64,000 nucleotides of DNA from Malaciobacter halophilus (GTDB lineage Bacteria > Campylobacterota > Campylobacteria > Campylobacterales > Arcobacteraceae): the NCBI RefSeq assembly GCF_002837275.1, contig NZ_NXIF01000023.1, positions 62,001-126,000 of the forward strand, in the 5' to 3' direction. Made by a program: the position numbers and the translations under genes. This document shows, piece after piece, positions 1 through 64,000 of this stretch (the first letter of the stretch is position 1; every line of letters starts with the position of its first letter). The notes under the pieces are model-generated. The model searched no databases, was not told the origin of the DNA, and saw only the letters and a list, made by a program, of their open reading frames with translations.

Positions 1-1008
1 TTTATAAGAACTAACTATCTGTTTTGCAGTATTTAACAATGAAGTTTTTAAATTCTCTTCAAGAGGATTCATCACAACTGCATCACCTTTGATATTTGAA
101 GCAATAACTTTTGCACTTTTTTGAGAAAATTGTGGTGCAACAAACACTACTTTTATATTGTGCTCTTTTGCTTCATTAATCAACTCAACTAATTGATTTG
201 GTTTTGGTTCTTTTCCTTGCACCTCAACTGCAATTTGTTCTAAATCAAATCTTTTTGCAAAATATCCCCATGATGGATGAAATACCATAAATGCTTTACC
301 TTTTACAGGTTTTAAAACTGTTTTTAATTGTAAATATAGTTCATCTAACTCTTTTATAAACTCTTCATAATTTACTTTATAAAAGTTTTTATTTTTTTCA
401 TCAATTTGTATTAGAGTTTTATAGATATTTTTAGCTTGTGTTTTCACTAAAATAGGGTCTAACCAAATGTGAGGGTCTAACCCAGCGTGTTCATGATGTG
501 CGTCGTGGTCATGTTCTTCTTCACGGTGTGCGTCATGGTCATGTTCTTCTTCATGGTGTGCGTCATGGTCATGCTCTTCTTCATGGTGTGCGTCGTGGTC
601 ATGCTCTTCTTCATGGTGTGCGTCGTGGTCATGCTCTTCTTCATGATGTGCGTCGTGGTCATGCTCTTCTTCATGATGTTCATGCTTTGCCATTTGGATT
701 TTTTCTATTCCTTTTGCAGTATCTACTATTTTCATATTAGAATTAGCATTTTTAAACTTTTCTAACCAAACCTTTTCAAAAGGAACACCAATAGCAAAAT
801 AGACTTCAGATTTTGCAAGCTTTCTCATCTGTGATGTTTTTGGTTCATAAGTTGCAGGTGAAAATCCAGGTTTAACCATCACATTTATATCAATTTTGTC
901 TTTAGCGATTTTTTCTACAAAATATTTTTGAGGTAAGATACTAACTGTTACCTCTTTTGCAAAAATCATACTACTTAAGGCCAATAAAGCAATAAATAAC
1001 TTTTTCAT
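1..1008 (-). CDS. znuA: Zinc ABC transporter substrate-binding protein (ZnuA-like), 3' end beyond window
   Basis: Periplasmic metal-binding protein that would deliver Zn2+ to a ZnuBC permease. The frame is open from an ATG at 1008, preceded by an AAAGGAGAAAA ribosome site, to the window edge, so the C-terminus is missing. The N-terminus MKKLFIALLALSSMIFA is a signal peptide. The family hallmark GLDPHIWLDP follows a long His/Asp/Glu-rich loop made of six decapeptide repeats, typical of the zinc-capturing loop of ZnuA. It is divergent from a Fur-family regulator across a spacer with two inverted repeats, which supports zinc-responsive control. A manganese or other metal SBP is the alternative, but the His-rich loop favours zinc. 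Confidence 0.9.
   Translation of the reverse strand, partial: MKKLFIALLALSSMIFAKEVTVSILPQKYFVEKIAKDKIDINVMVKPGFSPATYEPKTSQMRKLAKSEVYFAIGVPFEKVWLEKFKNANSNMKIVDTAKGIEKIQMAKHEHHEEEHDHDAHHEEEHDHDAHHEEEHDHDAHHEEEHDHDAHHEEEHDHDAHREEEHDHDAHHEHAGLDPHIWLDPILVKTQAKNIYKTLIQIDEKNKNFYKVNYEEFIKELDELYLQLKTVLKPVKGKAFMVFHPSWGYFAKRFDLEQIAVEVQGKEPKPNQLVELINEAKEHNIKVVFVAPQFSQKSAKVIASNIKGDAVVMNPLEENLKTSLLNTAKQIVSSYK
491..670 (-). repeat. Six tandem 30-bp repeats coding the His-rich loop
   Basis: Six head-to-tail 30-bp units, plus a partial copy to about 685, differ by only a few transitions. Each encodes ten residues of the pattern E-E-H-D-H-D-A-H-H-E inside znuA. The unit is a multiple of three, so copy-number change by slippage would keep the frame while changing the number of metal-binding histidines. 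The high identity suggests recent expansion. Confidence 0.95.
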
Positions 1009-1020
1009 TTTTTCTCCTTT

Positions 1021-1080
1021 TGCAATCGAGTTGCATTTGTGGAATAATAATATATAAAAACTTTAACGCAACTTAGTTGC
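1021..1080. promoter_or_regulatory. Two inverted repeats in the znuA/Fur-family divergent spacer (candidate Zur operators)
   Basis: TGCAA-N5-TTGCA lies at 1021-1035 and GCAAC-TTA-GTTGC at 1068-1080. A further half-site AGTTGC is at 1106-1111. All share a GCAA/TTGC core. They sit between znuA and the divergent Fur-family gene, where a zinc repressor would act on both. Binding by that protein is inferred. Confidence 0.55.
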
Positions 1081-1123
1081 ATCTTCTAATTATATTTTAA
1101 AAATAAGTTGCTATAATCTTTTC

Positions 1124-1492
1124 ATGAATGTAGAAAAATTGATAAATGAAAAAAACTTAAAATTAACAACAGCAAGAAAAGCCATACTTGAAATACTTAT
1201 GAGTTCAAAAAGACCAATTTGTTATGATGACATAAAAAGTAATCTTTCTATGGATAAAGCAACCTTTTATAGAAATATAACAAAATTTGAAGATGAACAC
1301 ATAATAAGTAGTTTTGAATCAAATGATAAAAAAAGATATTATGAAATTCAAAATACACCTCATGCCCACTTTATTTGTTGTAAATGCTCAAATATTGAGT
1401 GTATTGCCCAAAATATCAATTTTCAACTACCAAAACATGAAATAGATAATATTATCATAAAAGGTATTTGTCCTGATTGCTTAGAGAAATAA
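1124..1492 (+). CDS. Fur-family metalloregulator, probably zinc-responsive (Zur-like)
   Basis: 122-residue protein of normal Fur-family length. It has an N-terminal winged helix (about residues 5-80, with DKATFYRNITKFE as the recognition region) and a C-terminal metal/dimerisation part with HAHFICCKC and CPDC, giving the two CxxC pairs of a structural zinc site. It is divergent from znuA, and the shared spacer carries two palindromes, so it most likely represses zinc uptake. Fur or PerR function is possible from the family alone; the zinc role rests on the neighbour. Confidence 0.8.
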   Translation: MNVEKLINEKNLKLTTARKAILEILMSSKRPICYDDIKSNLSMDKATFYRNITKFEDEHIISSFESNDKKRYYEIQNTPHAHFICCKCSNIECIAQNINFQLPKHEIDNIIIKGICPDCLEK

Positions 1493-1539
1493 GCAATTTT
1501 ATTCTATATTCACACTATTAAACTATTTTAGAATAAGCC

Positions 1540-2319
1540 ATGAATAAGATACTAAAAAACACTACATTTGAGAGTGTTAAACTTTCAAATGACAACTTTT
1601 CAAAACATTTTCATGACACATATACAATAGGAATAACCTATGATGGAGTATTAAAATCTTTTAATACAAATCAAAAATACGACTCTTTTAAATATACTTC
1701 AAGAGTAAATAATCCAGGAGAAGTACACGGAGGAGTATCAAATGCTTGGTCACACTCAAACTTCTATCCAAATGTAGAACTACTTTCAAGTATATATGAA
1801 GATATTTTCTTTGAAAAAAGAATTCCTATTTTCCAAAAACATGTTATTAGTGATAAGATTTTATTTTTTAAACTTCATAATTTTTTTATAAATTACTACA
1901 ATAAAGAGGATACTCTTCTTGTGCAAAGTAGCTTAATTGAAGCATTGTCTTATTTGATTATCAACTATACATCACATAGTAAAAAAAGCTTTGAGAATAT
2001 TTTTGATGATAAAAGAGTAGTAAAAAAAAGCTATGAACTAATAAGCGATAACCTTGATACAAACTTTGATTTAAAAATGCTTGCAAAAAACTCAAATATG
2101 AGTAAATTTCATTTTTTAAGAGTATTTAAAAAAGAGTTAGGAATCACTCCTCATAATTTTATTATAAATCAAAGAGTAAATAAAGCAATCTCTTTAATAA
2201 ACAATGGAGTAAGTCTTGCAGAAGCAAGCTTTCAAGTTGGATTCAATGACCAGTCGCACTTTACAAGAAATTTCAAAAAACTTTATGGATATACCCCTTC
2301 TAAGATTATAAAAAAATAG
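1540..2319 (+). CDS. AraC-family transcriptional regulator
   Basis: 259 residues: an N-terminal cupin-like sensing half (HFHDTYTIGITYDG and PGEVHGG are typical) and a C-terminal pair of helix-turn-helix motifs from about residue 160 (NFDLKMLAKNSNMSKFHFLRVFKKELG, then a second helix pair ending GFNDQSHFTRNFKKLYGYTPS). A DMT-type exporter follows 59 bp downstream on the same strand. AraC-like genes of this architecture often control an adjacent exporter, so that gene is the probable target. The ligand is not identifiable. Confidence 0.85.
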   Translation: MNKILKNTTFESVKLSNDNFSKHFHDTYTIGITYDGVLKSFNTNQKYDSFKYTSRVNNPGEVHGGVSNAWSHSNFYPNVELLSSIYEDIFFEKRIPIFQKHVISDKILFFKLHNFFINYYNKEDTLLVQSSLIEALSYLIINYTSHSKKSFENIFDDKRVVKKSYELISDNLDTNFDLKMLAKNSNMSKFHFLRVFKKELGITPHNFIINQRVNKAISLINNGVSLAEASFQVGFNDQSHFTRNFKKLYGYTPSKIIKK

Positions 2320-2378
2320 CAATATTATTCTATAAATAAAAATAAATTTTTGATATATTAAAAATAAAAAGAAGATAA

Positions 2379-3275
2379 ATGACACAGACAAATAAAACTA
2401 TTTTTTATATTTTAATGATTTTAGCAATGGCAGGCTGGGGAGCATCTTGGGTAAATGCAAAAGTTTTAAGTGCATATATAAATGAGTATGAACTTATGTT
2501 TTTTAGAAATATTTTTACTATTATTTCACTTGCACCTGTTTTAGTTATTAGTAGAAAATATTTTTATATAAATAAAAAAAGTCTTTTTTTAGCACTAATT
2601 GCAGCAATTGTTATGATTGCTTACATGAAGTGCTATTTCTTAGGTACAAAATATGGAACTGCTAGTTTAGGAGGAGCTTTAGTAACTACTCTTATACCTA
2701 TTAATACTTTTATAATAATGGCAATTTTTTATTCAAAAAAAATATTAAAAAAAGATATTTTTGCACTTGTTTTAGGAGGATTTGGGGTTTTAACTATCTT
2801 AAATGTTTTCTCTTTTAGTGCAGAAGAGATTTTTACTACATACAATATGTATTTTTTAACTGGTTCACTACTTTGGCCTATATTGACAATAGTAAGTTCA
2901 AAAATCACAAAAACAAACCCTATGGTATTTACTTTATATATGTATGCTATTTCAACTATTTTAGTAATGATTTTCTTTTTAGATGTTACGACTATTGATT
3001 ATAGTGGATTTGACTCTATTTTTTGGTTCAATATCTTATCTTTAGCTGTTGTTTCAACTACATTTGCTACAACTATTTATTTTGTTGGAATTGAAAAACT
3101 TGGGACAAATGAAGTAAGCTCTTTTATATTTTTAGTACCATTTTTTGCTATTGGATTTAGTGCAATATTTTTAAAAGAGAGTATTAGTATCTCAATAGTA
3201 GTAGGAACAATCATGACTTTATATGCAGTTAAAATCTTAAATAACATCAAAGTAGTTAGAAAAAAGAGTCTATAA
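2379..3275 (+). CDS. EamA/DMT-superfamily transporter
   Basis: 298-residue integral membrane protein with about ten hydrophobic segments arranged as two five-helix EamA repeats (WGASWVNAKVL near the start; TNEVSSFIFLVPFFAIGFSAIFLKESI near the end). Members export amino acids or other metabolites; the substrate cannot be read from the sequence. It follows an AraC-type regulator and is probably expressed under it. Its last six bases overlap the end of the convergent TolC-like gene. Confidence 0.85.
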   Translation: MTQTNKTIFYILMILAMAGWGASWVNAKVLSAYINEYELMFFRNIFTIISLAPVLVISRKYFYINKKSLFLALIAAIVMIAYMKCYFLGTKYGTASLGGALVTTLIPINTFIIMAIFYSKKILKKDIFALVLGGFGVLTILNVFSFSAEEIFTTYNMYFLTGSLLWPILTIVSSKITKTNPMVFTLYMYAISTILVMIFFLDVTTIDYSGFDSIFWFNILSLAVVSTTFATTIYFVGIEKLGTNEVSSFIFLVPFFAIGFSAIFLKESISISIVVGTIMTLYAVKILNNIKVVRKKSL

Positions 3276-4601
3276 GACACTATTTTCTAACTCATATTTT
3301 AAGCCATCATAAGCAAAAGCTCTAATTTTTCCACAGTTATAAAAAATAGCTACAATATCTTGTAAATATTCATAAGTTGCACTTGATTCATTTAAGGTTG
3401 AGATAAGCATACTATTTTGTGCACTTAATAGTGAATCTAAAGATATATCACCTTTTTCATAAACTCTTTTTTTGAACTTATAGTTTCTTTTTGCATTTGT
3501 ACTTGAAATTTTTGAATTATTTATTGTTTTATAGTTTGATACTAAATTTTCTAAATTTTCAAAAATTGTTTTGTTTATTTTTGATTTTTTGTTTTGAATA
3601 GTTAGCTTTAGATTTTCAACTTCATTTTTATTTTGTTTGCTTTCTAGTGTAACTTTTGCATTTTTGTATAAAGGAAGTTTTTCTTCTATAATCTTATCAA
3701 ACTCTTCACTACTCCAAGGTTTATTGTTTGTTGTTTTTTTGTGTTCTTTTATTACTTCATCAACTGTCTTTGACTTTCTTAATAACTCTTTTGTATAATC
3801 ATCTTGAGCTGCTTTTTGTCTTTTACTATCCAATAAAGCTTGAATTATATATAACTCTACGTTATCATTGATATAATTTTTTGTCAATTTTCCTGCTACT
3901 CTTCTTAGCTTTCTTTTACTATTTACAAAAAAGACCAAAGACTCATTATGCAAAGTAAACTCACTACTTGAAAGGTCATAATCTTTTAAATTGAAGTTTT
4001 CAAGTTCTCTTCCTACAAGAGTTTCTAACTGAGCTTTTAGCTTATTTTTCTCTTCAAAAATCTTGATTCTATCTACACTTGTATTTCGTAACTGAACTTT
4101 TAAAGCTTTAAGGTCTTCATCTATTTTTATACCCAAAGCCTCTCTTTTTCTTGCTAATTTTATGGTATCTCTTAAAATCTCTGTTCTTTTTGTATTTAGT
4201 TCTAGCTGTTTTTCATAGTTAAGTATCTTAAAGTAAAGTTTTGAGATTGCATATAAAACTGCATCTTTTAAGCCCTCTTCTTTTTCGTAAATAGCACTAT
4301 TTAGAAGATATTTACTCTGTTTAGTTTTTAAAATATGATTATTTGTATATAAAAGCTGAAGTAACACTACTAATGAATTATAATTGCTTTGAGAATATAG
4401 ACCATTTACAAGTCTTTGGTTATCTATTAGAAAACTTTTATTTTGTACTATTAAATTGTTATCTTTTATACTTTTTTGTTTTGTCTCATTTAAACAGAGT
4501 AAGAAAAGTGACTTTAGGTCTATTCTATTTTCTATTTCTTGAGCAAAAAGCTTTGAAAAAAGTACAAACATAAAAAGTACTAAAAAGATTTTTTGCTTCA
4601 T
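3270..4601 (-). CDS. TolC-family outer membrane channel-like protein
   Basis: About 443 residues with signal peptide MKQKIFLVLFMFVLFSKLFA, then long amphipathic helices rich in Lys, Glu and Leu in two repeats, as in the outer membrane factors of type I secretion and efflux pumps. The ATG at 4601, with AAGG upstream, is preferred to the TTG one codon earlier. No adjacent pump or membrane-fusion gene is present, so the partner system is unknown. The family call rests on fold-like features and size, not on a sharp motif. Confidence 0.65.
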   Translation of the reverse strand: MKQKIFLVLFMFVLFSKLFAQEIENRIDLKSLFLLCLNETKQKSIKDNNLIVQNKSFLIDNQRLVNGLYSQSNYNSLVVLLQLLYTNNHILKTKQSKYLLNSAIYEKEEGLKDAVLYAISKLYFKILNYEKQLELNTKRTEILRDTIKLARKREALGIKIDEDLKALKVQLRNTSVDRIKIFEEKNKLKAQLETLVGRELENFNLKDYDLSSSEFTLHNESLVFFVNSKRKLRRVAGKLTKNYINDNVELYIIQALLDSKRQKAAQDDYTKELLRKSKTVDEVIKEHKKTTNNKPWSSEEFDKIIEEKLPLYKNAKVTLESKQNKNEVENLKLTIQNKKSKINKTIFENLENLVSNYKTINNSKISSTNAKRNYKFKKRVYEKGDISLDSLLSAQNSMLISTLNESSATYEYLQDIVAIFYNCGKIRAFAYDGLKYELENSVL

Positions 4602-4737
4602 CAAATACCTTATGTAGTGTGTTTAAACTACTACATTATAAACAAATCTTTATAAAGCTATACTAAAAAGAATTTATAAAGTTTAATTAATATAAAATTC
4701 AAGCAAGGGAAGGCAATTTTTATTAAGGAAAATTAAA

Positions 4738-5430
4738 ATGCTAAAAAAACTAACAATTGGATGTATTGGTGTATTATTATCACTAAATACTGCTTTTGCA
4801 AAAAAAGATACAATCCATGAGGGAAAAGTTCTTGAGTTCAAAAATGCGGGTGGATACACATATGTAAAGCTTCAAGAAAAAGATAAAAACTTTTGGGCTG
4901 CAGTACCAGCAGCAAACTTAAAAGTTGGAGAGACGATTAAGATTAGTGAACAAATGTGGATGACAAACTTCAAAAGTAAATCACTAAATAAAAAATTTGA
5001 TAAAATCATGTTTGCTGAGATGCCAAATGCTAAAAAAGCTATTCATGGAGTTGAAAATGTACATGGAATCCATGGACAAATGACAAAAGGAACAAGACCA
5101 AATCCAAAGTTTGATGAGATTATTATCTCTAAAGATAAACCAATCAAAACAACTATTTCAAAACTTTTTGAAAACAAAAATAAATTTAAAAACAAAAATG
5201 TAAAAGTAGAAGGTGAAGTTGTTCAAGTATCAAATAAAGTTCTTGGAAATACTTGGGTAAAAATCAAAGATGGAAAAGATTTAGTTATCTTTAGGTCACC
5301 AAATGCAGATGAAAAAGTAAAAAAAGGTGATAAAGTTGAAGTTATAGGTACAATTAATACTGATGTTGATTATGGATATGGCTTTAAGTATCAAGTTATT
5401 GGAGTAAATGCGAAGTTTACAAAACTTTAA
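4738..5430 (+). CDS. Periplasmic protein with two OB-fold-like (NrfJ-like) modules
   Basis: 230 residues with a clear signal peptide ending AFA-KK. Two similar modules follow. The first (about 30-80) contains GGYTYVKLQEKDKNFWAAVP and the second (about 150-228) contains GNTWVKIKDGKDLVIF and YGYGFKYQVIGV. Both resemble small periplasmic OB-fold proteins found near cytochrome genes in Campylobacterota. A His-containing linker (VHGIHGQM) joins them. Function is not established; binding of a small ligand or a role in cytochrome assembly is a guess. A strong stem-loop follows the stop. Confidence 0.55.
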   Translation: MLKKLTIGCIGVLLSLNTAFAKKDTIHEGKVLEFKNAGGYTYVKLQEKDKNFWAAVPAANLKVGETIKISEQMWMTNFKSKSLNKKFDKIMFAEMPNAKKAIHGVENVHGIHGQMTKGTRPNPKFDEIIISKDKPIKTTISKLFENKNKFKNKNVKVEGEVVQVSNKVLGNTWVKIKDGKDLVIFRSPNADEKVKKGDKVEVIGTINTDVDYGYGFKYQVIGVNAKFTKL

Positions 5431-5455
5431 TCACTATTGCTAGACACTAAAAAAA

Positions 5456-5480
5456 CATAGCTAGAAATTTTCTAGCTATG
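5456..5480. terminator. Bidirectional hairpin between convergent genes
   Basis: Perfect 12-bp arms (CATAGCTAGAAA and its complement) around a one-base centre. Read on the minus strand it is followed by seven T residues, making it a good intrinsic terminator for the SDR gene that ends five bases away. It also follows the OB-fold gene on the plus strand. Confidence 0.85.
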
Positions 5481-5484
5481 TATC

Positions 5485-6192
5485 TTATCTTGCATATGAG
5501 CAGTTGTTTATATCAAGACAAGTTCCATTTATATACTCAGGACAATCAGTTGCTAACCACACTATTGCTTTTGCTACTTCTTCTGGCTGGGCAAATCTAT
5601 TTGTAACAACTGTCTTTTTAAACTCTTTTTTTCTCTCTTCTGAATTATCTTTTTGCATATCTGTTTGTGTTGGACTTGGAGCTACACAATTTACAGTAAT
5701 ACCATGTGCACCTAAAAGTTTTCCATAGATTTTTGTAGCATTTATAAGTCCAGCTTTTGCAATACCATACCAAACATCAGGATGCCCTACTTGTCCAGCA
5801 ATTGAAGCTGTATTTACTATTCTTCCATATTTTTGCTTTTTCATATGCTCACAAAATAGATTTATAAGTTCAACAGGAGCATATAAATCCACATTCATAA
5901 TGTGCTCTCTTGCTTCAACAGGATAGTTGTCATATGTATATTTTGGTTGCATATAACCTGCATTGTTTATCAAAATATCAATATCACCAACCTCTTTTGC
6001 AAGTGCTGGTAAATCTTCAAGCTTTGATAAATCACACTCAATTGCTGTTACATCTTTTACCCCAACTAAAGGACAAGTTTCAAACTCCCTTGCAACTATA
6101 ATAATCTCATGTCCTAGCTCCAACATAGCTCTTGAAACAGCTAAACCAATACCTTTATTTCCACCAGTTATCAAAACTCTTTTTTTGTTCAT
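5485..6192 (-). CDS. Short-chain dehydrogenase/reductase (SDR)
   Basis: 235 residues, classical SDR length. The cofactor motif TGGNKGIG lies near residue 9, NNAG at about 83, a catalytic Ser region (NTASIAG) at about 128 and YGIAK (YxxxK) at about 142. The C-terminal GTCLDINNCSY fits the 3-oxoacyl-ACP reductase-like group, but the substrate is unknown. The start has a GGAGAGAACT ribosome site. It stands alone between a hairpin terminator and a short spacer. Confidence 0.85.
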   Translation of the reverse strand: MNKKRVLITGGNKGIGLAVSRAMLELGHEIIIVAREFETCPLVGVKDVTAIECDLSKLEDLPALAKEVGDIDILINNAGYMQPKYTYDNYPVEAREHIMNVDLYAPVELINLFCEHMKKQKYGRIVNTASIAGQVGHPDVWYGIAKAGLINATKIYGKLLGAHGITVNCVAPSPTQTDMQKDNSEERKKEFKKTVVTNRFAQPEEVAKAIVWLATDCPEYINGTCLDINNCSYAR

Positions 6193-6311
6193 AGTTCTCT
6201 CCCTACTTTTATAACTAAAGTATATAAGTCAGTTGATTTCAAAACTCTTAAAAAATATTGTTATTTATAAATATTTTTTTAATAAAATAACCAAAAGGTA
6301 AAACCTTTTGA

Positions 6312-7472
6312 TTATTTATTTTCTTCTAGTAGGTGTTCGTATCTTTTATCTGTAAGTAGTTTAAGAAAAGCCACAAGAGCTTCTACTTTTCTATCGCTTA
6401 ATCTTTTTGCTTTTAAATCATCTAAAGAAATAGTCTCTTCTATTTCAGGCTCTGCCCAAGGTTTTCCAGTTTCAGGGTTGATTTTTCTATTTTGATTATT
6501 ATATTTATCATAAAATTCAACAACTGTTTTTAAATCTTTAAAAACACCATTGTGCATATATGGTCCTGTAACAGCAACATTTCTTAATGTTGGAACTTTA
6601 TATTTTCCTTTATGTTTTTCATCTGTTACAGCTGGATTATTTAAAAGCCCATTATCTATTGCTTTTACTCCATTTTTAGCTCTTAATTTATGATTTATTG
6701 GTGTTCCTATATTATGATATTCATAATTAGTAAATGTTTCACCCTCTTTATCTTCTCCTTTTAATACATGGCAATTTGAACAAGAGTTATTATTGTTTGA
6801 GAAAAATAATGCCTTACCTAAGTCTTCTAAAGGAGTTAAATCATACTCTCCTCGTAAAAATCTATCATATTTTGAGTCAAAAGGTGCAAACTCTTTTGTC
6901 ATCTCAAAGGCTTCAATAAGTTCAGTCATAGCTGTATAAGCTTTTTCATCAGATTCAAATATATCATCTCCATAAAGCTCTTTAAATTTTTTTATATAGT
7001 ATTCATTCTCTTTTAATCTATCTACTACTGCTTTTTTACTTGGCATACCCATCTCAATAGGATTTGTTGGTGGGCCTCCAGCTTGACCTGCTAAAGTAGC
7101 TTCTCTTCCATCCCAAAACTGTCCACCTTTATATTGTTTACTTTTTTTATCAAAATGAAACTTTGGAGAATACATTGCATAAGTTGCTGTTGGAGCTTGT
7201 CTATCACCAATAGATTTTTCATTATCCCCTAGTGATGCCATTTTTTCTACACCATTATCTCTATCATCAATAAACCCTCTTTTAGGATTGTGGCAAGTAG
7301 CACAGTTTTGATTTCTATTTTTAGATAAGTTTCTATCAAAAAATAGTATTTTTCCTAATTCCTCTTTTTCAAGTTGTTGCTTTGCTAACTGCTCTTTTGT
7401 CATAAATGTTTGATTACATCCACTTAAGATAAGTGCAGCTAAAGAAAAACCAATCAATTTTAGATACTTCAT
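6312..7472 (-). CDS. Di-heme cytochrome c peroxidase (MauG/CCP family) lipoprotein
   Basis: About 386 residues. The start at 7472 gives lipoprotein signal MKYLKLIGFSLAALILSGC with the lipobox Cys at 19, an AAGGA site, and an ATGA overlap with the upstream gene. Two CxxCH heme sites are visible, CATCH and CSNCH. GGQFWDGR, NPIEMGMP, PTLRNVAVTGPYMHNG and FKDLKTVVEFYDKY are typical of the family. It would reduce peroxide or carry out an oxidative modification in the periplasm. It is the last gene of the imelysin/di-heme operon. Confidence 0.88.
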   Translation of the reverse strand: MKYLKLIGFSLAALILSGCNQTFMTKEQLAKQQLEKEELGKILFFDRNLSKNRNQNCATCHNPKRGFIDDRDNGVEKMASLGDNEKSIGDRQAPTATYAMYSPKFHFDKKSKQYKGGQFWDGREATLAGQAGGPPTNPIEMGMPSKKAVVDRLKENEYYIKKFKELYGDDIFESDEKAYTAMTELIEAFEMTKEFAPFDSKYDRFLRGEYDLTPLEDLGKALFFSNNNNSCSNCHVLKGEDKEGETFTNYEYHNIGTPINHKLRAKNGVKAIDNGLLNNPAVTDEKHKGKYKVPTLRNVAVTGPYMHNGVFKDLKTVVEFYDKYNNQNRKINPETGKPWAEPEIEETISLDDLKAKRLSDRKVEALVAFLKLLTDKRYEHLLEENK

Positions 7473-8374
7473 ATCTTTTTCCTTTGTATTAAAGTTAAAA
7501 AAGGTGTACAAATAAGCTTAAATAAAGAATCATAATCACTCATTTGTTCCTTTCTAAGTCCAAATTTCATCGTTTTTACCTCTTTGGATAAGGTAAGTGT
7601 ATTAAACACTCTATCCCAAATAGCAAGATAACCTCCATAATTTCTATCAAAATGTTTTGTACTATGATGTATTTGGTGCATATATGGAGAGATAAGCCAC
7701 TTTTCACACCATGAAAAATATTTAAACTTCACATGAGTGTGTCTAAGGTTTGAGCCAAGAAGTGAAAATAAAAATACGAAAATATTCACTCCAAAAATAT
7801 CATAAACACTAAGCATTGCACCAAAAAAGTATATAAATACTCCTGTTACAACTCCAATACTTAAAGAGTATCTAAATCCAAAAAGTATATTTTCAATAGG
7901 ATGTACTCTATAAAAAGTTAAAGGATTTAATACTTTTGCACTATGATGTACCTTATGAAAATGCCATAAAAAAGGGATAGTATGTAAAAATCTATGTGTC
8001 CAGTAACGCGTAAAATCACTTACTGTAAAAAGCGTGATTGTGTACAAAATCATAATAGTTTCATATGAAAATGAGTTTGTATAAAAGTATCCAAACTGTT
8101 CACTCATAGTTGAGTTTACTGCTAAAGCTACTGTTTTTGCACTAACAACCACAGGATAAATCATAAATAACTTAATAAAATATGATATTAAAAAATAACT
8201 ATAATCCAATCTTGCACTTGGATGCCACCAAAGTTTTGAAGAAAATAGTATCCTTGAACTACTATCTTTTTTCAAATATACATATACAAAAGCAATAAAT
8301 ATAGAACTTAATAAAAAGCCCCAATATACTCTTTTATTTGGATTTACAAAATATTCAAGTGCAAAAAAGTCCAC
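7469..8374 (-). CDS. Sterol desaturase / fatty acid hydroxylase-family membrane protein
   Basis: 301-residue membrane protein with the di-iron histidine boxes of the superfamily: HRFLH, then HKVHHS, and HQIHHS near residue 225, with several hydrophobic segments before and between. Members hydroxylate or desaturate lipids using O2. The start is GTG at 8374, overlapping the TAG of the upstream imelysin gene by one base (TAGTG). Its end overlaps the peroxidase start, so it is translationally embedded in the operon. The lipid substrate is unknown. Confidence 0.82.
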   Translation of the reverse strand: MDFFALEYFVNPNKRVYWGFLLSSIFIAFVYVYLKKDSSSRILFSSKLWWHPSARLDYSYFLISYFIKLFMIYPVVVSAKTVALAVNSTMSEQFGYFYTNSFSYETIMILYTITLFTVSDFTRYWTHRFLHTIPFLWHFHKVHHSAKVLNPLTFYRVHPIENILFGFRYSLSIGVVTGVFIYFFGAMLSVYDIFGVNIFVFLFSLLGSNLRHTHVKFKYFSWCEKWLISPYMHQIHHSTKHFDRNYGGYLAIWDRVFNTLTLSKEVKTMKFGLRKEQMSDYDSLFKLICTPFLTLIQRKKI

Positions 8375-9312
8375 TAGTCACCATCCGCATCTAAGATTTT
8401 TGCTGTTACAGAAAGTTCTTCAATAAGTGATAAATAATAAGCATTGTGAAACTTACTTAATGCTTCAAAAAGTCCTTGTGCATTTGAGAAATCATCTGTT
8501 TTCAATTTTGATAGCTCTTCATAAGACTCTTGTAAAGCTTTTCTTACTTGCATTACTTGTTTTTTTGCTCCACTATTTAAAGCCATAGTTGCAAAGTTTT
8601 TATACTCTTTTTCTCCTATTACTTCATTGTGAGCATCAAGTATTGCTTTTATTGCTGAAAAACTATTTTTAGATAAATAATATTCTGCTCTTTTATTATC
8701 TGGATTATCTTTATATTTTCTTGAATATCCAGCTGGGTCACCTACTCTCCACTCTTTTAGTTTATATGTTGAGTCAATTAGCTTATTTATAATAACTGCA
8801 TTTCCCCACTTTTCACTTCTTTGTTTACTTTTTAAATAGTTCGAATATACTGTTTTTATATCCATTAAGTGTGATTTTATAGCTTTAAACATCACATCTA
8901 AAAGCTCTTTTTCTCTTTTTGAAAGCTTTTCATCTTTATAAAGCATATATTCAATAGCATTAATACTTTTTGTTGAATTTCTAAATAACTCAACACTTGC
9001 ATCATCACTTGATTTTATAGCTCTATTTAGTTGCTTTGTAATATCTTCATTTCCATGATGAAAAATATCAATATATCTTGGTGTATCTATATAATCTTCA
9101 TTTATAGAACCAGCTAAATACAATGCTTGTACCTTTTTCCAAGATTTCACTAATTTGTCAAAATCTTTTTTACTATAACTTTTTTCTAAACTATTTATAT
9201 CTTCTAATGCTTTATTTACATTTGGTAATGATACATTTTGTATAATATTTGTAAATGTATTTGAAAATGCAAAAGATACAAATAGTGCTAATATTAAAAC
9301 TACTCTTTTCAT
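8374..9312 (-). CDS. Imelysin-family periplasmic protein (second copy)
   Basis: 312 residues with signal peptide MKRVVLILALFVSFAFS and an all-helical imelysin-type body (KSWKKVQALYLAGSINEDYIDTP; SINAIEYMLYKDE). The family includes iron-regulated and EfeO-like proteins. The usual GxHxxE signature is degenerate here (N-A-I-E in place of G-x-H-x-x-E), so metal-site chemistry may differ from the upstream paralogue. Start and stop are coupled to both neighbours by one-base overlaps. Confidence 0.75.
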   Translation of the reverse strand: MKRVVLILALFVSFAFSNTFTNIIQNVSLPNVNKALEDINSLEKSYSKKDFDKLVKSWKKVQALYLAGSINEDYIDTPRYIDIFHHGNEDITKQLNRAIKSSDDASVELFRNSTKSINAIEYMLYKDEKLSKREKELLDVMFKAIKSHLMDIKTVYSNYLKSKQRSEKWGNAVIINKLIDSTYKLKEWRVGDPAGYSRKYKDNPDNKRAEYYLSKNSFSAIKAILDAHNEVIGEKEYKNFATMALNSGAKKQVMQVRKALQESYEELSKLKTDDFSNAQGLFEALSKFHNAYYLSLIEELSVTAKILDADGD

Positions 9313-10718
9313 TATAACTTTCCTAAAAATTTAATTAATTCTTCTCTTTTTTGTTTTGGTAAATTCATATAATTATGTTTTGCTTTTGAAGCTTCTCCAC
9401 CATGCCATAAAATAGCCTCTTGAAAATCTCTTGCTCTTCCATCATGTAAAAGTCTTGGTTTTACACCATTTATTTTTTCATGTAGCGCAAGTCCCCAAAG
9501 TGGAGCAGTTCTAAACTCACTTCCTGTTGCTTCAAACTCAACTCTTCCATCAGCTAAACCTTCTCCCATATCATGAAGTAAAAAATCAGAATATGGTCTA
9601 ATCTTCCCTATTTTTGTTTCAAAACTTGTAATATGACAAGATGCACAACCAAGTTTTTTAAAAAGTTCAAGCCCTTTTTTAAACTGTTTATCCTCTTTTG
9701 GTCGATAAACTCTTAAGTTTGCTAAATAAAACTCAATAGCATCAAGTCTATTTTGAGGAACATCAAATTTATATTTCATATCCTTAGGAGCTTCATTGCA
9801 CTGTTTTTGAGATTTTGTACAATTTTCATCAGGATGCAAAGGAGTAGTAAGTCCCATATCATTGTGCATTGCACCTGCTATTTGTTCTTCTACTGTTGCA
9901 GTACTTGCTTTCCAAGTATATCTTCCTAACTCAAATTTTTTTGTTTTAGGAGAATATACTTTATTTGCTTTACCTGAGATTCCATCGCCATTTTTATCAT
10001 CTATATCTTCATTTGCTAATATTGCTTCATTTGATATTAACTCAATTAGTCCCATTCCCATAAGTGTAGAAGCAAGTCTATATGAAACTATTGCATTTTT
10101 ATGTAAATCACCATAATTCAAATCTTTTAAAACATATTTTGGTTTTAAAAGAGTATCTACTTCTTTATCTGGAAAAGTTACTTTGATTTTCTCAAATTCA
10201 AAACTTGGTCGTCCTTCAAACATTACTCCATGTACACCATTTATAGATAGTTGTGCTCCATAGTTTGGTTCAGGTACAAAACCGATTTTTTTAATATATT
10301 GTTTATGCTCTTTAGAATCATTTGAAGGAATTGAAAGTCTTACAACTAAGGCTCTTGAAAGTTTATTACTATTTTTTTTATAAAAAGTTCCCCTACCATT
10401 TGCTGGATGGCAAGAAATACATGTATTTGCATTATATAAAGGTCCTAGTCCATCTCTTGCAGTTGTTGCACTTGGTGACTCAACCCAAGGAATTCTAAAA
10501 AAACTTTTACCTAATATATATTGGTCATACTGTTTATTATTTAAACCTTTTATTGGTTTAAATATACTATTTTTACTTAGTTTTTCTGTGTAAATATCAT
10601 CAGCACTATTAACGGCAAAAAGCCCCGTAGCAAAAAGTGCTACAAGACTTTTTAAGACTAATGTTTTTTTTACAGCATTGAAACTATATTTTTGTTTCTT
10701 CTGGATCTGTAACATCAT
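9312..10718 (-). CDS. Di-heme oxidoreductase (DHOR / COG3488-type thiol oxidoreductase-like)
   Basis: About 468 residues from the paired ATGs at 10718/10715; an earlier in-frame start at 10772 would lie deeper in the upstream gene. After a hydrophobic export segment (LKSLVALFATGLFAVNSA) come two heme motifs, CISCHPANGRG and CASCH. Other hallmarks are RDGLGPLYNANTC, GRYTWKA, AGAMHNDMG and GSEFRTAPLWGL. The start overlaps the imelysin gene by about 35 bases without an obvious ribosome site, suggesting translational coupling. Imelysin and DHOR genes commonly co-occur. The physiological substrate is unknown. Confidence 0.82.
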   Translation of the reverse strand: MMLQIQKKQKYSFNAVKKTLVLKSLVALFATGLFAVNSADDIYTEKLSKNSIFKPIKGLNNKQYDQYILGKSFFRIPWVESPSATTARDGLGPLYNANTCISCHPANGRGTFYKKNSNKLSRALVVRLSIPSNDSKEHKQYIKKIGFVPEPNYGAQLSINGVHGVMFEGRPSFEFEKIKVTFPDKEVDTLLKPKYVLKDLNYGDLHKNAIVSYRLASTLMGMGLIELISNEAILANEDIDDKNGDGISGKANKVYSPKTKKFELGRYTWKASTATVEEQIAGAMHNDMGLTTPLHPDENCTKSQKQCNEAPKDMKYKFDVPQNRLDAIEFYLANLRVYRPKEDKQFKKGLELFKKLGCASCHITSFETKIGKIRPYSDFLLHDMGEGLADGRVEFEATGSEFRTAPLWGLALHEKINGVKPRLLHDGRARDFQEAILWHGGEASKAKHNYMNLPKQKREELIKFLGKL

Positions 10719-12036
10719 CTGTAGATAACTCAACTCCATTTGCTTTTGCAACATTAACCATCTCATCACCAAGTTTTCTTAACTCATTTTTTAGTTTTAC
10801 GATAACTTTTGCTTGAGGGTCATTTGGTCTAATTTGATAATCAAAATGTCTTGAAGTTTCAGCAATTGTATTAATATCTGCTATTTTGTCTTCAATTGAA
10901 GCCATTAGATTTAAGATTCTATCTCTTGTTTCACCTTTAACCATATCAATCGGTGCTTTTCCAAAATCCATACCATTATATGTACCCATTAATACATTTT
11001 TGAAACCTTGATAATTTGTCACAATATCTCTGTGTGTATTATCTGAAAAGCAAGAGTGCTCATCTTCTTCACTTGGAGTTAATACTGCAACTGCAATTCT
11101 TTCATTTGCTAATTCTGATTTTATAAATACACCCATTCCAGCAAAGATTTGTCTAAGTGCTGTCTCTTCATTTATATTTTTAGATGCATTTTCACCTTTA
11201 AGTTGTCCTAAGATTGCAGCTCTATATAATCCATTGTTCCCTTTTACTTCTTTTTTCCAAGCTGAAGCAACAGTTTGTAAATCATCTACTAGTTTTTTAC
11301 TAGAAGCTTTTAAATAGTCAAGTCTTCTTTTAGCATCTTTATGAGATGTAAAATCACTTAGTGGTCTTTGTCCAGCTACTAAAGCACCTTTAGTAATAGA
11401 GTCTTTTACAAAATTAGAGTAATCTTGGTCTTGTCCCCACAGTAAAAACTCAATTGCATGATAACCAGTACTAACATTTGCTTCCCCACCATTTTCATTT
11501 AAAGCAGTTAAAGCATCAACAGTAATATCTTTTACATTTACAACTGTACTCTCTTCGCCACCTGGATTAAATTCACCTTTAGTATCAATAATATTTCCAG
11601 ATGTTTTTTTCCCATTTGCATCTATTGTGTAATCAATCATATTTTCATCAAGAGGCCAAGCATTTAATTGTCCTTCTAATGCACCATATGCATTTGCTAC
11701 CCAACCTTCTTCAGCATCAATTGGACCATTTGAAAGTCTAAAAATTTCAGTTTGACCATATGATTCTCTTGATTTTAACCAAGCTGCTTTTGCAATATCA
11801 AGATTTTCTTGTGTTGGATTATTTGCAAAGTCATTTATTGCTTTATCTAACTGTTTTGCATCTTTAATAGCATCTTTATAGTTTACTAAAGCGATATTTG
11901 AATAAGCAGTTAATAGCTCTTTTGCTGTTACTTGATTATTTGTTGCATTAACTTGTGAAGTAGCGCAACCAGTTAATGCAAGTGTTGCAGCAAGAGAAAG
12001 AGAAGCTACAAGAACTTTTGTTTTTGTAAATGTCAT
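10684..12036 (-). CDS. Imelysin-family lipoprotein (IrpA-like)
   Basis: 450 residues. The lipoprotein signal MTFTKTKVLVASLSLAATLALTGC carries a lipobox. The imelysin signature GYHAIEFLLWGQD (GxHxxE) is intact near residue 192, and other family features include RDRILNLMASIEDK. Homologues are iron-regulated surface or periplasmic proteins implicated in iron handling. This is the first gene of a five-gene minus-strand operon that ends with the cytochrome c peroxidase. A Fur-box-like sequence lies about 80-100 bases upstream. Confidence 0.88.
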   Translation of the reverse strand: MTFTKTKVLVASLSLAATLALTGCATSQVNATNNQVTAKELLTAYSNIALVNYKDAIKDAKQLDKAINDFANNPTQENLDIAKAAWLKSRESYGQTEIFRLSNGPIDAEEGWVANAYGALEGQLNAWPLDENMIDYTIDANGKKTSGNIIDTKGEFNPGGEESTVVNVKDITVDALTALNENGGEANVSTGYHAIEFLLWGQDQDYSNFVKDSITKGALVAGQRPLSDFTSHKDAKRRLDYLKASSKKLVDDLQTVASAWKKEVKGNNGLYRAAILGQLKGENASKNINEETALRQIFAGMGVFIKSELANERIAVAVLTPSEEDEHSCFSDNTHRDIVTNYQGFKNVLMGTYNGMDFGKAPIDMVKGETRDRILNLMASIEDKIADINTIAETSRHFDYQIRPNDPQAKVIVKLKNELRKLGDEMVNVAKANGVELSTDDVTDPEETKI

Positions 12037-12113
12037 TTATGTTTCCTTTTTTAATTTTAATATTTATTATCAATATGAAATTAAAACAAAATGTACTTTA
12101 AGAGTAACTTAAA

Positions 12114-12135
12114 AGTGACAATGATTATCAAAATA
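12114..12135. promoter_or_regulatory. Fur-box-like sequence upstream of the imelysin operon
   Basis: The stretch AGTGACAATGATTATCAAAA contains AATGATTATC, close to repeats of the classical Fur consensus hexamer (GATAAT and its complement). It sits upstream of an imelysin-led operon of a type often regulated by iron. Assignment is by eye. Confidence 0.5.
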
Positions 12136-12169
12136 GAATAATGTATATATAAAAGGAGTTTTTAAAAAA

Positions 12170-12202
12170 ATAATAAAATAGAGTTTGACTCTATTTTATT
12201 AT
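12170..12202 (-). terminator. Intrinsic terminator of the AsmA-like gene
   Basis: Perfect 14-bp arms (right arm CTCTATTTTATTAT) around the loop TTTGA. On the minus strand it is followed by a run of T, and it starts three bases past the stop codon at 12205. Confidence 0.85.
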
Positions 12203-12204
12203 AT

Positions 12205-13770
12205 TTATTCTCCACCAAAGAATTTTCTAAATCCTTCGATGATTTCTTGTGAAGTTTTTTTACCTTGTTTTTCACCTAGTTTTTCTGTTAGTTTCTCTTC
12301 TAATCTTTTTGAGTGTTTTTTTATAACTTTTTCACTCTCTTCTTTTAGTTTAAGTTTTAGTAAGTTTGTTGTATCAATTGAAACTTTTGGACTTTTTAAA
12401 TCTCCACTAATAACAGTATCAAACTCTACACCTTTTAATTGTGTTTTTACTAATGCATCTACTGTTGAGTTTTGTAAATCAATCTTACTATCTGTTACAT
12501 TTATTTGTGTTAATTTACTTTTCATATCAATGATTGATTTTATTACTTTTTTGTCTATATTACTTTTTACATCTATTGATTCATAAACTTCTCTTGTAAT
12601 ATCAAACTTTGCAAAAGTATTTATAAGTTTTGAGAACTCATTTGGTAAAAACTGTCCATTTATAAGTTTAGCTACTAAATCACCTTTTTGAGTTTTTAAA
12701 TTATATATGATATTTGCATCTGCTTTTGATGTGAAAAAGTCAGGATAATACATCATATATGTTAACTTTCTAATATCTAAATTTTTTAGATTTGCTTTAA
12801 AGTCATCATTTAGTAAAGTGAAATCTAAATTTCCATCTAATATATTTGAAGTTCCTGTAACTTTTGTAGTAGTAGCTGTTTTTTCTATATTCCCATCTAT
12901 ATTTAATGCTCCTCTCATTTTTGTTTGAGTTACATCATACAAGTTAGCTAAACTAGGAATACTTAATAAATAATCACTATTTATATTCATATTTTTTAGA
13001 TTAACTACTGCTTGTTTTACAATAATATTTGCCATAGAAGTAAAAAAATCTATTTTTGAAACAGCTTTATTTGGTTCTAAATTAGTTACTATATCACCTT
13101 TAAATGTTAAACTATTTTTTAGTTTTTGATTAAAAGCTTTGTTTACTACTTCATTATTTACTTTACCATCAGTAATAGTAGTAGCAATTAATCCATCTAA
13201 AGTAGGTATGTTTGGATTTTTTATTTTACCATCAATATTTATAAAACCACTTGCATAATTAGGTTGGTTTAAAGTGTATAAAATCTCTTTAATTCTAGCT
13301 TGTTGTATCAAAAACTCAATATCACTTGGTTTAAAATCTTTAAGTTTTATATTATAAGTTGTTTTACTATCAAACACATTACTTATACCATCTATCTTAG
13401 TTAACTTCTCATCTCCTACAACTGTTCCTTTAGTAAAGAAATTTCCGTTAAGCTTTTGTTTTGTAAACTTTTGAAGTTTTGATAAATCTTTAATATTTAT
13501 CTCATAGTTTAAATCGACTCTTTTTTGTAATAAAGCCAAATCCCCAACCACATCAATTTGCGAACTTTTATCAATTGTTGCAATGAACTTTATTTTGCTT
13601 GTAGTTAAACTAAACTCTTTAACTTCAAAAACAGCATTGACATTTTCATTTGCACTTTTTTGTATATATGAAGCAACTATTGAGTTTCCAAAAGGAGTAA
13701 ATAGAAGACCATATAAAAGACCAAAAAATATTAAAAGTGATGCTAGGAAAAAAAGAAATACTCTTTTCAT
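12205..13770 (-). CDS. AsmA/TamB-like membrane-anchored periplasmic protein
   Basis: 521 residues. One N-terminal membrane segment (about 4-26) is followed by a long body of alternating beta-strand patterns (repeated phrases such as GNFFTKGTVVGDEK, NIDGKIKNP, GALNIDGNIEKT) and a charged C-terminal helix. This is the appearance of AsmA-domain proteins, bridge-like factors linked to phospholipid transfer to the outer membrane. No partner gene is adjacent. Family assignment is from architecture and composition. Confidence 0.6.
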   Translation of the reverse strand: MKRVFLFFLASLLIFFGLLYGLLFTPFGNSIVASYIQKSANENVNAVFEVKEFSLTTSKIKFIATIDKSSQIDVVGDLALLQKRVDLNYEINIKDLSKLQKFTKQKLNGNFFTKGTVVGDEKLTKIDGISNVFDSKTTYNIKLKDFKPSDIEFLIQQARIKEILYTLNQPNYASGFINIDGKIKNPNIPTLDGLIATTITDGKVNNEVVNKAFNQKLKNSLTFKGDIVTNLEPNKAVSKIDFFTSMANIIVKQAVVNLKNMNINSDYLLSIPSLANLYDVTQTKMRGALNIDGNIEKTATTTKVTGTSNILDGNLDFTLLNDDFKANLKNLDIRKLTYMMYYPDFFTSKADANIIYNLKTQKGDLVAKLINGQFLPNEFSKLINTFAKFDITREVYESIDVKSNIDKKVIKSIIDMKSKLTQINVTDSKIDLQNSTVDALVKTQLKGVEFDTVISGDLKSPKVSIDTTNLLKLKLKEESEKVIKKHSKRLEEKLTEKLGEKQGKKTSQEIIEGFRKFFGGE

Positions 13771-13920
13771 ACAAATCCTTTAAGTTTTTCTTTGGATTAT
13801 ACTGCAAATAAAAGAAAAATCAAATTAGAAATTTTCTTTTGTTACAATTTGTAATTTTATTAATAAATCATTTTAAAGCTAAAGTAATTTTAATATACAC
13901 TTTTGTATAATCAACCCAAT

Positions 13921-14002
13921 CAAAGTGACAAGTAGGGAAATCTAGGCATTTATGTTTAGGTTGCTTTAGATTACTAAGGTTACGCAAGCCGAACGGACTT
14001 TG
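13921..14002 (+). promoter_or_regulatory. Possible structured 5' leader of atpE
   Basis: This 82-base stretch is visibly richer in G and C than its surroundings and ends 26 bases before the atpE start. CAAAGT (13921-13926) can close against ACTTTG (13997-14002). Inside, TCTAGGCA pairs with TGCTTTAGA with one bulge, and GGTT-ACGCA-AGCC makes a short hairpin. Together they outline a junction with two internal hairpins. It could be a regulatory leader or a stabilising 5' UTR. It does not match a riboswitch I can name with confidence. Confidence 0.4.
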
Positions 14003-14028
14003 AATATAAAATTTTATAAGGAAAAGAA

Positions 14029-14343
14029 ATGAAAAAAATCGTTCTTTTAATGCTAGCTATCGCTGGTGCTGCTTTCGCTGCTGATGGAGCAGTTGCAAAC
14101 GAAACTTTAAAAGCTTACTCTGTAGTTGCTGCAGGTATCGGACTTGGTCTTGCTGCACTTGGTGGTGCTATTGGTATGGGTAACACTGCTGCTGCAACAA
14201 TCGCTGGTACTGCTAGAAACCCAGGTTTAGGTGGAAAATTAATGACTACTATGTTCATTGCATTAGCGATGATTGAAGCACAAGTTATTTATGCATTAGT
14301 AATTGCTATGATTGCTTTATATGCAAACCCATTCCTAGGGTAA
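14029..14343 (+). CDS. atpE: F0F1 ATP synthase subunit c
   Basis: 104 residues. It begins with a signal-peptide-like segment (MKKIVLLMLAIAGAAFAADG), as in the c-subunits of Campylobacterota. The two membrane helices of the rotor ring follow, joined by the polar loop TARNPGLGGK. The essential ion-binding carboxylate is the Glu in AMIEAQ. It forms the membrane rotor of ATP synthase. The gene stands alone, away from other atp genes, as usual in this phylum, with an AAGGAAAAGAA ribosome site and a strong terminator. Confidence 0.97.
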   Translation: MKKIVLLMLAIAGAAFAADGAVANETLKAYSVVAAGIGLGLAALGGAIGMGNTAAATIAGTARNPGLGGKLMTTMFIALAMIEAQVIYALVIAMIALYANPFLG

Positions 14344-14374
14344 TTTATAAAACTACAGATTTTATAAATTTACT

Positions 14375-14403
14375 AAAGGTCAAGAGTTTTACTCTTGGCC
14401 TTT
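14375..14403 (+). terminator. Intrinsic terminator of atpE
   Basis: The arms AAAGGTCAAGAG and CTCTTGGCCTTT (one G-U pair) enclose the loop TTTTA and are followed directly by a T run. Confidence 0.92.
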
Positions 14404-14588
14404 TTTTATGCTCTTTTCATAACTAGTTAAACTACAATATGACACTTTAAAACTCAATTCATAAAAAAATTATATTTAGAATTTTTTTTGAAATTTGTAC
14501 TATTTTTTATACAAAATAATACTTTTTTGCAACTATTTATGGTTATAATTACAGTATAATTAAAAAATTGACAAAAAAAGGAAGTGTC

Positions 14589-16712
14589 ATGAAAACAAAT
14601 AGTATTAAAACTAAACTTCTTTTCTTTATTTTGGTTAGCGTGTCTTTCTCATTTTTAGTACTTGGTATATATAGTACAACAAATGAATACAAGTCGCAGT
14701 TTACTTCAATAAAACAAAAAGAGTTAGAATTAGTAAAACAAAGTTCTAAGTTTATCAGTAGCTTTCTTCAATCTAAAGTTGATATTGTAGAAGCAGTAGC
14801 ACAAGAAATTGAAAAAAGCACACTTGATATTACAAATAAAGAGTTAGTAGAAAAACTTCTTTTAGGTAAAAAATCAGGTAATTTTGTGGATTTATATATT
14901 GGTCTTCAAAGTACTGGTGAATTAGTATTATCTGATGGAAAAGTTTTAAATAAAGTAAATAACAACTATGATGCAAGAGTTAGACCTTGGTATAAAGATG
15001 CTGTTTCAAAAAATAGCTCTGGAGTATCGAAGCCTTACGTAGATGTATCAACTAAAAAGCTTGTTGTAACTGTATATACTCCATATGTAAGAGATGGAGA
15101 ACTACTAGGTGTTGTTGGTTCAGATATATTTATTGATACTATAGTTGAAACAATTTTAAATGTAGAGTTAAAAAAGACTGGTTTTGCATATTTACTTGAT
15201 GAAGAAGGTAATATAATAATTCATAAAGATAAAAAACTGTTAGAAAAAAAGAGTACAGTTTTCAATCAAATTAAAACATCTAATACTATTGATTTTGGTG
15301 AAGCAACAATCGCAGAAAAAGAGTTTTTAGCGGCATATAATACTGTTGATTTAACAAAATGGCACTTGATTATTCAACTTAATAAAGATGAAATTTTTCA
15401 AGAGATTTATTCAAGTATTGTAAAAGAGATTATTTTATATCTTGTACTACTTGCAATTATCTTAGCAATTCTATTTTTTACATTGATTAAATTCTTATCT
15501 CCTATTAAAACACTAGAAGATGGGCTTAACTTCTTCTTTAAATATTTAAAAGGTGAAGAAAAAGAGATTAAAGAGTTAAATATTAATACAAACGATGAGT
15601 TTGGTAATATGGCAAAAGTAATTGATATAGAGATGAAACAAGTTGCTAAAAGTTTCGATGAAGATAAAGTTCTAATTGAAGAAGTAAAAAAAGTTGTTAA
15701 CTATATCAATAAAGGTAAACTTGATGTTCTTGTAAAAACTTCAACATCAAATAAATCTTTAAATGAGTTAAAAGATATTTTAAATGAAATGATTGAAACT
15801 ATCAATGCAAATGTAAATAGTGACATCAACCCAATTTTAAATGTTCTTGAAGAGTATGCACAATTAAACTTTGTAAATATGATTGATAATCCTGATGGTA
15901 AAGTATCAAAAGGATTAAATGACTTATGTGAGATAATCAATGAAATGTTAAGAGAAAATAAACAAAATGGTATAAACTTAGACCAAAGTTCAAAAACTCT
16001 ATTACACAATGTTGATATTTTAAATAAAGCATCAAATGATACAGCAGTTTCATTAGAAGAAACAGCAGCAGCAGTTGAAGAGATTACAAGTACAATTATA
16101 AATAATACAAATAGAATCACAGATATGTCAAAACATTCACAAGAGTTAACACAATCGATTCAAAAAGGTAATAGTCTTGCAAACTCAACTGCAAAATCAA
16201 TGGATGAAATTAATGAGCAAACAAAAGCAATTGCAGAAGCTATTTTAGTAATTGACCAAATAGCATTTCAAACAAATATTCTTTCACTTAATGCAGCAGT
16301 TGAAGCAGCAACAGCTGGTGAAGCAGGAAAAGGGTTTGCAGTAGTTGCAGCTGAAGTAAGAAACTTAGCAAGTAGAAGTGCTGAAGCAGCTAATCAAATT
16401 AAAACGATAGTTGAAAATGCAACACTAAAAGCAAATGAAGGTAAAGCAATAGCAGGAGATATGATAGAAGGGTACAACTCTTTAAATGAAAATATTTCTA
16501 AAACAACTGAAGCAATTACAGATATTTCTGACGCTTCAAGAGAGCAAAAAACAAGCATTGAACAAATCAATGATGTTATTACTAGACTTGACCAACAAAC
16601 ACAAAATAATGCTTCTGTTGCGAGTCAAACACATGATATTGCAACAAATACAGCAAGAGTTGCAAAACAGATTCTTGATACTGTAAATCAAAAACAGTTT
16701 AGAGATTCATAA
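14589..16712 (+). CDS. Methyl-accepting chemotaxis protein with dCache sensor
   Basis: 707 residues from the ATG at 14589, which has AAAAAGGA upstream (preferred to 14568). A first membrane helix (about 7-28), a periplasmic dCache-type domain ([12 protein letters not shown], then a membrane-proximal GFAYLLDEEGNIIIHKD), a second helix at about 278-300, then a HAMP-like linker and the cytoplasmic signalling hairpin. The hairpin tip region is the strongly conserved [21 protein letters not shown]. It is an inner-membrane chemoreceptor acting through CheW/CheA. The ligand is not predictable. A close paralogue lies convergent downstream. Confidence 0.93.
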   Translation: MKTNSIKTKLLFFILVSVSFSFLVLGIYSTTNEYKSQFTSIKQKELELVKQSSKFISSFLQSKVDIVEAVAQEIEKSTLDITNKELVEKLLLGKKSGNFVDLYIGLQSTGELVLSDGKVLNKVNNNYDARVRPWYKDAVSKNSSGVSKPYVDVSTKKLVVTVYTPYVRDGELLGVVGSDIFIDTIVETILNVELKKTGFAYLLDEEGNIIIHKDKKLLEKKSTVFNQIKTSNTIDFGEATIAEKEFLAAYNTVDLTKWHLIIQLNKDEIFQEIYSSIVKEIILYLVLLAIILAILFFTLIKFLSPIKTLEDGLNFFFKYLKGEEKEIKELNINTNDEFGNMAKVIDIEMKQVAKSFDEDKVLIEEVKKVVNYINKGKLDVLVKTSTSNKSLNELKDILNEMIETINANVNSDINPILNVLEEYAQLNFVNMIDNPDGKVSKGLNDLCEIINEMLRENKQNGINLDQSSKTLLHNVDILNKASNDTAVSLEETAAAVEEITSTIINNTNRITDMSKHSQELTQSIQKGNSLANSTAKSMDEINEQTKAIAEAILVIDQIAFQTNILSLNAAVEAATAGEAGKGFAVVAAEVRNLASRSAEAANQIKTIVENATLKANEGKAIAGDMIEGYNSLNENISKTTEAITDISDASREQKTSIEQINDVITRLDQQTQNNASVASQTHDIATNTARVAKQILDTVNQKQFRDS

Positions 16713-16732
16713 AGAGGAAACTCCTCTTTATG
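16708..16732. terminator. Hairpin overlapping the chemoreceptor stop codon
   Basis: Perfect 10-bp arms CATAAAGAGG / CCTCTTTATG with a five-base loop, followed on the plus strand by AAAACTTATTTTTT. It lies between two convergent chemoreceptor genes and includes the stop codon of the first. Confidence 0.75.
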
Positions 16733-16753
16733 AAAACTTATTTTTTCTACTTA

Positions 16754-18871
16754 CTACTCTTTAAATTTTTTATCATTTGCACTTTTTAAAATCTCAGAAG
16801 CAATACTTGAGCTTGTTTTAGCAATCTCTTGTGTATCAGATGATACTCTTGAGTTTTCTTGAGTTTGTGCATCTATTTTTGTAATCATCTCATTTACTTG
16901 TTCTATACTTATTTTTTGTTCATTTGAAGCTGCTGAAATATTACTTATAATATGAGTAGTTTTTTCTACATTTTGACTAAGTTTACTATAACCTTCAATC
17001 ATATTATCAGCAATTACTTTTCCATTGTGAGTTTTAGAAGTAGCTTTTTCTACTAAATCTTTTATTTCACTAGCTGCTTGTGCACTTCTATTTGCAAGAT
17101 TTCTAACTTCTTGTGCAACTACGGCAAATCCTTTACCAGACTCTCCTGCCGTTGCTGCTTCAACTGCTGCATTAAGTGAAAGAATATTTGTTTGAAATGC
17201 TATTTGGTCAATTACTAAAATAGCTTCAACAATAAGTTTTGTTTCTTCATTAATCTCATCCATAGCCTTAACAGTAGAAGAGGCTAAGGCTTCACCTTCA
17301 TGAATTGCTGTACTTAATTCATTTGAGTATTGTTGCATTGTTTTAATATCTTGTGTATTTGCAATTACAGTATTTGTAACCTCTTCAATTGCAGAAGCAC
17401 TCTCTTCTAATGAAACTGCCGTTTGATTTGTAGAAGTATTTAGTTTATTAACATTTTCTAATAAAAGTTGTGATTTTTCATTTAAAATCTCACCATTTGC
17501 TTTATTTGTTTGAAGCATTTTTGTTATGATTTGACAAAGTTCATTGATTTTTATAGCTATATTTCCAGTAGGATTTGATATTTCATTTGTAAAATCAAGT
17601 TTAGAGTAAGACTCTAAAACTTTTTTAATTTGATTAATGTCATCATTTACATCTAATCTAATTGTTTTAATCATATCATTTAAAATATCTTTTAATTCAT
17701 TTAAAGATGGATTTGAAGTCTGTTTTGTAACTTCACAAGATAAGTTACCATTTTTAACAGTAGTAACTATTTGTTTTACTTCTTGAATTAAAAGCTCTTC
17801 TTCTTTATGAGAGTCTTCAATTATTTGCATCTGTTCATCAATAGTTTTACCCATTTTTCCAAACTCATCATTTGATTTGATATTAAGTTTTTCTATTGAA
17901 TTACTCTCTTTTTTTAAATAGCTAAAAAATGAGTACAGACCTCTTTGAAAATCTTGTAATGGAGCTAGAGCCCTTGAAAGGAATAGATACAATATAGTTA
18001 AAATAGCAATTAGCAGTATCAAAAAAAGTACAGCAGTATTTTTCAACTCTTTATTTATTTGCTCAAAAATACCCTCTTCTGATACTTTAATAATAGAGTA
18101 CCAATTTACACTATTTATTTTATTAAAAAAAATGTGTTGCTCACCTCCACTATCATTTTTTATTAGATAGCCTTTTTCATTATTTTTAATACTTTTATAA
18201 AATTTTGATTCTTTACCAATTAGTTTTTTATTTTTGTGAATTAAAATCTCACCATCATTATCTATAATATAAACATATCCATCAGCAGTAATATCTGCTG
18301 TCATTACTTTATTTATGAGTGTATCAAGTGCAATATCTGCACCTAAAACTGCCACTATTTTTCCATCTTTAAAAATTGGCTCATAAAGTGTAATTACATA
18401 TGTATTTAATGTTTTACCCCAGTAAGGTTTAGTAACCCCAATAGATTTCTTTTTGACAGCATCTTTGTACCATGGTCTAGCTCTTGCATCAAAATTATCT
18501 TTTGCTAAAGTTAGAATCTTACCACTTGATTCAACTTCATAACCATTTTCTTCAAAACCAATAAAAAGTAACCCAAAATTACCTGAACGCTTACCTAAAT
18601 TAAGTAACTTTGGAATATTTTCATTTTCTAAAGTTAACTTCTCTTTTTTCAAATCTTGTGCAATTGATTTTACAATAGAAACTTTCGATTCAAAGTAAGT
18701 ATCAAAATACTCTGAGATATTTGAAGCTGTATTTGTCTCTTTATTTTTTACTAAACTATACTTAGATTCATAAGAAGTTGTAGCGTTTTGATACCCTAAT
18801 ACCAAAAAAGACAGACTCACACTTATAAAAATTAAGACCAATAGTTTTGTCTTTATACTATATTTCCCCAT
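16754..18871 (-). CDS. Methyl-accepting chemotaxis protein with dCache sensor (paralogue)
   Basis: 705 residues with the same plan as the convergent neighbour. A first membrane helix lies at about 8-27, then a dCache-like sensor ([32 protein letters not shown]), a second helix at about 280-300, and a signalling domain with [21 protein letters not shown]. The ribosome site AAGGGGAAACAAA precedes the ATG. The two receptors align from the first residues (SIKTKLL) to the C-terminus, pointing to gene duplication. Divergence is greatest in the periplasmic part, so ligands may differ. Confidence 0.93.
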
Positions 18872-18961
18872 TTTGTTTCCCCTTTAGCTAAATAAGAAAG
18901 TTTATAGAAGTAAAATGAAATAAAAGTGATTTTTTGATATTTATAATAGTTAGATTATAAT

Positions 18962-21373
18962 TTATTCGAAGAATGCTATAGTATTTTTTCCTGAACGCTT
19001 TGCCATATACATAGCTGTATCTGCTTGTTTTATTAGTTCTTTAACACTAAAAGTACTATCTCTAAATAGTGTTATTCCTATACTTGGAGTTGAAATATTT
19101 TCATATCCATTTATAGTTTTTATATCATTTAATGAGCCTTTTATTTTAGAAGCAAGTATTTGAATATTGTTTCTTGCACTTGGTTTATCATTTCCAATAA
19201 AATCAGCTAAAACAATAAATTCATCTCCACCAATTCTTGCAATAGTATCCTCTTTTCTAACTGTATTTTGAAGTTTTCTTGCAACCTCTTTTAAAAGTAC
19301 ATCTCCTGTTTCATGACCTAAAGTATCATTTATAGTTTTAAAGTTATCTAGGTCTATAAAAATAATTGCTCCATATGATTTATGTCTAGTGACTTTATTT
19401 ATTGAGTTTTTTACCCTATCAAAAAGAAGCATTCTATTTGGTAAGGCTGTCAAACTGTCATGTGTTGCTTGATACTCTAAGTATTGTTGTTTTAGTTTTT
19501 GCTCACTAATATCATTGTATTGAGATAGATAGTTTTTTACACTCCCATCTTTTTCTTTAATTGCTGTAATAGTAGCTTTTAGTGGTATATTTTCACCATT
19601 TTTTTTCTTATTGTATATCTCTCCTGACCAAGTGCCATTTGAAAGAATAGAGTTCCACATAGATGAATAGAATTCATCAGAATGCTCTTCTGATTTGAAA
19701 ATATTTGGATTTTGTCCTAAAATATCATCTTTTTCATATCCCATAACATTACAAAATGCTTGATTTACATCTATTATTCTAGCTTCACTATTTGTAATAA
19801 TCATAGGTTCATTTGATTCAAAAGCATAAGAAGCTATTGTTAATCTCTCTTCTTGTTTTGCTTTTGTTTTTTCATAATCAATTTTTTCTAAAGCATACTC
19901 CATATCAATAATCATTTTATTAAAAAGTATCTCTATTTCATTGTCAAAGAAGCCCTTTTTATTTGAATATAATACTAATAATGCAGTAACTTTTCCAAAT
20001 TTTTGTATAGGAAAAACAGCAAGGGATTTAAAATCTTTTGACTTAATAAAGTCTTCATCTAAATCACTATATTTATCTATATTTGAATTTTTTATTATAT
20101 TTTTTTTACTTAAAATAGATTTTTTTAATATAGAATTATTTGGCTGTACAAGTTTAAATTTTGCCTCTTTATAACTTTCACCTTTTATTAAAAAACTTCT
20201 TCTTTGAGACTTTTTGACTTTATAAATAACACCTAAAGATATATTTGAATCACTTACAATAGTATCAAGAACTTTATTGAAAAGTCTTTTTTTTGTATTC
20301 ATTTTCAAGATAACTTTATTGATTTTATTTAAAGCCTTATATATATTTTGCTGTTTTTTAAGTTTATTAAAGCTTCTTTGTTGATTTGAAACTATTGTTT
20401 TTAAAACAAACAATAAACTAATCAAAGTTACAAAAGAAACAAATAGAAAACTAAGACTTAAAATCTGTGATTTTGTAGCTTCTTTTTCTATTTGTTTTGC
20501 TAACTTTAAAACATCTGAACTAACTAGATAGTGAAGTTTTCCTAAATTATCTATTCTAGCAGATGATAAATTCCACCATGAATCTAGGCTTAATGAATCA
20601 CTTGATATTAACTCTTTTAGATTTGTTCTAATATTTTTTAGTCTTTGATTATACGATTCTTTGATAATCTTATTATAAACTTCTATCTCTTTTTCTTCTG
20701 CTTTTAATAAAAACTCTTCAATGTTAAAATCTTGAATAGCATATGTTCTTATGAGTTTTTTATAGTTTTGTAAAGATATATCTTTTTGTACAATTAAAAT
20801 AGAAGTTAATGCCCTTTCTACACCCGCTGCCTCTTTTGCAGCTAAAATATTCACAATATAAGAGAATTTTGTATTAAATTTTGTAGCAAACTTTATGGGT
20901 TTTATAGAATAAATAGTTTCTAAAAGGGCTTTGTTTATATTGCTATAAGAGAGTATTGCATCACTTGATTTTATATTATTGTTATCAACTTTTTGTCTTA
21001 ATAAAGAAAACTGTTTAAATATATCTTGTATCTTTTTCACAGTAAAGTTTATTTTAGGTGTATTCTTTTGTATTTTTGCAATTGTAGATAAGAAATCATG
21101 ATAAACTTCATTTGTTGATTCTCTTTGCTTTAAAAGTCTATTTTTATATTTTTGAGAGTTTAAATATATTACAGTATAACCTCTCTCTTTTTGAATTGAA
21201 TCAATTACTTTTTCAGTAGCAAAAATATACTCTATATCACTTTGAATATTATCAACTTCACTTAATGTATCAATTTTTTCAAGTACAAGAACTGTACTAA
21301 AGTAAAGTATTCCCAATGCAGGGAGTGTAAATATTAATAAAATTTTTGCAAAAAGAGAGTTTTTTAACAACAT
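18962..21373 (-). CDS. Diguanylate cyclase with NIT, GAF and PAS domains
   Basis: 803 residues. An N-terminal membrane helix, then a helical periplasmic domain with the ERG signature of nitrate/nitrite-sensing (NIT) domains (about 30-290), a second membrane helix at about 300-325, a GAF-like region (about 345-505), a PAS domain (about 520-635, with MIITNSEARIIDVNQAFCNVMGY split over its core) and a C-terminal GGDEF domain. The active motif RIGGDEF is intact. RxxD (RKED) lies five residues upstream, a product-inhibition I-site. Predicted to make c-di-GMP in response to a periplasmic signal, possibly nitrate. Confidence 0.88.
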   Translation of the reverse strand: MLLKNSLFAKILLIFTLPALGILYFSTVLVLEKIDTLSEVDNIQSDIEYIFATEKVIDSIQKERGYTVIYLNSQKYKNRLLKQRESTNEVYHDFLSTIAKIQKNTPKINFTVKKIQDIFKQFSLLRQKVDNNNIKSSDAILSYSNINKALLETIYSIKPIKFATKFNTKFSYIVNILAAKEAAGVERALTSILIVQKDISLQNYKKLIRTYAIQDFNIEEFLLKAEEKEIEVYNKIIKESYNQRLKNIRTNLKELISSDSLSLDSWWNLSSARIDNLGKLHYLVSSDVLKLAKQIEKEATKSQILSLSFLFVSFVTLISLLFVLKTIVSNQQRSFNKLKKQQNIYKALNKINKVILKMNTKKRLFNKVLDTIVSDSNISLGVIYKVKKSQRRSFLIKGESYKEAKFKLVQPNNSILKKSILSKKNIIKNSNIDKYSDLDEDFIKSKDFKSLAVFPIQKFGKVTALLVLYSNKKGFFDNEIEILFNKMIIDMEYALEKIDYEKTKAKQEERLTIASYAFESNEPMIITNSEARIIDVNQAFCNVMGYEKDDILGQNPNIFKSEEHSDEFYSSMWNSILSNGTWSGEIYNKKKNGENIPLKATITAIKEKDGSVKNYLSQYNDISEQKLKQQYLEYQATHDSLTALPNRMLLFDRVKNSINKVTRHKSYGAIIFIDLDNFKTINDTLGHETGDVLLKEVARKLQNTVRKEDTIARIGGDEFIVLADFIGNDKPSARNNIQILASKIKGSLNDIKTINGYENISTPSIGITLFRDSTFSVKELIKQADTAMYMAKRSGKNTIAFFE

Positions 21374-21515
21374 TTTTCCTAATATTAGAAGTTATTTTTA
21401 GCTAGTGATGATATCTAAAAAGCTATTATAATTAAATTTTAATAATAAATTTTATGTATTATTTAAGTTAAAAAGTTATTTTTGCTAAGATTTGTTACAA
21501 CTAGAAGATAATCTT

Positions 21516-22229
21516 CTAGTTTGCAACTGACATAGCAAACTCTTTTAAAACTTGCTTTGAATCTGCGTCTAGTCCTTGTTTTATACCTTTTGAAAAATCA
21601 TCTGGAAAAATTTCAAACTCTTTATTGAAGTATCCATCAAAAATATTTGATGCAATTGATTCAGGTGTAGCTTTTGGCATATCTTGTCCTTTTGTCATAT
21701 TTGTATCAATAGGACCTGGAAGAACTTCATAAACATCTATTTCATCTTTTGCTAATTCTGCTCTTAAAGCTTGTGTTACTGAATGAAGTGCAGCTTTAGA
21801 AGAACAATATAATCCCATAATTGGTAAATTTGCTAAAGCTAAAACAGAAGTGATATTTATAATTGCACCTTGTTTGTTCAATTTATTTCTTAAAATCTTG
21901 CACACATTTAAAGTACCATGTAAATTAACATCAAAGTCACTTGTATCTTCATCAAAAACTCTTTTTGCACTATTTACACCAGCATTATTTATAATAATAT
22001 CAAGAGAGTCAATACTATTTGCAAATGAAATAATATCCTCTTTATTTGTAATATCTAACTTTATAGTTTTTATATTTGATGATAATTTCTCAATCTTTTC
22101 TAAAGTTTTTATATCTCTTGCAGCACAATAAATAGTTTTAGCTTCAAAAGAGATTGCTTTTTTTACTAGCATAGAACCAAGTCCACCATTTGCACCTGTA
22201 ATAAGTATTGATTTGTTTTTTAAATTCAT
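21516..22229 (-). CDS. Short-chain dehydrogenase/reductase (SDR)
   Basis: 237 residues. The TGANGGLG cofactor motif starts at about residue 11, NNAG is at about 85, the catalytic Ser region is NITSVLAL, and YCSSK (YxxxK) is at about 145. PGPIDTNMT follows as in classical SDRs. The substrate is unknown. It is divergent from the nik operon across a spacer with a perfect palindrome. A short inverted repeat overlaps its stop codon. Confidence 0.85.
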   Translation of the reverse strand: MNLKNKSILITGANGGLGSMLVKKAISFEAKTIYCAARDIKTLEKIEKLSSNIKTIKLDITNKEDIISFANSIDSLDIIINNAGVNSAKRVFDEDTSDFDVNLHGTLNVCKILRNKLNKQGAIINITSVLALANLPIMGLYCSSKAALHSVTQALRAELAKDEIDVYEVLPGPIDTNMTKGQDMPKATPESIASNIFDGYFNKEFEIFPDDFSKGIKQGLDADSKQVLKEFAMSVAN

Positions 22230-22283
22230 TTCAAACCTTTATGTAAATTTCAATAATCTTACTATCTTATAATAAAAAACAAC

Positions 22284-22300
22284 TTAGAACTTGGTTCTAA
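22284..22300. promoter_or_regulatory. Palindrome between SDR gene and nik operon
   Basis: TTAGAAC-TTG-GTTCTAA, with perfect 7-bp arms and a 3-bp centre. It lies about 55 bases upstream of the SDR gene and 78 bases upstream of nikA, where a dimeric regulator could act on either. It does not resemble the NikR boxes I know. The bound protein is unknown. Confidence 0.45.
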
Positions 22301-22377
22301 AAATACATAAGAAGAGGGTAATATAACTTTCATTTTACATAAAAAAATTATAATTATAAAAATTTTAAGAGGTAAAA

Positions 22378-23955
22378 ATGAAAAAGTTATTAATTTTAAC
22401 AGTTACTTTTTTTGCAATTTTTATGTTTATTGGTTGCCAAGAAAATAAAAAAGAGTCAAATGAACTAACTTATGCTAGTACAAAAGATATTAGAGATATA
22501 AATCCCCATTTGTATAGAGGAGAGATGGCTGCACAAAATATGGTTTTTGAGCCATTGATTATTAATACTCAAGATGGAATCAAACCTTGGCTTGCAAAAA
22601 GTTGGCAAATAAAAGAAAATGGAAAAAAATATATTTTTAAATTAAAAGAAGATATTTTATTTACTGATGGTGTTAAACTTGATGCAAATGTTATTAAAAG
22701 TAATTTTGATGCGATTTTAGAAAACAAAGTTAGACACGCTTGGTTAGAACTTGTAAATGTTATAGATTCAACAAAAGTAATTGATAAATACACTTTTGAA
22801 CTAAATCTAAAAAGCCCATACTATCCAACCCTTACAGAATTAGCCATGACTAGACCTTTTCGTTTTGTTTCACCAAAATGTTTTAAACAAAATGAAACAA
22901 AAAATGGTCTTTCTTGCTATAGTGGTACTGGACCTTGGATATTAAAAGAACACAATAAAAATAGTTTTGCACTGTTTGAACGAAATAATAACTATTGGAA
23001 TAAAGCACCTAAAATATCTTCAATAAAATGGAAAGTAATACCTAATCATCAAGCAATATTATTAGCTTTACAAAAAGGTGAAGTTGATTTGATTTTTGGT
23101 TCTGATGGAGATATGATAAATTTAAATGCTTTTACTGCTTTAAAAAAAGAGAATAGTTTAAAAACACTACTAAGTAATCCTATTGCATCAAGAGCTATTC
23201 TTATAAACACTAAAAGAGAAATAACAAAAGATTCTCAAGTAAGATTAGCATTGGCTCACGCAATTAATAAAGAAGCTATAATCAAAGGGATTTTAAACAA
23301 TTCTGAATCAGTTGCAAATACACTTTTTTCAAAAACTACACCCTATTCAAATATTGATTTGAAAACAAAAGAGTTTAATCTTAAGAAATCAAATCAATTA
23401 CTTAAAGATTCAGGTTGGATTTTAAAAGATGATAACTTTAGATATAAAGATGGAAAGCTACTTGAATTAAAACTATATTACAATGCAAATAACGCACAAG
23501 AAAAAGTTATAAGTGAATATATACAAAGTAATTTAAAAGATATTGGAGTAAACTTAAAAATTATTGGAGAAGAGAAACAATCATTTTTAGATAGACAAAA
23601 AAGTGGTAATTTTGATTTACAATATGCTTTATCTTGGGGTGTTCCATATGACCCGCAATCATTTATCTCTTCATGGAGAGTACCTGCACATGGAGATTAT
23701 CAAGCGCAAATGGGATTAAAAAGAAAAGCTTGGCTAGATGATACTATTCAAGATATTTTAACACAAGCAGATGAAGAAAAAAGAAAACAGTTATATAAAG
23801 AGATATTTACATATATTCATCAACAAAATGTATATATACCTCTTAGCTATTCAAGAACAAAAGTTGTATTTAACCCAAGGGTTAAAAATATTACGTTTAA
23901 TCTTTCTCAATATGAAATTCCATTTGAAAAGATGTATCTTGAAAAGACAAAATGA
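22378..23955 (+). CDS. nikA: Nickel ABC transporter substrate-binding lipoprotein
   Basis: 525 residues, family 5 SBP, with lipoprotein signal MKKLLILTVTFFAIFMFIGC. Resemblance to NikA is strong and collinear: NPHLYRGEMAAQNMVFEPL, RHAWLELVNV, RPFRF, GTGPWILKE, WGVPYDP and IPFEKM. The Arg and Trp/Tyr positions known to hold the nickel-metallophore complex in E. coli NikA (in RHAW, RPFRF and WGxPYDP) are all present. It starts the nik operon and overlaps nikB by ATGA. Confidence 0.92.
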   Translation: MKKLLILTVTFFAIFMFIGCQENKKESNELTYASTKDIRDINPHLYRGEMAAQNMVFEPLIINTQDGIKPWLAKSWQIKENGKKYIFKLKEDILFTDGVKLDANVIKSNFDAILENKVRHAWLELVNVIDSTKVIDKYTFELNLKSPYYPTLTELAMTRPFRFVSPKCFKQNETKNGLSCYSGTGPWILKEHNKNSFALFERNNNYWNKAPKISSIKWKVIPNHQAILLALQKGEVDLIFGSDGDMINLNAFTALKKENSLKTLLSNPIASRAILINTKREITKDSQVRLALAHAINKEAIIKGILNNSESVANTLFSKTTPYSNIDLKTKEFNLKKSNQLLKDSGWILKDDNFRYKDGKLLELKLYYNANNAQEKVISEYIQSNLKDIGVNLKIIGEEKQSFLDRQKSGNFDLQYALSWGVPYDPQSFISSWRVPAHGDYQAQMGLKRKAWLDDTIQDILTQADEEKRKQLYKEIFTYIHQQNVYIPLSYSRTKVVFNPRVKNITFNLSQYEIPFEKMYLEKTK

Positions 23956-24875
23956 TAAGATATATAATAAAAAGAGTATTACTTATAGTTCCCCTTTTAT
24001 TAGGGGTTTCTATAGTATGCTTTATTTTAGTAAATCTAAACCCTAGTAGTCCAGCTGAAGTTACACTAAGAATAAACAACATTACAGTTACTCCACAAGC
24101 AATAGAAGAGACAAAAAAAGAGTTAGGTTTAAATAAGCCATTAGTACAACAATATATTCAATGGATAAAAAATTTGCTAAACGCAGATTTAGGAACTAGC
24201 TATGAAACAAAACAACCTGTATTTGATGAACTTATTCAAGCACTACCTGTAACAATATATCTATCTTTTAGTGCTATTTTGTTAATAGCAATTTTTGGTT
24301 TTACAATCGGTGTATTGTGTGCAGTTTATGAAAATAGTTATTTTGATAAACTAGCTAGAGTATTTATCTTTACATCAGCTGCTATGCCTAGCTTTTGGTT
24401 AGCTTTATTACTAATTTGGCTTTTTTCTTTAAAGTTTAATATTTTTCCATCAAGTGGATTAGATGGTATAAAAAGTATTGTTTTACCAGCTATTACGTTA
24501 GCAGTAGCGTATATCTCTACTTTTATAAGAATTATTAGAAACTCTTTAATACAAATAAAAAGCTCTTTATTTATTACTTATGCTAAAGCAAGAGGACTTA
24601 ATAAGTTTGAAATATTAAAACATAAGATAAAAAATATTATCAATCCATTTATTGTTGCACTAGCTATGTCTATTCCTAAACTATTTGCAGGTACTGTAAT
24701 TATAGAAAATATCTTTGGTTTACCAGGACTTGGAAGACTTTGTGTACATGCAATTTTTGCAAGGGATTATCCAATAATACAATCTTATATTCTTTTTATT
24801 GCGATTTTATTTATCATATTTAATCTAATAGCTGATATTTGGTTACAAGTAAGAGATCCAAGATTAAGAGTTTGA
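23952..24875 (+). CDS. nikB: Nickel ABC transporter permease NikB
   Basis: 307-residue inner-membrane permease of the dipeptide/nickel class. N-terminal helix MIRYIIKRVLLIVPLLLGVS, about six membrane helices, and the cytoplasmic coupling loop TYAKARGLNKFEILKHKIKN (EAA motif) near residue 200. It pairs with NikC to form the channel. It starts inside the nikA stop codon (ATGA). Confidence 0.9.
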   Translation: MIRYIIKRVLLIVPLLLGVSIVCFILVNLNPSSPAEVTLRINNITVTPQAIEETKKELGLNKPLVQQYIQWIKNLLNADLGTSYETKQPVFDELIQALPVTIYLSFSAILLIAIFGFTIGVLCAVYENSYFDKLARVFIFTSAAMPSFWLALLLIWLFSLKFNIFPSSGLDGIKSIVLPAITLAVAYISTFIRIIRNSLIQIKSSLFITYAKARGLNKFEILKHKIKNIINPFIVALAMSIPKLFAGTVIIENIFGLPGLGRLCVHAIFARDYPIIQSYILFIAILFIIFNLIADIWLQVRDPRLRV

Positions 24876-24876
24876 T

Positions 24877-25725
24877 ATGAGAAAAGATTTTTTAATAAAA
24901 ATAGTCAATAATAAACTAGCATTAGCAAGCTTGATATTTATAACACTTCTAATATTAACTGGGCTTTTTGCTCCTTTAGTATCTCCAAATGACCCTTACT
25001 TAGTCAATCTTGAAAATAAACTATTGTCATTTAGTTTAAAATATCCTTTAGGTACTGACCACTTGGGTAGATGTGTTGCTTCAAGATTGATTTATGGTAT
25101 TAGAACTACTTTGTTTTACTCTTTGTTTGCTATGTTTATAACAGTATTCTTTGGCTTAGTTCTTGGATTGCTTGCAAGCTTTTTTAAACTCTTAAGAGTT
25201 GTGATTTTAAGATTTTGTGATATTATGTTATCTTTTCCAAGTGAACTTATGATGTTAGCAATTATAGGCTTTTTAGGTACAGGAATTGAAAATATTATAA
25301 TTGCAGCAATAATATCAAAAGTTGCATGGTACACAAGAATGATTTACTCTTTTACTTTAAACCATGTAAATACTAACTATATACATTTTTCAAAAGTAAT
25401 TGGCATACCATCAAGAACAATCATAAAAAAACATCTTTTCCCTCTAATACTAAGTGATATAATCATGCTAGCTACACTAAATGTAGGAAGTATCATCTTA
25501 AGTATTTCAGCTCTTTCGTTTTTAGGTCTTGGAGTACAAGCACCAACTTGCGAATGGGGAATAATGCTAAATGAAGCTAAAGAGTTAATGAGTATAAATC
25601 CATATATGATGCTACCTCCTGGCTTGATGATACTTTTTGTAGTTTTATCTTTTAATATATTAGCAGATAGCATAAGAGATATTCTTGACCCAACATATAA
25701 TCTAAAAATAAAAGACAATTCATGA
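24877..25725 (+). CDS. nikC: Nickel ABC transporter permease NikC
   Basis: 282 residues, the second permease of the class. It shows the N-terminal signature LGTDHLGRCVASRLIYGIRTT and, near the end, LGVQAPTCEWGIMLNEA and DSIRDILDP, all standard for DppC/NikC proteins. The start lies one base after the nikB stop. The end overlaps nikD by ATGA. Confidence 0.9.
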   Translation: MRKDFLIKIVNNKLALASLIFITLLILTGLFAPLVSPNDPYLVNLENKLLSFSLKYPLGTDHLGRCVASRLIYGIRTTLFYSLFAMFITVFFGLVLGLLASFFKLLRVVILRFCDIMLSFPSELMMLAIIGFLGTGIENIIIAAIISKVAWYTRMIYSFTLNHVNTNYIHFSKVIGIPSRTIIKKHLFPLILSDIIMLATLNVGSIILSISALSFLGLGVQAPTCEWGIMLNEAKELMSINPYMMLPPGLMILFVVLSFNILADSIRDILDPTYNLKIKDNS

Positions 25726-26492
25726 GATATTTAAAAATTGAGAATCTAAGTATTAAAGATAATAAAACAAAAGAGATTTTATTGGATGATATAAGTATTG
25801 ATATTGAAAAAAATACTATTTTAGGAGTTGTAGGAGAGAGTGGAAGTGGAAAATCACTACTTTGTAAAACTATTTTAGGATTAACTTCTAGCAATCTTAA
25901 TATTAAAGGGAGAATAACACTTAATAATAAAGATATTTTAAACAATAGTAAAATTATAAAAAATAACTTTTGTGTAATATTACAAGAAGCTATAAATGCC
26001 TTTAATCCCCTTTATACTATAAATTATCAAATGTTAGAGAGCATTAAAACAAAACAAAGTAAAAAAGAAAAATTAAAAATATGTATAAAATATCTTAGAA
26101 AAGTTGGTCTAAAAAGATGTAGTAAAATCTTAAAAAGCTATCCCCATGAATTAAGTGGAGGACAACTTCAAAGAGTTATGATAGCAATAGCTTTAACACA
26201 AAATAGAAAAATAATTATTGCAGATGAACCTACTTCATCTTTGGATAGTATAAATCAAAAAGAGATTATTAATATATTGAAAAATTTAAAAGATAAAACA
26301 ATAATAATTGTTTCTCATGATTTAGCTTTGATTTCTCATATTGCAAAAGATATTATTGTTTTAAAAGATTCAAAAGTAGTTGAAAAAGCAGATACTAAAA
26401 CTATCTTTACAAATACAAAAGATGAATATACTAAATTTTTAATTTCTACACAAGAAAATTTATCTAAAGAGTTCATATCATGCTTAAAATAA
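25722..26492 (+). CDS. nikD: Nickel ABC transporter ATPase NikD
   Basis: 256 residues. Walker A is GESGSGKS at about 38-45, the ABC signature is LSGGQLQRV at about 142, and Walker B is IIIADEPTSSLD with a following switch His (VSHD). It is one of the two ATPases powering NikBC. Its end overlaps nikE by 13 bases. Confidence 0.9.
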   Translation: MRYLKIENLSIKDNKTKEILLDDISIDIEKNTILGVVGESGSGKSLLCKTILGLTSSNLNIKGRITLNNKDILNNSKIIKNNFCVILQEAINAFNPLYTINYQMLESIKTKQSKKEKLKICIKYLRKVGLKRCSKILKSYPHELSGGQLQRVMIAIALTQNRKIIIADEPTSSLDSINQKEIINILKNLKDKTIIIVSHDLALISHIAKDIIVLKDSKVVEKADTKTIFTNTKDEYTKFLISTQENLSKEFISCLK

Positions 26493-27187
26493 AAAACCTA
26501 TGGAAAAAATATAAAAAAGAGTTTGTTTTAAAAGATATAAATCTAAATCTTCAAAAAAACTCTTCACTAGCATTAGTTGGAGAAAGTGGAGCTGGGAAAA
26601 CAACTTTAAGTAGATTGATTTTAGGAATAGACACTCCAACAAAAGGTAATATACATATTGATAAAAACAGTATAAGTGTTGTCTTTCAAGATTATAGAAA
26701 CTCTGTCAATCCACTTTTTACAATAATAGAGATTTTAAAAGAGCCATTTTGGTTAAGAAAGACTACTTTTTCAAATGAAAAATTAGAAGATTTATTAAAA
26801 ACTTTCAATCTTTCAAAGAGTTTATTAGATAAATATCCCCATGAACTAAGTGGTGGACAACTTCAAAGGGTATGTATATTGCGTGCAATTTTGACAAAGC
26901 CATCTTTTCTTATCTTAGATGAGGCATTTAGTGCACTTGATGTATCTACAAAATCACAAGTTGTTACATATATAAAAAGTTTAAAAAAAGAGCAAAACTT
27001 AACAATTTTTTTAATAACTCATGATTTAGAAGTAGCAACAAGTTTATGTGAAAACATAAAAATACTTTTTAAAGGAGAAGTTATTGAGTCATTAAAAACC
27101 AACTGTTTAGGGCAAGCACAAAATCAATACACAAAACTTTTGATTGATTCAATAATACCTTTAAAAATAAAGGAAACAAATGAGTAA
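26480..27187 (+). CDS. nikE: Nickel ABC transporter ATPase NikE
   Basis: 235 residues. Walker A is GESGAGKT at about 33-40, the signature is LSGGQLQRV at about 126, Walker B is FLILDEAFSALD, and the switch His is in ITHD. It is shorter than oligopeptide-type ATPases, as usual for NikE. It overlaps the following acetyltransferase gene by eight bases. Confidence 0.9.
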   Translation: MLKIKNLWKKYKKEFVLKDINLNLQKNSSLALVGESGAGKTTLSRLILGIDTPTKGNIHIDKNSISVVFQDYRNSVNPLFTIIEILKEPFWLRKTTFSNEKLEDLLKTFNLSKSLLDKYPHELSGGQLQRVCILRAILTKPSFLILDEAFSALDVSTKSQVVTYIKSLKKEQNLTIFLITHDLEVATSLCENIKILFKGEVIESLKTNCLGQAQNQYTKLLIDSIIPLKIKETNE

Positions 27188-27734
27188 AGAACTACATTTT
27201 AAATATGTAAACAGCATCTTTCAAAAGCAAACTAAAGATTATATTATAAAAGAGTATATGAAGCATTATGACAATAAACTATCTAAAAGTAGATATGAAA
27301 AACTATATAAAAATATGGATAGTTTGATAAATGATACAAAAAACAATGCTTTTTTTATAGCTTTAGATACATCAAATAGTATTGTTGCCTCAATTAGTAT
27401 ATCTATTTTTGATAATAGAATAAAACCTCTTCAACAAAAATACAAAAACAGAAAAATTGCAGAGATTGGAAGATGTTATGTAAAAAAAGAGTATAGAAGA
27501 CAAGGTATAGCTTCAAAACTATTAAACTTAGCAACTTTATTTGCTATAAACAAAGAGTATGAAAAAATGTACTTACATACTCACTATTTTTTACCAGGAG
27601 GATTTAACTTTTGGAAAAAAATGGGATTTTGTATCACACTAGATGAAAAAGATAGTTTACAAACAGTACATATGGAAAAAAGTTTACAAAATATAAGTAA
27701 ACATAACCATAAATTAGCTAAGATAATCTTATGA
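27180..27734 (+). CDS. GNAT-family N-acetyltransferase in the nik operon
   Basis: 184 residues. The acetyl-CoA-binding motif A is YRRQGIASKLLNLA (R-x-x-G-x-A) at about 103-116, preceded by beta strand IAEIGRCYVKKE; the C-terminal part has FWKKMGF, usual for GNATs. It overlaps nikE and so is in the same transcript. A role with a nickel-chelating metabolite (metallophore modification or self-protection) is a context-based guess. The substrate is unknown. Confidence 0.8.
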   Translation: MSKELHFKYVNSIFQKQTKDYIIKEYMKHYDNKLSKSRYEKLYKNMDSLINDTKNNAFFIALDTSNSIVASISISIFDNRIKPLQQKYKNRKIAEIGRCYVKKEYRRQGIASKLLNLATLFAINKEYEKMYLHTHYFLPGGFNFWKKMGFCITLDEKDSLQTVHMEKSLQNISKHNHKLAKIIL

Positions 27735-27753
27735 ATTACAATAAGATTATCTT
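27720..27753. terminator. Inverted repeat at the end of the nik operon
   Basis: Perfect 13-bp arms (AAGATAATCTTAT and its complement) around an 8-base loop, spanning the acetyltransferase stop codon. No T run follows, so termination may be factor-assisted, or the hairpin may stabilise the mRNA 3' end. Confidence 0.6.
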
Positions 27754-27788
27754 CGCACTACTAATGATATATATTTTAGCTGATATTG

Positions 27789-28904
27789 TTAAGACTTACT
27801 TTTTTTAAAAAACTTCATAAAAAAAGGTAGTAACTTAACTACTAAAAACCCAACTATTGCTCCAAGTATTATTTCACTTAAAAATATTAAAAAACCTCCA
27901 ATATATGCAATGCTTTTCAAGTAACTATCAAGAAAACTTAAAATATGTGTTTCATGAGCTATGATACCTCCACCCACAGCTAACATAGCTATTGTACCTA
28001 CAATAGAAATAGTTTTTATTATCTTTGGCATAGAGTTTACAAAAGCACTTCCTATGCTTTTTGAAACTGCACTTTTTTTCTCTTGAAGATAAAATCCTAT
28101 ATCATCAAGCTTAATTATAAGTGCTACTACTCCATACACAACAATAGTAGCAATTAATCCCATAATTACTAAAACAGACAGTTTTGTAATAAAATCGCTC
28201 TTTTCTACTAAACTTAGAGTTATTACAATAATCTCAAAAGATAAAATAAAATCTGTCTTTATAGCACTTTTAATCTTTTGCTCTTCTAGTTTTTCACTTG
28301 AAAGCTCTTTTAAAGTATCTTTTTCACTTTTATGCTCTTGATGTTTGCCAAGCTTTTCTAAAATAGCCTCAACTCCTTCATACGCTAAGTATGTTCCACC
28401 TAAGATTAAAGTAGGAGCTATAAGCCAAGGAGCTAAAAAACTCATAAGTAAAACAATAGGAATAATGATAAATTTATTTTTTAAACTTCCAAGCGCAATC
28501 TTATAAACAATTGGAAGTTCTCTTTTTGCTGCTTTTCTTTTTGCTTGTATTATTGCTTTTTGTCTTATTTGCTCTAATTCACCAATAATCTTCTCTTGCT
28601 CTTGTTTTGATAGTTTTTGTATATTTTCTTTGAACTCTTCTACACTACTTGCATCTTTTAGCTCTTTTTTCAAAATATCTGATGTAGTTTCGTTTGTAAA
28701 GCTTGCAATTGCAGCTAAATCATCAATAACTAAACCAGAAGATTTTACACTTGCAAGTTTTGTATAAGTTACTATATCATCAAAAAGTACACCTACATCA
28801 TCTAATGAAGTAGCAAGTGTTTTTGTAGCAGTAGCCATAGTTTTACTAGCAAGTGCACTAATATCATCTGATAAAATTGATAGATAGCCTAATAGTCCAG
28901 CCAT
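27789..28904 (-). CDS. DUF808-family (YedI-like) inner membrane protein
   Basis: About 371 residues from the ATG at 28904 (AAGGAATAAA upstream), giving the family start MAGLLGYLSILSDDISALA. That is followed by TLATSLDDVGVLFDDI, a charged helical region, and about six membrane helices towards the C-terminus. An upstream frame extension to 28967 has no ribosome site and lies outside the conserved region. Members are widespread membrane proteins of unknown function. The gene is convergent with the nik operon. Confidence 0.82.
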   Translation of the reverse strand: MAGLLGYLSILSDDISALASKTMATATKTLATSLDDVGVLFDDIVTYTKLASVKSSGLVIDDLAAIASFTNETTSDILKKELKDASSVEEFKENIQKLSKQEQEKIIGELEQIRQKAIIQAKRKAAKRELPIVYKIALGSLKNKFIIIPIVLLMSFLAPWLIAPTLILGGTYLAYEGVEAILEKLGKHQEHKSEKDTLKELSSEKLEEQKIKSAIKTDFILSFEIIVITLSLVEKSDFITKLSVLVIMGLIATIVVYGVVALIIKLDDIGFYLQEKKSAVSKSIGSAFVNSMPKIIKTISIVGTIAMLAVGGGIIAHETHILSFLDSYLKSIAYIGGFLIFLSEIILGAIVGFLVVKLLPFFMKFFKKSKS

Positions 28905-29118
28905 TTTATTCCTTATATTGATAAATTTTTTGTATTTTATTTTATTTTGTATTAATTTGAACTTCATAAAAAAAATATTTTTAGATTATCATAAGTAAAA
29001 CTTATCATTATTTTATTAATATTTATTATATTTTAAGTAAATATTAAGATATAATTTTGTAGAATTTTTTTATCAAAAGAAAAAAATTATCCTTTAGGAT
29101 AATTAAAAAGGATTGTTT

Positions 29119-29820
29119 ATGGCATGCGATACTGGTGCAAAACCAATAGCACAAAAAGAAAAAATAATAAATAACGATGAAAAAATTGAAAAAAAGGAAA
29201 TAAAAATGAGTTCAAGTTTAGTACTAAGAAAAGCTCCAGAGTTTAAGATGGAAGCATATGATGCAAAGACAGGTCACTATACAGAAGTAAATAGTGAAGA
29301 TTATAAAGGTAAATGGCATGTAGTTTGCTTTTATCCAGCTGACTTTACATTTGTTTGTCCTACTGAAATAGCCGCAATGAATGCAAAATATGATGAGTTT
29401 CAAGAATTAGGTGTAGAAATACTTGCAGTATCAACTGATACAAAGTTTTCACATAAAAGATTTGTGGAAACTGAACCTATTTTAAAAGGTCTAAAACTTA
29501 CAATAGGTGCTGACCCAACTGGTGAAGTTAGTAGAGATTTTGGTGTGATGATTGAAGAGCAAGGAGTTGCTTTAAGAGGAAGATTCCTAATCAATCCAGA
29601 AGGTACAGTTGTAGCACAAGAAGTACAAGCACCTATGGTAGGAAGAAATGTACATGAATTTTTAAGACAAGTAAGAGCTTGGCAACATGCAGAAAAAACT
29701 GGTGAAGTTTGCCCAGCAGGATGGACTCCAGGTAAAAAAACACTTCCAGTAAATACTGATACAGAGCAAATGACAGGAAGAGTTGGGGATTATATTACTA
29801 TTGAAGAAATAATGTCTTAA
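29119..29820 (+). CDS. ahpC: AhpC-type typical 2-Cys peroxiredoxin
   Basis: Reduces H2O2 and organic peroxides. The peroxidatic motif FYPADFTFVCPTE and the resolving Cys in GEVCPAGW are both present, and the order of conserved blocks (VSTDTKFSHKRF, IGADPTGEVSRDFG) is that of AhpC. The ATG at 29119 has AAAAAGGATTG upstream. A second ATG at 29206 (MSSSLVLRKAPEF) also has a good AAAAAGGAAATAAA site and gives the usual family N-terminus. The 29 extra residues are Lys/Glu-rich and contain one Cys. Either or both starts may be used. Confidence 0.9.
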   Translation: MACDTGAKPIAQKEKIINNDEKIEKKEIKMSSSLVLRKAPEFKMEAYDAKTGHYTEVNSEDYKGKWHVVCFYPADFTFVCPTEIAAMNAKYDEFQELGVEILAVSTDTKFSHKRFVETEPILKGLKLTIGADPTGEVSRDFGVMIEEQGVALRGRFLINPEGTVVAQEVQAPMVGRNVHEFLRQVRAWQHAEKTGEVCPAGWTPGKKTLPVNTDTEQMTGRVGDYITIEEIMS

Positions 29821-29825
29821 TAACT

Positions 29826-29854
29826 TAGATTTAAGGAAACTCTCCTTAAATCTA
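29826..29854. terminator. Hairpin terminator after the peroxiredoxin gene
   Basis: Perfect 12-bp arms TAGATTTAAGGA / TCCTTAAATCTA with a five-base loop, starting five bases past the stop codon. The following sequence is only weakly T-rich. Confidence 0.7.
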
Positions 29855-29959
29855 TAGCACTTCTTATATCTTAAAACTTTTTTAATAAAAAATTATACCT
29901 TTACTTTACTTCTTAATAATTATCATAACTTTATGTTGATATAATTCAATTTCTCAAAC

Positions 29960-29999
29960 GCGACCGTGGTGAAATTGGTAGACACGCTATCTTGAGGGG
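29960..29999 (+). pseudogene. 5' half of a split tRNA-Leu(GAG)
   Basis: Acceptor strand GCGACCG, a D-arm, and the anticodon stem CTATC with loop TTGAGGG are present. The sequence then departs from tRNA. The missing 3' half, with the matching acceptor CGGTCGC and CCA, is at 46369-46413. Joined, the two pieces make a complete 85-base tRNA-Leu(GAG) with paired anticodon stem (CTATC/GGTAG), variable arm and T-arm. This fragment alone cannot be functional. Confidence 0.9.
29983..29999 (+). other. attL core of the island
   Basis: CACGCTATCTTGAGGGG matches 46352-46368 with one mismatch (A/G at position 7). It is the anticodon region of the interrupted tRNA-Leu. TATCTTGA (29988-29995) is mirrored by TCAAGATA at 30006-30013 with a 10-bp gap, as expected of the inverted core-type sites bound by a tyrosine integrase. 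Confidence 0.85.
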
Positions 30000-30042
30000 A
30001 ACAAATCAAGATAAATGGTCGTTGAAGAAATTTTTTATTGTC

Positions 30043-30126
30043 GCGGACGTGGTGGAATGGTAGACACGCACGCTTGAGGGGCGTGTGGCGCAAGCCGTGG
30101 GGGTTCAAGTCCCCCCGTCCGCACCA
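30043..30126 (+). tRNA. tRNA-Leu (anticodon GAG), complete, inside the island
   Basis: Acceptor GCGGACG pairs with CGTCCGC and CCA is encoded. The anticodon stem is CACGC/GCGTG with loop TTGAGGG (anticodon GAG). A long class II variable arm (GGC-GCAA-GCC) and T-arm GGGGG/CCCCC are present. It lies 43 bases inside the left junction and has the same anticodon as the tRNA split by the island. It could be transcribed from the native promoter of the broken gene. It reads CTC and CTT leucine codons. Confidence 0.97.
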
Positions 30127-30404
30127 TTAAAGAATCTCAAAATCAACAAAAATCTAGCAGTAGTTCTTGACTCATTTTACGCTTTTGACAACATTCTGGT
30201 AACTTATTTTTCTCGGTCTTTTCTCGGAAAACACAAAAATCTCCAATATTCTTAATGAAAACTTAAAAATAACTCTAAAACATCGATAAAATGGGACTTT
30301 ACAAGCTATCAAACTGTGTTTCTACAGCTAATCTTCTCACAAACACCTTTCTAGCTTTGTTTTGCAAGATTTTCAAGATTTTCAAGTTCTGCAACTTTTA
30401 TAAA
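30127..30404. other. Left-end spacer of the island
   Basis: No gene is visible over 278 bases between the tRNA and the first cargo gene. It contains the paired TTTTCTCGG repeats described separately and a short AGATTTTCA direct repeat near 30370. It probably forms the left arm of the attachment site. Confidence 0.5.
30207..30227 (+). repeat. Paired TTTTCTCGG repeats near the left end
   Basis: Two direct copies of TTTTCTCGG whose CTCGG cores begin 11 bp apart (30212 and 30223). The same pair with the same 11-bp spacing and orientation recurs at 46280-46299, near the right end. One-turn spacing at both termini fits arm-type integrase-binding sites; binding is inferred. Confidence 0.65.
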
Positions 30405-31046
30405 CTACAAGATATGATTTTCAATATCTTCATTTTCTTGCAATCTTTCTATTGTTTCATTCATTAATTCAAATGAAAAGTTTCGAAGATTGTATTCATT
30501 AGATAAATCTTGAACAATTTGAAATAGTGTTCTATTATGATAATCATGTGAAATTAAAGTATTTACTGTTTTAATAGCCCAGTCATCGGTTCTGCGACTA
30601 TTAGGGTTTCTAACAAAATTTAAAATGCTTTGAATACTATTTCTTGGTAGTGTGTTCCATGCAACACAAATTAAATTAATAGCATTATAAACTTCTTGAT
30701 TAAGTTGATCTCTTTGTAGTGCATTTCCAGCTCCACCAGCTCCACCTCCTAATCCACCACCATTATTTTCTGTAGCCAAAGGATTAAATAGCTTATATCT
30801 ATTTTTATCAATGTTTAATAAGTCTAAAAATTGTTCACCGCAGTCATAGCCCACAAAGAAACTACCTTTTTCATTAGCATTTGCTTTATTTTGATATTCA
30901 AATACATAGTATTTATCTCTTAAGACTCCACAACATCCTTGTTTATCTTGATTTGGTAAAAGTTTTATATAAGATAATGGAGTAATATTATACTGATTTA
31001 CGAGTCGTTGCTTAACTTCATGACCCCTACAATGTTGAAATGGCAT
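30405..31046 (-). CDS. Unrecognised island protein with Cys/His N-terminus and Gly-rich linker
   Basis: 213 residues, no family recognised. The N-terminal part (1-85) has HCRGHE near residue 5, CCG at about 38 and YDCGEQF at about 68, so it could bind zinc. A Gly-rich linker (GGGLGGGAGGAG, about 96-107) joins it to a helical C-terminal half (108-213) with RRTDDWAIKTVNTLISHDYHN. It is divergent from the next cargo gene across a spacer with three TATCA repeats, so it may be a regulator; this is a guess. Confidence 0.55.
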   Translation of the reverse strand: MPFQHCRGHEVKQRLVNQYNITPLSYIKLLPNQDKQGCCGVLRDKYYVFEYQNKANANEKGSFFVGYDCGEQFLDLLNIDKNRYKLFNPLATENNGGGLGGGAGGAGNALQRDQLNQEVYNAINLICVAWNTLPRNSIQSILNFVRNPNSRRTDDWAIKTVNTLISHDYHNRTLFQIVQDLSNEYNLRNFSFELMNETIERLQENEDIENHIL

Positions 31047-31110
31047 TTAATCTCCTAATATGTATTTTGAAATTATTGTACCTTTTCGAAACATAGAAAA
31101 ATATTTACTG

Positions 31111-31135
31111 TATCACTGTATATCACTATGTATCA
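31111..31135 (+). repeat. Three TATCA repeats with exact 10-bp period
   Basis: TATCA begins at 31111, 31121 and 31131; the first two copies read TATCAC. They occupy the spacer between two divergent island genes. One copy per helical turn on the same face suggests a multi-site operator or iteron-like element. Confidence 0.45.
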
Positions 31136-31232
31136 ATCAAAATTTAGCCCTAGAATTGGCATGTATTTTCAAATATACTCTTTATAGATAGCGATTTTGT
31201 CCTATCAAAACAAAGGTTATTAAGGAGAAAAA

Positions 31233-31841
31233 ATGCCTAGAGTTAAATCAAAAGAAAAATCTTCACTTTTAGATATATATCCATATTCAAAGGATGCTTT
31301 TCAATATCTTTACGATAAGCTGACTGATGAAAATTTTAAAAGAAGATATATCATAAAAGATAAGCCAATCAATGCCGTAACAGGTATTATTTGGGATATT
31401 ACACAAGGTGAACCAGAGATTACGGAGATTATCTCTACTATGGATAAGATGGTTGGCATCCGCTCAGAGAAAACAAGGTCACGACTTGAGAAGATCGTAG
31501 ATACTTGGCTAAAAAAAGCGTACAATTTGAAACTTCAAAAGGGTTATGTAATTCATCGCTCTTTTTTACTAAAGTTTGTAAAAACTATTTATGAAAATTA
31601 CGATGAAAATATAAAACGAGCAGCCATCTATCATTTTGATAAATACAACGATAAAAACAAAAAAAAGATTAAAAGAGCTTATAAAAATATTCGGTTAAAT
31701 GATCTGCAAGAAAGGTATCCAGAGTTTAATATTTTGGATGCATACGCTTATGCACTAATTACTGAAAAGTTCAAAATCAAAGAGGATGATCTTATAGAGT
31801 TTGAGAATATTATTGCCCTATTAAATTCTCCAAATAAGTAA
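31233..31841 (+). CDS. Unrecognised cytosolic island protein
   Basis: 202 residues, no signal peptide or membrane segment, Lys-rich and mainly helical (for example KTRSRLEKIVDTWLKKAYNL and IKRAYKNIRLNDLQERYPEF). The ATG follows an AAGGAGAAAA ribosome site and a hairpin with a T run follows the stop, so it looks like a genuine single-gene unit. I do not recognise a family. Confidence 0.65.
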   Translation: MPRVKSKEKSSLLDIYPYSKDAFQYLYDKLTDENFKRRYIIKDKPINAVTGIIWDITQGEPEITEIISTMDKMVGIRSEKTRSRLEKIVDTWLKKAYNLKLQKGYVIHRSFLLKFVKTIYENYDENIKRAAIYHFDKYNDKNKKKIKRAYKNIRLNDLQERYPEFNILDAYAYALITEKFKIKEDDLIEFENIIALLNSPNK

Positions 31842-31891
31842 AAGGGATGAAAAGTTCAACCTAGTAACGATTTTTTCTAAGACTATGCTAG

Positions 31892-31915
31892 AAAGTCCTT
31901 AATATTGGGCTTTTT
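31892..31915 (+). terminator. Intrinsic terminator
   Basis: Arms AAAGTCC / GGGCTTT (one G-U pair) with an 8-base loop, followed by T residues, 51 bases after the preceding gene. Confidence 0.7.
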
Positions 31916-32040
31916 CAGTATAGATTTAGTAAGCATTTTATTTTAGGGGATAAAATCAAGTATATAAATACTTCTTTTTGTCCTTTTTAAAGGACGAAAT
32001 CACGCTTATTATGAACGACAGTGAATAGCGACGGACTAAA
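31916..32040. other. Spacer with a short palindrome
   Basis: No gene is visible. A perfect palindrome GTCCTTT-TT-AAAGGAC lies at 31980-31995; it could be an operator or a short hairpin. Confidence 0.35.
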
Positions 32041-32317
32041 TTATTTTTGAAATATAAAAAAATCTCTAATATCTACTTGAAGTACATTAGCGATTTTATA
32101 GAGTTGTTCTATGTTGTAGTGTTTGTTTTCATGGCCAGCTTCAATCTTTGCAATTGTACTTACAGTTTTATGACCGATAGAATAAGCTAAATTTAATTGA
32201 GAAATATTTTTTAATTTGCGTATAGTTTTAACATTATCAGCTATTTTGCGGTGTAGTTCTTGTATCTCTTCTTGTGAGATTTCCTGTAAATTTTCTATGT
32301 AAAAAATCCTGTAACAT
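32041..32317 (-). pseudogene. XRE-family HTH regulator, apparently frameshifted near its start
   Basis: A good Cro/C1-type HTH can be read without interruption from about 32300 down to a TAA at 32041: NVKTIRKLKNISQLNLAYSIG, then KTVSTIAKIEAG, then YKIANVLQVDIRDFF. That frame has no ATG, GTG or TTG. An ATG at 32317 lies in another frame, separated by a run of six A (32301-32306; T on the coding strand). Removing one base there would give an intact protein of about 91 residues. It is a decayed gene, a slippage switch or a sequencing error. Confidence 0.6.
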
Positions 32318-32431
32318 TTTTATTTGATTATATAGAATCACATAAATTAATAAAATTCCCTATAGTGAAATATTTTTAAAGCTAAATCCTTTTATAATAA
32401 ATCTATAAAACAAATATATCAGGAGCAAAAA

Positions 32432-32716
32432 ATGGCAGAGTATTTTGCAAATGTAATAGCAAGACTGATTGTAAGTTATTTGACTTTATTGGTTATGTCG
32501 TTAGCAATTTTGGCAGGCTACTGGATCATCGCAGATTATAACTCTATGATAGCGTTTATACACAGTGTAAGTGACAATGCTTTTGCAGAGTTTGTTGTAT
32601 GGATGCCATTTATATTTGCTTGGTTCAAGCCAGATAAGAGAGGGAATGCAAATTCTTATTATCACAGACAAGCAAATTTTTGGGCAATGTATGACACTAC
32701 GGGAGGAAGATGGTAG
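32432..32716 (+). CDS. Small membrane protein
   Basis: 94 residues with two hydrophobic helices (about 8-34 and 48-65), then the charged, aromatic tail KPDKRGNANSYYHRQANFWAMYD. The ribosome site AGGAGCAAAAA precedes the ATG. It overlaps the next gene by seven bases, so the two are co-translated. No family recognised. Confidence 0.65.
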   Translation: MAEYFANVIARLIVSYLTLLVMSLAILAGYWIIADYNSMIAFIHSVSDNAFAEFVVWMPFIFAWFKPDKRGNANSYYHRQANFWAMYDTTGGRW

Positions 32717-33114
32717 TGTCAAAAACTAAATTTTTTTTGTTGTTAATATATCTTTTCGGTACTGCTCAGTCATATGCCTATAATTTGGGTGATACAATCA
32801 ATTGCGAAACATCTACAACGACTTTTGAATATGTAAAATGCAAGCCAGAAAATAAGATCTTTGAAGTTAAAGACATTTTACAAGGTGGTTGGATTGCCAT
32901 TAATAATCATTCATTTTATGTGACTTTTAAAAAGGTAAAAAGTTCTCAAAAAGTCATGAGATGTCTTGAGTCAAATAGATTTCCAAACTATTTAGGGGCT
33001 TGCAAGAGTGATAATTTTGATCAGACAAAAACTTGGTTGAAAGAAGAAGCTATTAAAAACGGTTGGAAATTTACATTGGCTATTGGCGATACTGTTTATT
33101 ATGTTAAGGAATAG
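32710..33114 (+). CDS. Small secreted or periplasmic protein
   Basis: 134 residues. A signal peptide (about 1-23, ending QSYA) precedes a small domain with four Cys (INCETSTTTFEYVKCK; VMRCLESNRFPNYLGACK) that could form two disulfides. It ends with GDTVYYVKE. The start overlaps the preceding membrane-protein gene. Function unknown. Confidence 0.65.
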   Translation: MVVSKTKFFLLLIYLFGTAQSYAYNLGDTINCETSTTTFEYVKCKPENKIFEVKDILQGGWIAINNHSFYVTFKKVKSSQKVMRCLESNRFPNYLGACKSDNFDQTKTWLKEEAIKNGWKFTLAIGDTVYYVKE

Positions 33115-33174
33115 TGTTATAATATTTACTAACTGATATTTTGAGTATTAAATTACTTCGTTTAGGAAATTTGT

Positions 33175-33327
33175 ATGCCATTTTTAGCTTTACTCTTTGC
33201 ATTGTTCTTTTTTGCTTTCTATAAAGGGGAAAACAGTAGTGCTTTGACAATATTGATTATGATCGTTGCCGCACTTTTTGCTACATACAATAAATCATTT
33301 CGAGACTCTTTGAGAGAGTTTTTTTAG
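33175..33327 (+). CDS. 50-residue two-helix membrane protein
   Basis: Reads MPFLALLFALFFFAFYKG, then a polar turn, then ALTILIMIVAALFATY, and ends SFRDSLREFF. The ATG has TTTAGGAAA upstream. The length, ribosome site and position in a row of like genes support expression. Holin-like topology is noted, but no family is recognised. Confidence 0.6.
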   Translation: MPFLALLFALFFFAFYKGENSSALTILIMIVAALFATYNKSFRDSLREFF

Positions 33328-33338
33328 GGAGTTAAATT

Positions 33339-33455
33339 ATGATACTAGAAACAATCGCAATAACTTTAATCATAGTTGGTGGACTTTTAAGCATTGCAAA
33401 GTATCGATATGAGAATGGATATTCACAATATAGTCCATTTTATAAAAACAAATAG
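33339..33455 (+). CDS. 38-residue single-pass membrane protein
   Basis: One N-terminal helix (ILETIAITLIIVGGLLSIA) and a polar, Tyr-rich tail (KYRYENGYSQYSPFYKNK). A strong GGGAG ribosome site precedes the ATG, 11 bases after the previous stop. Likely part of the same transcript as the preceding small genes. Confidence 0.55.
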   Translation: MILETIAITLIIVGGLLSIAKYRYENGYSQYSPFYKNK

Positions 33456-33539
33456 ATAAAACATATTATTTTACATATTAAATATTTAATAATTGGATTA
33501 TCTATATAAAATTATATATTTTATGCTATAATCTTTCTT

Positions 33540-34178
33540 ATGAAAACTATCGAGATCAAAAATGCTTTGCCGTTGTCAGTATTTTCCCATGAGATGCTTT
33601 ATGCACTACTGGAAAAATCAGTGAGCAATGTAAATGACAAGATCTCAAACCTTGTAAAAAGTGGTGAGCTTGTGCGACTCAAAAAAGGTTTTTACACTTT
33701 TTCTAAAGCCTACCTCACAAAACCGATAGATCTGATCAGTGTTGCAAATACACTTTATACACCATCATATGTCTCTTTTGACTATGCACTTAGCTACTAT
33801 GGGATGATACCTGAGCGAGTGAGTGAGATCACATCTGCTACAAGCAAAAACGAAAAGCTTTTTGAAACTCCAGTTGGAAGATTTAGCTATAAAAAAGTGC
33901 CACTTAAAGCTTACTCTGTAGGGATTGACTGGTTCTACGATGAAGATGAGGGCGGAAGATTTATAGCGACACCAGAAAAAGCACTATGCGATAAGATACG
34001 CTACGACAGAGGTATCGGTACTCTTACTCAAGGTGCGATGGTAGATTACCTCAAATATGATCTACGGTTAGAGATCACAAAGCCTTTGAATGCCGAACTT
34101 ATTGAAGAGATAGCCACCGCATATAGATCACGAAATCTAAAAACTCTCTCTCAAGTAGTCGAAAAAGGAAAAGTATGA
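33540..34178 (+). CDS. abiEi: AbiEi-type antitoxin / transcriptional regulator
   Basis: 212 residues. N-terminal winged helix (about 20-60, NLVKSGELVRLKKGFYTF) and a C-terminal AbiEi domain (YVSFDYALSYYGMIPE, FIATPEKALCDKI) as in type IV AbiE systems, where it represses the operon and opposes the toxin. It overlaps the toxin gene by ATGA. Codon use is less AT-rich than the chromosome flanks. Confidence 0.88.
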   Translation: MKTIEIKNALPLSVFSHEMLYALLEKSVSNVNDKISNLVKSGELVRLKKGFYTFSKAYLTKPIDLISVANTLYTPSYVSFDYALSYYGMIPERVSEITSATSKNEKLFETPVGRFSYKKVPLKAYSVGIDWFYDEDEGGRFIATPEKALCDKIRYDRGIGTLTQGAMVDYLKYDLRLEITKPLNAELIEEIATAYRSRNLKTLSQVVEKGKV

Positions 34179-35068
34179 CACATCCGGCACTTATAAAAAT
34201 GCTTGAAAAATATGACTTCTCAGATTCCAATGCCAGCTTTGATGCTCTACGAGAGATACTGCAAGAGATAGTGCTACTTGGTCTTTATGATGCAGGATTT
34301 TTTAAGCACGCTGCGTTTTATGGTGGAACAGCTCTGCGAATACTGCATAATCTTCCAAGGTTTTCAGAAGACTTGGACTTTTCACTGCTTGAGACAAATT
34401 CAGAGTTTAATCTCAAGCCTTATGAAGAAACGATCATATCTACTTTAAAAGCATTTGGTTTTGATGTGAGTATAGAGATAAAAGAGAAAAACAATAGTAG
34501 TGCTATAGCTTCAGCGTTTGTAAAAGGCAACACTATTGAGCATCTTATAAATATAAATGCTCCAAAAGATATAACGAACAAAATCCATAAAGACCAAGCC
34601 GTAAAGATCAAACTAGAAGTAGATACAAATCCGCCACTAGACTTTGAAACTGAGAATGTTATACGACTGACTCCACGCCCGTTTTCGATAAACGCTTTCA
34701 CATTGCCGTCTCTCTATGCAGGAAAAATGCACGCCATACTATGCCGTGCATGGAGTAGCAGACCAAAAGGACGTGACTGGTATGATCTTGTCTGGTACAT
34801 AGCAAACGATGTAGAACTAGATACAAAACACTTAAAAGAGAGACTCTCTCAAAGCTGTAAATACCTAGAAGCAAATGAGATAAATATTCCAGATGAGCTT
34901 ACAAAACAAAATATCAAAGAACTGCTTTTACAAAGGATACAAAGTCTTGATGTAGCCAAAGCAAAAAATGATGTACAGCCATTTATAAAAGATATGAGAG
35001 AGATAGAACTTTGGTCAAAAGAGTTTTTTATGGCAGTAGTAGAAAATATCAAAATCAAGGAGAAATAA
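34175..35068 (+). CDS. abiEii: AbiEii-type nucleotidyltransferase toxin
   Basis: 297 residues. The nucleotidyltransferase core GGTALRILHNLPRFSEDLDF lies at about 49-69, with the GG(S/T) and DxD catalytic motifs intact. A later conserved block is YAGKMHAILCRAW, then KGRDWYDLVWY. AbiEii toxins act in abortive phage defence. It is paired with AbiEi by a four-base overlap and sits directly upstream of a restriction system. Confidence 0.9.
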   Translation: MTHPALIKMLEKYDFSDSNASFDALREILQEIVLLGLYDAGFFKHAAFYGGTALRILHNLPRFSEDLDFSLLETNSEFNLKPYEETIISTLKAFGFDVSIEIKEKNNSSAIASAFVKGNTIEHLININAPKDITNKIHKDQAVKIKLEVDTNPPLDFETENVIRLTPRPFSINAFTLPSLYAGKMHAILCRAWSSRPKGRDWYDLVWYIANDVELDTKHLKERLSQSCKYLEANEINIPDELTKQNIKELLLQRIQSLDVAKAKNDVQPFIKDMREIELWSKEFFMAVVENIKIKEK

Positions 35069-35070
35069 TT

Positions 35071-35295
35071 ATGGAGGAAGTAAAAACTGTAATGCAAGAA
35101 GAGTTTACAAAAAACTATGATTTTTACAAAGATTATGATGATATGGTAATCCATAAAGAAACAGAACAAATCTTCAAAACTAACTTTATTAACGGCATGG
35201 TTCAGCTAGTGCCAGTGAGTAATCAAACAGCTATGGAAAAGATCGAGCAAGGGCTTAGTGAGTTTGCAAAAGAACTCAAAAGACAAGGGTTTTAA
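35071..35295 (+). CDS. Small acidic protein between AbiE and HsdR
   Basis: 74 residues from the ATG at 35071, which has AAGGAGAAATAATT upstream and lies two bases after the AbiEii stop. Charged and helical (EEVKTVMQEEFTKNYDFYKDY; IEQGLSEFAKELKRQGF). The longer frame from 35011 would overlap the toxin gene and lacks a ribosome site. No family recognised. Confidence 0.6.
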   Translation: MEEVKTVMQEEFTKNYDFYKDYDDMVIHKETEQIFKTNFINGMVQLVPVSNQTAMEKIEQGLSEFAKELKRQGF

Positions 35296-35364
35296 AAGCA
35301 AAAAATAACGCTTTTATGCAAGATATGATAATATAAAAACAATTAATAATTTTAGGTTTGTGGT

Positions 35365-37749
35365 ATGTCAAAGAAAAATTTAACAGAACGAGATATTTGT
35401 ACAAAGTATATAACTCCAGCACTCATTGAGTCTGGCTGGAACTTACACTCTCAATTTAGAGAGGAGGTAACCTTTTTTACAAACGGTCGCATCTATGTTC
35501 ACGGTAAGATGGTACGCAGAGGTGAGCAAAAAAGAGCTGACTATATTCTTTACTATAAACCAAACATCCCAATAGCTATCATCGAAGCAAAAGACAACAA
35601 ACACAGCATCGGTGACGGTATGCAGCAAGGTCTAAGCTATGCAGAGATTTTAGACATACCTTTTGTATACAGTACAAACGGTGAAGGCTTTTTAGAGCAT
35701 GATCCAACATTAACTCATGGTGCACTTGAAAAAGAGATAACACTAGGTGATTTTCCATCTCCAGATGAGCTTTGGCAAAGATACAAAAAATACAGAGGTA
35801 TCGAGGAAGATGAAGCGGAAAAAGTGGCACTTTCTCCTTATTACATCGATGATCCAAAAAGAGAGCCAAGGTATTATCAAAAAAATGCCATCAATAGAAC
35901 TATAGAAGCAATTGCTAAGGGGCAAAAAAGAATCTTACTTGTAATGGCAACAGGTACTGGAAAAACTTACACCGCATTTCAGATTATCTATAGACTTTAT
36001 AAATCAAGAAAAGCCAAAAGGATCCTATTTTTAGCGGATAGAAACATACTTGTAGATCAAACAAAGATAGGAGACTTTAAACACTTCGGTGACAAGATGA
36101 CCAAAGTTACAAATAGAACTATCGATAAATCTTTTGAAATATATCTTTCCCTTTATCAAGCCATTACAGGCAACAGCGAAGAGAAAAAGATATTTAAAGA
36201 GTTTAGCCGTGACTTTTTTGATCTTATTGTCATAGACGAAGCACATCGTGGAAGTGCAGCAGAGGACAGCCAATGGAGAGAGATACTGGAGTATTTTGAC
36301 AGTGCTGTGCAAATAGGTCTTACTGCAACTCCAAAAGAGACAAAATATGTGAGCAATATCTCATACTTTGGTGAGCCAGTATATACATACTCTCTCAAAC
36401 AGGGAATAGATGACGGTTTCTTGGCTCCTTATAAAGTTATCCGATTATCGTTAGATAAAGATGTTGAAGGGTGGCGACCATACAACGGACAAACCGATGA
36501 TAAGGGTGAAGAGATCGAGGACAGAGAGTACAACACAAAAGACTTTGATAAAAACCTTATCCTTACTCAAAGAACTAATCTTGTAGCCAAAAAGGTTACT
36601 GAATATCTCAACGAAAATGATCCTTACATGAAAAGTATCGTCTTTTGTGTAGATATAGATCATGCAGAGCGGATGCGTCAAGCTCTTGTAAATGCGAACC
36701 CTGCTATGGCAAAAGAGAGTAGAAAATATGTTATGCGTATCACAGGCGACAATGAAGAAGGAAAAAAAGAACTAGATAACTTCATAGACCCAGAATCTAC
36801 ATACCCAGTCATCGCAACTACCTCAAAACTTATGACAACTGGTGTGGATGCTCAAACGACAGGGCTAATTGTGCTTGATAGCAACATCGGCTCAATGACA
36901 GAATTTAAGCAGATCATAGGCCGTGGTACTCGAATAAACGAGACTTACGGGAAACTCTATTTTACGATCATGGACTTTAGAAATGTGACAAGACTTTTTG
37001 CTGATCCAGACTTTGATGGTGACCCAGTACAAATTTATGAGCCAAAAGGTGATGACCCTATAACACCTCCAGAAGATGAGATACCAGAGGAGTTTAGTGA
37101 CACAGTAAACGAACCTACTGATGAGTCATACGGTGAAACTCCAGATGTGTCTATAACAGATGGTGAGGACGGCACTTCTAAACCTACTCGACACATAGTA
37201 AGCGGTGTAAAAGTAAAGGTTCTAAATAAAAGAGTGCAGTACATCGGAGCAGACGGTAAGCTCATCACAGAGTCACTTGTGGACTATAGTCGTAAAAACA
37301 TCAAAAAAGCCTATGCAAGTTTAGATGAGTTTTTACAAGAGTGGAGCACGGCAGAACAAAAAGAAGCGATAATCAAAGCTCTAAGCGATCAAGGTGTGTT
37401 TTTTGATGAACTTGAGAGTGAAGTTGGTAAAGAGGGGCTAGATCCGTTTGACCTTATATGTCATATAGCATTTGACAGACCAGCTCTTACAAGGGCAGAG
37501 CGTGCAGGCAAACTAAAGAAAAACAACTACTTTGAGAAATACACAGGCATTGCAAAAGAGGTTATAAACGCACTCTTAGACAAATATACCGAATCGGGCA
37601 TAGAGAGTATAGAAGATATATCAGTCTTAAAAGTACCGCCGTTTAACGAATACGGCACTATAAAAGAGCTTACAAAACTTTTTGGCGGTGGAAGAACTGG
37701 GTATCAGTCACTTATCAAAGAGATAGAACAACATTTATACGCATCATAA
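35365..37749 (+). CDS. hsdR: Type I restriction enzyme, R subunit
   Basis: 794 residues. N-terminal nuclease domain with a PD-(D/E)xK-like arrangement (RADYILYY, then IAIIEAKD, about 57-77). Walker A is MATGTGKT at about 193-200 and the helicase box is VIDEAHRG at about 288-295. A second helicase domain follows (TSKLMTTGVDAQTT, IIGRGTRI), and a C-terminal part as in EcoEI-type R subunits. It translocates DNA and cleaves unmodified sites. First gene of hsdR-M-S. Confidence 0.95.
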   Translation: MSKKNLTERDICTKYITPALIESGWNLHSQFREEVTFFTNGRIYVHGKMVRRGEQKRADYILYYKPNIPIAIIEAKDNKHSIGDGMQQGLSYAEILDIPFVYSTNGEGFLEHDPTLTHGALEKEITLGDFPSPDELWQRYKKYRGIEEDEAEKVALSPYYIDDPKREPRYYQKNAINRTIEAIAKGQKRILLVMATGTGKTYTAFQIIYRLYKSRKAKRILFLADRNILVDQTKIGDFKHFGDKMTKVTNRTIDKSFEIYLSLYQAITGNSEEKKIFKEFSRDFFDLIVIDEAHRGSAAEDSQWREILEYFDSAVQIGLTATPKETKYVSNISYFGEPVYTYSLKQGIDDGFLAPYKVIRLSLDKDVEGWRPYNGQTDDKGEEIEDREYNTKDFDKNLILTQRTNLVAKKVTEYLNENDPYMKSIVFCVDIDHAERMRQALVNANPAMAKESRKYVMRITGDNEEGKKELDNFIDPESTYPVIATTSKLMTTGVDAQTTGLIVLDSNIGSMTEFKQIIGRGTRINETYGKLYFTIMDFRNVTRLFADPDFDGDPVQIYEPKGDDPITPPEDEIPEEFSDTVNEPTDESYGETPDVSITDGEDGTSKPTRHIVSGVKVKVLNKRVQYIGADGKLITESLVDYSRKNIKKAYASLDEFLQEWSTAEQKEAIIKALSDQGVFFDELESEVGKEGLDPFDLICHIAFDRPALTRAERAGKLKKNNYFEKYTGIAKEVINALLDKYTESGIESIEDISVLKVPPFNEYGTIKELTKLFGGGRTGYQSLIKEIEQHLYAS

Positions 37750-37774
37750 CAATTTTAAAAGGAACAAATAAATT

Positions 37775-39205
37775 ATGGCAGATATTTCAAATATCGTAAA
37801 ATCAATTCAAAACATTATGAGAACAGATACGGGTGTTGATGGGGATGCTCAAAGAATTTCACAGCTTGTATGGATGCTTTTTCTAAAAGTATTTGACGCA
37901 AAAGAGGAAGAATTTGAACTAGAAAGTGAAAATTATAAATCTCCAATCCCTGAAAAACTTAGATGGAGAAGCTGGGCTACAGACGATGAGGGGCTTACGG
38001 GTGAAGAGCTTATGCTTTTTATAAACAACGAACTTTTTCCTACGCTAAAAGAGCTTGATATCACTACATCTAACGCTTACGCTCCACTTGTAAAAGGGAT
38101 GTTTGAAGATGCTTACAACTATATGAAGTCTGGAACTCTTTTAAGACAAGTAGTCAATAAACTTGAAGAGATAAACTTCGACAATCTCTCAGATAGACAC
38201 CTTTTCAATGACATGTACGAGCAGATACTTAAAGACCTTCAAAGTGCAGGAAACGCAGGAGAATACTATACGCCAAGAGCTGTGACAGAGTTTATAGTGC
38301 AGATGGTAGATCCAAAACTGGGTGAGAAAGTATTTGACCCTGCATGTGGAACAGGAGGGTTTCTAATCAGCTCCATAAACCACATCATGAAAAGCGATGT
38401 AAAAACTGCTGAAGATAAAAAGACACTAGAACATACGATCCAAGGGATAGAAAAAAAGCAGCTCCCTTACATGCTATGTCTTACCAACCTCATACTTCAC
38501 GATATAGAAACGCCAAACATCAGACACGATAACTCGCTCTCATACCCCCTAAAAGACATCACTCCAAATGAAAGAGTGGACTGCATCGTGGCAAATCCTC
38601 CTTTTGGAGGAACGGAAGAGCAAGGGATAGAAAACAATTTCCCAGCAAGTTACCGTACAAGAGAAACAGCAGACCTGTTTTTACTGCTTTTTATACAGAT
38701 GTTAAAACCAAGAGGAAGAGCTGGGATAGTTCTGCCAGACGGTACGCTTTTTGGTGATGGTGTAACTGCAAGGATAAAAGAGAAACTTCTTGGAGAGTGT
38801 AACCTACACACTATAGTAAGACTTCCAAACGGGATATTTGCTCCATATACGGACATAAACACAAACTTGCTTTTCTTCACAAAAGGGGAACCGACAAAAG
38901 AGATCTGGTACTACGAGCAGCCACTTCCACAAGGGTATAAAAAATACACCAAAACAAAGCCTGTAAAACTGCAAGATTTTGATGAGCTGAAAAGCTGGTG
39001 GAATGATAGAGCTGAAAATGAACAAGCTTACAAAGTAGATATAGACACTATCAAAGCAAATAATTTTAACATCGATGTAAAAAATCCTCATAAGGGTGAA
39101 GAAGAGGAAGAACTTACAACAAATGAGATTATAGATAAGATCGAAGCTTCGATGAGTAAAAGTGTTGAACTACTAGAGCAAATTAGAAAAGAGGCTCAAG
39201 AGTAA
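37775..39205 (+). CDS. hsdM: Type I modification methylase, M subunit
   Basis: 476 residues. N-terminal helical HsdM domain, SAM-binding motif FDPACGTGGFL at about 187-197, and the N6-adenine catalytic motif NPPFGG at about 273-278. The C-terminus is a short helix that contacts HsdS. It methylates the adenine of the target and forms M2S1 with HsdS. Its stop codon overlaps the hsdS start. Confidence 0.95.
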   Translation: MADISNIVKSIQNIMRTDTGVDGDAQRISQLVWMLFLKVFDAKEEEFELESENYKSPIPEKLRWRSWATDDEGLTGEELMLFINNELFPTLKELDITTSNAYAPLVKGMFEDAYNYMKSGTLLRQVVNKLEEINFDNLSDRHLFNDMYEQILKDLQSAGNAGEYYTPRAVTEFIVQMVDPKLGEKVFDPACGTGGFLISSINHIMKSDVKTAEDKKTLEHTIQGIEKKQLPYMLCLTNLILHDIETPNIRHDNSLSYPLKDITPNERVDCIVANPPFGGTEEQGIENNFPASYRTRETADLFLLLFIQMLKPRGRAGIVLPDGTLFGDGVTARIKEKLLGECNLHTIVRLPNGIFAPYTDINTNLLFFTKGEPTKEIWYYEQPLPQGYKKYTKTKPVKLQDFDELKSWWNDRAENEQAYKVDIDTIKANNFNIDVKNPHKGEEEEELTTNEIIDKIEASMSKSVELLEQIRKEAQE

Positions 39206-41097
39206 TGAACTCGAAAATACAAGCAATAAGTTCATTTTTAACAGAGCGGAAAGAACGATTAACACCAGACGAAGCAAATAAACTCAATTTAAAACGGATT
39301 GAGAAAATAGATTTTAGCGGACAAATTCATCTAGTAGAAAACAAACCTACAAAAACAGGTATGATAGTTGTCAAAAAAGGCGATTTGGTAATCTCTGGTA
39401 TAAATGTAGCTAAAGGAGCTTTGGCAGTATATGAGGGTGATGAAGATGTTGTTGCGACTATTCATTATTCTTCTTATAGCTTTGATAAAGAGAAGATAGA
39501 TATAAATTTTTTAAAATGGTTTTTAAAAAGTCCAGCATTTGTAGATGCTCTTGAAGAACAAACAGGTAGAGGAATAAAAACTGAGATAAAAGCTAAAAAG
39601 TTTTTGTCTTTAAAAATACCTATCCCTACACTGAATGAGCAGAAAAAAATTGAATCTAATCTCAATAAGTTTGAAGAAAAATATAATAAGGTTTCAGAAG
39701 AACTCGAAATACAATCAGAACTTATAAATAAACTTAGAAGCTCAATACTTAGTGATGCAGTAAGCGGTAAGTTAGTCCCACAAGATCCAAATGATGAAAG
39801 TGCTGAAGTCTTACTAGAAAAGATAAAAGCAGAAAAAGAGAAGCTCATCAAAGAGGGAAAAATAAAAAAACAAAAACCTCTACTGCCAATAAGTGAAGAT
39901 GAAATACCTTATAAACTTCCAGATGGATGGGTTTGGTGTAGATTAAGGGATGTTAGTAAATATATTACAGATGGAGAACATCAAACACCGCCAAGAATAA
40001 GCTTTGGTAAAAAACTCTTATCTGCTAAAAATGTTCGTGATGGATTTTTAGATTATGATAATTGTGACTATATTTCAGAAGAACATTATGAAAAAGCTAG
40101 AAATAGATGTTTACCAGAAATAGGAGACTTACTCATTGTATCTGTTGGAGGTACTATAGGAAGAACAAGTCTAATCCTTGAAAATAGTGATTTTGCTTTA
40201 GTTAGAAGTGTTGCCTTGATCAAACCATTGTTTATTTCTTCTGAATACTTGAGAGTTGTTTTAAATTCCAAACTTTTACAAGATATGATAAATTTGACTA
40301 AAAGAGGTGGAGCACAGCCTTGTTTATATCTTACATCGATCAATCAGTTTTTATTCCCTTTACCATCTCTGGAGGAACAAAAACGAATAGTTGAAAAAGT
40401 AGAAAAACTTATGGCTACATGTGATGCATTGGAACTTGAAGTACAAAAAAGCAAAAGGCAAACAGAAAAACTAATGCAAAGCGTACTTAAAGAGGCGTTT
40501 TCTAACTCAGATACATCAAAAAGTGAGAAGAAAGAACGAAAAGCTTCAAAAGCTTTTCAAAGAAGTGTTTTAGCAGCATATCTTGTAGATAATAGCCTTG
40601 AAGACAAGTATTTTGGTCATGTAAAACTTCAAAAAATGCTTTTTATGTGTGAAGCGGTGAACAGTTTGGATTTTGACTCAAATTACAAACGACATGCAAT
40701 GGGACCGTATGATCCAAAACTTATACGCTCAGTAGATTCTCAACTCAAAAGAAGTAAATGGTTTGAATGTAAAAAAATGGATGGAGATAAAGGAAGATAT
40801 GTTTATTCACCTTTAGAAAAACAAGATGAGTATAAAAAATATTTAGATAGATATTTCAACCTTGAAAACATAGAAAAAATGTTTGCTCTTATGAAACCAA
40901 TGACTACACTTCAAGCTGAGATAGTTGCTACTCTTTATAGCGTGTATAAAGATTTAAAACCTACGCAACAAAATATCTCAAGTCAAATGTTAATCGAAGA
41001 AGCAAGAAACAATTGGCATGATAGAAAAAAGACTATTGAAGTAAAAAAATGGGAAAGAGCTATTGAGTGGATGAGAGAAAAACAACTCATTAGTTAG
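39205..41097 (+). CDS. hsdS: Type I specificity subunit with an added C-terminal domain
   Basis: 630 residues; usual HsdS is about 400-450. Two target-recognition domains are visible (about 1-140 and 235-395), each followed by a coiled-coil conserved region (LNEQKKIESNLNKFEEKY; LEEQKRIVEKVEKLMATCDALE). From about residue 450 comes an extra domain of about 180 residues (FGHVKLQKMLFMCEAVN, then RHAMGPYDPKLIRSV) resembling SocA/DUF4065 Panacea-type domains. The core sets methylation specificity. The role of the extension is unknown. Confidence 0.9.
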   Translation: MNSKIQAISSFLTERKERLTPDEANKLNLKRIEKIDFSGQIHLVENKPTKTGMIVVKKGDLVISGINVAKGALAVYEGDEDVVATIHYSSYSFDKEKIDINFLKWFLKSPAFVDALEEQTGRGIKTEIKAKKFLSLKIPIPTLNEQKKIESNLNKFEEKYNKVSEELEIQSELINKLRSSILSDAVSGKLVPQDPNDESAEVLLEKIKAEKEKLIKEGKIKKQKPLLPISEDEIPYKLPDGWVWCRLRDVSKYITDGEHQTPPRISFGKKLLSAKNVRDGFLDYDNCDYISEEHYEKARNRCLPEIGDLLIVSVGGTIGRTSLILENSDFALVRSVALIKPLFISSEYLRVVLNSKLLQDMINLTKRGGAQPCLYLTSINQFLFPLPSLEEQKRIVEKVEKLMATCDALELEVQKSKRQTEKLMQSVLKEAFSNSDTSKSEKKERKASKAFQRSVLAAYLVDNSLEDKYFGHVKLQKMLFMCEAVNSLDFDSNYKRHAMGPYDPKLIRSVDSQLKRSKWFECKKMDGDKGRYVYSPLEKQDEYKKYLDRYFNLENIEKMFALMKPMTTLQAEIVATLYSVYKDLKPTQQNISSQMLIEEARNNWHDRKKTIEVKKWERAIEWMREKQLIS

Positions 41098-41108
41098 GAG
41101 AATAAGTT

Positions 41109-41957
41109 ATGAAAAACATTAATTTTAATTTATATCGTTATCAAATTTTGCCAAAAGACAGATATTTTCAAGGAAGTTTATTTGGAGAGATCAAAACGGT
41201 CGAAGATTTGATTGCCCAGAAAAATAATTTGTTTTATAGTTCTATCAAAACTATTATTAACTGGAAAGGCAAGAAAAGCTCTCTCAAGGGGCAGCTGGAG
41301 TATGACCAAGATGATTTTTTACTTTTTCGGTTTGCTCCTAAAAGAACGACAAAAATAGAAAATGAAAATTTTGAAGAAGAGCAGCTTGAGAACTGGCCGT
41401 CTATTTTAGTCGGTATTTGGAATCATCCAGAAAAACAGATGATTATGATCCAAGACAGGAAAGTAGCATTTTCGGATACAAAAGTAGTTTTGAAAATTTT
41501 AGCAGAGTCAATCAACAATGTTTTAGAGTCAAAACAGCTCAAACTTTACGGGGAGCCTATTTTTCATAAAGAAGCTTTTTGGAGCATCATTGAACAGTAT
41601 GATAGAAAGATAAAAAATATCAAATTTGAACTTATTACTCCAAATATGGCAAATATCTCTGGAGTTTTAAGTGATGACCTTAAAAACTTGGCAAAAGGAA
41701 CAAATACTGCAAAAACATTACTAGAAATTGATGCAGATGATGACTCAACGCTTCATATAGATCAGCAAAATAAACAAGTGGGAGACCTTGTTGAGTATGC
41801 TAGTGAGGGTGGTGGTAATATCTCTCTAAAAGCAAAAGGTGTTAAAAAAAGAATTCAAACAGCAAATGCCGTGAAGTCGGTAGAGATAGGAGAAATTGAA
41901 ATTTCTGGTGATAATGCAGAAAGGATTGCAGAGATTTTGAAAAGAGCATTAGAATGA
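41109..41957 (+). CDS. Unrecognised cytosolic protein in the hsd operon
   Basis: 282 residues, no signal or membrane segment. Notable stretches are YRYQILPKDRYFQGSLFGEI at the start, ENWPSILVGIWNHPEKQM at about 96-113, FELITPNMANISGVLSDDLK at about 177, and a Gly-rich YASEGGGNISLKAKGVKKRI near 235. It starts 11 bases after hsdS with a GGAG ribosome site and overlaps the following membrane-protein gene by ATGA. It could be the sensor or partner of that protein. No family named with confidence. Confidence 0.7.
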   Translation: MKNINFNLYRYQILPKDRYFQGSLFGEIKTVEDLIAQKNNLFYSSIKTIINWKGKKSSLKGQLEYDQDDFLLFRFAPKRTTKIENENFEEEQLENWPSILVGIWNHPEKQMIMIQDRKVAFSDTKVVLKILAESINNVLESKQLKLYGEPIFHKEAFWSIIEQYDRKIKNIKFELITPNMANISGVLSDDLKNLAKGTNTAKTLLEIDADDDSTLHIDQQNKQVGDLVEYASEGGGNISLKAKGVKKRIQTANAVKSVEIGEIEISGDNAERIAEILKRALE

Positions 41958-42391
41958 AAAATAATATCATTTTCAATATTTTACTTTCAATCGGTGCTGG
42001 TTATTTACTTACAGAGTTACAGTCATTTTTAGGTACAACATACTTGACAAGTTTTTTGAAGCAAAATCTTATTACCTTGCTTGTTGCCTTGATAGCTATC
42101 AATTCTGCTACATTAAGTATAGTATTGACAAAAGTGAGAGAGCTATTAGATAAAAGTGGGCAGCAAGGAGCTTTTGCTAACACAAAAAGGCAGATGATTT
42201 TATCTGTAAATGAACAGGTCGTACTTATTGTCGTAGCAATGCTGTTGTTGATAGTGCAAGATTCTGATTTTATAAAATCACATGTAGAGTATGTGACTTT
42301 TTTGAATGTGTTGATTATTGGATGTTTTGTATATGCCTTGAGAATTTTACATGATACGGCTAAAAGCGTTTTTGTGATTTTAGATTACTGA
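41954..42391 (+). CDS. Small four-helix membrane protein in the hsd operon
   Basis: 145 residues with four predicted membrane helices (about 5-25, 38-60, 86-106 and 114-134). Between helices 2 and 3 is a basic cytoplasmic loop (TKVRELLDKSGQQGAFANTK). It starts within the stop codon of the preceding gene (ATGA), so the two are likely made together. The form resembles small membrane effectors of abortive defence systems, but no homology is recognised. Confidence 0.7.
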   Translation: MKNNIIFNILLSIGAGYLLTELQSFLGTTYLTSFLKQNLITLLVALIAINSATLSIVLTKVRELLDKSGQQGAFANTKRQMILSVNEQVVLIVVAMLLLIVQDSDFIKSHVEYVTFLNVLIIGCFVYALRILHDTAKSVFVILDY

Positions 42392-42406
42392 TAAAGGAGA
42401 TATAGA

Positions 42407-43015
42407 ATGAATTTTCAATTTAAAAACTGGAAAGCTTTTAGAGATCAGTTGAAGTTACAAGACATCAAGATAGTAACTTTTGATTTTGCATATGAAAAAT
42501 GTGAATTTAAAATTATATACTCCATGGAACAAAATGCTTTTTATATTGCCAAAAGAGGTACACAGACAGTTTTTGTTTTATTTTTGGATTGGTACAAAAT
42601 TACAGATAGCATAAATAAAGACGCATACGATCAATTAAAAGTGTGTAAAGACCAGCCATTTGACCCTAAAAAGCCATACAACCCATTTGATTTTTTACTA
42701 GCCTTAGATAATCACTTAAAAGAAAATGTTAAATTTAAAAAGACAACAAAGACGGAATATTTTACAACGACTAAAAAAGCTATTCCTGATGAAGAGAAGA
42801 TATATTTTCAAAGATGGATTCCACATCTAAATGATAATAAAAATGTAACTGATAAAAATCTTGAAAAAGTTAAAAAAATTTTGGGTTTTCATTATGCAAC
42901 TTTTTGTAAAGAGAACAATGTAAGTGTAGGGTTTACAAATATTCCAAATGACTTGTCTTTTGAAGTAATTGAAGATCCTAAAAAAGTTTTAGATGAACAA
43001 AAGAAAAAATTATAA
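42407..43015 (+). CDS. Unrecognised protein, last gene of the hsd-linked operon
   Basis: 202 residues, soluble, Lys- and aromatic-rich (VFVLFLDWYKITDS; KPYNPFDFLLALDNHL; FQRWIPHL), with a likely alpha/beta N-terminal half and a charged C-terminal tail. The ribosome site AAAGGAGATATAGA precedes the ATG, 15 bases after the membrane-protein gene. An inverted repeat follows the stop. No family recognised. Confidence 0.65.
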   Translation: MNFQFKNWKAFRDQLKLQDIKIVTFDFAYEKCEFKIIYSMEQNAFYIAKRGTQTVFVLFLDWYKITDSINKDAYDQLKVCKDQPFDPKKPYNPFDFLLALDNHLKENVKFKKTTKTEYFTTTKKAIPDEEKIYFQRWIPHLNDNKNVTDKNLEKVKKILGFHYATFCKENNVSVGFTNIPNDLSFEVIEDPKKVLDEQKKKL

Positions 43016-43400
43016 AAAGTTTGTCAACACCGTTGTTGACAGGCAGTTTTCACTTAAGCAAAATCTAAAAAAACATACTTTAAAATTTGACCGTTGATGA
43101 CCTTTATAGGGCATCACAAACACGAGCTGAAAAAGCTAGACAATTAAAGACACTAGGTTTCGTAAGGGTTGCCTTTTGTCAGACCATGAATAAATACGAT
43201 GATGTATAATGAAGATAAATTAATATATGTAGACCAAGATCTACAATGTGCGCGCAAAATTAAAATTAAGATGATGAAAATACCTCGGGACGGTAATGGA
43301 GTTCCCGCTTTGATAAATTATTTTTAAACCCTTCAAGTTCAATCAAAGACCAATGTGAAAAATGTGAGAAATGGAAAAATGAAAATGTAAGTTTTTTCAG
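43016..43400. other. Non-coding gap between cargo operon and integration module
   Basis: No convincing gene. TGTCAACA / TGTTGACA form perfect 8-bp arms with a 4-base loop at 43022-43041, six bases past the previous stop, perhaps a terminator. A 40-codon frame with a TTG start at 43087-43209 (ASQTRAEKARQLKTLGFVRV inside) may be a small gene or gene remnant. The rest shows no clear structure apart from loose AATG-rich repeats near 43350-43390. Confidence 0.4.
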
Positions 43401-43420
43401 CTCCTAATTAAATTTAGGAG
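43401..43420 (+). promoter_or_regulatory. Hairpin over the ribosome site of the AlpA-like gene
   Basis: CTCCTAA / TTAGGAG make perfect 7-bp arms with a 6-base loop. The right arm contains the AGGAG ribosome site seven bases before the ATG at 43427. Folding would hide the site, suggesting translation control of the integration-module operon. Confidence 0.5.
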
Positions 43421-43426
43421 TTATCC

Positions 43427-43663
43427 ATGTCTAACAATATTTATAAGTCTCTTTACCTCGATTACGGCTATATGTTGAGTAAAAATGACTTGGCAGAAGT
43501 TCTTAAGGTGAGCCTTTCTACGATAAACAGAAGGCTTAAAAACGGTAAACTACCACCTCACACAAACATTGGCAACAGAGTTTTGTTCCCGACTGAGGGA
43601 GTAGCAGTATTTCTTACTCATGTGAGTGATTGTCAGCTTGCAGTTGCAGGAGGTGAACTATGA
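43427..43663 (+). CDS. AlpA/excisionase-like HTH protein
   Basis: 78 residues. MerR/HTH_17-like fold: MLSKNDLAEVLKVSLSTINRRLKNGKLPPH, then a wing (IGNRVLFPTEGVAVFL). Proteins of this kind act as excisionases or activators in integrated islands. It overlaps the ATPase gene by ATGA and heads a four-gene chain ending in the integrase, which supports a recombination-directionality or activator role. Confidence 0.75.
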   Translation: MSNNIYKSLYLDYGYMLSKNDLAEVLKVSLSTINRRLKNGKLPPHTNIGNRVLFPTEGVAVFLTHVSDCQLAVAGGEL

Positions 43664-44865
43664 AGTCCCTCCAAAAAGCAAAAACAAGAATACAGCAGCT
43701 AAAAGGTCTCCCTTATCTCGTCATAGAAGCCAAAGCATTTTTAGAAAAATTTGGCGAGTTTTTGAGTGAAGATGAGAAAAATGAGATCACTCAAGAGATC
43801 CAAGAAGCTCAAAACATCAAACTGACATCTAAAAAACCTCTTCAAGAGCGTTTTAAAAGTCACTTCTATACTTATGAAGAGATCAAAAATGCACCTGCTA
43901 CAAGATGGCTTGTGCAAGACCTGATTCCATCAAGTTCCATCGGCGTGATGATAGGAGATAGCGGTGTCGGTAAAACGACCGTAGTATTACATATATGCAC
44001 CACTATTTTAACTACCAAAGCAAATGTCTATATCTACATGATCGACGGTGATATGAACCAAACCAAGATCAAAGAGAGTGAAGCATACCCTCTGCTTAGA
44101 AAGTTTCCTAAAAGATTTATCTATGCAGGAAAACAAACAGGCGGTGATTTTTCAGAATTTGTTCAAGAGTTATTAACTGAAATTGTTGAAGAGCAGATGA
44201 AGCATCCAGATAGAGAGTACTTTGTCATCCAAGATTCACTGATGCTTACTGTCCCTAAAAAACGGGGTTTTGTGGATACACAAAAACTTTACTTCTATGA
44301 AAAGATACTGCGAAGTGTGGGAGGGAGTACGCTTTTTATCCATCATCTAAATAAAGACGGAAACTTTGCAGACTCTCAGCAGATCATCAACTATGCGGAT
44401 TATTCGTTTTCTATCACGAGAAATAAGTTTAACTCTACGATACTTTTACATCCGCAAAAAGCTAGTAGATACGCCATAGAGGGCAAAGCATTTCTAACCG
44501 AAGATAGAAAGATAGTCAAAGAGGTTGAGTATGAAGCGGTTAACATCGAACCTCGTGAATCAAAATTTGTCTCTTATGTGCTAGAAGCTCTTGAAGATGG
44601 AGAGATGAACCAAAGTGAGATCATCTCCCACTTGGAGAAAATGCGATTTTTCAGTGAGTACAAAGTCGGCCAGAAAAAGGCTACAAAGTGGCTTACGGTT
44701 TGGGGTGATAAGGGAAAATGGAGCTATGAACGACGACCAGATCAAAAAAATGCCATCTATTTTTGGATAGAGCAAAACAAGTCTGAAAAAGTGGAAAACT
44801 TGCAGAACTTGAAAAACTGCAAAACTACTTTAAGCGACTCCGTAAAAGGAGTTTGTGATGAGTGA
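43660..44865 (+). CDS. RecA-fold ATPase of the RepA/AAA_25 type
   Basis: 401 residues. Walker A GDSGVGKTT at about 103-111 and Walker B-like IYMIDGDMNQTK at about 126. Further features are QDSLMLTVPKKRG and LFIHHLNKDG, as in phage/plasmid hexameric helicase-like ATPases. The C-terminal part carries a winged-helix-like region (KATKWLTVWGDKGKWSY). It may help replicate the excised element. It overlaps both neighbouring genes. Confidence 0.78.
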   Translation: MKSLQKAKTRIQQLKGLPYLVIEAKAFLEKFGEFLSEDEKNEITQEIQEAQNIKLTSKKPLQERFKSHFYTYEEIKNAPATRWLVQDLIPSSSIGVMIGDSGVGKTTVVLHICTTILTTKANVYIYMIDGDMNQTKIKESEAYPLLRKFPKRFIYAGKQTGGDFSEFVQELLTEIVEEQMKHPDREYFVIQDSLMLTVPKKRGFVDTQKLYFYEKILRSVGGSTLFIHHLNKDGNFADSQQIINYADYSFSITRNKFNSTILLHPQKASRYAIEGKAFLTEDRKIVKEVEYEAVNIEPRESKFVSYVLEALEDGEMNQSEIISHLEKMRFFSEYKVGQKKATKWLTVWGDKGKWSYERRPDQKNAIYFWIEQNKSEKVENLQNLKNCKTTLSDSVKGVCDE

Positions 44866-45115
44866 AATGCATTATTTGGAGTTAAAAACTTTGCTATTAG
44901 AGCAAAGAGAGATCTTTTTATCACTTTTCCCTAAAAAAGTTCCTATTTCATTTATAGTAGAGCGAACTGGCTTAACAAGGCAAGCCATCAGGATGAAACT
45001 TCTGAATAACTATGAGCCAGAAGTTGATTTTTGGAAAGAAAATGATAAAATATTCATCTCAAGAACTACTGCTTTACAGCTACTAAAGTTAGGTAAAGGA
45101 GTAGAGAGTGAATAA
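44858..45115 (+). CDS. Small HTH protein of the integration module
   Basis: 85 residues from the ATG at 44858, with AAAGGAGTTTGTG upstream and overlapping the ATPase gene stop by eight bases. PISFIVERTGLTRQAIRMKLLNNY reads as a helix-turn-helix, followed by a short wing (KIFISRTTALQLL). Probably a DNA-binding accessory of integration, replication or regulation. It overlaps the integrase start by eight bases. Confidence 0.65.
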   Translation: MSEMHYLELKTLLLEQREIFLSLFPKKVPISFIVERTGLTRQAIRMKLLNNYEPEVDFWKENDKIFISRTTALQLLKLGKGVESE

Positions 45116-46262
45116 TAATCTTATATGTTCAGAGGGTTCTTTTTATGTCAGAAAAGACACAAACATGATCTGCGTTCAAGGTACCGTAAACGGCAAACAT
45201 TATAAGAGAAGCATAGGCAAAAAAGCGACTCCGTTAAATAAAAAATGGGTGGAGCGACAAAACCCTATGCAGGTTCTTTTAAAATTAATAGGTGTTGATA
45301 TAAACGAAACTAAAAAGACTTCGTTTGAGAGTTTTGGATTGAGAGTCCTTAGGTCAAATTCTGAGTATCGAGGGGAAGAGACCCAGAAAGACTACGAAAG
45401 TATCTTTAATAGGTTAATTCTACCATATTTTGAGAAGAGTGAGTTTCATGAGATCAGTGCTTTAGATGTCACTGAGTTTCTAGGAACCTTGCAGAGCAAA
45501 CATGGATACTGTTACGATAGATGTATCAGAGTCAAACGGGTTCTGGCAAATATTTTGAAAGCTGCTTTTGATGAACAGCTTATGCCTCACAATGTGATGA
45601 GTATGCAGCTGGTCGAAAAGTTTAAGTTCAAACAAACTCCAAGAAATACAAAAGTTTATAAGGTGTCTGAGGCACAACAAATCTTGAGCTTATCGAAAGG
45701 ATGGCTCAAGATTTTTTTAGAACTTTCCTTAAAATATGGACTTCGTACGGGTGAAGCAATGGGTCTTAAATGGTCTGACTTTGATTTGGAACGAGGTTTC
45801 TTTGAAGTACGCAGAACCATTATAAAAGGGAAAATTGTCGAAGTGACTAGGGTCGTTCATAAAAATAAAAATCACGATCGGGAAATATTCTTATTTCCCG
45901 AGACCATTGAACTTTTGAAATCTTATGCAAATTTTCGTCCAAATGATGAGTGGCTCTTTGTTTCAAAAGATGGAAGACCTTTTATGAATGCGAAAACTAT
46001 TGTCGATTTTCATTTTAGACCGTTTCTTGAGGAGATAGGTGTTGAGTATAAAACACTTTATGCTACAAGACGGACGTATGTCTCAATGATGAACCAATCT
46101 TCAAAAGTTTCACTTGAGGATATTCAAGAAGTAGTAGGGCATGTGAAAGGTTCAAGTGTAACAACTAAACACTATGACTTGGATTGTCTCGAAGATGTTC
46201 ATAAACAGAAAAAAGCAGAGGAAAAATCCAAGATCTTTAATGCGTTGCTACATATAGCTTAA
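45108..46262 (+). CDS. int: Tyrosine-type integrase of the island
   Basis: 384 residues with a GTG start preceded by AAAGGAGTAGAGA. N-terminal arm-binding region, SAM-like core-binding domain (about 75-175) and catalytic domain. Catalytic residues visible are Arg in KYGLRTGEAMGL, the box II Arg in LYATRRTYVS (first position Tyr instead of His, seen in other integrases), VVGH, and nucleophile Tyr in TKHYDL. It lies 90 bases from attR, so it is the probable enzyme for insertion into the tRNA-Leu anticodon loop. Confidence 0.92.
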   Translation: MNNNLICSEGSFYVRKDTNMICVQGTVNGKHYKRSIGKKATPLNKKWVERQNPMQVLLKLIGVDINETKKTSFESFGLRVLRSNSEYRGEETQKDYESIFNRLILPYFEKSEFHEISALDVTEFLGTLQSKHGYCYDRCIRVKRVLANILKAAFDEQLMPHNVMSMQLVEKFKFKQTPRNTKVYKVSEAQQILSLSKGWLKIFLELSLKYGLRTGEAMGLKWSDFDLERGFFEVRRTIIKGKIVEVTRVVHKNKNHDREIFLFPETIELLKSYANFRPNDEWLFVSKDGRPFMNAKTIVDFHFRPFLEEIGVEYKTLYATRRTYVSMMNQSSKVSLEDIQEVVGHVKGSSVTTKHYDLDCLEDVHKQKKAEEKSKIFNALLHIA

Positions 46263-46279
46263 GGAAATGTTTAGTTTCG

Positions 46280-46299
46280 TTTTCTCGGATTTTTCTCGG
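46280..46299 (+). repeat. Paired TTTTCTCGG repeats near the right end
   Basis: Two direct copies of TTTTCTCGG with cores at 46284 and 46295, 11 bp apart. Spacing and orientation match the pair near the left end. They lie between the integrase stop codon and attR. Probable arm-type sites. Confidence 0.65.
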
Positions 46300-46351
46300 T
46301 TTATAAAAATGGAGTTTTTAAAGCTCCATTTTTAGGGCTATCTTGGTCTCC

Positions 46352-46368
46352 CACGCTGTCTTGAGGGG
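46352..46368 (+). other. attR core of the island
   Basis: CACGCTGTCTTGAGGGG, one mismatch from attL at 29983-29999. From TCTTGAGGGG rightwards it continues as the 3' half of the interrupted tRNA-Leu. Confidence 0.85.
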
Positions 46369-46413
46369 GTAGTGCCTTCGGGTGTATGGGTTCAAGTCCC
46401 ATCGGTCGCACCA
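46369..46413 (+). pseudogene. 3' half of the split tRNA-Leu(GAG)
   Basis: Contains the anticodon-stem 3' strand (GGTAG, its first bases shared with the att core), variable arm TGCC-TTCG-GGTG, T-arm ATGGG/CCCAT, acceptor CGGTCGC and CCA. It complements the acceptor GCGACCG at 29960. The island separates it from its promoter and 5' half. Confidence 0.9.
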
Positions 46414-46522
46414 TTGATTTTTAGGCTTTTCTAAAGCTTTTTAAGTTTTATACTTAAGCTTAATTTACCTACCAATACACAAAACGATACACAAACTAAG
46501 ACTATATTTAAAGGTTTTTAGT

Positions 46523-47743
46523 TTGACTTCTTTAGTTAAAACTTCTCATGGCTATTACAAACTTAGGCTAAGAGTTTATAAAGAACTAGTACCCTACTTC
46601 AATAGACAAGAATTAAATAAAAGCTTAAAAACAAAAGACATTAAAAAAGCAAAACTTAAAGCTAGAAAAATACTTAATGAGTACCATACTATAAAATCAT
46701 ATTGTGAGCTAAACAAAACTTCTGAAACATTTATAATACAACTATGCAAAGACTTCATAGAAAATACTTTAGAACTGAATAGTATTAATAGAGAAGTATC
46801 TAAACCTCATCAGTACACATATGAAGAAGTTATAGAAGACTTTTGTATTTACTATAATTCTAAAGAGATAAGTAATGAAACTAAACAAGCAGTAACAAGC
46901 TTTTTGAAAACTGTTTATATCCATCTTATAGCTCCCAAAAGTAATGTTCAAGACACAACTTTGAAGGACTTAATAAAAATCAAAAACCTAATTACAAATC
47001 TTCCTTCAAGGAACTATAAACAATACAAGTACAAAAGCATAGAGGAGTTAATGAAATTAGATATACCTGATAATCATAAGCTTTCTTTTGGTCGTGTTCA
47101 GACCTATATTAAGTATATAAAGAAGTTCTTTAAGTACTGTCAATCTCATAAGATAATTACTTATAACCCAGCTGAGTACATAACTATGAGTTCTTCTTTA
47201 AGTCCTATTGATGAAAGAGAAGATTACACAAAAGAAGAAGTATCTAAACTTATTAATATAATTGAGTCTTTTGAAGATGATAATAAGAGAGTCATATATC
47301 TAACTTTAATTTACACTGGAATGAGATTATCAGAACTGTGGAAAGCAACTATAAAAAGTGATAATGGTATTTTCTATTTTGATTTAACCAATAAAAACTT
47401 AAAGTTAAAAACTAAAAGTAGCTATAGAGTTATTCCTTTACATGATGAACTAGTTAGAAATGATGTTCATAAAAAACTGTCAAAAGCTCTTAGCACACTT
47501 AAGCCTTCTAGTATTAGTCACTACTTTACTGACTACATTAAACCTAAGATTAGTTCTAACAATAAGAAAGTTCTATATTCTCTTAGACATACATTTGCCA
47601 CTCAATTAAAGTATGCAGATGTAAACCCTATAGTCATCTCTGAGTTACTAGGACATAGCCATGAAGGTATGACTATGGGTAGATATGCTAATAGGTATCC
47701 TATAAATGTATTAAAGGACTCTATAGATAAGTTAGAGTTTTGA
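46523..47743 (+). CDS. int: Second tyrosine-type integrase
   Basis: 406 residues, TTG start with AAAGG upstream. An N-terminal domain of the phage-integrase type (YYKLRLRVYKELVPYFNRQELNKSL split over its first strands) and a catalytic domain with Arg in TGMRLSELW, LRHTFATQL, LLGHSHEGMTMGRY and the Tyr nucleophile there. It is unlike the first integrase. It lies 110 bases from the 3' end of the tRNA-Leu, the usual place for the integrase of an element inserted at a tRNA 3' end, suggesting a second, older element. Confidence 0.88.
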   Translation: MTSLVKTSHGYYKLRLRVYKELVPYFNRQELNKSLKTKDIKKAKLKARKILNEYHTIKSYCELNKTSETFIIQLCKDFIENTLELNSINREVSKPHQYTYEEVIEDFCIYYNSKEISNETKQAVTSFLKTVYIHLIAPKSNVQDTTLKDLIKIKNLITNLPSRNYKQYKYKSIEELMKLDIPDNHKLSFGRVQTYIKYIKKFFKYCQSHKIITYNPAEYITMSSSLSPIDEREDYTKEEVSKLINIIESFEDDNKRVIYLTLIYTGMRLSELWKATIKSDNGIFYFDLTNKNLKLKTKSSYRVIPLHDELVRNDVHKKLSKALSTLKPSSISHYFTDYIKPKISSNNKKVLYSLRHTFATQLKYADVNPIVISELLGHSHEGMTMGRYANRYPINVLKDSIDKLEF

Positions 47744-47773
47744 CTTTAAGGTCTTACAGAGATTAGTTCAACT

Positions 47774-47809
47774 AGTTTCTATAAGGTCTTATTTTGACCT
47801 AAAGAAACT
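47774..47809 (+). terminator. Hairpin after the second integrase
   Basis: AGTTTCT/AGAAACT and AGGTC/GACCT pair in register around a small internal loop, with loop TTATTTT, 30 bases past the stop. No strong T run follows; it may be a terminator or a leader element of the next gene. Confidence 0.45.
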
Positions 47810-47836
47810 AATTTAAACAACAAAGGAGTATTAACT

Positions 47837-48094
47837 ATGATGTATATTGAATTAGAAAGTTTAGGACAAGTTTTAAGAGTTGAAGGTTCTAGTTTATGTA
47901 TTGGTAATGAGTTAGATGAAGGTGTTTATGTAGATGACATTAGTAGCCTAGAGGGTACTGAGCTATACAAAAAGATTACTGAGTTAGAAAAAGAGCTTAG
48001 AGGTGCCCTTACAGAGCTTAAAGATATTGCTATTGATAAGGTTAAAAGAAATGAGTTAAAGGGAGTTATAGATGAGGCTAATGAGGTGGCTTAG
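47837..48094 (+). CDS. Small acidic protein, unrecognised
   Basis: 85 residues. An N-terminal beta-like part (IELESLGQVLRVEGSSLCIG) is followed by an acidic coiled-coil-like helix (YKKITELEKELRGALTELKD). A strong AAAGGAG ribosome site precedes tandem ATGs. It ends at a terminator shared with the convergent winged-helix gene. Function unknown. Confidence 0.6.
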   Translation: MMYIELESLGQVLRVEGSSLCIGNELDEGVYVDDISSLEGTELYKKITELEKELRGALTELKDIAIDKVKRNELKGVIDEANEVA

Positions 48095-48096
48095 AG

Positions 48097-48115
48097 GCAG
48101 ACTTTAAGAGTCTGC
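48097..48115. terminator. Bidirectional terminator
   Basis: Perfect 7-bp arms GCAGACT / AGTCTGC with loop TTAAG, between two convergent genes and immediately before the stop codon of the minus-strand gene. Confidence 0.75.
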
Positions 48116-48116
48116 T

Positions 48117-48449
48117 TTAGTTAATTTCTAAACTAAGTTGTTCTTCTAAAACTTTTCTGACTTTAGGTGCTAAATAAAGTCTTTTACTTTGGTATCTAGG
48201 GTCTCTTTCATCATCCCCTTGTACAATAAATCCATACTCAATTAATGTTCTTGTATGTGTTGACACACTATTGAAAGTCCAATTAAGATTTTCTTTAAAA
48301 TATGCTTGATTTTCTCCTTCTTTTTTTGCAATTACAATAAGTAGTAATATAGTTCTTAGCTGAAATCCTTTTAAACTTTTGGTTTTATGGTTCATAGGTT
48401 CAAGCTCATCCATACCTTTTAAAAGCCTTATAGCTTGATTTATATTCAC
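48117..48449 (-). CDS. Winged-helix (MarR-like) regulator
   Basis: 110 residues. A helical N-terminus (GFQLRTILLLIVIAKKEG), then NWTFNSVSTHTRTLIEYGFIVQG as the recognition helix and DERDPRYQSKRLYLAPKVRKVL as the wing. Such proteins regulate genes of integrated elements. The palindrome before the 599-residue protein gene, on the opposite strand, is a possible target. Binding is inferred. Confidence 0.65.
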   Translation of the reverse strand: MNINQAIRLLKGMDELEPMNHKTKSLKGFQLRTILLLIVIAKKEGENQAYFKENLNWTFNSVSTHTRTLIEYGFIVQGDDERDPRYQSKRLYLAPKVRKVLEEQLSLEIN

Positions 48450-48892
48450 TCTTACTCCTTTAATAATATAATTAAGTATGTAATTTTACAAAATAAAAAA
48501 TTAGTAAAAAATATCTCAAACCCTATAATGTAAACCACAGTAAAAGTTATCCCCCATACCCCCTCTTAAGTTCACAGATAAGAACTTAAAGGGAAACTTC
48601 AAGTACAACTAAAGTAACTTTTCTTATTCTGTGAGGAGCCTACAAGCTCTTTTTCTATCTTTAGTCTAATGTTTGTATTAAGAAATGAGTTCTAGTCTTC
48701 CTATGTGACCTTACAGACTTCTATAGTCATTATCTATCAACCTATAACCATGGTTTTAACTATATATAAGTAATATTTAATGTTATTTCTATTAAAATTT
48801 CTTAAAGGTTTAGGAACCTGCTGCATACCACTGATATAATGGTTATGACAAATTCCTTCTGCAAAGAAAACTATATTTCCACATTTTTTATA
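48450..48892. other. Long non-coding spacer in the second element
   Basis: About 440 bases without a gene. It contains an inverted repeat TTAAGTTC (48566-48573) / GAACTTAA (48582-48589), which can extend through flanking C/G runs. The rest shows nothing I can assign. Its size leaves room for a small RNA or recombination sites, but none is demonstrated. Confidence 0.4.
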
Positions 48893-48911
48893 TCGTAAAT
48901 ATAATTTACGA
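48893..48911. promoter_or_regulatory. Palindromic operator candidate before the FGE-like/NYN operon
   Basis: TCGTAAAT-ATA-ATTTACGA, perfect 8-bp arms with a 3-bp centre, 10 bases before the ATG at 48922 and touching the GAGG ribosome site. The size and symmetry fit a dimeric repressor; occupancy would also block translation initiation signals. Confidence 0.6.
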
Positions 48912-48921
48912 GGAAAAACCT

Positions 48922-50721
48922 ATGAATTTAAAATATTTCTTTACAAAAGAAGATTGTAGTTGTCCGTTAAATAGTTTATCTCCAGAAGAGATTAAAAAAT
49001 CATATTTAAAAGAGTTATCAAAACATGGTATAAAAAAAGTAAGATACTTGAACTTGGTATCTAAAACTTTAGGATTTCAAGATTGGACAGAGTACCAGAA
49101 AGAGTACATTGATAATATTCTCCCGTTTCTTGAGAAAAATGGTTTAAAACAATATGCACCAAACAATGAAAGTGAGATTCTAAAATCTCAACATGGTGAT
49201 GTGAGTTTTTCATATCGTCAAATTGCAGATAGAATTTTTTTGTCTAATAAACCTATTCCAAAAAAAATATTTACAGGTCATAGTTGTAAAATTGATAATT
49301 TTTATTACTATTATAGAGGTCTTCCTTTTAACATTAATAATAAAATATTTACAAACTATGAAAAACTACATAAAAATAAAAATGATTTACAATCTTTTAT
49401 TAAATCAGAAATCTATACTAATTTAAAAGAAGAACAAGAACTTGATTATCTTATAACTTCACTTGTAATATTTCCAAGTTTAAAAAATCTTATTGGGGAT
49501 ACATTTATTATTGATGATAGTAATGAAAAAGAACATATTGGACTGTTATATAAACATAACCAAGGGTTATCAAATGAATATATATTCCAAGAAATAGGAG
49601 ATATTATTCATAAACAATTAAAAGAATTAGAAAAAGGTTGGATAGAAATAATTCCTTTTAATAAAAACCTTGTTTTCTTAAAAGCAAAAGATGGAAGTTA
49701 TGATTTTGTTTTTAGGAGTTTAAGAGATAAACCTTTTATTTCTGAATTTGGAAAATATATTAGAACAAAAAACATACCATCCCTACTTAATGAAGAGTAT
49801 GACTTTGACAGATGGCTATATTTTGGATTTAAAGAAAAGAATAAAAAAATAAAAGAGATTAAACCTTTTGATATTTGGCTTGAAAGAGATTCTCATTTAG
49901 CAGAAATAGAATATTATAAAAATAATGTACCTCAAAACTATCCTGGTCAAAATAGTATACTTAAAAATTATTACACTATAAAAGGAATTTATTCTTATTA
50001 TAAAAAAGAAACAAAGAAAGCATTAAAAGATTTTGTTCCTTTTGAATTAGAGGATAAAATATTATATGTATCAAACTTAATTACAATAAAAGACTTTGAA
50101 GAGTTTTATCTAACAAAAGATAAAGATAATCAAAGCTATCTAGAAACTAGACTAGATACACTTGAAGATTTATCTATGATGAATGCAGAAGATAATGAAA
50201 ATGCCCCTATTAGTGTAACTTGGTATGATGCAATTGCTTATTGTAGATACATTGAAAATAAATATAATGTACATGCACGACTGTTATCTCAAGATGAATT
50301 TGAACTAATTTGTCCACCTTTAATTAATAAAGAATACAATCGTGAAGACACAGATATGAATTTAAATTATGAACTAAATAAATCATATACTCCATTTACT
50401 AATGATATAAAAAATGAATTAAATTTTTTCTATGGAAATAAGCAACTATCTTCACCTCCACTTTACATGAATGATTTTGAAAATGTAGTTATGAAATGGG
50501 CTAAGCCATTAGAGTTTACAGAAAATAATGAACTATTATTTTGTACTAATGAAAGATTTAATGAATGGACAAATGAGTTTAGAGATGGCCGTTCAAGATT
50601 TGTGAGTGCTAAATATTATATTGATAAAAATTATTGGGTTTTAGCTTCATCTACTATGAAATATAAATATAGAAAAGTTGGTTTTAGAGTATGTTATGAA
50701 ACACTAAAGGATATAAAATGA
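48922..50721 (+). CDS. Large protein with a formylglycine-generating-enzyme-like C-terminal domain
   Basis: 599 residues, cytosolic. The N-terminal region (about 20-65) has the pattern YLNLVSKTLGFQDWTEYQ, a short helical motif seen in mobile-element proteins. The C-terminal third reads like an FGE/SUMF1 (C-type-lectin-fold) domain: APISVTWYDAIAYCRYIENK, then RLLSQDEFELICPP, FNEWTNEF and RKVGFRVCYE. The middle (70-420) is unrecognised. It overlaps the NYN nuclease gene by ATGA. The copper-binding Cys pair of true FGEs is not evident, so it may be a binding module. Confidence 0.65.
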   Translation: MNLKYFFTKEDCSCPLNSLSPEEIKKSYLKELSKHGIKKVRYLNLVSKTLGFQDWTEYQKEYIDNILPFLEKNGLKQYAPNNESEILKSQHGDVSFSYRQIADRIFLSNKPIPKKIFTGHSCKIDNFYYYYRGLPFNINNKIFTNYEKLHKNKNDLQSFIKSEIYTNLKEEQELDYLITSLVIFPSLKNLIGDTFIIDDSNEKEHIGLLYKHNQGLSNEYIFQEIGDIIHKQLKELEKGWIEIIPFNKNLVFLKAKDGSYDFVFRSLRDKPFISEFGKYIRTKNIPSLLNEEYDFDRWLYFGFKEKNKKIKEIKPFDIWLERDSHLAEIEYYKNNVPQNYPGQNSILKNYYTIKGIYSYYKKETKKALKDFVPFELEDKILYVSNLITIKDFEEFYLTKDKDNQSYLETRLDTLEDLSMMNAEDNENAPISVTWYDAIAYCRYIENKYNVHARLLSQDEFELICPPLINKEYNREDTDMNLNYELNKSYTPFTNDIKNELNFFYGNKQLSSPPLYMNDFENVVMKWAKPLEFTENNELLFCTNERFNEWTNEFRDGRSRFVSAKYYIDKNYWVLASSTMKYKYRKVGFRVCYETLKDIK

Positions 50722-51398
50722 ATGATAAAAAAATAGCTGTATTCTTTGACTGTGATAATATAAATGCAAAATACATAGATGATGTATTTAATGAGTTAGC
50801 TAATATTGGTGAAGTGATTATTAGACAAGCAATAAAAGATTGGACTAGCCCTCATCATAAGGACTGGAATCAAGGACTATTAGAAGAACATGGAATTGAA
50901 CCTATTCAAGTATTTCCTTACAAAGCAGGGAAAAATACTGCTGACTTAAGAATTGTTAGAGGAGCAATGGAAATTATGACTTCTTCAGTTGTAGATACAG
51001 TTGCTATAGTATCAGGTGACAGTGATTTCATAGATTTAGCACGAACAATTAAATCAAAAGGTTTTACAGCAATTGGTTTTGGTGAATCAATAACAAAAGA
51101 CCCTATTAGAAATAGCTATTCTAAATTTTTTGAACTTCCAGTAAAAATAAAGAATAAAAAGATTGATACTAAAGACCCTATAAGCTTATTAAAAGATGCA
51201 ATAGAAAATCAAAAAGATGAAAGTGGATATGCTTATGTTGCTCAAATTGGTTCTTATTTACAAAATAAAAATTCATCTTTTAATGCTAAAAACTATGGCG
51301 CTAACACATGGGGAGATATAATTAAAAAATATGATAATTATTTTGAAGTTACCTATGCAGATTCAAAGAAAAGTGCAATGATTGTTAAACTAAAATAG
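50718..51398 (+). CDS. NYN-domain ribonuclease with LOTUS/OST-HTH-like C-terminus
   Basis: 226 residues. The NYN (PIN-like) nuclease fold has its acidic residues in place: FFDCDNINAKY at about 10-20, KNTADLRIV at about 74, and IVSGDSDFIDLA at about 97. The C-terminal 70 residues (PISLLKDAIENQKDESGYAYV, ANTWGDIIKKY, split by a short linker) look like a LOTUS/OST-HTH RNA-binding domain. Predicted metal-dependent RNase. Translationally coupled to the FGE-like gene, so the pair probably acts together. Confidence 0.8.
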   Translation: MNDKKIAVFFDCDNINAKYIDDVFNELANIGEVIIRQAIKDWTSPHHKDWNQGLLEEHGIEPIQVFPYKAGKNTADLRIVRGAMEIMTSSVVDTVAIVSGDSDFIDLARTIKSKGFTAIGFGESITKDPIRNSYSKFFELPVKIKNKKIDTKDPISLLKDAIENQKDESGYAYVAQIGSYLQNKNSSFNAKNYGANTWGDIIKKYDNYFEVTYADSKKSAMIVKLK

Positions 51399-51409
51399 TT
51401 AGTAACTAA

Positions 51410-51441
51410 AAGACAAAATCTATAATTGTAGATTTTGTCTT
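51410..51441. terminator. Terminator of the FGE-like/NYN operon
   Basis: Perfect 13-bp arms (AAGACAAAATCTA and its complement) around the loop TAATTG, 12 bases past the stop codon. The right arm is itself T-rich. Confidence 0.8.
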
Positions 51442-51698
51442 GGTATATTTGAATTTAATTATTTCATATTTATATTCCTTTGAAATGGCTATAAGCTATA
51501 GTATCTATTTTATGTCTTATAAATGGGACAACCCCTAAAAAGTACACAAGAATTGATTTATTTCACTCATCAAACTATTAATTTTATTATTATCTTTAAT
51601 ATTTTAAACTAATTTAATAAGTTATTTATATTCAATCACTTTTTTTAGTTTAGGATTATTAGTACTTATATCAAAATCTTCAATTTCTAAAATTAGTC
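51442..51698. other. Spacer at the presumed end of the second element
   Basis: About 255 bases without a gene. I see no repeat of the tRNA-Leu 3' end here, so the right limit of the second element is not located. Composition is very AT-rich. Confidence 0.4.
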
Positions 51699-51752
51699 TT
51701 GACTTAGATTTTTTTATATGATAAAATCATCATATGATAAAAATATCATATG
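51699..51752 (+). promoter_or_regulatory. copZ promoter with overlapping 22-bp palindrome
   Basis: TTGACT (51699-51704), a 17-base spacer and TAAAAT (51722-51727) form a good sigma-70-type promoter. Just downstream, CATATGATA-AAAA-TATCATATG (51731-51752) is a perfect 9-bp inverted repeat covering the likely transcription start. An ArsR-family repressor is the second gene of the operon and is the obvious candidate to bind it. Confidence 0.65.
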
Positions 51753-51765
51753 AAAGGATTTATAT

Positions 51766-51972
51766 ATGAAAAAAACATTTAAAGCACAAAATATAGCTTG
51801 TTCAGGTTGTTCAAACCTTATAAAATCATCACTAGAAGATAGTTTTGGAACTATAGAGGTTAACTTAGATGTTGAACCAAAAGAGGTTACTGTTGAGATT
51901 GCTGATGATACAAAAGAGGCAACTTTTAAAGAAGAGATGAAAACTCTTGGATTTGAGATTATAGAAGAGTAG
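51766..51972 (+). CDS. copZ: Copper chaperone (HMA domain)
   Basis: 68 residues, a single heavy-metal-associated domain. The binding motif is ACSGC (CxxC) near residue 12 in place of the common MxCxxC, and the fold is beta-alpha-beta-beta-alpha-beta. It would pass Cu(I) to the CopA pump encoded two genes later. AAAGGATTTATAT precedes the ATG. The ArsR-type regulator begins two bases after the stop. Confidence 0.85.
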   Translation: MKKTFKAQNIACSGCSNLIKSSLEDSFGTIEVNLDVEPKEVTVEIADDTKEATFKEEMKTLGFEIIEE

Positions 51973-51973
51973 C

Positions 51974-52327
51974 ATGAGTAAACCAAAAAATCTGACTAGG
52001 TCATGCTGTGAAGGTATAAGTCATATTCCTAAAATCAGAGAAGTCTTACCATCTCAAAATACTTTAGTTGAAATATCAAATGTCTTTAAAGCACTAAGTG
52101 ACCCTACTCGTGCAAAAATGTTATATGCACTTTTAGATTATGAAATATGCGTAGGAGAGATGGCAAATCTTTTAAAAATACCCCAATCTCATGTATCACA
52201 CCAACTAAGAATTTTAAAAAAGTATGGCATAGTCGATTTTGAAAAAGATAAAAAGATGTCGTTTTATTATATTAAAGATAAATACATTAAAGACCTTCTT
52301 AAGCTAATCTTAGAAGAAAAGGACTGA
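51974..52327 (+). CDS. ArsR/SmtB-family metalloregulator
   Basis: 117 residues. Winged helix with KALSDPTRAKMLYALL, then the metal-site helix YEICVGEMANLL, then recognition helix IPQSHVSHQLRILKKYGIV. Cys at positions near 11-12 (SCCEG) and in EICVGE could form a CadC-like thiolate site. It sits between copZ and copA with 1-2 base gaps. Likely represses this operon through the upstream palindrome. Whether it senses Cu, Cd or Zn is open. Confidence 0.88.
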   Translation: MSKPKNLTRSCCEGISHIPKIREVLPSQNTLVEISNVFKALSDPTRAKMLYALLDYEICVGEMANLLKIPQSHVSHQLRILKKYGIVDFEKDKKMSFYYIKDKYIKDLLKLILEEKD

Positions 52328-52328
52328 T

Positions 52329-54506
52329 ATGTCAAAAGAGAAAATAAATTTAAATATTTCAGGTATGACTTGTGTAAATTGTTCAAATGGAATTGAAAAT
52401 TTTTTAAAAAGGCAAGATGGAGTTATTGATACAAAAGTAAGTTTTGCTTCAAGTGAAGGTGAGTTTACTATTGATTCAAAACTATATTCAAAAGATAAAC
52501 TCGTTGCAAATATTGAAAAACTTGGCTATAAAGTTGAAGATGACTTTGAAAAATTAGAACAAGAGCAAATAAAAAGCTTTCATAAATTAAAACAACTATT
52601 TACTACTTCTATATCATTAACTGTTGTTATTTTTGCACTTATGTTCTCAAATATTTTTGAAGATGAATTAAACAAAAAAATTATATTTATATTTGCTACT
52701 ATTGTTCAGTTTTATTGTGGTGGAAGATTTTATAAACTTGCATACAAAGCCCTTAGTAACAAAAACTTTGATATGAATGTATTAGTAGCATTAGGTACAA
52801 GTGCTGCTTATTTTTATTCGGTTTTTGTACTTTTTTTACCATGGCTTTTCCCAGAAAACTTAAGATTTATATATTTTGATGGGGCTGCTGTTATTATTAG
52901 TTTTATTCTTCTTGGAAGATATCTTGAAGAGCGTTCAAAACAAAAAGCAAGTGACTTTTTAAAAAAACTAATGAACCTAGCTCCACAAGAAGCAAACCTT
53001 ATACAAGAAGATGGAAGTATCAAAACTGTTTTAGCAAATAGTTTAGAAATAGGAAATAAAGTTCTAATCAAATCAGGTGAAAAAATTCCAATTGATGGAA
53101 AAATCATAGAGGGTAAAGCAGATATCGATACATCTATGATTACAGGTGAATCTATGCCTGTATTTAAAGAGTTAGGAGAAGAAGTACTATCAGGAACACT
53201 AAATACAAATGGTGTAATAAAAATAGAAGTTCTAACAAAATCAAAAGATACTACACTATCTAAGATTATTCAACTTCTAAAAAGTGCACAAAGCAAACAA
53301 ATTCCAATAAGTAGATTTGCAGATAAAGTTGCAAATATTTTTGTTCCAAGTGTTATTGCTATTTCTATTCTTACTTTTATTGTATGGTCACTTTTAGGAG
53401 ATATGCAAACAGCTATATTAGCTTCAATTAGTGTTTTAATTATCTCTTGCCCTTGTGCTTTAGGACTTGCTACACCAATTGCTATTGTAAGCTCAGTAAG
53501 TAGAGGTGCAAAAGAAGGACTTCTTATAAAAAACCCTGAAGTTTTAGAGATAATAAAAGATATAAAATATGCAGTTTTTGATAAAACAGGAACTTTAACA
53601 AAGGGTGAAATAAGTGTAGAAACTACTGATATTGATGAAAAATATTTCAATACAATAGCTTCTGTTGAGAAGTTAAGTGAACACCCTATTTCAAAAGCTA
53701 TTGTTTCTTATATTGAAAATAAAAAAGCATTTGAAAATATAGAGATTCAAGATGTTGAGATTATTGCTGGTAAAGGTATCAAAGCAAAAGTTGAAGGAAA
53801 ACTTGTCTTATTAGGAAATGAAAAACTTCTAAATGAACATGATGTATCTATACAGGATAAGCATAAAAAGTTTTATGAAGAGCAACTTAATAAATCAAAT
53901 GGTGCAATATTAGCCTCAATTGAAAATGAAACTATTGGTTCATTCTCTTTAGTTGATAGATTAAAAGATGATGCAAAAGAGCTTATTTCAAGTATTAAAA
54001 AAAGAGGTATTACTCCTATTTTACTTACAGGTGACAACAAAATCACTGCTTCAAAAATAGCTTCAAAACTAGATATAAAAGAGGTATATAGTGAAGTTAT
54101 TCCTACGCAAAAATATGATGTGATTTTAAAACTTCAAGAAAAAGCAAAAGTTATGTTTGTAGGAGATGGTATAAATGACGCTCCTTCAATCAAACAAGCA
54201 GATATTGGAGTTACTTTAAACTCTGGTTCTGATATTAGTAAAGATGCTGGAGATATTATCTTAGTAAATAATGAACTTTTATCTGTTGAAAAAAGTATAA
54301 AACTGTCAGTTGAGAGTATAAAAATTATAAAACAAAACCTTTTTTGGGCATTTGCTTATAATACTTTAGGTATTCCACTTGCAGCTGGGGTTTTATACCC
54401 AACATTTGGACTTATGTTAAGTCCTATGTATGCAGGAATTGCTATGAGTTTTAGTTCTGTTGCTGTTGTATTAAATTCACTTAGATTAAAAGTCAAAAAG
54501 TTTTAA
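52329..54506 (+). CDS. copA: Copper-translocating P1B-type ATPase
   Basis: 725 residues. N-terminal HMA domain (GMTCVNC at about 13-19), eight membrane helices, and the metal-channel motif CPCALG at about 374. The phosphorylation motif DKTGTLT is at about 417, TGDN at about 562 and GDGINDAPS at about 614; HP locus SEHPISKA is at about 449. The CPC motif and HMA plus copZ linkage point to Cu(I) export. The ArsR regulator leaves Cd/Zn as a less likely alternative. Confidence 0.92.
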   Translation: MSKEKINLNISGMTCVNCSNGIENFLKRQDGVIDTKVSFASSEGEFTIDSKLYSKDKLVANIEKLGYKVEDDFEKLEQEQIKSFHKLKQLFTTSISLTVVIFALMFSNIFEDELNKKIIFIFATIVQFYCGGRFYKLAYKALSNKNFDMNVLVALGTSAAYFYSVFVLFLPWLFPENLRFIYFDGAAVIISFILLGRYLEERSKQKASDFLKKLMNLAPQEANLIQEDGSIKTVLANSLEIGNKVLIKSGEKIPIDGKIIEGKADIDTSMITGESMPVFKELGEEVLSGTLNTNGVIKIEVLTKSKDTTLSKIIQLLKSAQSKQIPISRFADKVANIFVPSVIAISILTFIVWSLLGDMQTAILASISVLIISCPCALGLATPIAIVSSVSRGAKEGLLIKNPEVLEIIKDIKYAVFDKTGTLTKGEISVETTDIDEKYFNTIASVEKLSEHPISKAIVSYIENKKAFENIEIQDVEIIAGKGIKAKVEGKLVLLGNEKLLNEHDVSIQDKHKKFYEEQLNKSNGAILASIENETIGSFSLVDRLKDDAKELISSIKKRGITPILLTGDNKITASKIASKLDIKEVYSEVIPTQKYDVILKLQEKAKVMFVGDGINDAPSIKQADIGVTLNSGSDISKDAGDIILVNNELLSVEKSIKLSVESIKIIKQNLFWAFAYNTLGIPLAAGVLYPTFGLMLSPMYAGIAMSFSSVAVVLNSLRLKVKKF

Positions 54507-54510
54507 TAAA

Positions 54511-54538
54511 AAAGAGGAAGATTAATATCTTCTTCTTT
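54511..54538. terminator. Hairpin between copA and the convergent chemoreceptor gene
   Basis: 12-bp arms AAAGAGGAAGAT / ATCTTCTTCTTT (one G-U) with loop TAAT. T-rich sequence follows on the minus strand. It overlaps the chemoreceptor stop codon. Confidence 0.65.
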
Positions 54539-55823
54539 CTTCTCCTTGATAGCTTGAAACGTTTTTATTTTTTCTAATTTTAATATTTTCTTTACCTTCA
54601 AACTGGGCAAGTTTTGCACTATTTGCAGCTTTTGAAGCAATATTGTTACTTTGTTCTGCAATCATTTTTACATTATTAGCAATATCAGCATTTTGTTGTG
54701 TAAAAGTATCTATTTGTGAAACGGCATTATTTATTTGGATTATATTTTGTTCTTGTTCTTTTGTTGCTGTATCTACTTGATTAATTAGTTCAATAGTATT
54801 TTGAATATTAGTACTTAAAACTTCATACTCTTCACTCATCGCTTTTGAAGCATCTGTTCCTTCTAAAGTTTTTTCTTGAAGTATATCCATTAGTTCTTGA
54901 ATATCTTTTGCTGTTTGTGCACTTCTATTTGCAAGATTTCTAACCTCTTGAGCAACTACGGCAAATCCTTTACCTGCTTCTCCTGCTGTTGCTGCTTCTA
55001 CTGCTGCATTTAAACTTAAAATATTTGTTTGAAAAGCAATATCTGAAATTGCACCAATTGCATCATGTGCTTTATTTGTTGCTTCTTTTATAGCTTCCAT
55101 TGAGTTCAAAGTTTTATTTGAATACTCTTTTCCTTTGATTGCATTATGTTTAACATCATTTCCTATTGAAGCCATTTTATTTGTTAATTTTCTATTCTCA
55201 CTTATATTTGAACTTATTTCATCTATTGAAGCTGAAGCTTCTTCAATAGTTGTAGCTTGTTTCATGGAAGAATCAGCTAAGATTTCAGCTTCATTTTTTA
55301 AATTTGCAGATTCATGTTCTAAAACCAAAGACTCTCTTACACTTTTTTGTAAACTTTCAGTTACTTTTTGTCTTAAAGAGTTTATCCCTAAAAGCAACTC
55401 TTTTAGTTTTCCACCTCTAAATAATGAAGTATCTACTTCATTTAAATAGTTTTTATTTTCATACTCAGATAATCTTAAAATAACTTCTGAAATACTTGTA
55501 TCTATTTTATGATTCATTGCATTTATTGTTTCACAAAGATATGATATTTTTGCATCACTTGATTTAGAAACAATAGTATCACTTGTATAACCATCTGATA
55601 TTTTTTCACATGATAATATTATTTCTCCATAAACTTTCAAATCTTCTAATCTTTTTTCTCTTACAGTATCTGATATTTTAAGAAGTTTTTCTTCTATATT
55701 TTTAAGCTTATTATTGTCTATTTTCTCTACATCTATTAAACTATTTGTATCATTTGTGATATATTTTTCAAACTCATCTAAGAATGAACTTATTTTATTT
55801 AGGTCTTTTTTTGTACTAAACAT
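54522..55823 (-). CDS. Soluble methyl-accepting chemotaxis-type protein
   Basis: 433 residues without any membrane helix. The N-terminal 130 residues are helical and unrecognised. The rest is an MCP signalling hairpin with [21 protein letters not shown] near residue 267. It follows a PAS-domain gene after two bases, an arrangement like the CetB/CetA-type split energy-taxis receptors of Campylobacter, except that CetA is membrane-anchored. It probably signals intracellular redox or oxygen state relayed by the PAS partner. Confidence 0.85.
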
Positions 55824-55825
55824 GG

Positions 55826-56233
55826 CTATTTCTCTTCTTGTTTTAGTTGTTTATAAAGTTTTATTGCATTTTGTACTTCGTCTTGTGTAGTTTTTACTCT
55901 TACTGAAATATATCTTTTACCTTCTGCTTTTTGCACAGGATAAACAGTGGCATTAACCCAATAGTAGTCATTATCTTTACATCTATTTTTAACTATTCCA
56001 TTCCAAGTTTTACCATTTTGTACACTTTCCCATAACTGCTTAAATGCAGCTTTTGGCATATCGCTATGCCGTAAGATATTGTGGGGTTGTCCTATAAGTT
56101 CCTCTTTTGTAAAACCAGCTATTTTACAAAAATCATTATTAGCATAAGTAATATTTCCCTTAGCATCAGTTTCAGATACTATCATTATATTTTTAGGTAA
56201 TTGTTTCTCACTATTCAATGTAATTCTTCCCAA
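55826..56233 (-). CDS. PAS-domain protein (Aer/CetB-like)
   Basis: 135 residues, essentially a single PAS domain: [56 protein letters not shown]. The NILRHxDMP and W-x-G-x-V-K-N-R blocks are those of FAD-binding Aer-type PAS domains. It would sense redox state and act on the chemoreceptor-like protein encoded two bases downstream. Flavin binding is inferred from resemblance. Confidence 0.85.
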
Positions 56234-56332
56234 TTTTCTAATTTATTTGGAATTATATAGTTTTTTTATTATAAGAAGCTGTAAGTTTATATAGTAATTT
56301 TGTAAAAATATATTTTTATAAGGTTAAATTCA

Positions 56333-56728
56333 CTATCTATCAAGCAAAGACTCTGCTTTTGTTTTTAACTCTTTTTTATTTAAAAACTCTTCTTCTCTTT
56401 TAGTAAACTTTATATTATTTTTTTTAATATTACTTTTAGGCTTTTCTTTTTTTATTTTTACTTCTTCTTTATTGGCACTATTTTTCTTAAATAGTGTTAG
56501 TACCAAATAGATAGATATAAGTATATTTGACACTATTATTGCCCATTTAATTATCAAGGCTATTTCTAAATAATCTAATTTATCTTTTAAAGTTAAGTAT
56601 TGAACTACATCTGTATAAATTGAATTTGAAAAAATTGCTATTATCAAAAGAGCAGAAATAATCATAACTCTTTTTCTAAATTTATATAAATAATACCAAA
56701 AGATTGCAGATTTAACTTGTTTAAACAT
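56333..56728 (-). CDS. Small membrane protein, unrecognised
   Basis: 131 residues with two hydrophobic helices (about 21-43 and 58-82), then a very basic, Lys/Glu-rich cytoplasmic tail (KEEVKIKKEKPKSNIKKNN). It is 11 bases downstream of a second small gene on the same strand and likely co-transcribed. No family recognised. Confidence 0.6.
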   Translation of the reverse strand: MFKQVKSAIFWYYLYKFRKRVMIISALLIIAIFSNSIYTDVVQYLTLKDKLDYLEIALIIKWAIIVSNILISIYLVLTLFKKNSANKEEVKIKKEKPKSNIKKNNIKFTKREEEFLNKKELKTKAESLLDR

Positions 56729-56739
56729 TTTTTATTCCT

Positions 56740-57054
56740 TTAGATTAAAAAATCTAAACCAAGGATTGCAAGAGCAGCAACTAAAGACTTTGTTTTTAAA
56801 TCATCTTTGATTTTTCTTTCTTCATCAGAAATTATTATTTCCAACTCCTCATCTGTATAATCATCAAAGCTTTTATTTCTTTCTGCTAATCTTGCTTTTG
56901 TACTTAATATTGCTTTTTCTCTTATCTTTTTTTGTATTGCTTGCTTTAACTCTTTACTTTTTAATGAAGGATAATCAAAAGCTTTTGATATATTTTCAGA
57001 TGCAATATTATATAGTTTTGATGAATTTTGTTTTAATCTTTGTTTTAATTTCAT
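56740..57054 (-). CDS. Small basic helical protein, unrecognised
   Basis: 104 residues, highly charged helices (KELKQAIQKKIREKAILSTK; DDYTDEELEIIISDEERKI) ending in a hydrophobic segment (SLVAALAILGLDFLI) that could be a tail anchor. AAAGAGATATTATG is a weak ribosome site. Its position before the membrane-protein gene suggests a shared role. Function unknown. Confidence 0.55.
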   Translation of the reverse strand: MKLKQRLKQNSSKLYNIASENISKAFDYPSLKSKELKQAIQKKIREKAILSTKARLAERNKSFDDYTDEELEIIISDEERKIKDDLKTKSLVAALAILGLDFLI

Positions 57055-57103
57055 AATATCTCTTTTTTATTTTGATTATATCATATTAAAAACAAAAGAA
57101 CTT

Positions 57104-58369
57104 TTATAGCTCTGAAGCTGTTTTTATAATATCAATACCAAACTTATCTCTTAATGTTTGAACTTTATTCGTAAGCTCTTTTTTCTTTAAATCACTTTCA
57201 TACTCAAAAAGATTATAAGTAAACTTTTTCTTATCAGCAAAATTTGATACTGTTAAGTTTAATTGAATAACTCCATGTTTAGGATGTATATCACTTTTAA
57301 TAAATAGTTCTTTTACTCTTAATTTAAAGTCATTTTCATTAAAAATAGTGTTTACATTTACATAATCTTTTGATTTTATTCCATACTCATATTTTATAAA
57401 AATAGAGTATGTCAATGGATTTACATTCTCTTTTTTTACTAAAAAACAAAGATATCTACAAAGAATCATAACTCTTCTAATTAATTCAACTCTTTCATAT
57501 ACAACATCAAAGCTTCTTCCTATTCCAATTGATTTTTTATCCCTTGTTGTACTAAGTTTTCTATCATTGATACCACAAACTCTATTATATAACTGAATTC
57601 CAGGTTTTTTCCAAGAATAAAATAGCTCTTTTTTATCTTTTATATCTCCTAAGGTTCTAACTCCATAACCTCTTAATTTTTTTGTATAACCTTTACCAAT
57701 ACCAGGAAACTCTTCAATTGGTATATCTTTTATAAAATTTGGTATATGCTCTTTTTTTATATGTTTTATTCCATCAGGTTTTGCATACTCTGTTATTAGT
57801 TTTGATAGATATTTAGAATGAGCTATTCCTATTGATATAGGTAAATCTAACTCTATTTTTATTTTTTGTTTTAAATAGTTTGCAAAATCAAAAACTTCAT
57901 CTTCATTAATATATCCTGTAACATCACCAAAAAACTCATCAATACTAAATTGTTCAATTAAAGGTATCTCTTTTTTTAGTAAAGCACTTAATTTTTGAGA
58001 CAAGTCATGATACAAAGGATAGTTTGGGGGAATCATATGTAAGTGAGGACATAACTTTAAAGCTTCATTTACACTCATGGCTGTTTTTACTCCAAAAGCT
58101 CTTGCTTCATATGAAGCTGTTGTTATTATTCCTCTTATTCTTCCATTTTCATCTTTATAATACTCTTTAAAACTTTTTTTCTCTTCATTTGTAAATATTG
58201 AACCTACAAAAGCACCAGAATTATTACTAATTGTTCTTTTACAGTTTTTAGTATCAAATATACTTAAGTTACTTCTTCCCCCAACAGCAACGGGAATATC
58301 TTCTAAAGTTTTATCTAGCGTTCTATGTGCAGATACAAAAAAGCAGTCTAAATCTAAGTGTAAAAACAT
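57104..58369 (-). CDS. dinB: Y-family DNA polymerase (DinB / Pol IV-like)
   Basis: 421 residues from the ATG at 58369, which places the catalytic strand FLHLDLDCFFVS at the N-terminus as in the family; the upstream frame from 58417 adds an unrelated 16 residues. Second catalytic motif SIDEFFGD at about 146. Helix-hairpin-helix region PGIGKGYTKKLRGYGVRTLG at about 225 and a C-terminal little-finger domain. It carries out translesion synthesis. No LexA-type box was recognised upstream. Confidence 0.88.
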   Translation of the reverse strand: MFLHLDLDCFFVSAHRTLDKTLEDIPVAVGGRSNLSIFDTKNCKRTISNNSGAFVGSIFTNEEKKSFKEYYKDENGRIRGIITTASYEARAFGVKTAMSVNEALKLCPHLHMIPPNYPLYHDLSQKLSALLKKEIPLIEQFSIDEFFGDVTGYINEDEVFDFANYLKQKIKIELDLPISIGIAHSKYLSKLITEYAKPDGIKHIKKEHIPNFIKDIPIEEFPGIGKGYTKKLRGYGVRTLGDIKDKKELFYSWKKPGIQLYNRVCGINDRKLSTTRDKKSIGIGRSFDVVYERVELIRRVMILCRYLCFLVKKENVNPLTYSIFIKYEYGIKSKDYVNVNTIFNENDFKLRVKELFIKSDIHPKHGVIQLNLTVSNFADKKKFTYNLFEYESDLKKKELTNKVQTLRDKFGIDIIKTASEL

Positions 58370-58454
58370 AAAGTTAATTTTATCAAAGAAAATAGATATA
58401 AGCCAAAAATATTTCATTTTGTGATATTATTTGAAAAATTATAAAGGATAAATC

Positions 58455-58613
58455 ATACAAAAATGTAGAAACTGCAAAAGAGAAGTAGAAGCAAAAAAAA
58501 GACAATGCCCTTACTGTGGGATTTTAAACCCAACAGTAACTTTAAAAGATATATTTATTGCTTTAGCTATTGTATTAGTTATTATGAGTGTTGTAACTTT
58601 TTTTATGAATTAA
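58455..58613 (+). CDS. Small zinc-ribbon membrane protein with an apparent ATA start
   Basis: 52 residues: zinc ribbon KCRNCKREVEAKKRQCPYCG (two CxxC), then a C-terminal membrane helix (IFIALAIVLVIMSVVTFF). The frame is closed upstream by a stop two codons before ATA at 58455, and there is no ATG, GTG or TTG before the first Cys. An AAAGGA site sits six bases before ATA, the ideal position. The nearby ATG at 58462 is followed at once by TAG. The stop overlaps the rhomboid gene end. Confidence 0.6.
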   Translation: MQKCRNCKREVEAKKRQCPYCGILNPTVTLKDIFIALAIVLVIMSVVTFFMN

Positions 58614-59149
58614 AGTTTAACTCTTCTTAATAAAAGTCCGCCTATATAACCTATTGCTAAACCTATTAAATGTGAATACCAAGCAATTGGAAGTCCAATT
58701 AGTAGTGGTGCTACTGATATTAATAAAATCCATGTAACAATACCTTTTCTTTGATATGGGTCAACAAGAGCAATATAACCTAAAAGTGCACATATTGCTC
58801 CTGAAGCACCTACAAGATTTACATGATTATCTAAAAAGAATATATATAAAAAACTAATAAATGATGTAAGTAAACCAAATACAAAATAAGCTACAAAAAA
58901 TGTAGTTTTTCCTTTATATCTCTCTACTGCATTTCCAAATTGATAAAGAACAAACATATTCATACCTAAATGGCCTATTCCACCATGAGCAAACATTGTT
59001 GACAGTGGTTGCCACCAAAAACCTTCATAAATCATGTACATATTTAGACCTAAAACTAAGCCCCCATAATTTATATTAATTTGTATAATATACATTAATA
59101 CAGTAACTGCAATTACTATATTTGTAAGTGTTAAGTTATTATTTCGCAT
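58610..59149 (-). CDS. Rhomboid-family intramembrane serine protease
   Basis: 179 residues with six hydrophobic helices. Catalytic Ser in GASGAICALLG at about 113-123, catalytic His in WYSHLIGLAIGY at about 159, and the conserved HxxxN in HGGIGHLGMNMF at about 55-66. It cleaves membrane proteins within the bilayer. Its start overlaps the upstream gene by 11 bases. Substrates unknown. Confidence 0.92.
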   Translation of the reverse strand: MRNNNLTLTNIVIAVTVLMYIIQININYGGLVLGLNMYMIYEGFWWQPLSTMFAHGGIGHLGMNMFVLYQFGNAVERYKGKTTFFVAYFVFGLLTSFISFLYIFFLDNHVNLVGASGAICALLGYIALVDPYQRKGIVTWILLISVAPLLIGLPIAWYSHLIGLAIGYIGGLLLRRVKL

Positions 59150-59690
59150 TTGCTTTAAAAGTCCTTATTGTGCAATCTGTAATTTTTCTCAACTCTATTT
59201 TATCAAAATATAATAAATTGGTAAATACACCAAATATCTCTTTTCCATTTATTCTAATAGAGATATTTATTGCTCCAAACTCTTTTTTATCTCTATCATT
59301 TTCTATTAATTCATATTTTATAGTTAAGTATTTATTAGGATTTTTTAAAGGAGCCATTTGTATAGCATCAATAAAGTAACTATCTTGTTCTTCTAAACTA
59401 ATATAATCTTTTATATATGATTTTGCTTCTAAAGGTTGAATATAACCCCCACTTAATTTATAATAACCTTTTTCTAAAGCTTTTAAAGAGTTTTTTAGAA
59501 TTTTTTTCTTTTTTATTCTTAATGTAGAGTTTTTATCAAAACATCCAAGATAAACAACTTTATCTTCTTGTTTTTGTTGTTTTGGTGCTAAATATGTTGA
59601 GTAGAGGGTTATTACTACTGAGATAATTACTATTGTCCCAAAAGTAAATATGTTATTAACGATTAAACTATCGTTTGCCCCTCTTCTCAT
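59139..59690 (-). CDS. Membrane-anchored protein, unrecognised
   Basis: 183 residues. One membrane helix (about 13-31, FTFGTIVIISVVITLYSTYL), then a basic stretch and an extracytoplasmic alpha/beta domain (YLTIKYELIEND; AINISIRINGKEIFGVFTNL). It lies between lon and a rhomboid gene on one strand, four bases after lon and overlapping rhomboid, so it is in their operon. No family recognised. Confidence 0.65.
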   Translation of the reverse strand: MRRGANDSLIVNNIFTFGTIVIISVVITLYSTYLAPKQQKQEDKVVYLGCFDKNSTLRIKKKKILKNSLKALEKGYYKLSGGYIQPLEAKSYIKDYISLEEQDSYFIDAIQMAPLKNPNKYLTIKYELIENDRDKKEFGAINISIRINGKEIFGVFTNLLYFDKIELRKITDCTIRTFKANAK

Positions 59691-59694
59691 CTTC

Positions 59695-62112
59695 TTATAC
59701 TAAAGTTTCTTTTAATACATCTTCTATTGTATCAACAGCCTTAATCTCCATAGATTTTTTTACTTCTGATGGAATATCATCTAAATCTCTTTGGTAGTTT
59801 TTTCTAGGAATTAATACTTTTTTCATTTTTGCTTTATGAGCAGCTATTAATTTCTCTTTTAAACCACCAATAGGAAGAACTTTTCCACTTAAAGTAAGTT
59901 CACCTGTCATTGCAATATCAGATTTAACAGGTCTATTTGTTAAAATTGATGCAATTGTTGTAGCCATCGTAATACCAGCACTTGGACCATCTTTTGGAGT
60001 AGCTCCTTCTGGAATATGTAAGTGAATATCATATCTTTTATAGATTTCACTAGCTTCAACATTTGTATTTTCTTCTTTCTCTTTTGCTGTTTTTGGTATA
60101 TCTTTTTCATCAACTTTTAATTTCTTATTATCAATTAAAAGTTTTACAACAGAATAAGAGATTCTTGAAGACTCTTTCATAACATCACCCATATTTCCAG
60201 TTACAGAAAGAACTCCTTTTCCTCTTAACTTAACAGCTTCAGTTTTTAATACATCTCCACCAACTGCTGTCCAAGCTAATCCATTTGTAACACCTACTTG
60301 ATTTTTCTTATCAGCTTGGTCTATTTCAAAAATTGGATTATCTAAATAGTTTTTTAGATTTTGTGTATTTATTGTAACTTTTGTTGTATCTTCTTGAGAT
60401 ACTATTTTTTTAACTGCTTTTCTAAATAGCTTTGAGAACACTCTTCTTAAGTTTCTAACTCCAGCTTCTCTTGTATATTCAGAGATAATCTTCTCAATTG
60501 TTGGTTTACTTAAAGATATTTCACTTTTTTTAAGTCCATGTTTTTCTAACTCTTGAGGAATAAGATAATCTTTTGCAATATGATATTTCTCATTTGGTGT
60601 ATATGAACTTATTTCAATAAACTCCATTCTATCTTTTAAAGCAGGTGGTATTCTTCTTGCATCATTTGCTGTTGCAACAAAAATCACTTGAGATAAATCA
60701 ATAGCAAAGTTTAAGTATAAATCTCTAAATTCATGATTTTGTTCAGGATCAAGAACTTCTAACATTACTGCTGTTGGGTCACCTCTATGATTTGCACCAA
60801 CTTTATCAATCTCATCTAAAACAACAACTGGATTCATCTTTTTAGCATCAACTAAACCTTTTACAAGTCTACCAGGCATTGCTCCAACATATGTTCTTCT
60901 ATGTCCTCTTAATTCATTTACATCTTCCATACCACCTAAAGCTATTCTTACAAGTGGTCTATGAAGTGCTTGAGAAATAGAGTTAGCAAGTGAAGTTTTA
61001 CCAACACCAGGAGGTCCAACAAAACATAAAACTGTTCCTCTTGATTTTAAAGTCTCAATATTTCTTTTTTCTAATAACTCTTTTACTGCAAAATATTCAG
61101 AGATTCTCTCTTTTGCTTTACATAAAGAATAGTGGTCTTTATTTAATTGCTCTTCCACATTTGAAACTGAAATCCTAGCATCTGCATACTCTCCAAATGG
61201 TATCTCTAAAACTTGTTCAATATAAGTTTGTAAAAGAGAGGCATCAGGTGAGTCTTGGTGCATTCTACTTAATTTTTCAATCTGTCTTTTTGTCTCTTTA
61301 TACCCATCTTTTGGCATAAATTTTTTAAGCTTTTTAAGTTTCTTTTTATAAGCTTTAATCTCATTGTCTTTTTGATTATCAGAACCTAATTCTTTTTGAA
61401 TAGCTTTTATTTGCTCTTTCAAAAAATAATCTTTATGAGTTTTTTCAATTTTAGAGTTTACTTTTTGCGTAATCTCTTTTTGAATTTTTAAAGCCTCTAT
61501 CTCTTTTTTGATTGTTTCAATTATCTCTAAAAGTCTTTTTTCAACATCAACTTCAGAAAATAGTTTATAAGCATCATCTTTTTTAATTCTTAAAACAGAA
61601 GAGATTAAATCAGCAATTCTTACAGCATCATCATTCTCTTCTATTGTTTTAATTAAATCAACAGGAAATTTAGAGTTTACTCTTGAAAGTTTTTTTACTT
61701 GCTCTCTTAATACTTCAATTATAGACTCAACTGACTCTTGTGAGTACTCTTTTGGTTCTAATAAATCAACTTTAGCTAAAGTACTATTTTCTTCACTATA
61801 ATGTGTAATTTTACCTTTTGCTAAACCTTGAAAAAGTACTTTAGTTTTACCATCAGGTAAAGATACTTTTCTCATGATGTTTCCTATTACACCAACATCA
61901 TAAAAATGTCCCTCTTTTCTACTATTCTCATGGCCTTGTTTACTAACAGTAACTATTACAAGCTTATTATTATTTATAGCATCCTCTACTGCATCAATAT
62001 TCTCTTTATCATCTAAAAATAAAGGCGCAATCATAAATGGATATAAAAATATATCTTCTTCAATTATTAATGGTAACTCTTGAGGAAATGAATCATAATT
62101 CTCTAATTCCAT
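59695..62112 (-). CDS. lon: ATP-dependent protease Lon
   Basis: 805 residues from the ATG at 62112 with AAGGAGAAGTTTG upstream. LON N-domain, coiled coil, AAA+ module (Walker A GPPGVGKTS at about 363; Walker B VVLDEIDK) and the C-terminal protease domain. The catalytic Ser is in PKDGPSAGI at about 705 and the Lys is 43 residues later in GGLKEK, the correct spacing. It degrades misfolded and regulatory proteins. It follows bamD, as in Campylobacter. Confidence 0.96.
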   Translation of the reverse strand: MELENYDSFPQELPLIIEEDIFLYPFMIAPLFLDDKENIDAVEDAINNNKLVIVTVSKQGHENSRKEGHFYDVGVIGNIMRKVSLPDGKTKVLFQGLAKGKITHYSEENSTLAKVDLLEPKEYSQESVESIIEVLREQVKKLSRVNSKFPVDLIKTIEENDDAVRIADLISSVLRIKKDDAYKLFSEVDVEKRLLEIIETIKKEIEALKIQKEITQKVNSKIEKTHKDYFLKEQIKAIQKELGSDNQKDNEIKAYKKKLKKLKKFMPKDGYKETKRQIEKLSRMHQDSPDASLLQTYIEQVLEIPFGEYADARISVSNVEEQLNKDHYSLCKAKERISEYFAVKELLEKRNIETLKSRGTVLCFVGPPGVGKTSLANSISQALHRPLVRIALGGMEDVNELRGHRRTYVGAMPGRLVKGLVDAKKMNPVVVLDEIDKVGANHRGDPTAVMLEVLDPEQNHEFRDLYLNFAIDLSQVIFVATANDARRIPPALKDRMEFIEISSYTPNEKYHIAKDYLIPQELEKHGLKKSEISLSKPTIEKIISEYTREAGVRNLRRVFSKLFRKAVKKIVSQEDTTKVTINTQNLKNYLDNPIFEIDQADKKNQVGVTNGLAWTAVGGDVLKTEAVKLRGKGVLSVTGNMGDVMKESSRISYSVVKLLIDNKKLKVDEKDIPKTAKEKEENTNVEASEIYKRYDIHLHIPEGATPKDGPSAGITMATTIASILTNRPVKSDIAMTGELTLSGKVLPIGGLKEKLIAAHKAKMKKVLIPRKNYQRDLDDIPSEVKKSMEIKAVDTIEDVLKETLV

Positions 62113-62145
62113 CAAACTTCTCCTTAGTATAATACTTTATAGTAT

Positions 62146-62805
62146 TTATTCAAATATTGCTCTATAAAAAGGTACATCAACCTCTTTTATATTTTCTGGT
62201 TTAGTCCAAGTTTTTTCAGCTTTTTCCTCATATATTTTTGCAGCTTTTGGCTTATCAAGTCTTTTATATAAATCTGCAATCTCTTTATCTAAATTAGCCT
62301 TTGCCATATGAACTCTTGCATTTATAGTATCAATTAATGGCATATATTTTGAATTAGGATATTTTTGCTTAAAAACTTTAATGTCTTCAATAGTATCATC
62401 TAATAACTGTTGGTCTCTTAATTGATAAGCAAATCCCATAAAATTTGCTTTAATTTTAAGGTATCTAACATAATCAATATCTTTACTAACAGTAAATCTT
62501 TTGATATATTCATCTAAATAAAAATTAGCTAAAGCATACTGTTCCTCTTCCATATGTGCATTTGCTAGAATAATTAAAGAAGTTGGTAGAAGTGGTGAGT
62601 TTCTGTGCTCACTCTCTAAAGATGTATAAGTATCATCTGCAGCCTCTAAATCATAATCTGCTATCTGTTTTGTCATTTTGTTATACCAATAAAGTGCTGG
62701 TCTATCATACTCTTGAATTCCATCACTTTTTGAAGAACAAGAGGCCAAAATAAAGCCTGCAGAACAAATTAATAACACATTTTTTAACTTCAAGTTTCTA
62801 ATCAT
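62146..62805 (-). CDS. bamD: Outer membrane assembly lipoprotein BamD
   Basis: 219 residues from the ATG at 62805, which has AAAAGGA nine bases upstream; the earlier ATG at 62823 lacks a site. Lipoprotein signal MIRNLKLKNVLLICSAGFIL-ASC, then TPR-like helices (RPALYWYNKMTKQIADYD; YALANFYLDEYIKRF) as in YfiO/BamD. It assists BamA in inserting beta-barrel proteins. It lies upstream of lon. Confidence 0.85.
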   Translation of the reverse strand: MIRNLKLKNVLLICSAGFILASCSSKSDGIQEYDRPALYWYNKMTKQIADYDLEAADDTYTSLESEHRNSPLLPTSLIILANAHMEEEQYALANFYLDEYIKRFTVSKDIDYVRYLKIKANFMGFAYQLRDQQLLDDTIEDIKVFKQKYPNSKYMPLIDTINARVHMAKANLDKEIADLYKRLDKPKAAKIYEEKAEKTWTKPENIKEVDVPFYRAIFE

Positions 62806-62917
62806 TTTAATAATCCTTTTCATAAAAGTAGTATTTTATCTAATACTTGCTTATATGAAATAAAAAATATTATTAATTATTTGATATACTATATAAAATC
62901 AAATGAAAAGGTAAATT

Positions 62918-63682
62918 ATGAAACTGACTTTAATAGGTAATGGAATAATGGCTCAATCATTAGCCAAAGGCTTAGTAAGAAACTACGATGTAGAAGTAAT
63001 AGGTAGAGATATTACAAAGCTAAAAAATATGCAAGAAAAGATTCCAGAAATTTCAATCAAGGTTATAGATGACCATGAAGACATTACAGATAAAAATGTT
63101 ATTTTTTGTGTTAAACCTTATGCCTTACAAAGTGTTGCAGCAAGACTTACAGGTAAAGCAAACACTTTATACTCAATTTTAGCAGGAACAAAATTAGAGA
63201 CTTTAAAAAAACAAATAGAAGCAAAAAGTTATATTAGAACAATGCCAAATGTTGCAGCATCATTATCTATGTCTATGACAACTATCACAGGAGATAAGGA
63301 AGCTAAAATCTCTGCACTTGAAATTTTTGATGCTATTGGTAAAACTGTTTGGGTAAATACAGAAGCACAACTTGATATTGCAACAGCAGTTGCAGGAAGT
63401 GGCCCAGCACTTTTAGCAGTTGTAGCAGAAGCATTAGCAGATGGTGCAGTAAAAGCAGGATTAGAAAGACATATAACTACACAGCTTGTACATGGACTTT
63501 TTGCAGGAACTTCAGCACTTTTAGCAAAAACTCATCCAGCAATAATAAAAGATTCAGTAATGAGTCCTGGAGGAACAACAGCAGCAGGAATTGCAATGCT
63601 TGAAGAAGGTAAAGTTAGAGACTCTATGATAAAAGCAATAGAAGCTTCTCATGCAAAAGCAGTTGAACTTAGCAAAAAATAA
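62918..63682 (+). CDS. proC: Pyrroline-5-carboxylate reductase
   Basis: 254 residues. Rossmann motif LIGNGIMAQSLAKGL at about 4-18, substrate-site region AVAGSGPALLAVVAEALADGA at about 160 (shown across its core), and the C-terminal signature MSPGGTTAAGIAMLEEG. It catalyses the last step of proline synthesis. Its 3' end overlaps the following pseudopilin-like gene by 32 bases. In Campylobacter jejuni fliW lies between bamD and proC; it is absent here. Confidence 0.95.
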   Translation: MKLTLIGNGIMAQSLAKGLVRNYDVEVIGRDITKLKNMQEKIPEISIKVIDDHEDITDKNVIFCVKPYALQSVAARLTGKANTLYSILAGTKLETLKKQIEAKSYIRTMPNVAASLSMSMTTITGDKEAKISALEIFDAIGKTVWVNTEAQLDIATAVAGSGPALLAVVAEALADGAVKAGLERHITTQLVHGLFAGTSALLAKTHPAIIKDSVMSPGGTTAAGIAMLEEGKVRDSMIKAIEASHAKAVELSKK

Positions 63683-63962
63683 AAAAGCCTTTACACTATT
63701 TGAGTCTTTAATAAGCCTTACTATTTTAGCTATCATTATAAGCTTAGTTTATAAGCTAAGTTTTCATGGTAGCTTAAAAAAAAGTTTTGAAAAATTAGAA
63801 AGGGTTGAAAACTCTTTTACTTTAAAACAGTATTCAGATTTTTATATCTCAAATGAAAATATAGATATATTAAAAGATGGCACTTTAAAAACTATAAGTG
63901 TAAAAAAAGTAGTTTATGAAGATGATGAAATCAATATTTATAAATATGAAATACCAAAATAA
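63651..63962 (+). CDS. Pseudopilin-like protein (CtsT-like)
   Basis: 103 residues with an N-terminal prepilin-like signature: KKAFTLFESLISLTILAIII, in which the basic leader is followed by F-T-L-x-E and a hydrophobic helix. The small polar body follows. In C. jejuni proC is followed by the competence gene ctsT, also a small protein with a pilin-like N-terminus, so a role in DNA uptake or type II-like secretion is likely. The start is uncertain; a TTG at 63663 is an alternative. Confidence 0.65.
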   Translation: MQKQLNLAKNKKAFTLFESLISLTILAIIISLVYKLSFHGSLKKSFEKLERVENSFTLKQYSDFYISNENIDILKDGTLKTISVKKVVYEDDEINIYKYEIPK

Positions 63963-64000
63963 AAAAGCTTTTATAAGTTTAGAACTTTTACTTGTTATAG
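63946..64000 (+). CDS. Start of a second pseudopilin-like gene (cut by window end)
   Basis: Only 18 codons are visible: MKYQNKKAFISLELLLVI. The basic leader followed by A-F-I-S-L-E-L-L-L-V-I matches class III/type IV prepilin N-termini (usually FTLIELLLVI). It overlaps the preceding pseudopilin-like gene by 17 bases, implying an operon of pilin-like subunits. Confidence 0.7.
   Translation, partial: MKYQNKKAFISLELLLVI

Follow-up and report, generated by a model that had tools for sequence, protein, structure and literature searches.

A rare gene pair coupling a diverged FGE-like protein to a predicted NYN-LOTUS ribonuclease on an integrated element of Malaciobacter halophilus: a candidate anti-virus module

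A window of 64,000 nucleotides of the Malaciobacter halophilus genome, the whole stretch of DNA analyzed here, carries two overlapping ORFs, gene 1 and gene 2, that encode an FGE-like protein and a NYN-LOTUS family nuclease and lie in a mobile, defence-rich tract. The pair is rare and coherent and, judged from its sequence and surroundings, looks like an undescribed anti-virus module. Its parts are of known kinds and the pairing itself is new to us; no description of it was found in the literature searched, a search whose scope left most subscription papers and preprints outside. The preferred reading, to which we give an even chance, is that the pair is a two-gene mobile anti-phage or anti-plasmid (anti-MGE) module composed of an FGE-like sensor or controller and a NYN-LOTUS RNase effector. 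Features of the locus, in window coordinates, were as follows.

46360-46413, plus strand: 3' half of tRNA-Leu, reading CTTGAGGGGG...GGTTCAAGTCCC...CGCACCA; attachment scar of the neighbouring element and left limit of the module segment
46523-47743, plus strand: tyrosine integrase of the second element (PF00589, Phage_integrase, 8.3e-12; PF20172, DUF6538, 3.1e-9; phrog_1, 5.2e-35)
48117-48449, minus strand: small regulator-like ORF of 110 aa (phrog_11046 transcriptional regulator, 1.6e-5), action on the module not shown
48757-48921, plus strand: leader common to the window and genome G391 (MAFFT alignment)
48812-48857, no strand: imperfect inverted repeat around TATAAT at 48835-48840 (fold z)
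48893-48911, no strand: 8-bp inverted repeat with a 3-nt centre, TCGTAAAT-ATA-ATTTACGA
48922-50721, plus strand: gene 1, FGE-like protein of 599 aa (Pfam and TIGR profiles, hhalign, alignment with G391)
50718-51398, plus strand: gene 2, predicted NYN + OST-HTH/LOTUS endoribonuclease of 226 aa (Pfam, alignment, PDB profile matches, Foldseek)
51410-51441, plus strand: intrinsic terminator (hairpin, z = -6.1)

The stop codon of gene 1 and the start codon of gene 2 overlap by 4 nt (ATGA), an arrangement that would keep the two proteins in step, and the unit is closed by a terminator hairpin of 14 pairs with a loop of 4, matched by a hairpin in G391. The ORF coordinates and the hairpin bear out the ATGA-coupled unit with a strong terminator that had been described in a sequence-only reading of this DNA.

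Gene 2 was matched by PF01936 (NYN; 3.6e-27, 96.1 bits against a cut-off of 24.2) and, at its C-terminus, by PF12872 (OST-HTH/LOTUS; 2.8e-8, 33.9 bits against a cut-off of 23.8), both above the curated Pfam cut-offs, in agreement with the NYN-LOTUS ribonuclease named earlier. Its acidic residues, singled out in the same reading for checking, are conserved: D11, D76, D101 and D103 were invariant in an alignment of 11 sequences (relatives 34-91% identical to the window's protein) and were also kept in phage relatives. Profile comparison with PDB entries gave matches to 2qip (the NYN protein VPA0982) and to the LOTUS structures 2kzv (7.5e-7) and 2kpm (2.5e-5), and an AlphaFold2 model built from five sequences (pLDDT 68.9) was matched by Foldseek to 2qip (1.4e-5), to the NYN domain of mouse and human MARF1 (3.9e-5) and to 2kpm. 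The conserved active-site residues of VPA0982 are D14, D92 and D115, a D13A variant of a Bacteroides NYN protein does not cleave RNA, and the CRISPR-associated NYN protein is a Mn-dependent RNase that requires the first of its three active-site aspartates (PMC11346440); the correspondence of the gene 2 aspartates to those of VPA0982 was taken from family motifs. By these matches gene 2 is a predicted endoribonuclease of the canonical NYN (LK/DUF88) plus OST-HTH/LOTUS kind with its catalytic aspartates intact, alike in architecture, catalytic residues and fold to the proteins described by Anantharaman, Zhang and Aravind (2010, PMC2848206), and it is a bacterial relative of animal MARF1. The conserved aspartates, together with the VPA0982 and Bacteroides data, argue strongly that it has RNase activity. 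In the proposed mechanism it would act as a metal-dependent endoribonuclease, its LOTUS (OST-HTH) winged helix holding the RNA.

Gene 1 is more diverged. Its residues 1-85 are conserved, 85-230 variable and 230-310 almost identical in G391, and an FGE-like region begins at about residue 387; profile searches matched nothing in residues 1-380 and recognised no NTPase, effector-associated or DNA-binding domain anywhere in the protein. The C-terminus had been called FGE/C-type-lectin-like. In favour of that assignment, residues 395-506 matched the TIGR04344/OvoA N-terminal region (5.5e-6) and hhalign against fourteen FGE domains gave 92% over 44 columns; on the other side, the match to PF03781 is partial and below threshold (21.1 bits, cut-off 23.3; residues 387-464 on profile positions 44-122 of 255), as it is in the G391 copy, and the GGS motif (G209-G210-S211), invariant or nearly so in FGE relatives (alignment A3), is lost, with VLASST read by eye where it would be expected near the C-terminal end. 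Single-sequence AlphaFold2 prediction (pLDDT 35.6) gave no usable FGE fold model. We take the C-terminus for a diverged FGE-like domain, partial and degenerate and probably non-catalytic. The best profile matches, to the OvoA N-terminal region and weakly to EgtB-IV (8vig, E 0.05), would also suit an active, substrate-modifying oxidoreductase of the FGE/EgtB/OvoA type that stands beside the nuclease by chance; these matches span one block only, neither GGS nor a DinB-type metal-binding HxxxHxE is seen in the gene 1 sequence, and the NYN coupling recurs in three genomes, and we consider this explanation very improbable. Under the preferred module reading, the variable segment (85-230) and the degenerate FGE-like C-terminus would sense or bind a product of the invader, or would restrain the nuclease; once triggered, the nuclease would cut RNA and the infection would be stopped, probably at a cost to the cell. 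We infer a physical complex of the two proteins, sensing, RNase activity and defence from this arrangement.

Of 104 Arcobacteraceae genomes, 3 carry gene 1, one of them with no more than a C-terminal stub where a contig ends; a scan of 397 Campylobacterota genomes added nothing but a generic FGE match. No relatives were found in phages, plasmids, IMG/VR or GTDB contigs by exact short peptides or tblastn, searches that distant relatives may escape, and the N-terminal 90 aa gave only weak matches to plasmids (E >= 0.3). In all three occurrences gene 1 lies directly upstream of, and overlaps, a NYN-LOTUS gene. The G391 pair is complete, with gene 1 80% and gene 2 91% identical to those of the window and the same ATGA overlap. 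The G417 contig starts close to the 3' end of gene 1, of which 31 open codons are left (77-81% identity across 21-22 aa); this stub overlaps a NYN-LOTUS gene by 11 nt, and an integrase then follows. The NYN protein linked to the stub is only 35-39% identical to gene 2, and Pfam at E 0.01 did not pick up its LOTUS half. NYN-LOTUS genes themselves are present in 48 of the 104 Arcobacteraceae genomes, mostly without gene 1, which adjoins 3 of about 49 genes of the family. The adjacency proposed from the sequence always holds in one direction, from the 599-residue protein to the nuclease (3 of 3), and usually does not hold in the other. In the gene 2 tree the FGE-linked label needs two changes, forced by the starred branches, and since the G417 partner belongs to a different lineage the FGE-NYN link is not one of simple co-inheritance. 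The coupling has accordingly arisen or been re-established on more than one occasion, with the caution that the G417 branch is long and its gene 1 a stub.

Two other accounts bear on this distribution. In the first, gene 1 neutralizes the NYN RNase in an addiction system of toxin-antitoxin type, and the pair stabilizes its element rather than fighting phage. A nuclease with an overlapping upstream partner on integrative elements, and an inverted repeat beside the start codon that is possibly autoregulatory, agree with this; an antitoxin of 599 aa would be very large, gene 1 has no recognised DNA-binding domain, and NYN-LOTUS relatives occur without any partner, so that the nuclease on its own is not toxic as a rule. 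We judge addiction unlikely. In the second, the pair is accessory RNA-processing or decay cargo with no role in conflict, gene 2 being a moved chromosomal NYN-LOTUS copy and gene 1 serving as an adaptor or as a modifying enzyme. NYN-LOTUS matches are widespread (166 of 397 Campylobacterota genomes) and are mostly standalone chromosomal genes, which makes a role in RNA turnover possible, and Anantharaman et al. proposed for the bacterial NYN + OST-HTH proteins a standalone RNA-degradation enzyme, having seen no conserved gene neighbourhood shared with other systems of RNA processing (PMC2848206). Against it, the window-type copy is patchy, both full examples sit among defence genes in variable tracts, and the clade of gene 2 in the tree includes copies linked to pVip and dGTPase genes. 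This account, too, we regard as rather unlikely. Counting against the preferred reading, a defence module, are the small number of loci, three with one of them the stub, the lack of a recognised NTPase or effector-associated domain in gene 1, and the want of a PADLOC match for either gene.

Comparison of the window with G391 gave dN/dS of about 0.37 for gene 1 and about 0.16 for gene 2, values which indicate that both genes are maintained as proteins under purifying selection. Within gene 1, residues 85-230 are 50% identical (dS 1.15, dN/dS 0.31) and residues 230-310 are 99% identical (dS 0.05), dS outside the variable segment being 0.05-0.29. A mosaic segment is accordingly delimited at window positions 49174-49611, about codons 85-230. 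Positive selection of residues 85-230 was considered and rejected: with dN/dS of 0.31 and dS raised over that of the flanks, recombination fits better. The mosaic appears best explained as an old allele exchange in which recombination swapped the variable segment.

The copies of gene 1 sit in or beside mobile elements. Window positions 30000-51689 form a strain-variable tract whose flanks are 97% identical in the sister genome G442 and whose cargo there is different, and the 3' half of tRNA-Leu has a 98% identical 62-bp match beside a different integrase in that genome; the sequence comparison marks this tract as a tRNA-Leu integration hot spot. The tRNA-Leu half separates a first element, which carries AbiE, type I restriction, DUF6037 and integrase genes, from the segment that contains its own integrase and the module; a right-hand attachment site of this second segment was not found. 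The view that the unit lies in an integrated element is upheld by the upstream tyrosine integrase and the strain-variable tract. In G391 the pair is located a few kb from Lamassu LmuA/B/C (7.6e-79, 4.4e-202 and 1.8e-31) and from the Septu-like candidate PDC-M62A/B (5.7e-98 and 1.9e-47). The defence-like context suggested at the outset is supported by the surroundings of both full copies and by related NYN genes that lie beside pVip and dGTPase genes; the toxin-type character suggested with it is possible. Neither gene matched a PADLOC (2023) family at E <= 1, and no reverse transcriptase of a diversity-generating retroelement turned up in a general scan of the neighbouring genes.

Some details of these neighbourhoods were recorded separately. 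The defence cargo of the adjacent element (33540-43015) comprises AbiEi/AbiEii, type I restriction-modification R/M/S genes and the DUF6037 protein, and two further ORFs of that element, 41109-41957 and 41954-42391, have no assigned family. In G391 (L004:5503-12645) LmuA is of the alpha/beta-hydrolase kind, and the Lamassu genes stand beside PDC-M62A/B (AAA ATPase and HNH) and an unassigned 186-aa ORF.

Some of the closest NYN-LOTUS relatives were also seen with other partners. In G429 (C8, L097:7342-8860) a pVip gene (PADLOC, 4e-85) overlaps a NYN-LOTUS gene by 11 nt; the NYN-LOTUS protein is 55% identical to that of the window, and a single in-frame TAG interrupts its gene close to the end. 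In G446 (C65, L098:20-1972) a NYN-LOTUS gene is followed after 9 bp by a dGTPase-family gene (PADLOC dGTPase, 1.7e-58) that could belong to defence or to housekeeping; a housekeeping dGTPase would also explain this neighbour and counts against the defence-module reading. Also among the closest relatives, the NYN-LOTUS copies of G444 and G443 and the second copy of G417 have no partner of the pVip or dGTPase type. A general pVip-NYN linkage was rejected, as no NYN gene stood beside pVip in 7 further strong pVip loci of the phylum or in 4 plasmid loci; given this and the in-frame TAG, the G429 arrangement is treated as a single observation. No paper linking prokaryotic viperin to NYN was found in the literature searched.

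With relatives behind other partners, viperin included, the NYN-LOTUS unit appears portable. A broader reading would have the NYN-LOTUS RNases act, in mobile elements of Campylobacterota, as a portable effector of defence combined with alternative partners (a variable FGE-like sensor, viperin, possibly dGTPase), and would make the FGE-like pair a new NTPase-free anti-phage system; we put it forward tentatively, as possible and somewhat doubtful. The recurrent coupling in defence islands and the pVip-coupled relative give a testable hint at the role of at least one NYN-LOTUS branch.

In contrast to the standalone enzyme of PMC2848206, gene 2 is tied here to one particular partner and carried by mobile elements. 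FGS/FGE-fold domains of conflict systems have been proposed as direct sensors or binders of invader molecules (PMC8195603), and the pair resembles the FGS systems with STAND or other NTPases (PMC7159879; PMC8195603) in that a large protein with an FGE-like domain is coupled to a putative effector in defence-related surroundings. It differs from them in that neither gene has an NTPase or effector-associated domain, no diversity-generating retroelement was seen, the FGE domain is partial and degenerate, and the effector is a predicted NYN-LOTUS RNase; the defence reading, if true, would extend the immune roles of the FGE-like fold to one without an NTPase. With the Bacteroides CRISPR-associated NYN (PMC11346440) it would share a NYN endoribonuclease in a defence role, proposed here for the pair, whereas it has no CRISPR link and has an added LOTUS domain. 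Likeness to the prokaryotic viperins lies in the same-clade NYN-LOTUS gene that overlaps pVip in G429; the partner is different, and that combination was seen once, with the NYN gene interrupted.

Upstream of gene 1, about 130 bp of the leader closest to the gene are nearly identical in the window and G391 (MAFFT), and a search of the 104 genomes gave only short and weak matches outside G391. The repeat at 48893-48911 includes TATAAT and abuts the ribosome-binding site GAGGAA (48910-48915). It had been taken for a perfect 19-bp palindrome serving as an operator under tight repression, a candidate that was rejected as stated: the sequence consists of 8-bp arms around a 3-nt centre, ten such repeats occur in the AT-rich window, which makes this one by itself ordinary and leaves a repressor operator unproven, and no repressor was identified for it. 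The repeat is indeed present upstream of the G391 homologue, where it is conserved only together with the entire leader of about 130 bp, and its conservation is for that reason not independent evidence. No Rfam family matched the leader. The imperfect repeat at 48812-48857 (fold z -3.0 on the minus strand and +0.2 on the plus strand) is possibly a promoter or RNA element. On the minus strand, leader positions 48795-48921, nearly identical in another genus, fold better than shuffled sequences (z -3.8, a comparison of two near-identical sequences giving no covariation test), and this fold may correspond to an antisense RNA or a DNA structure.
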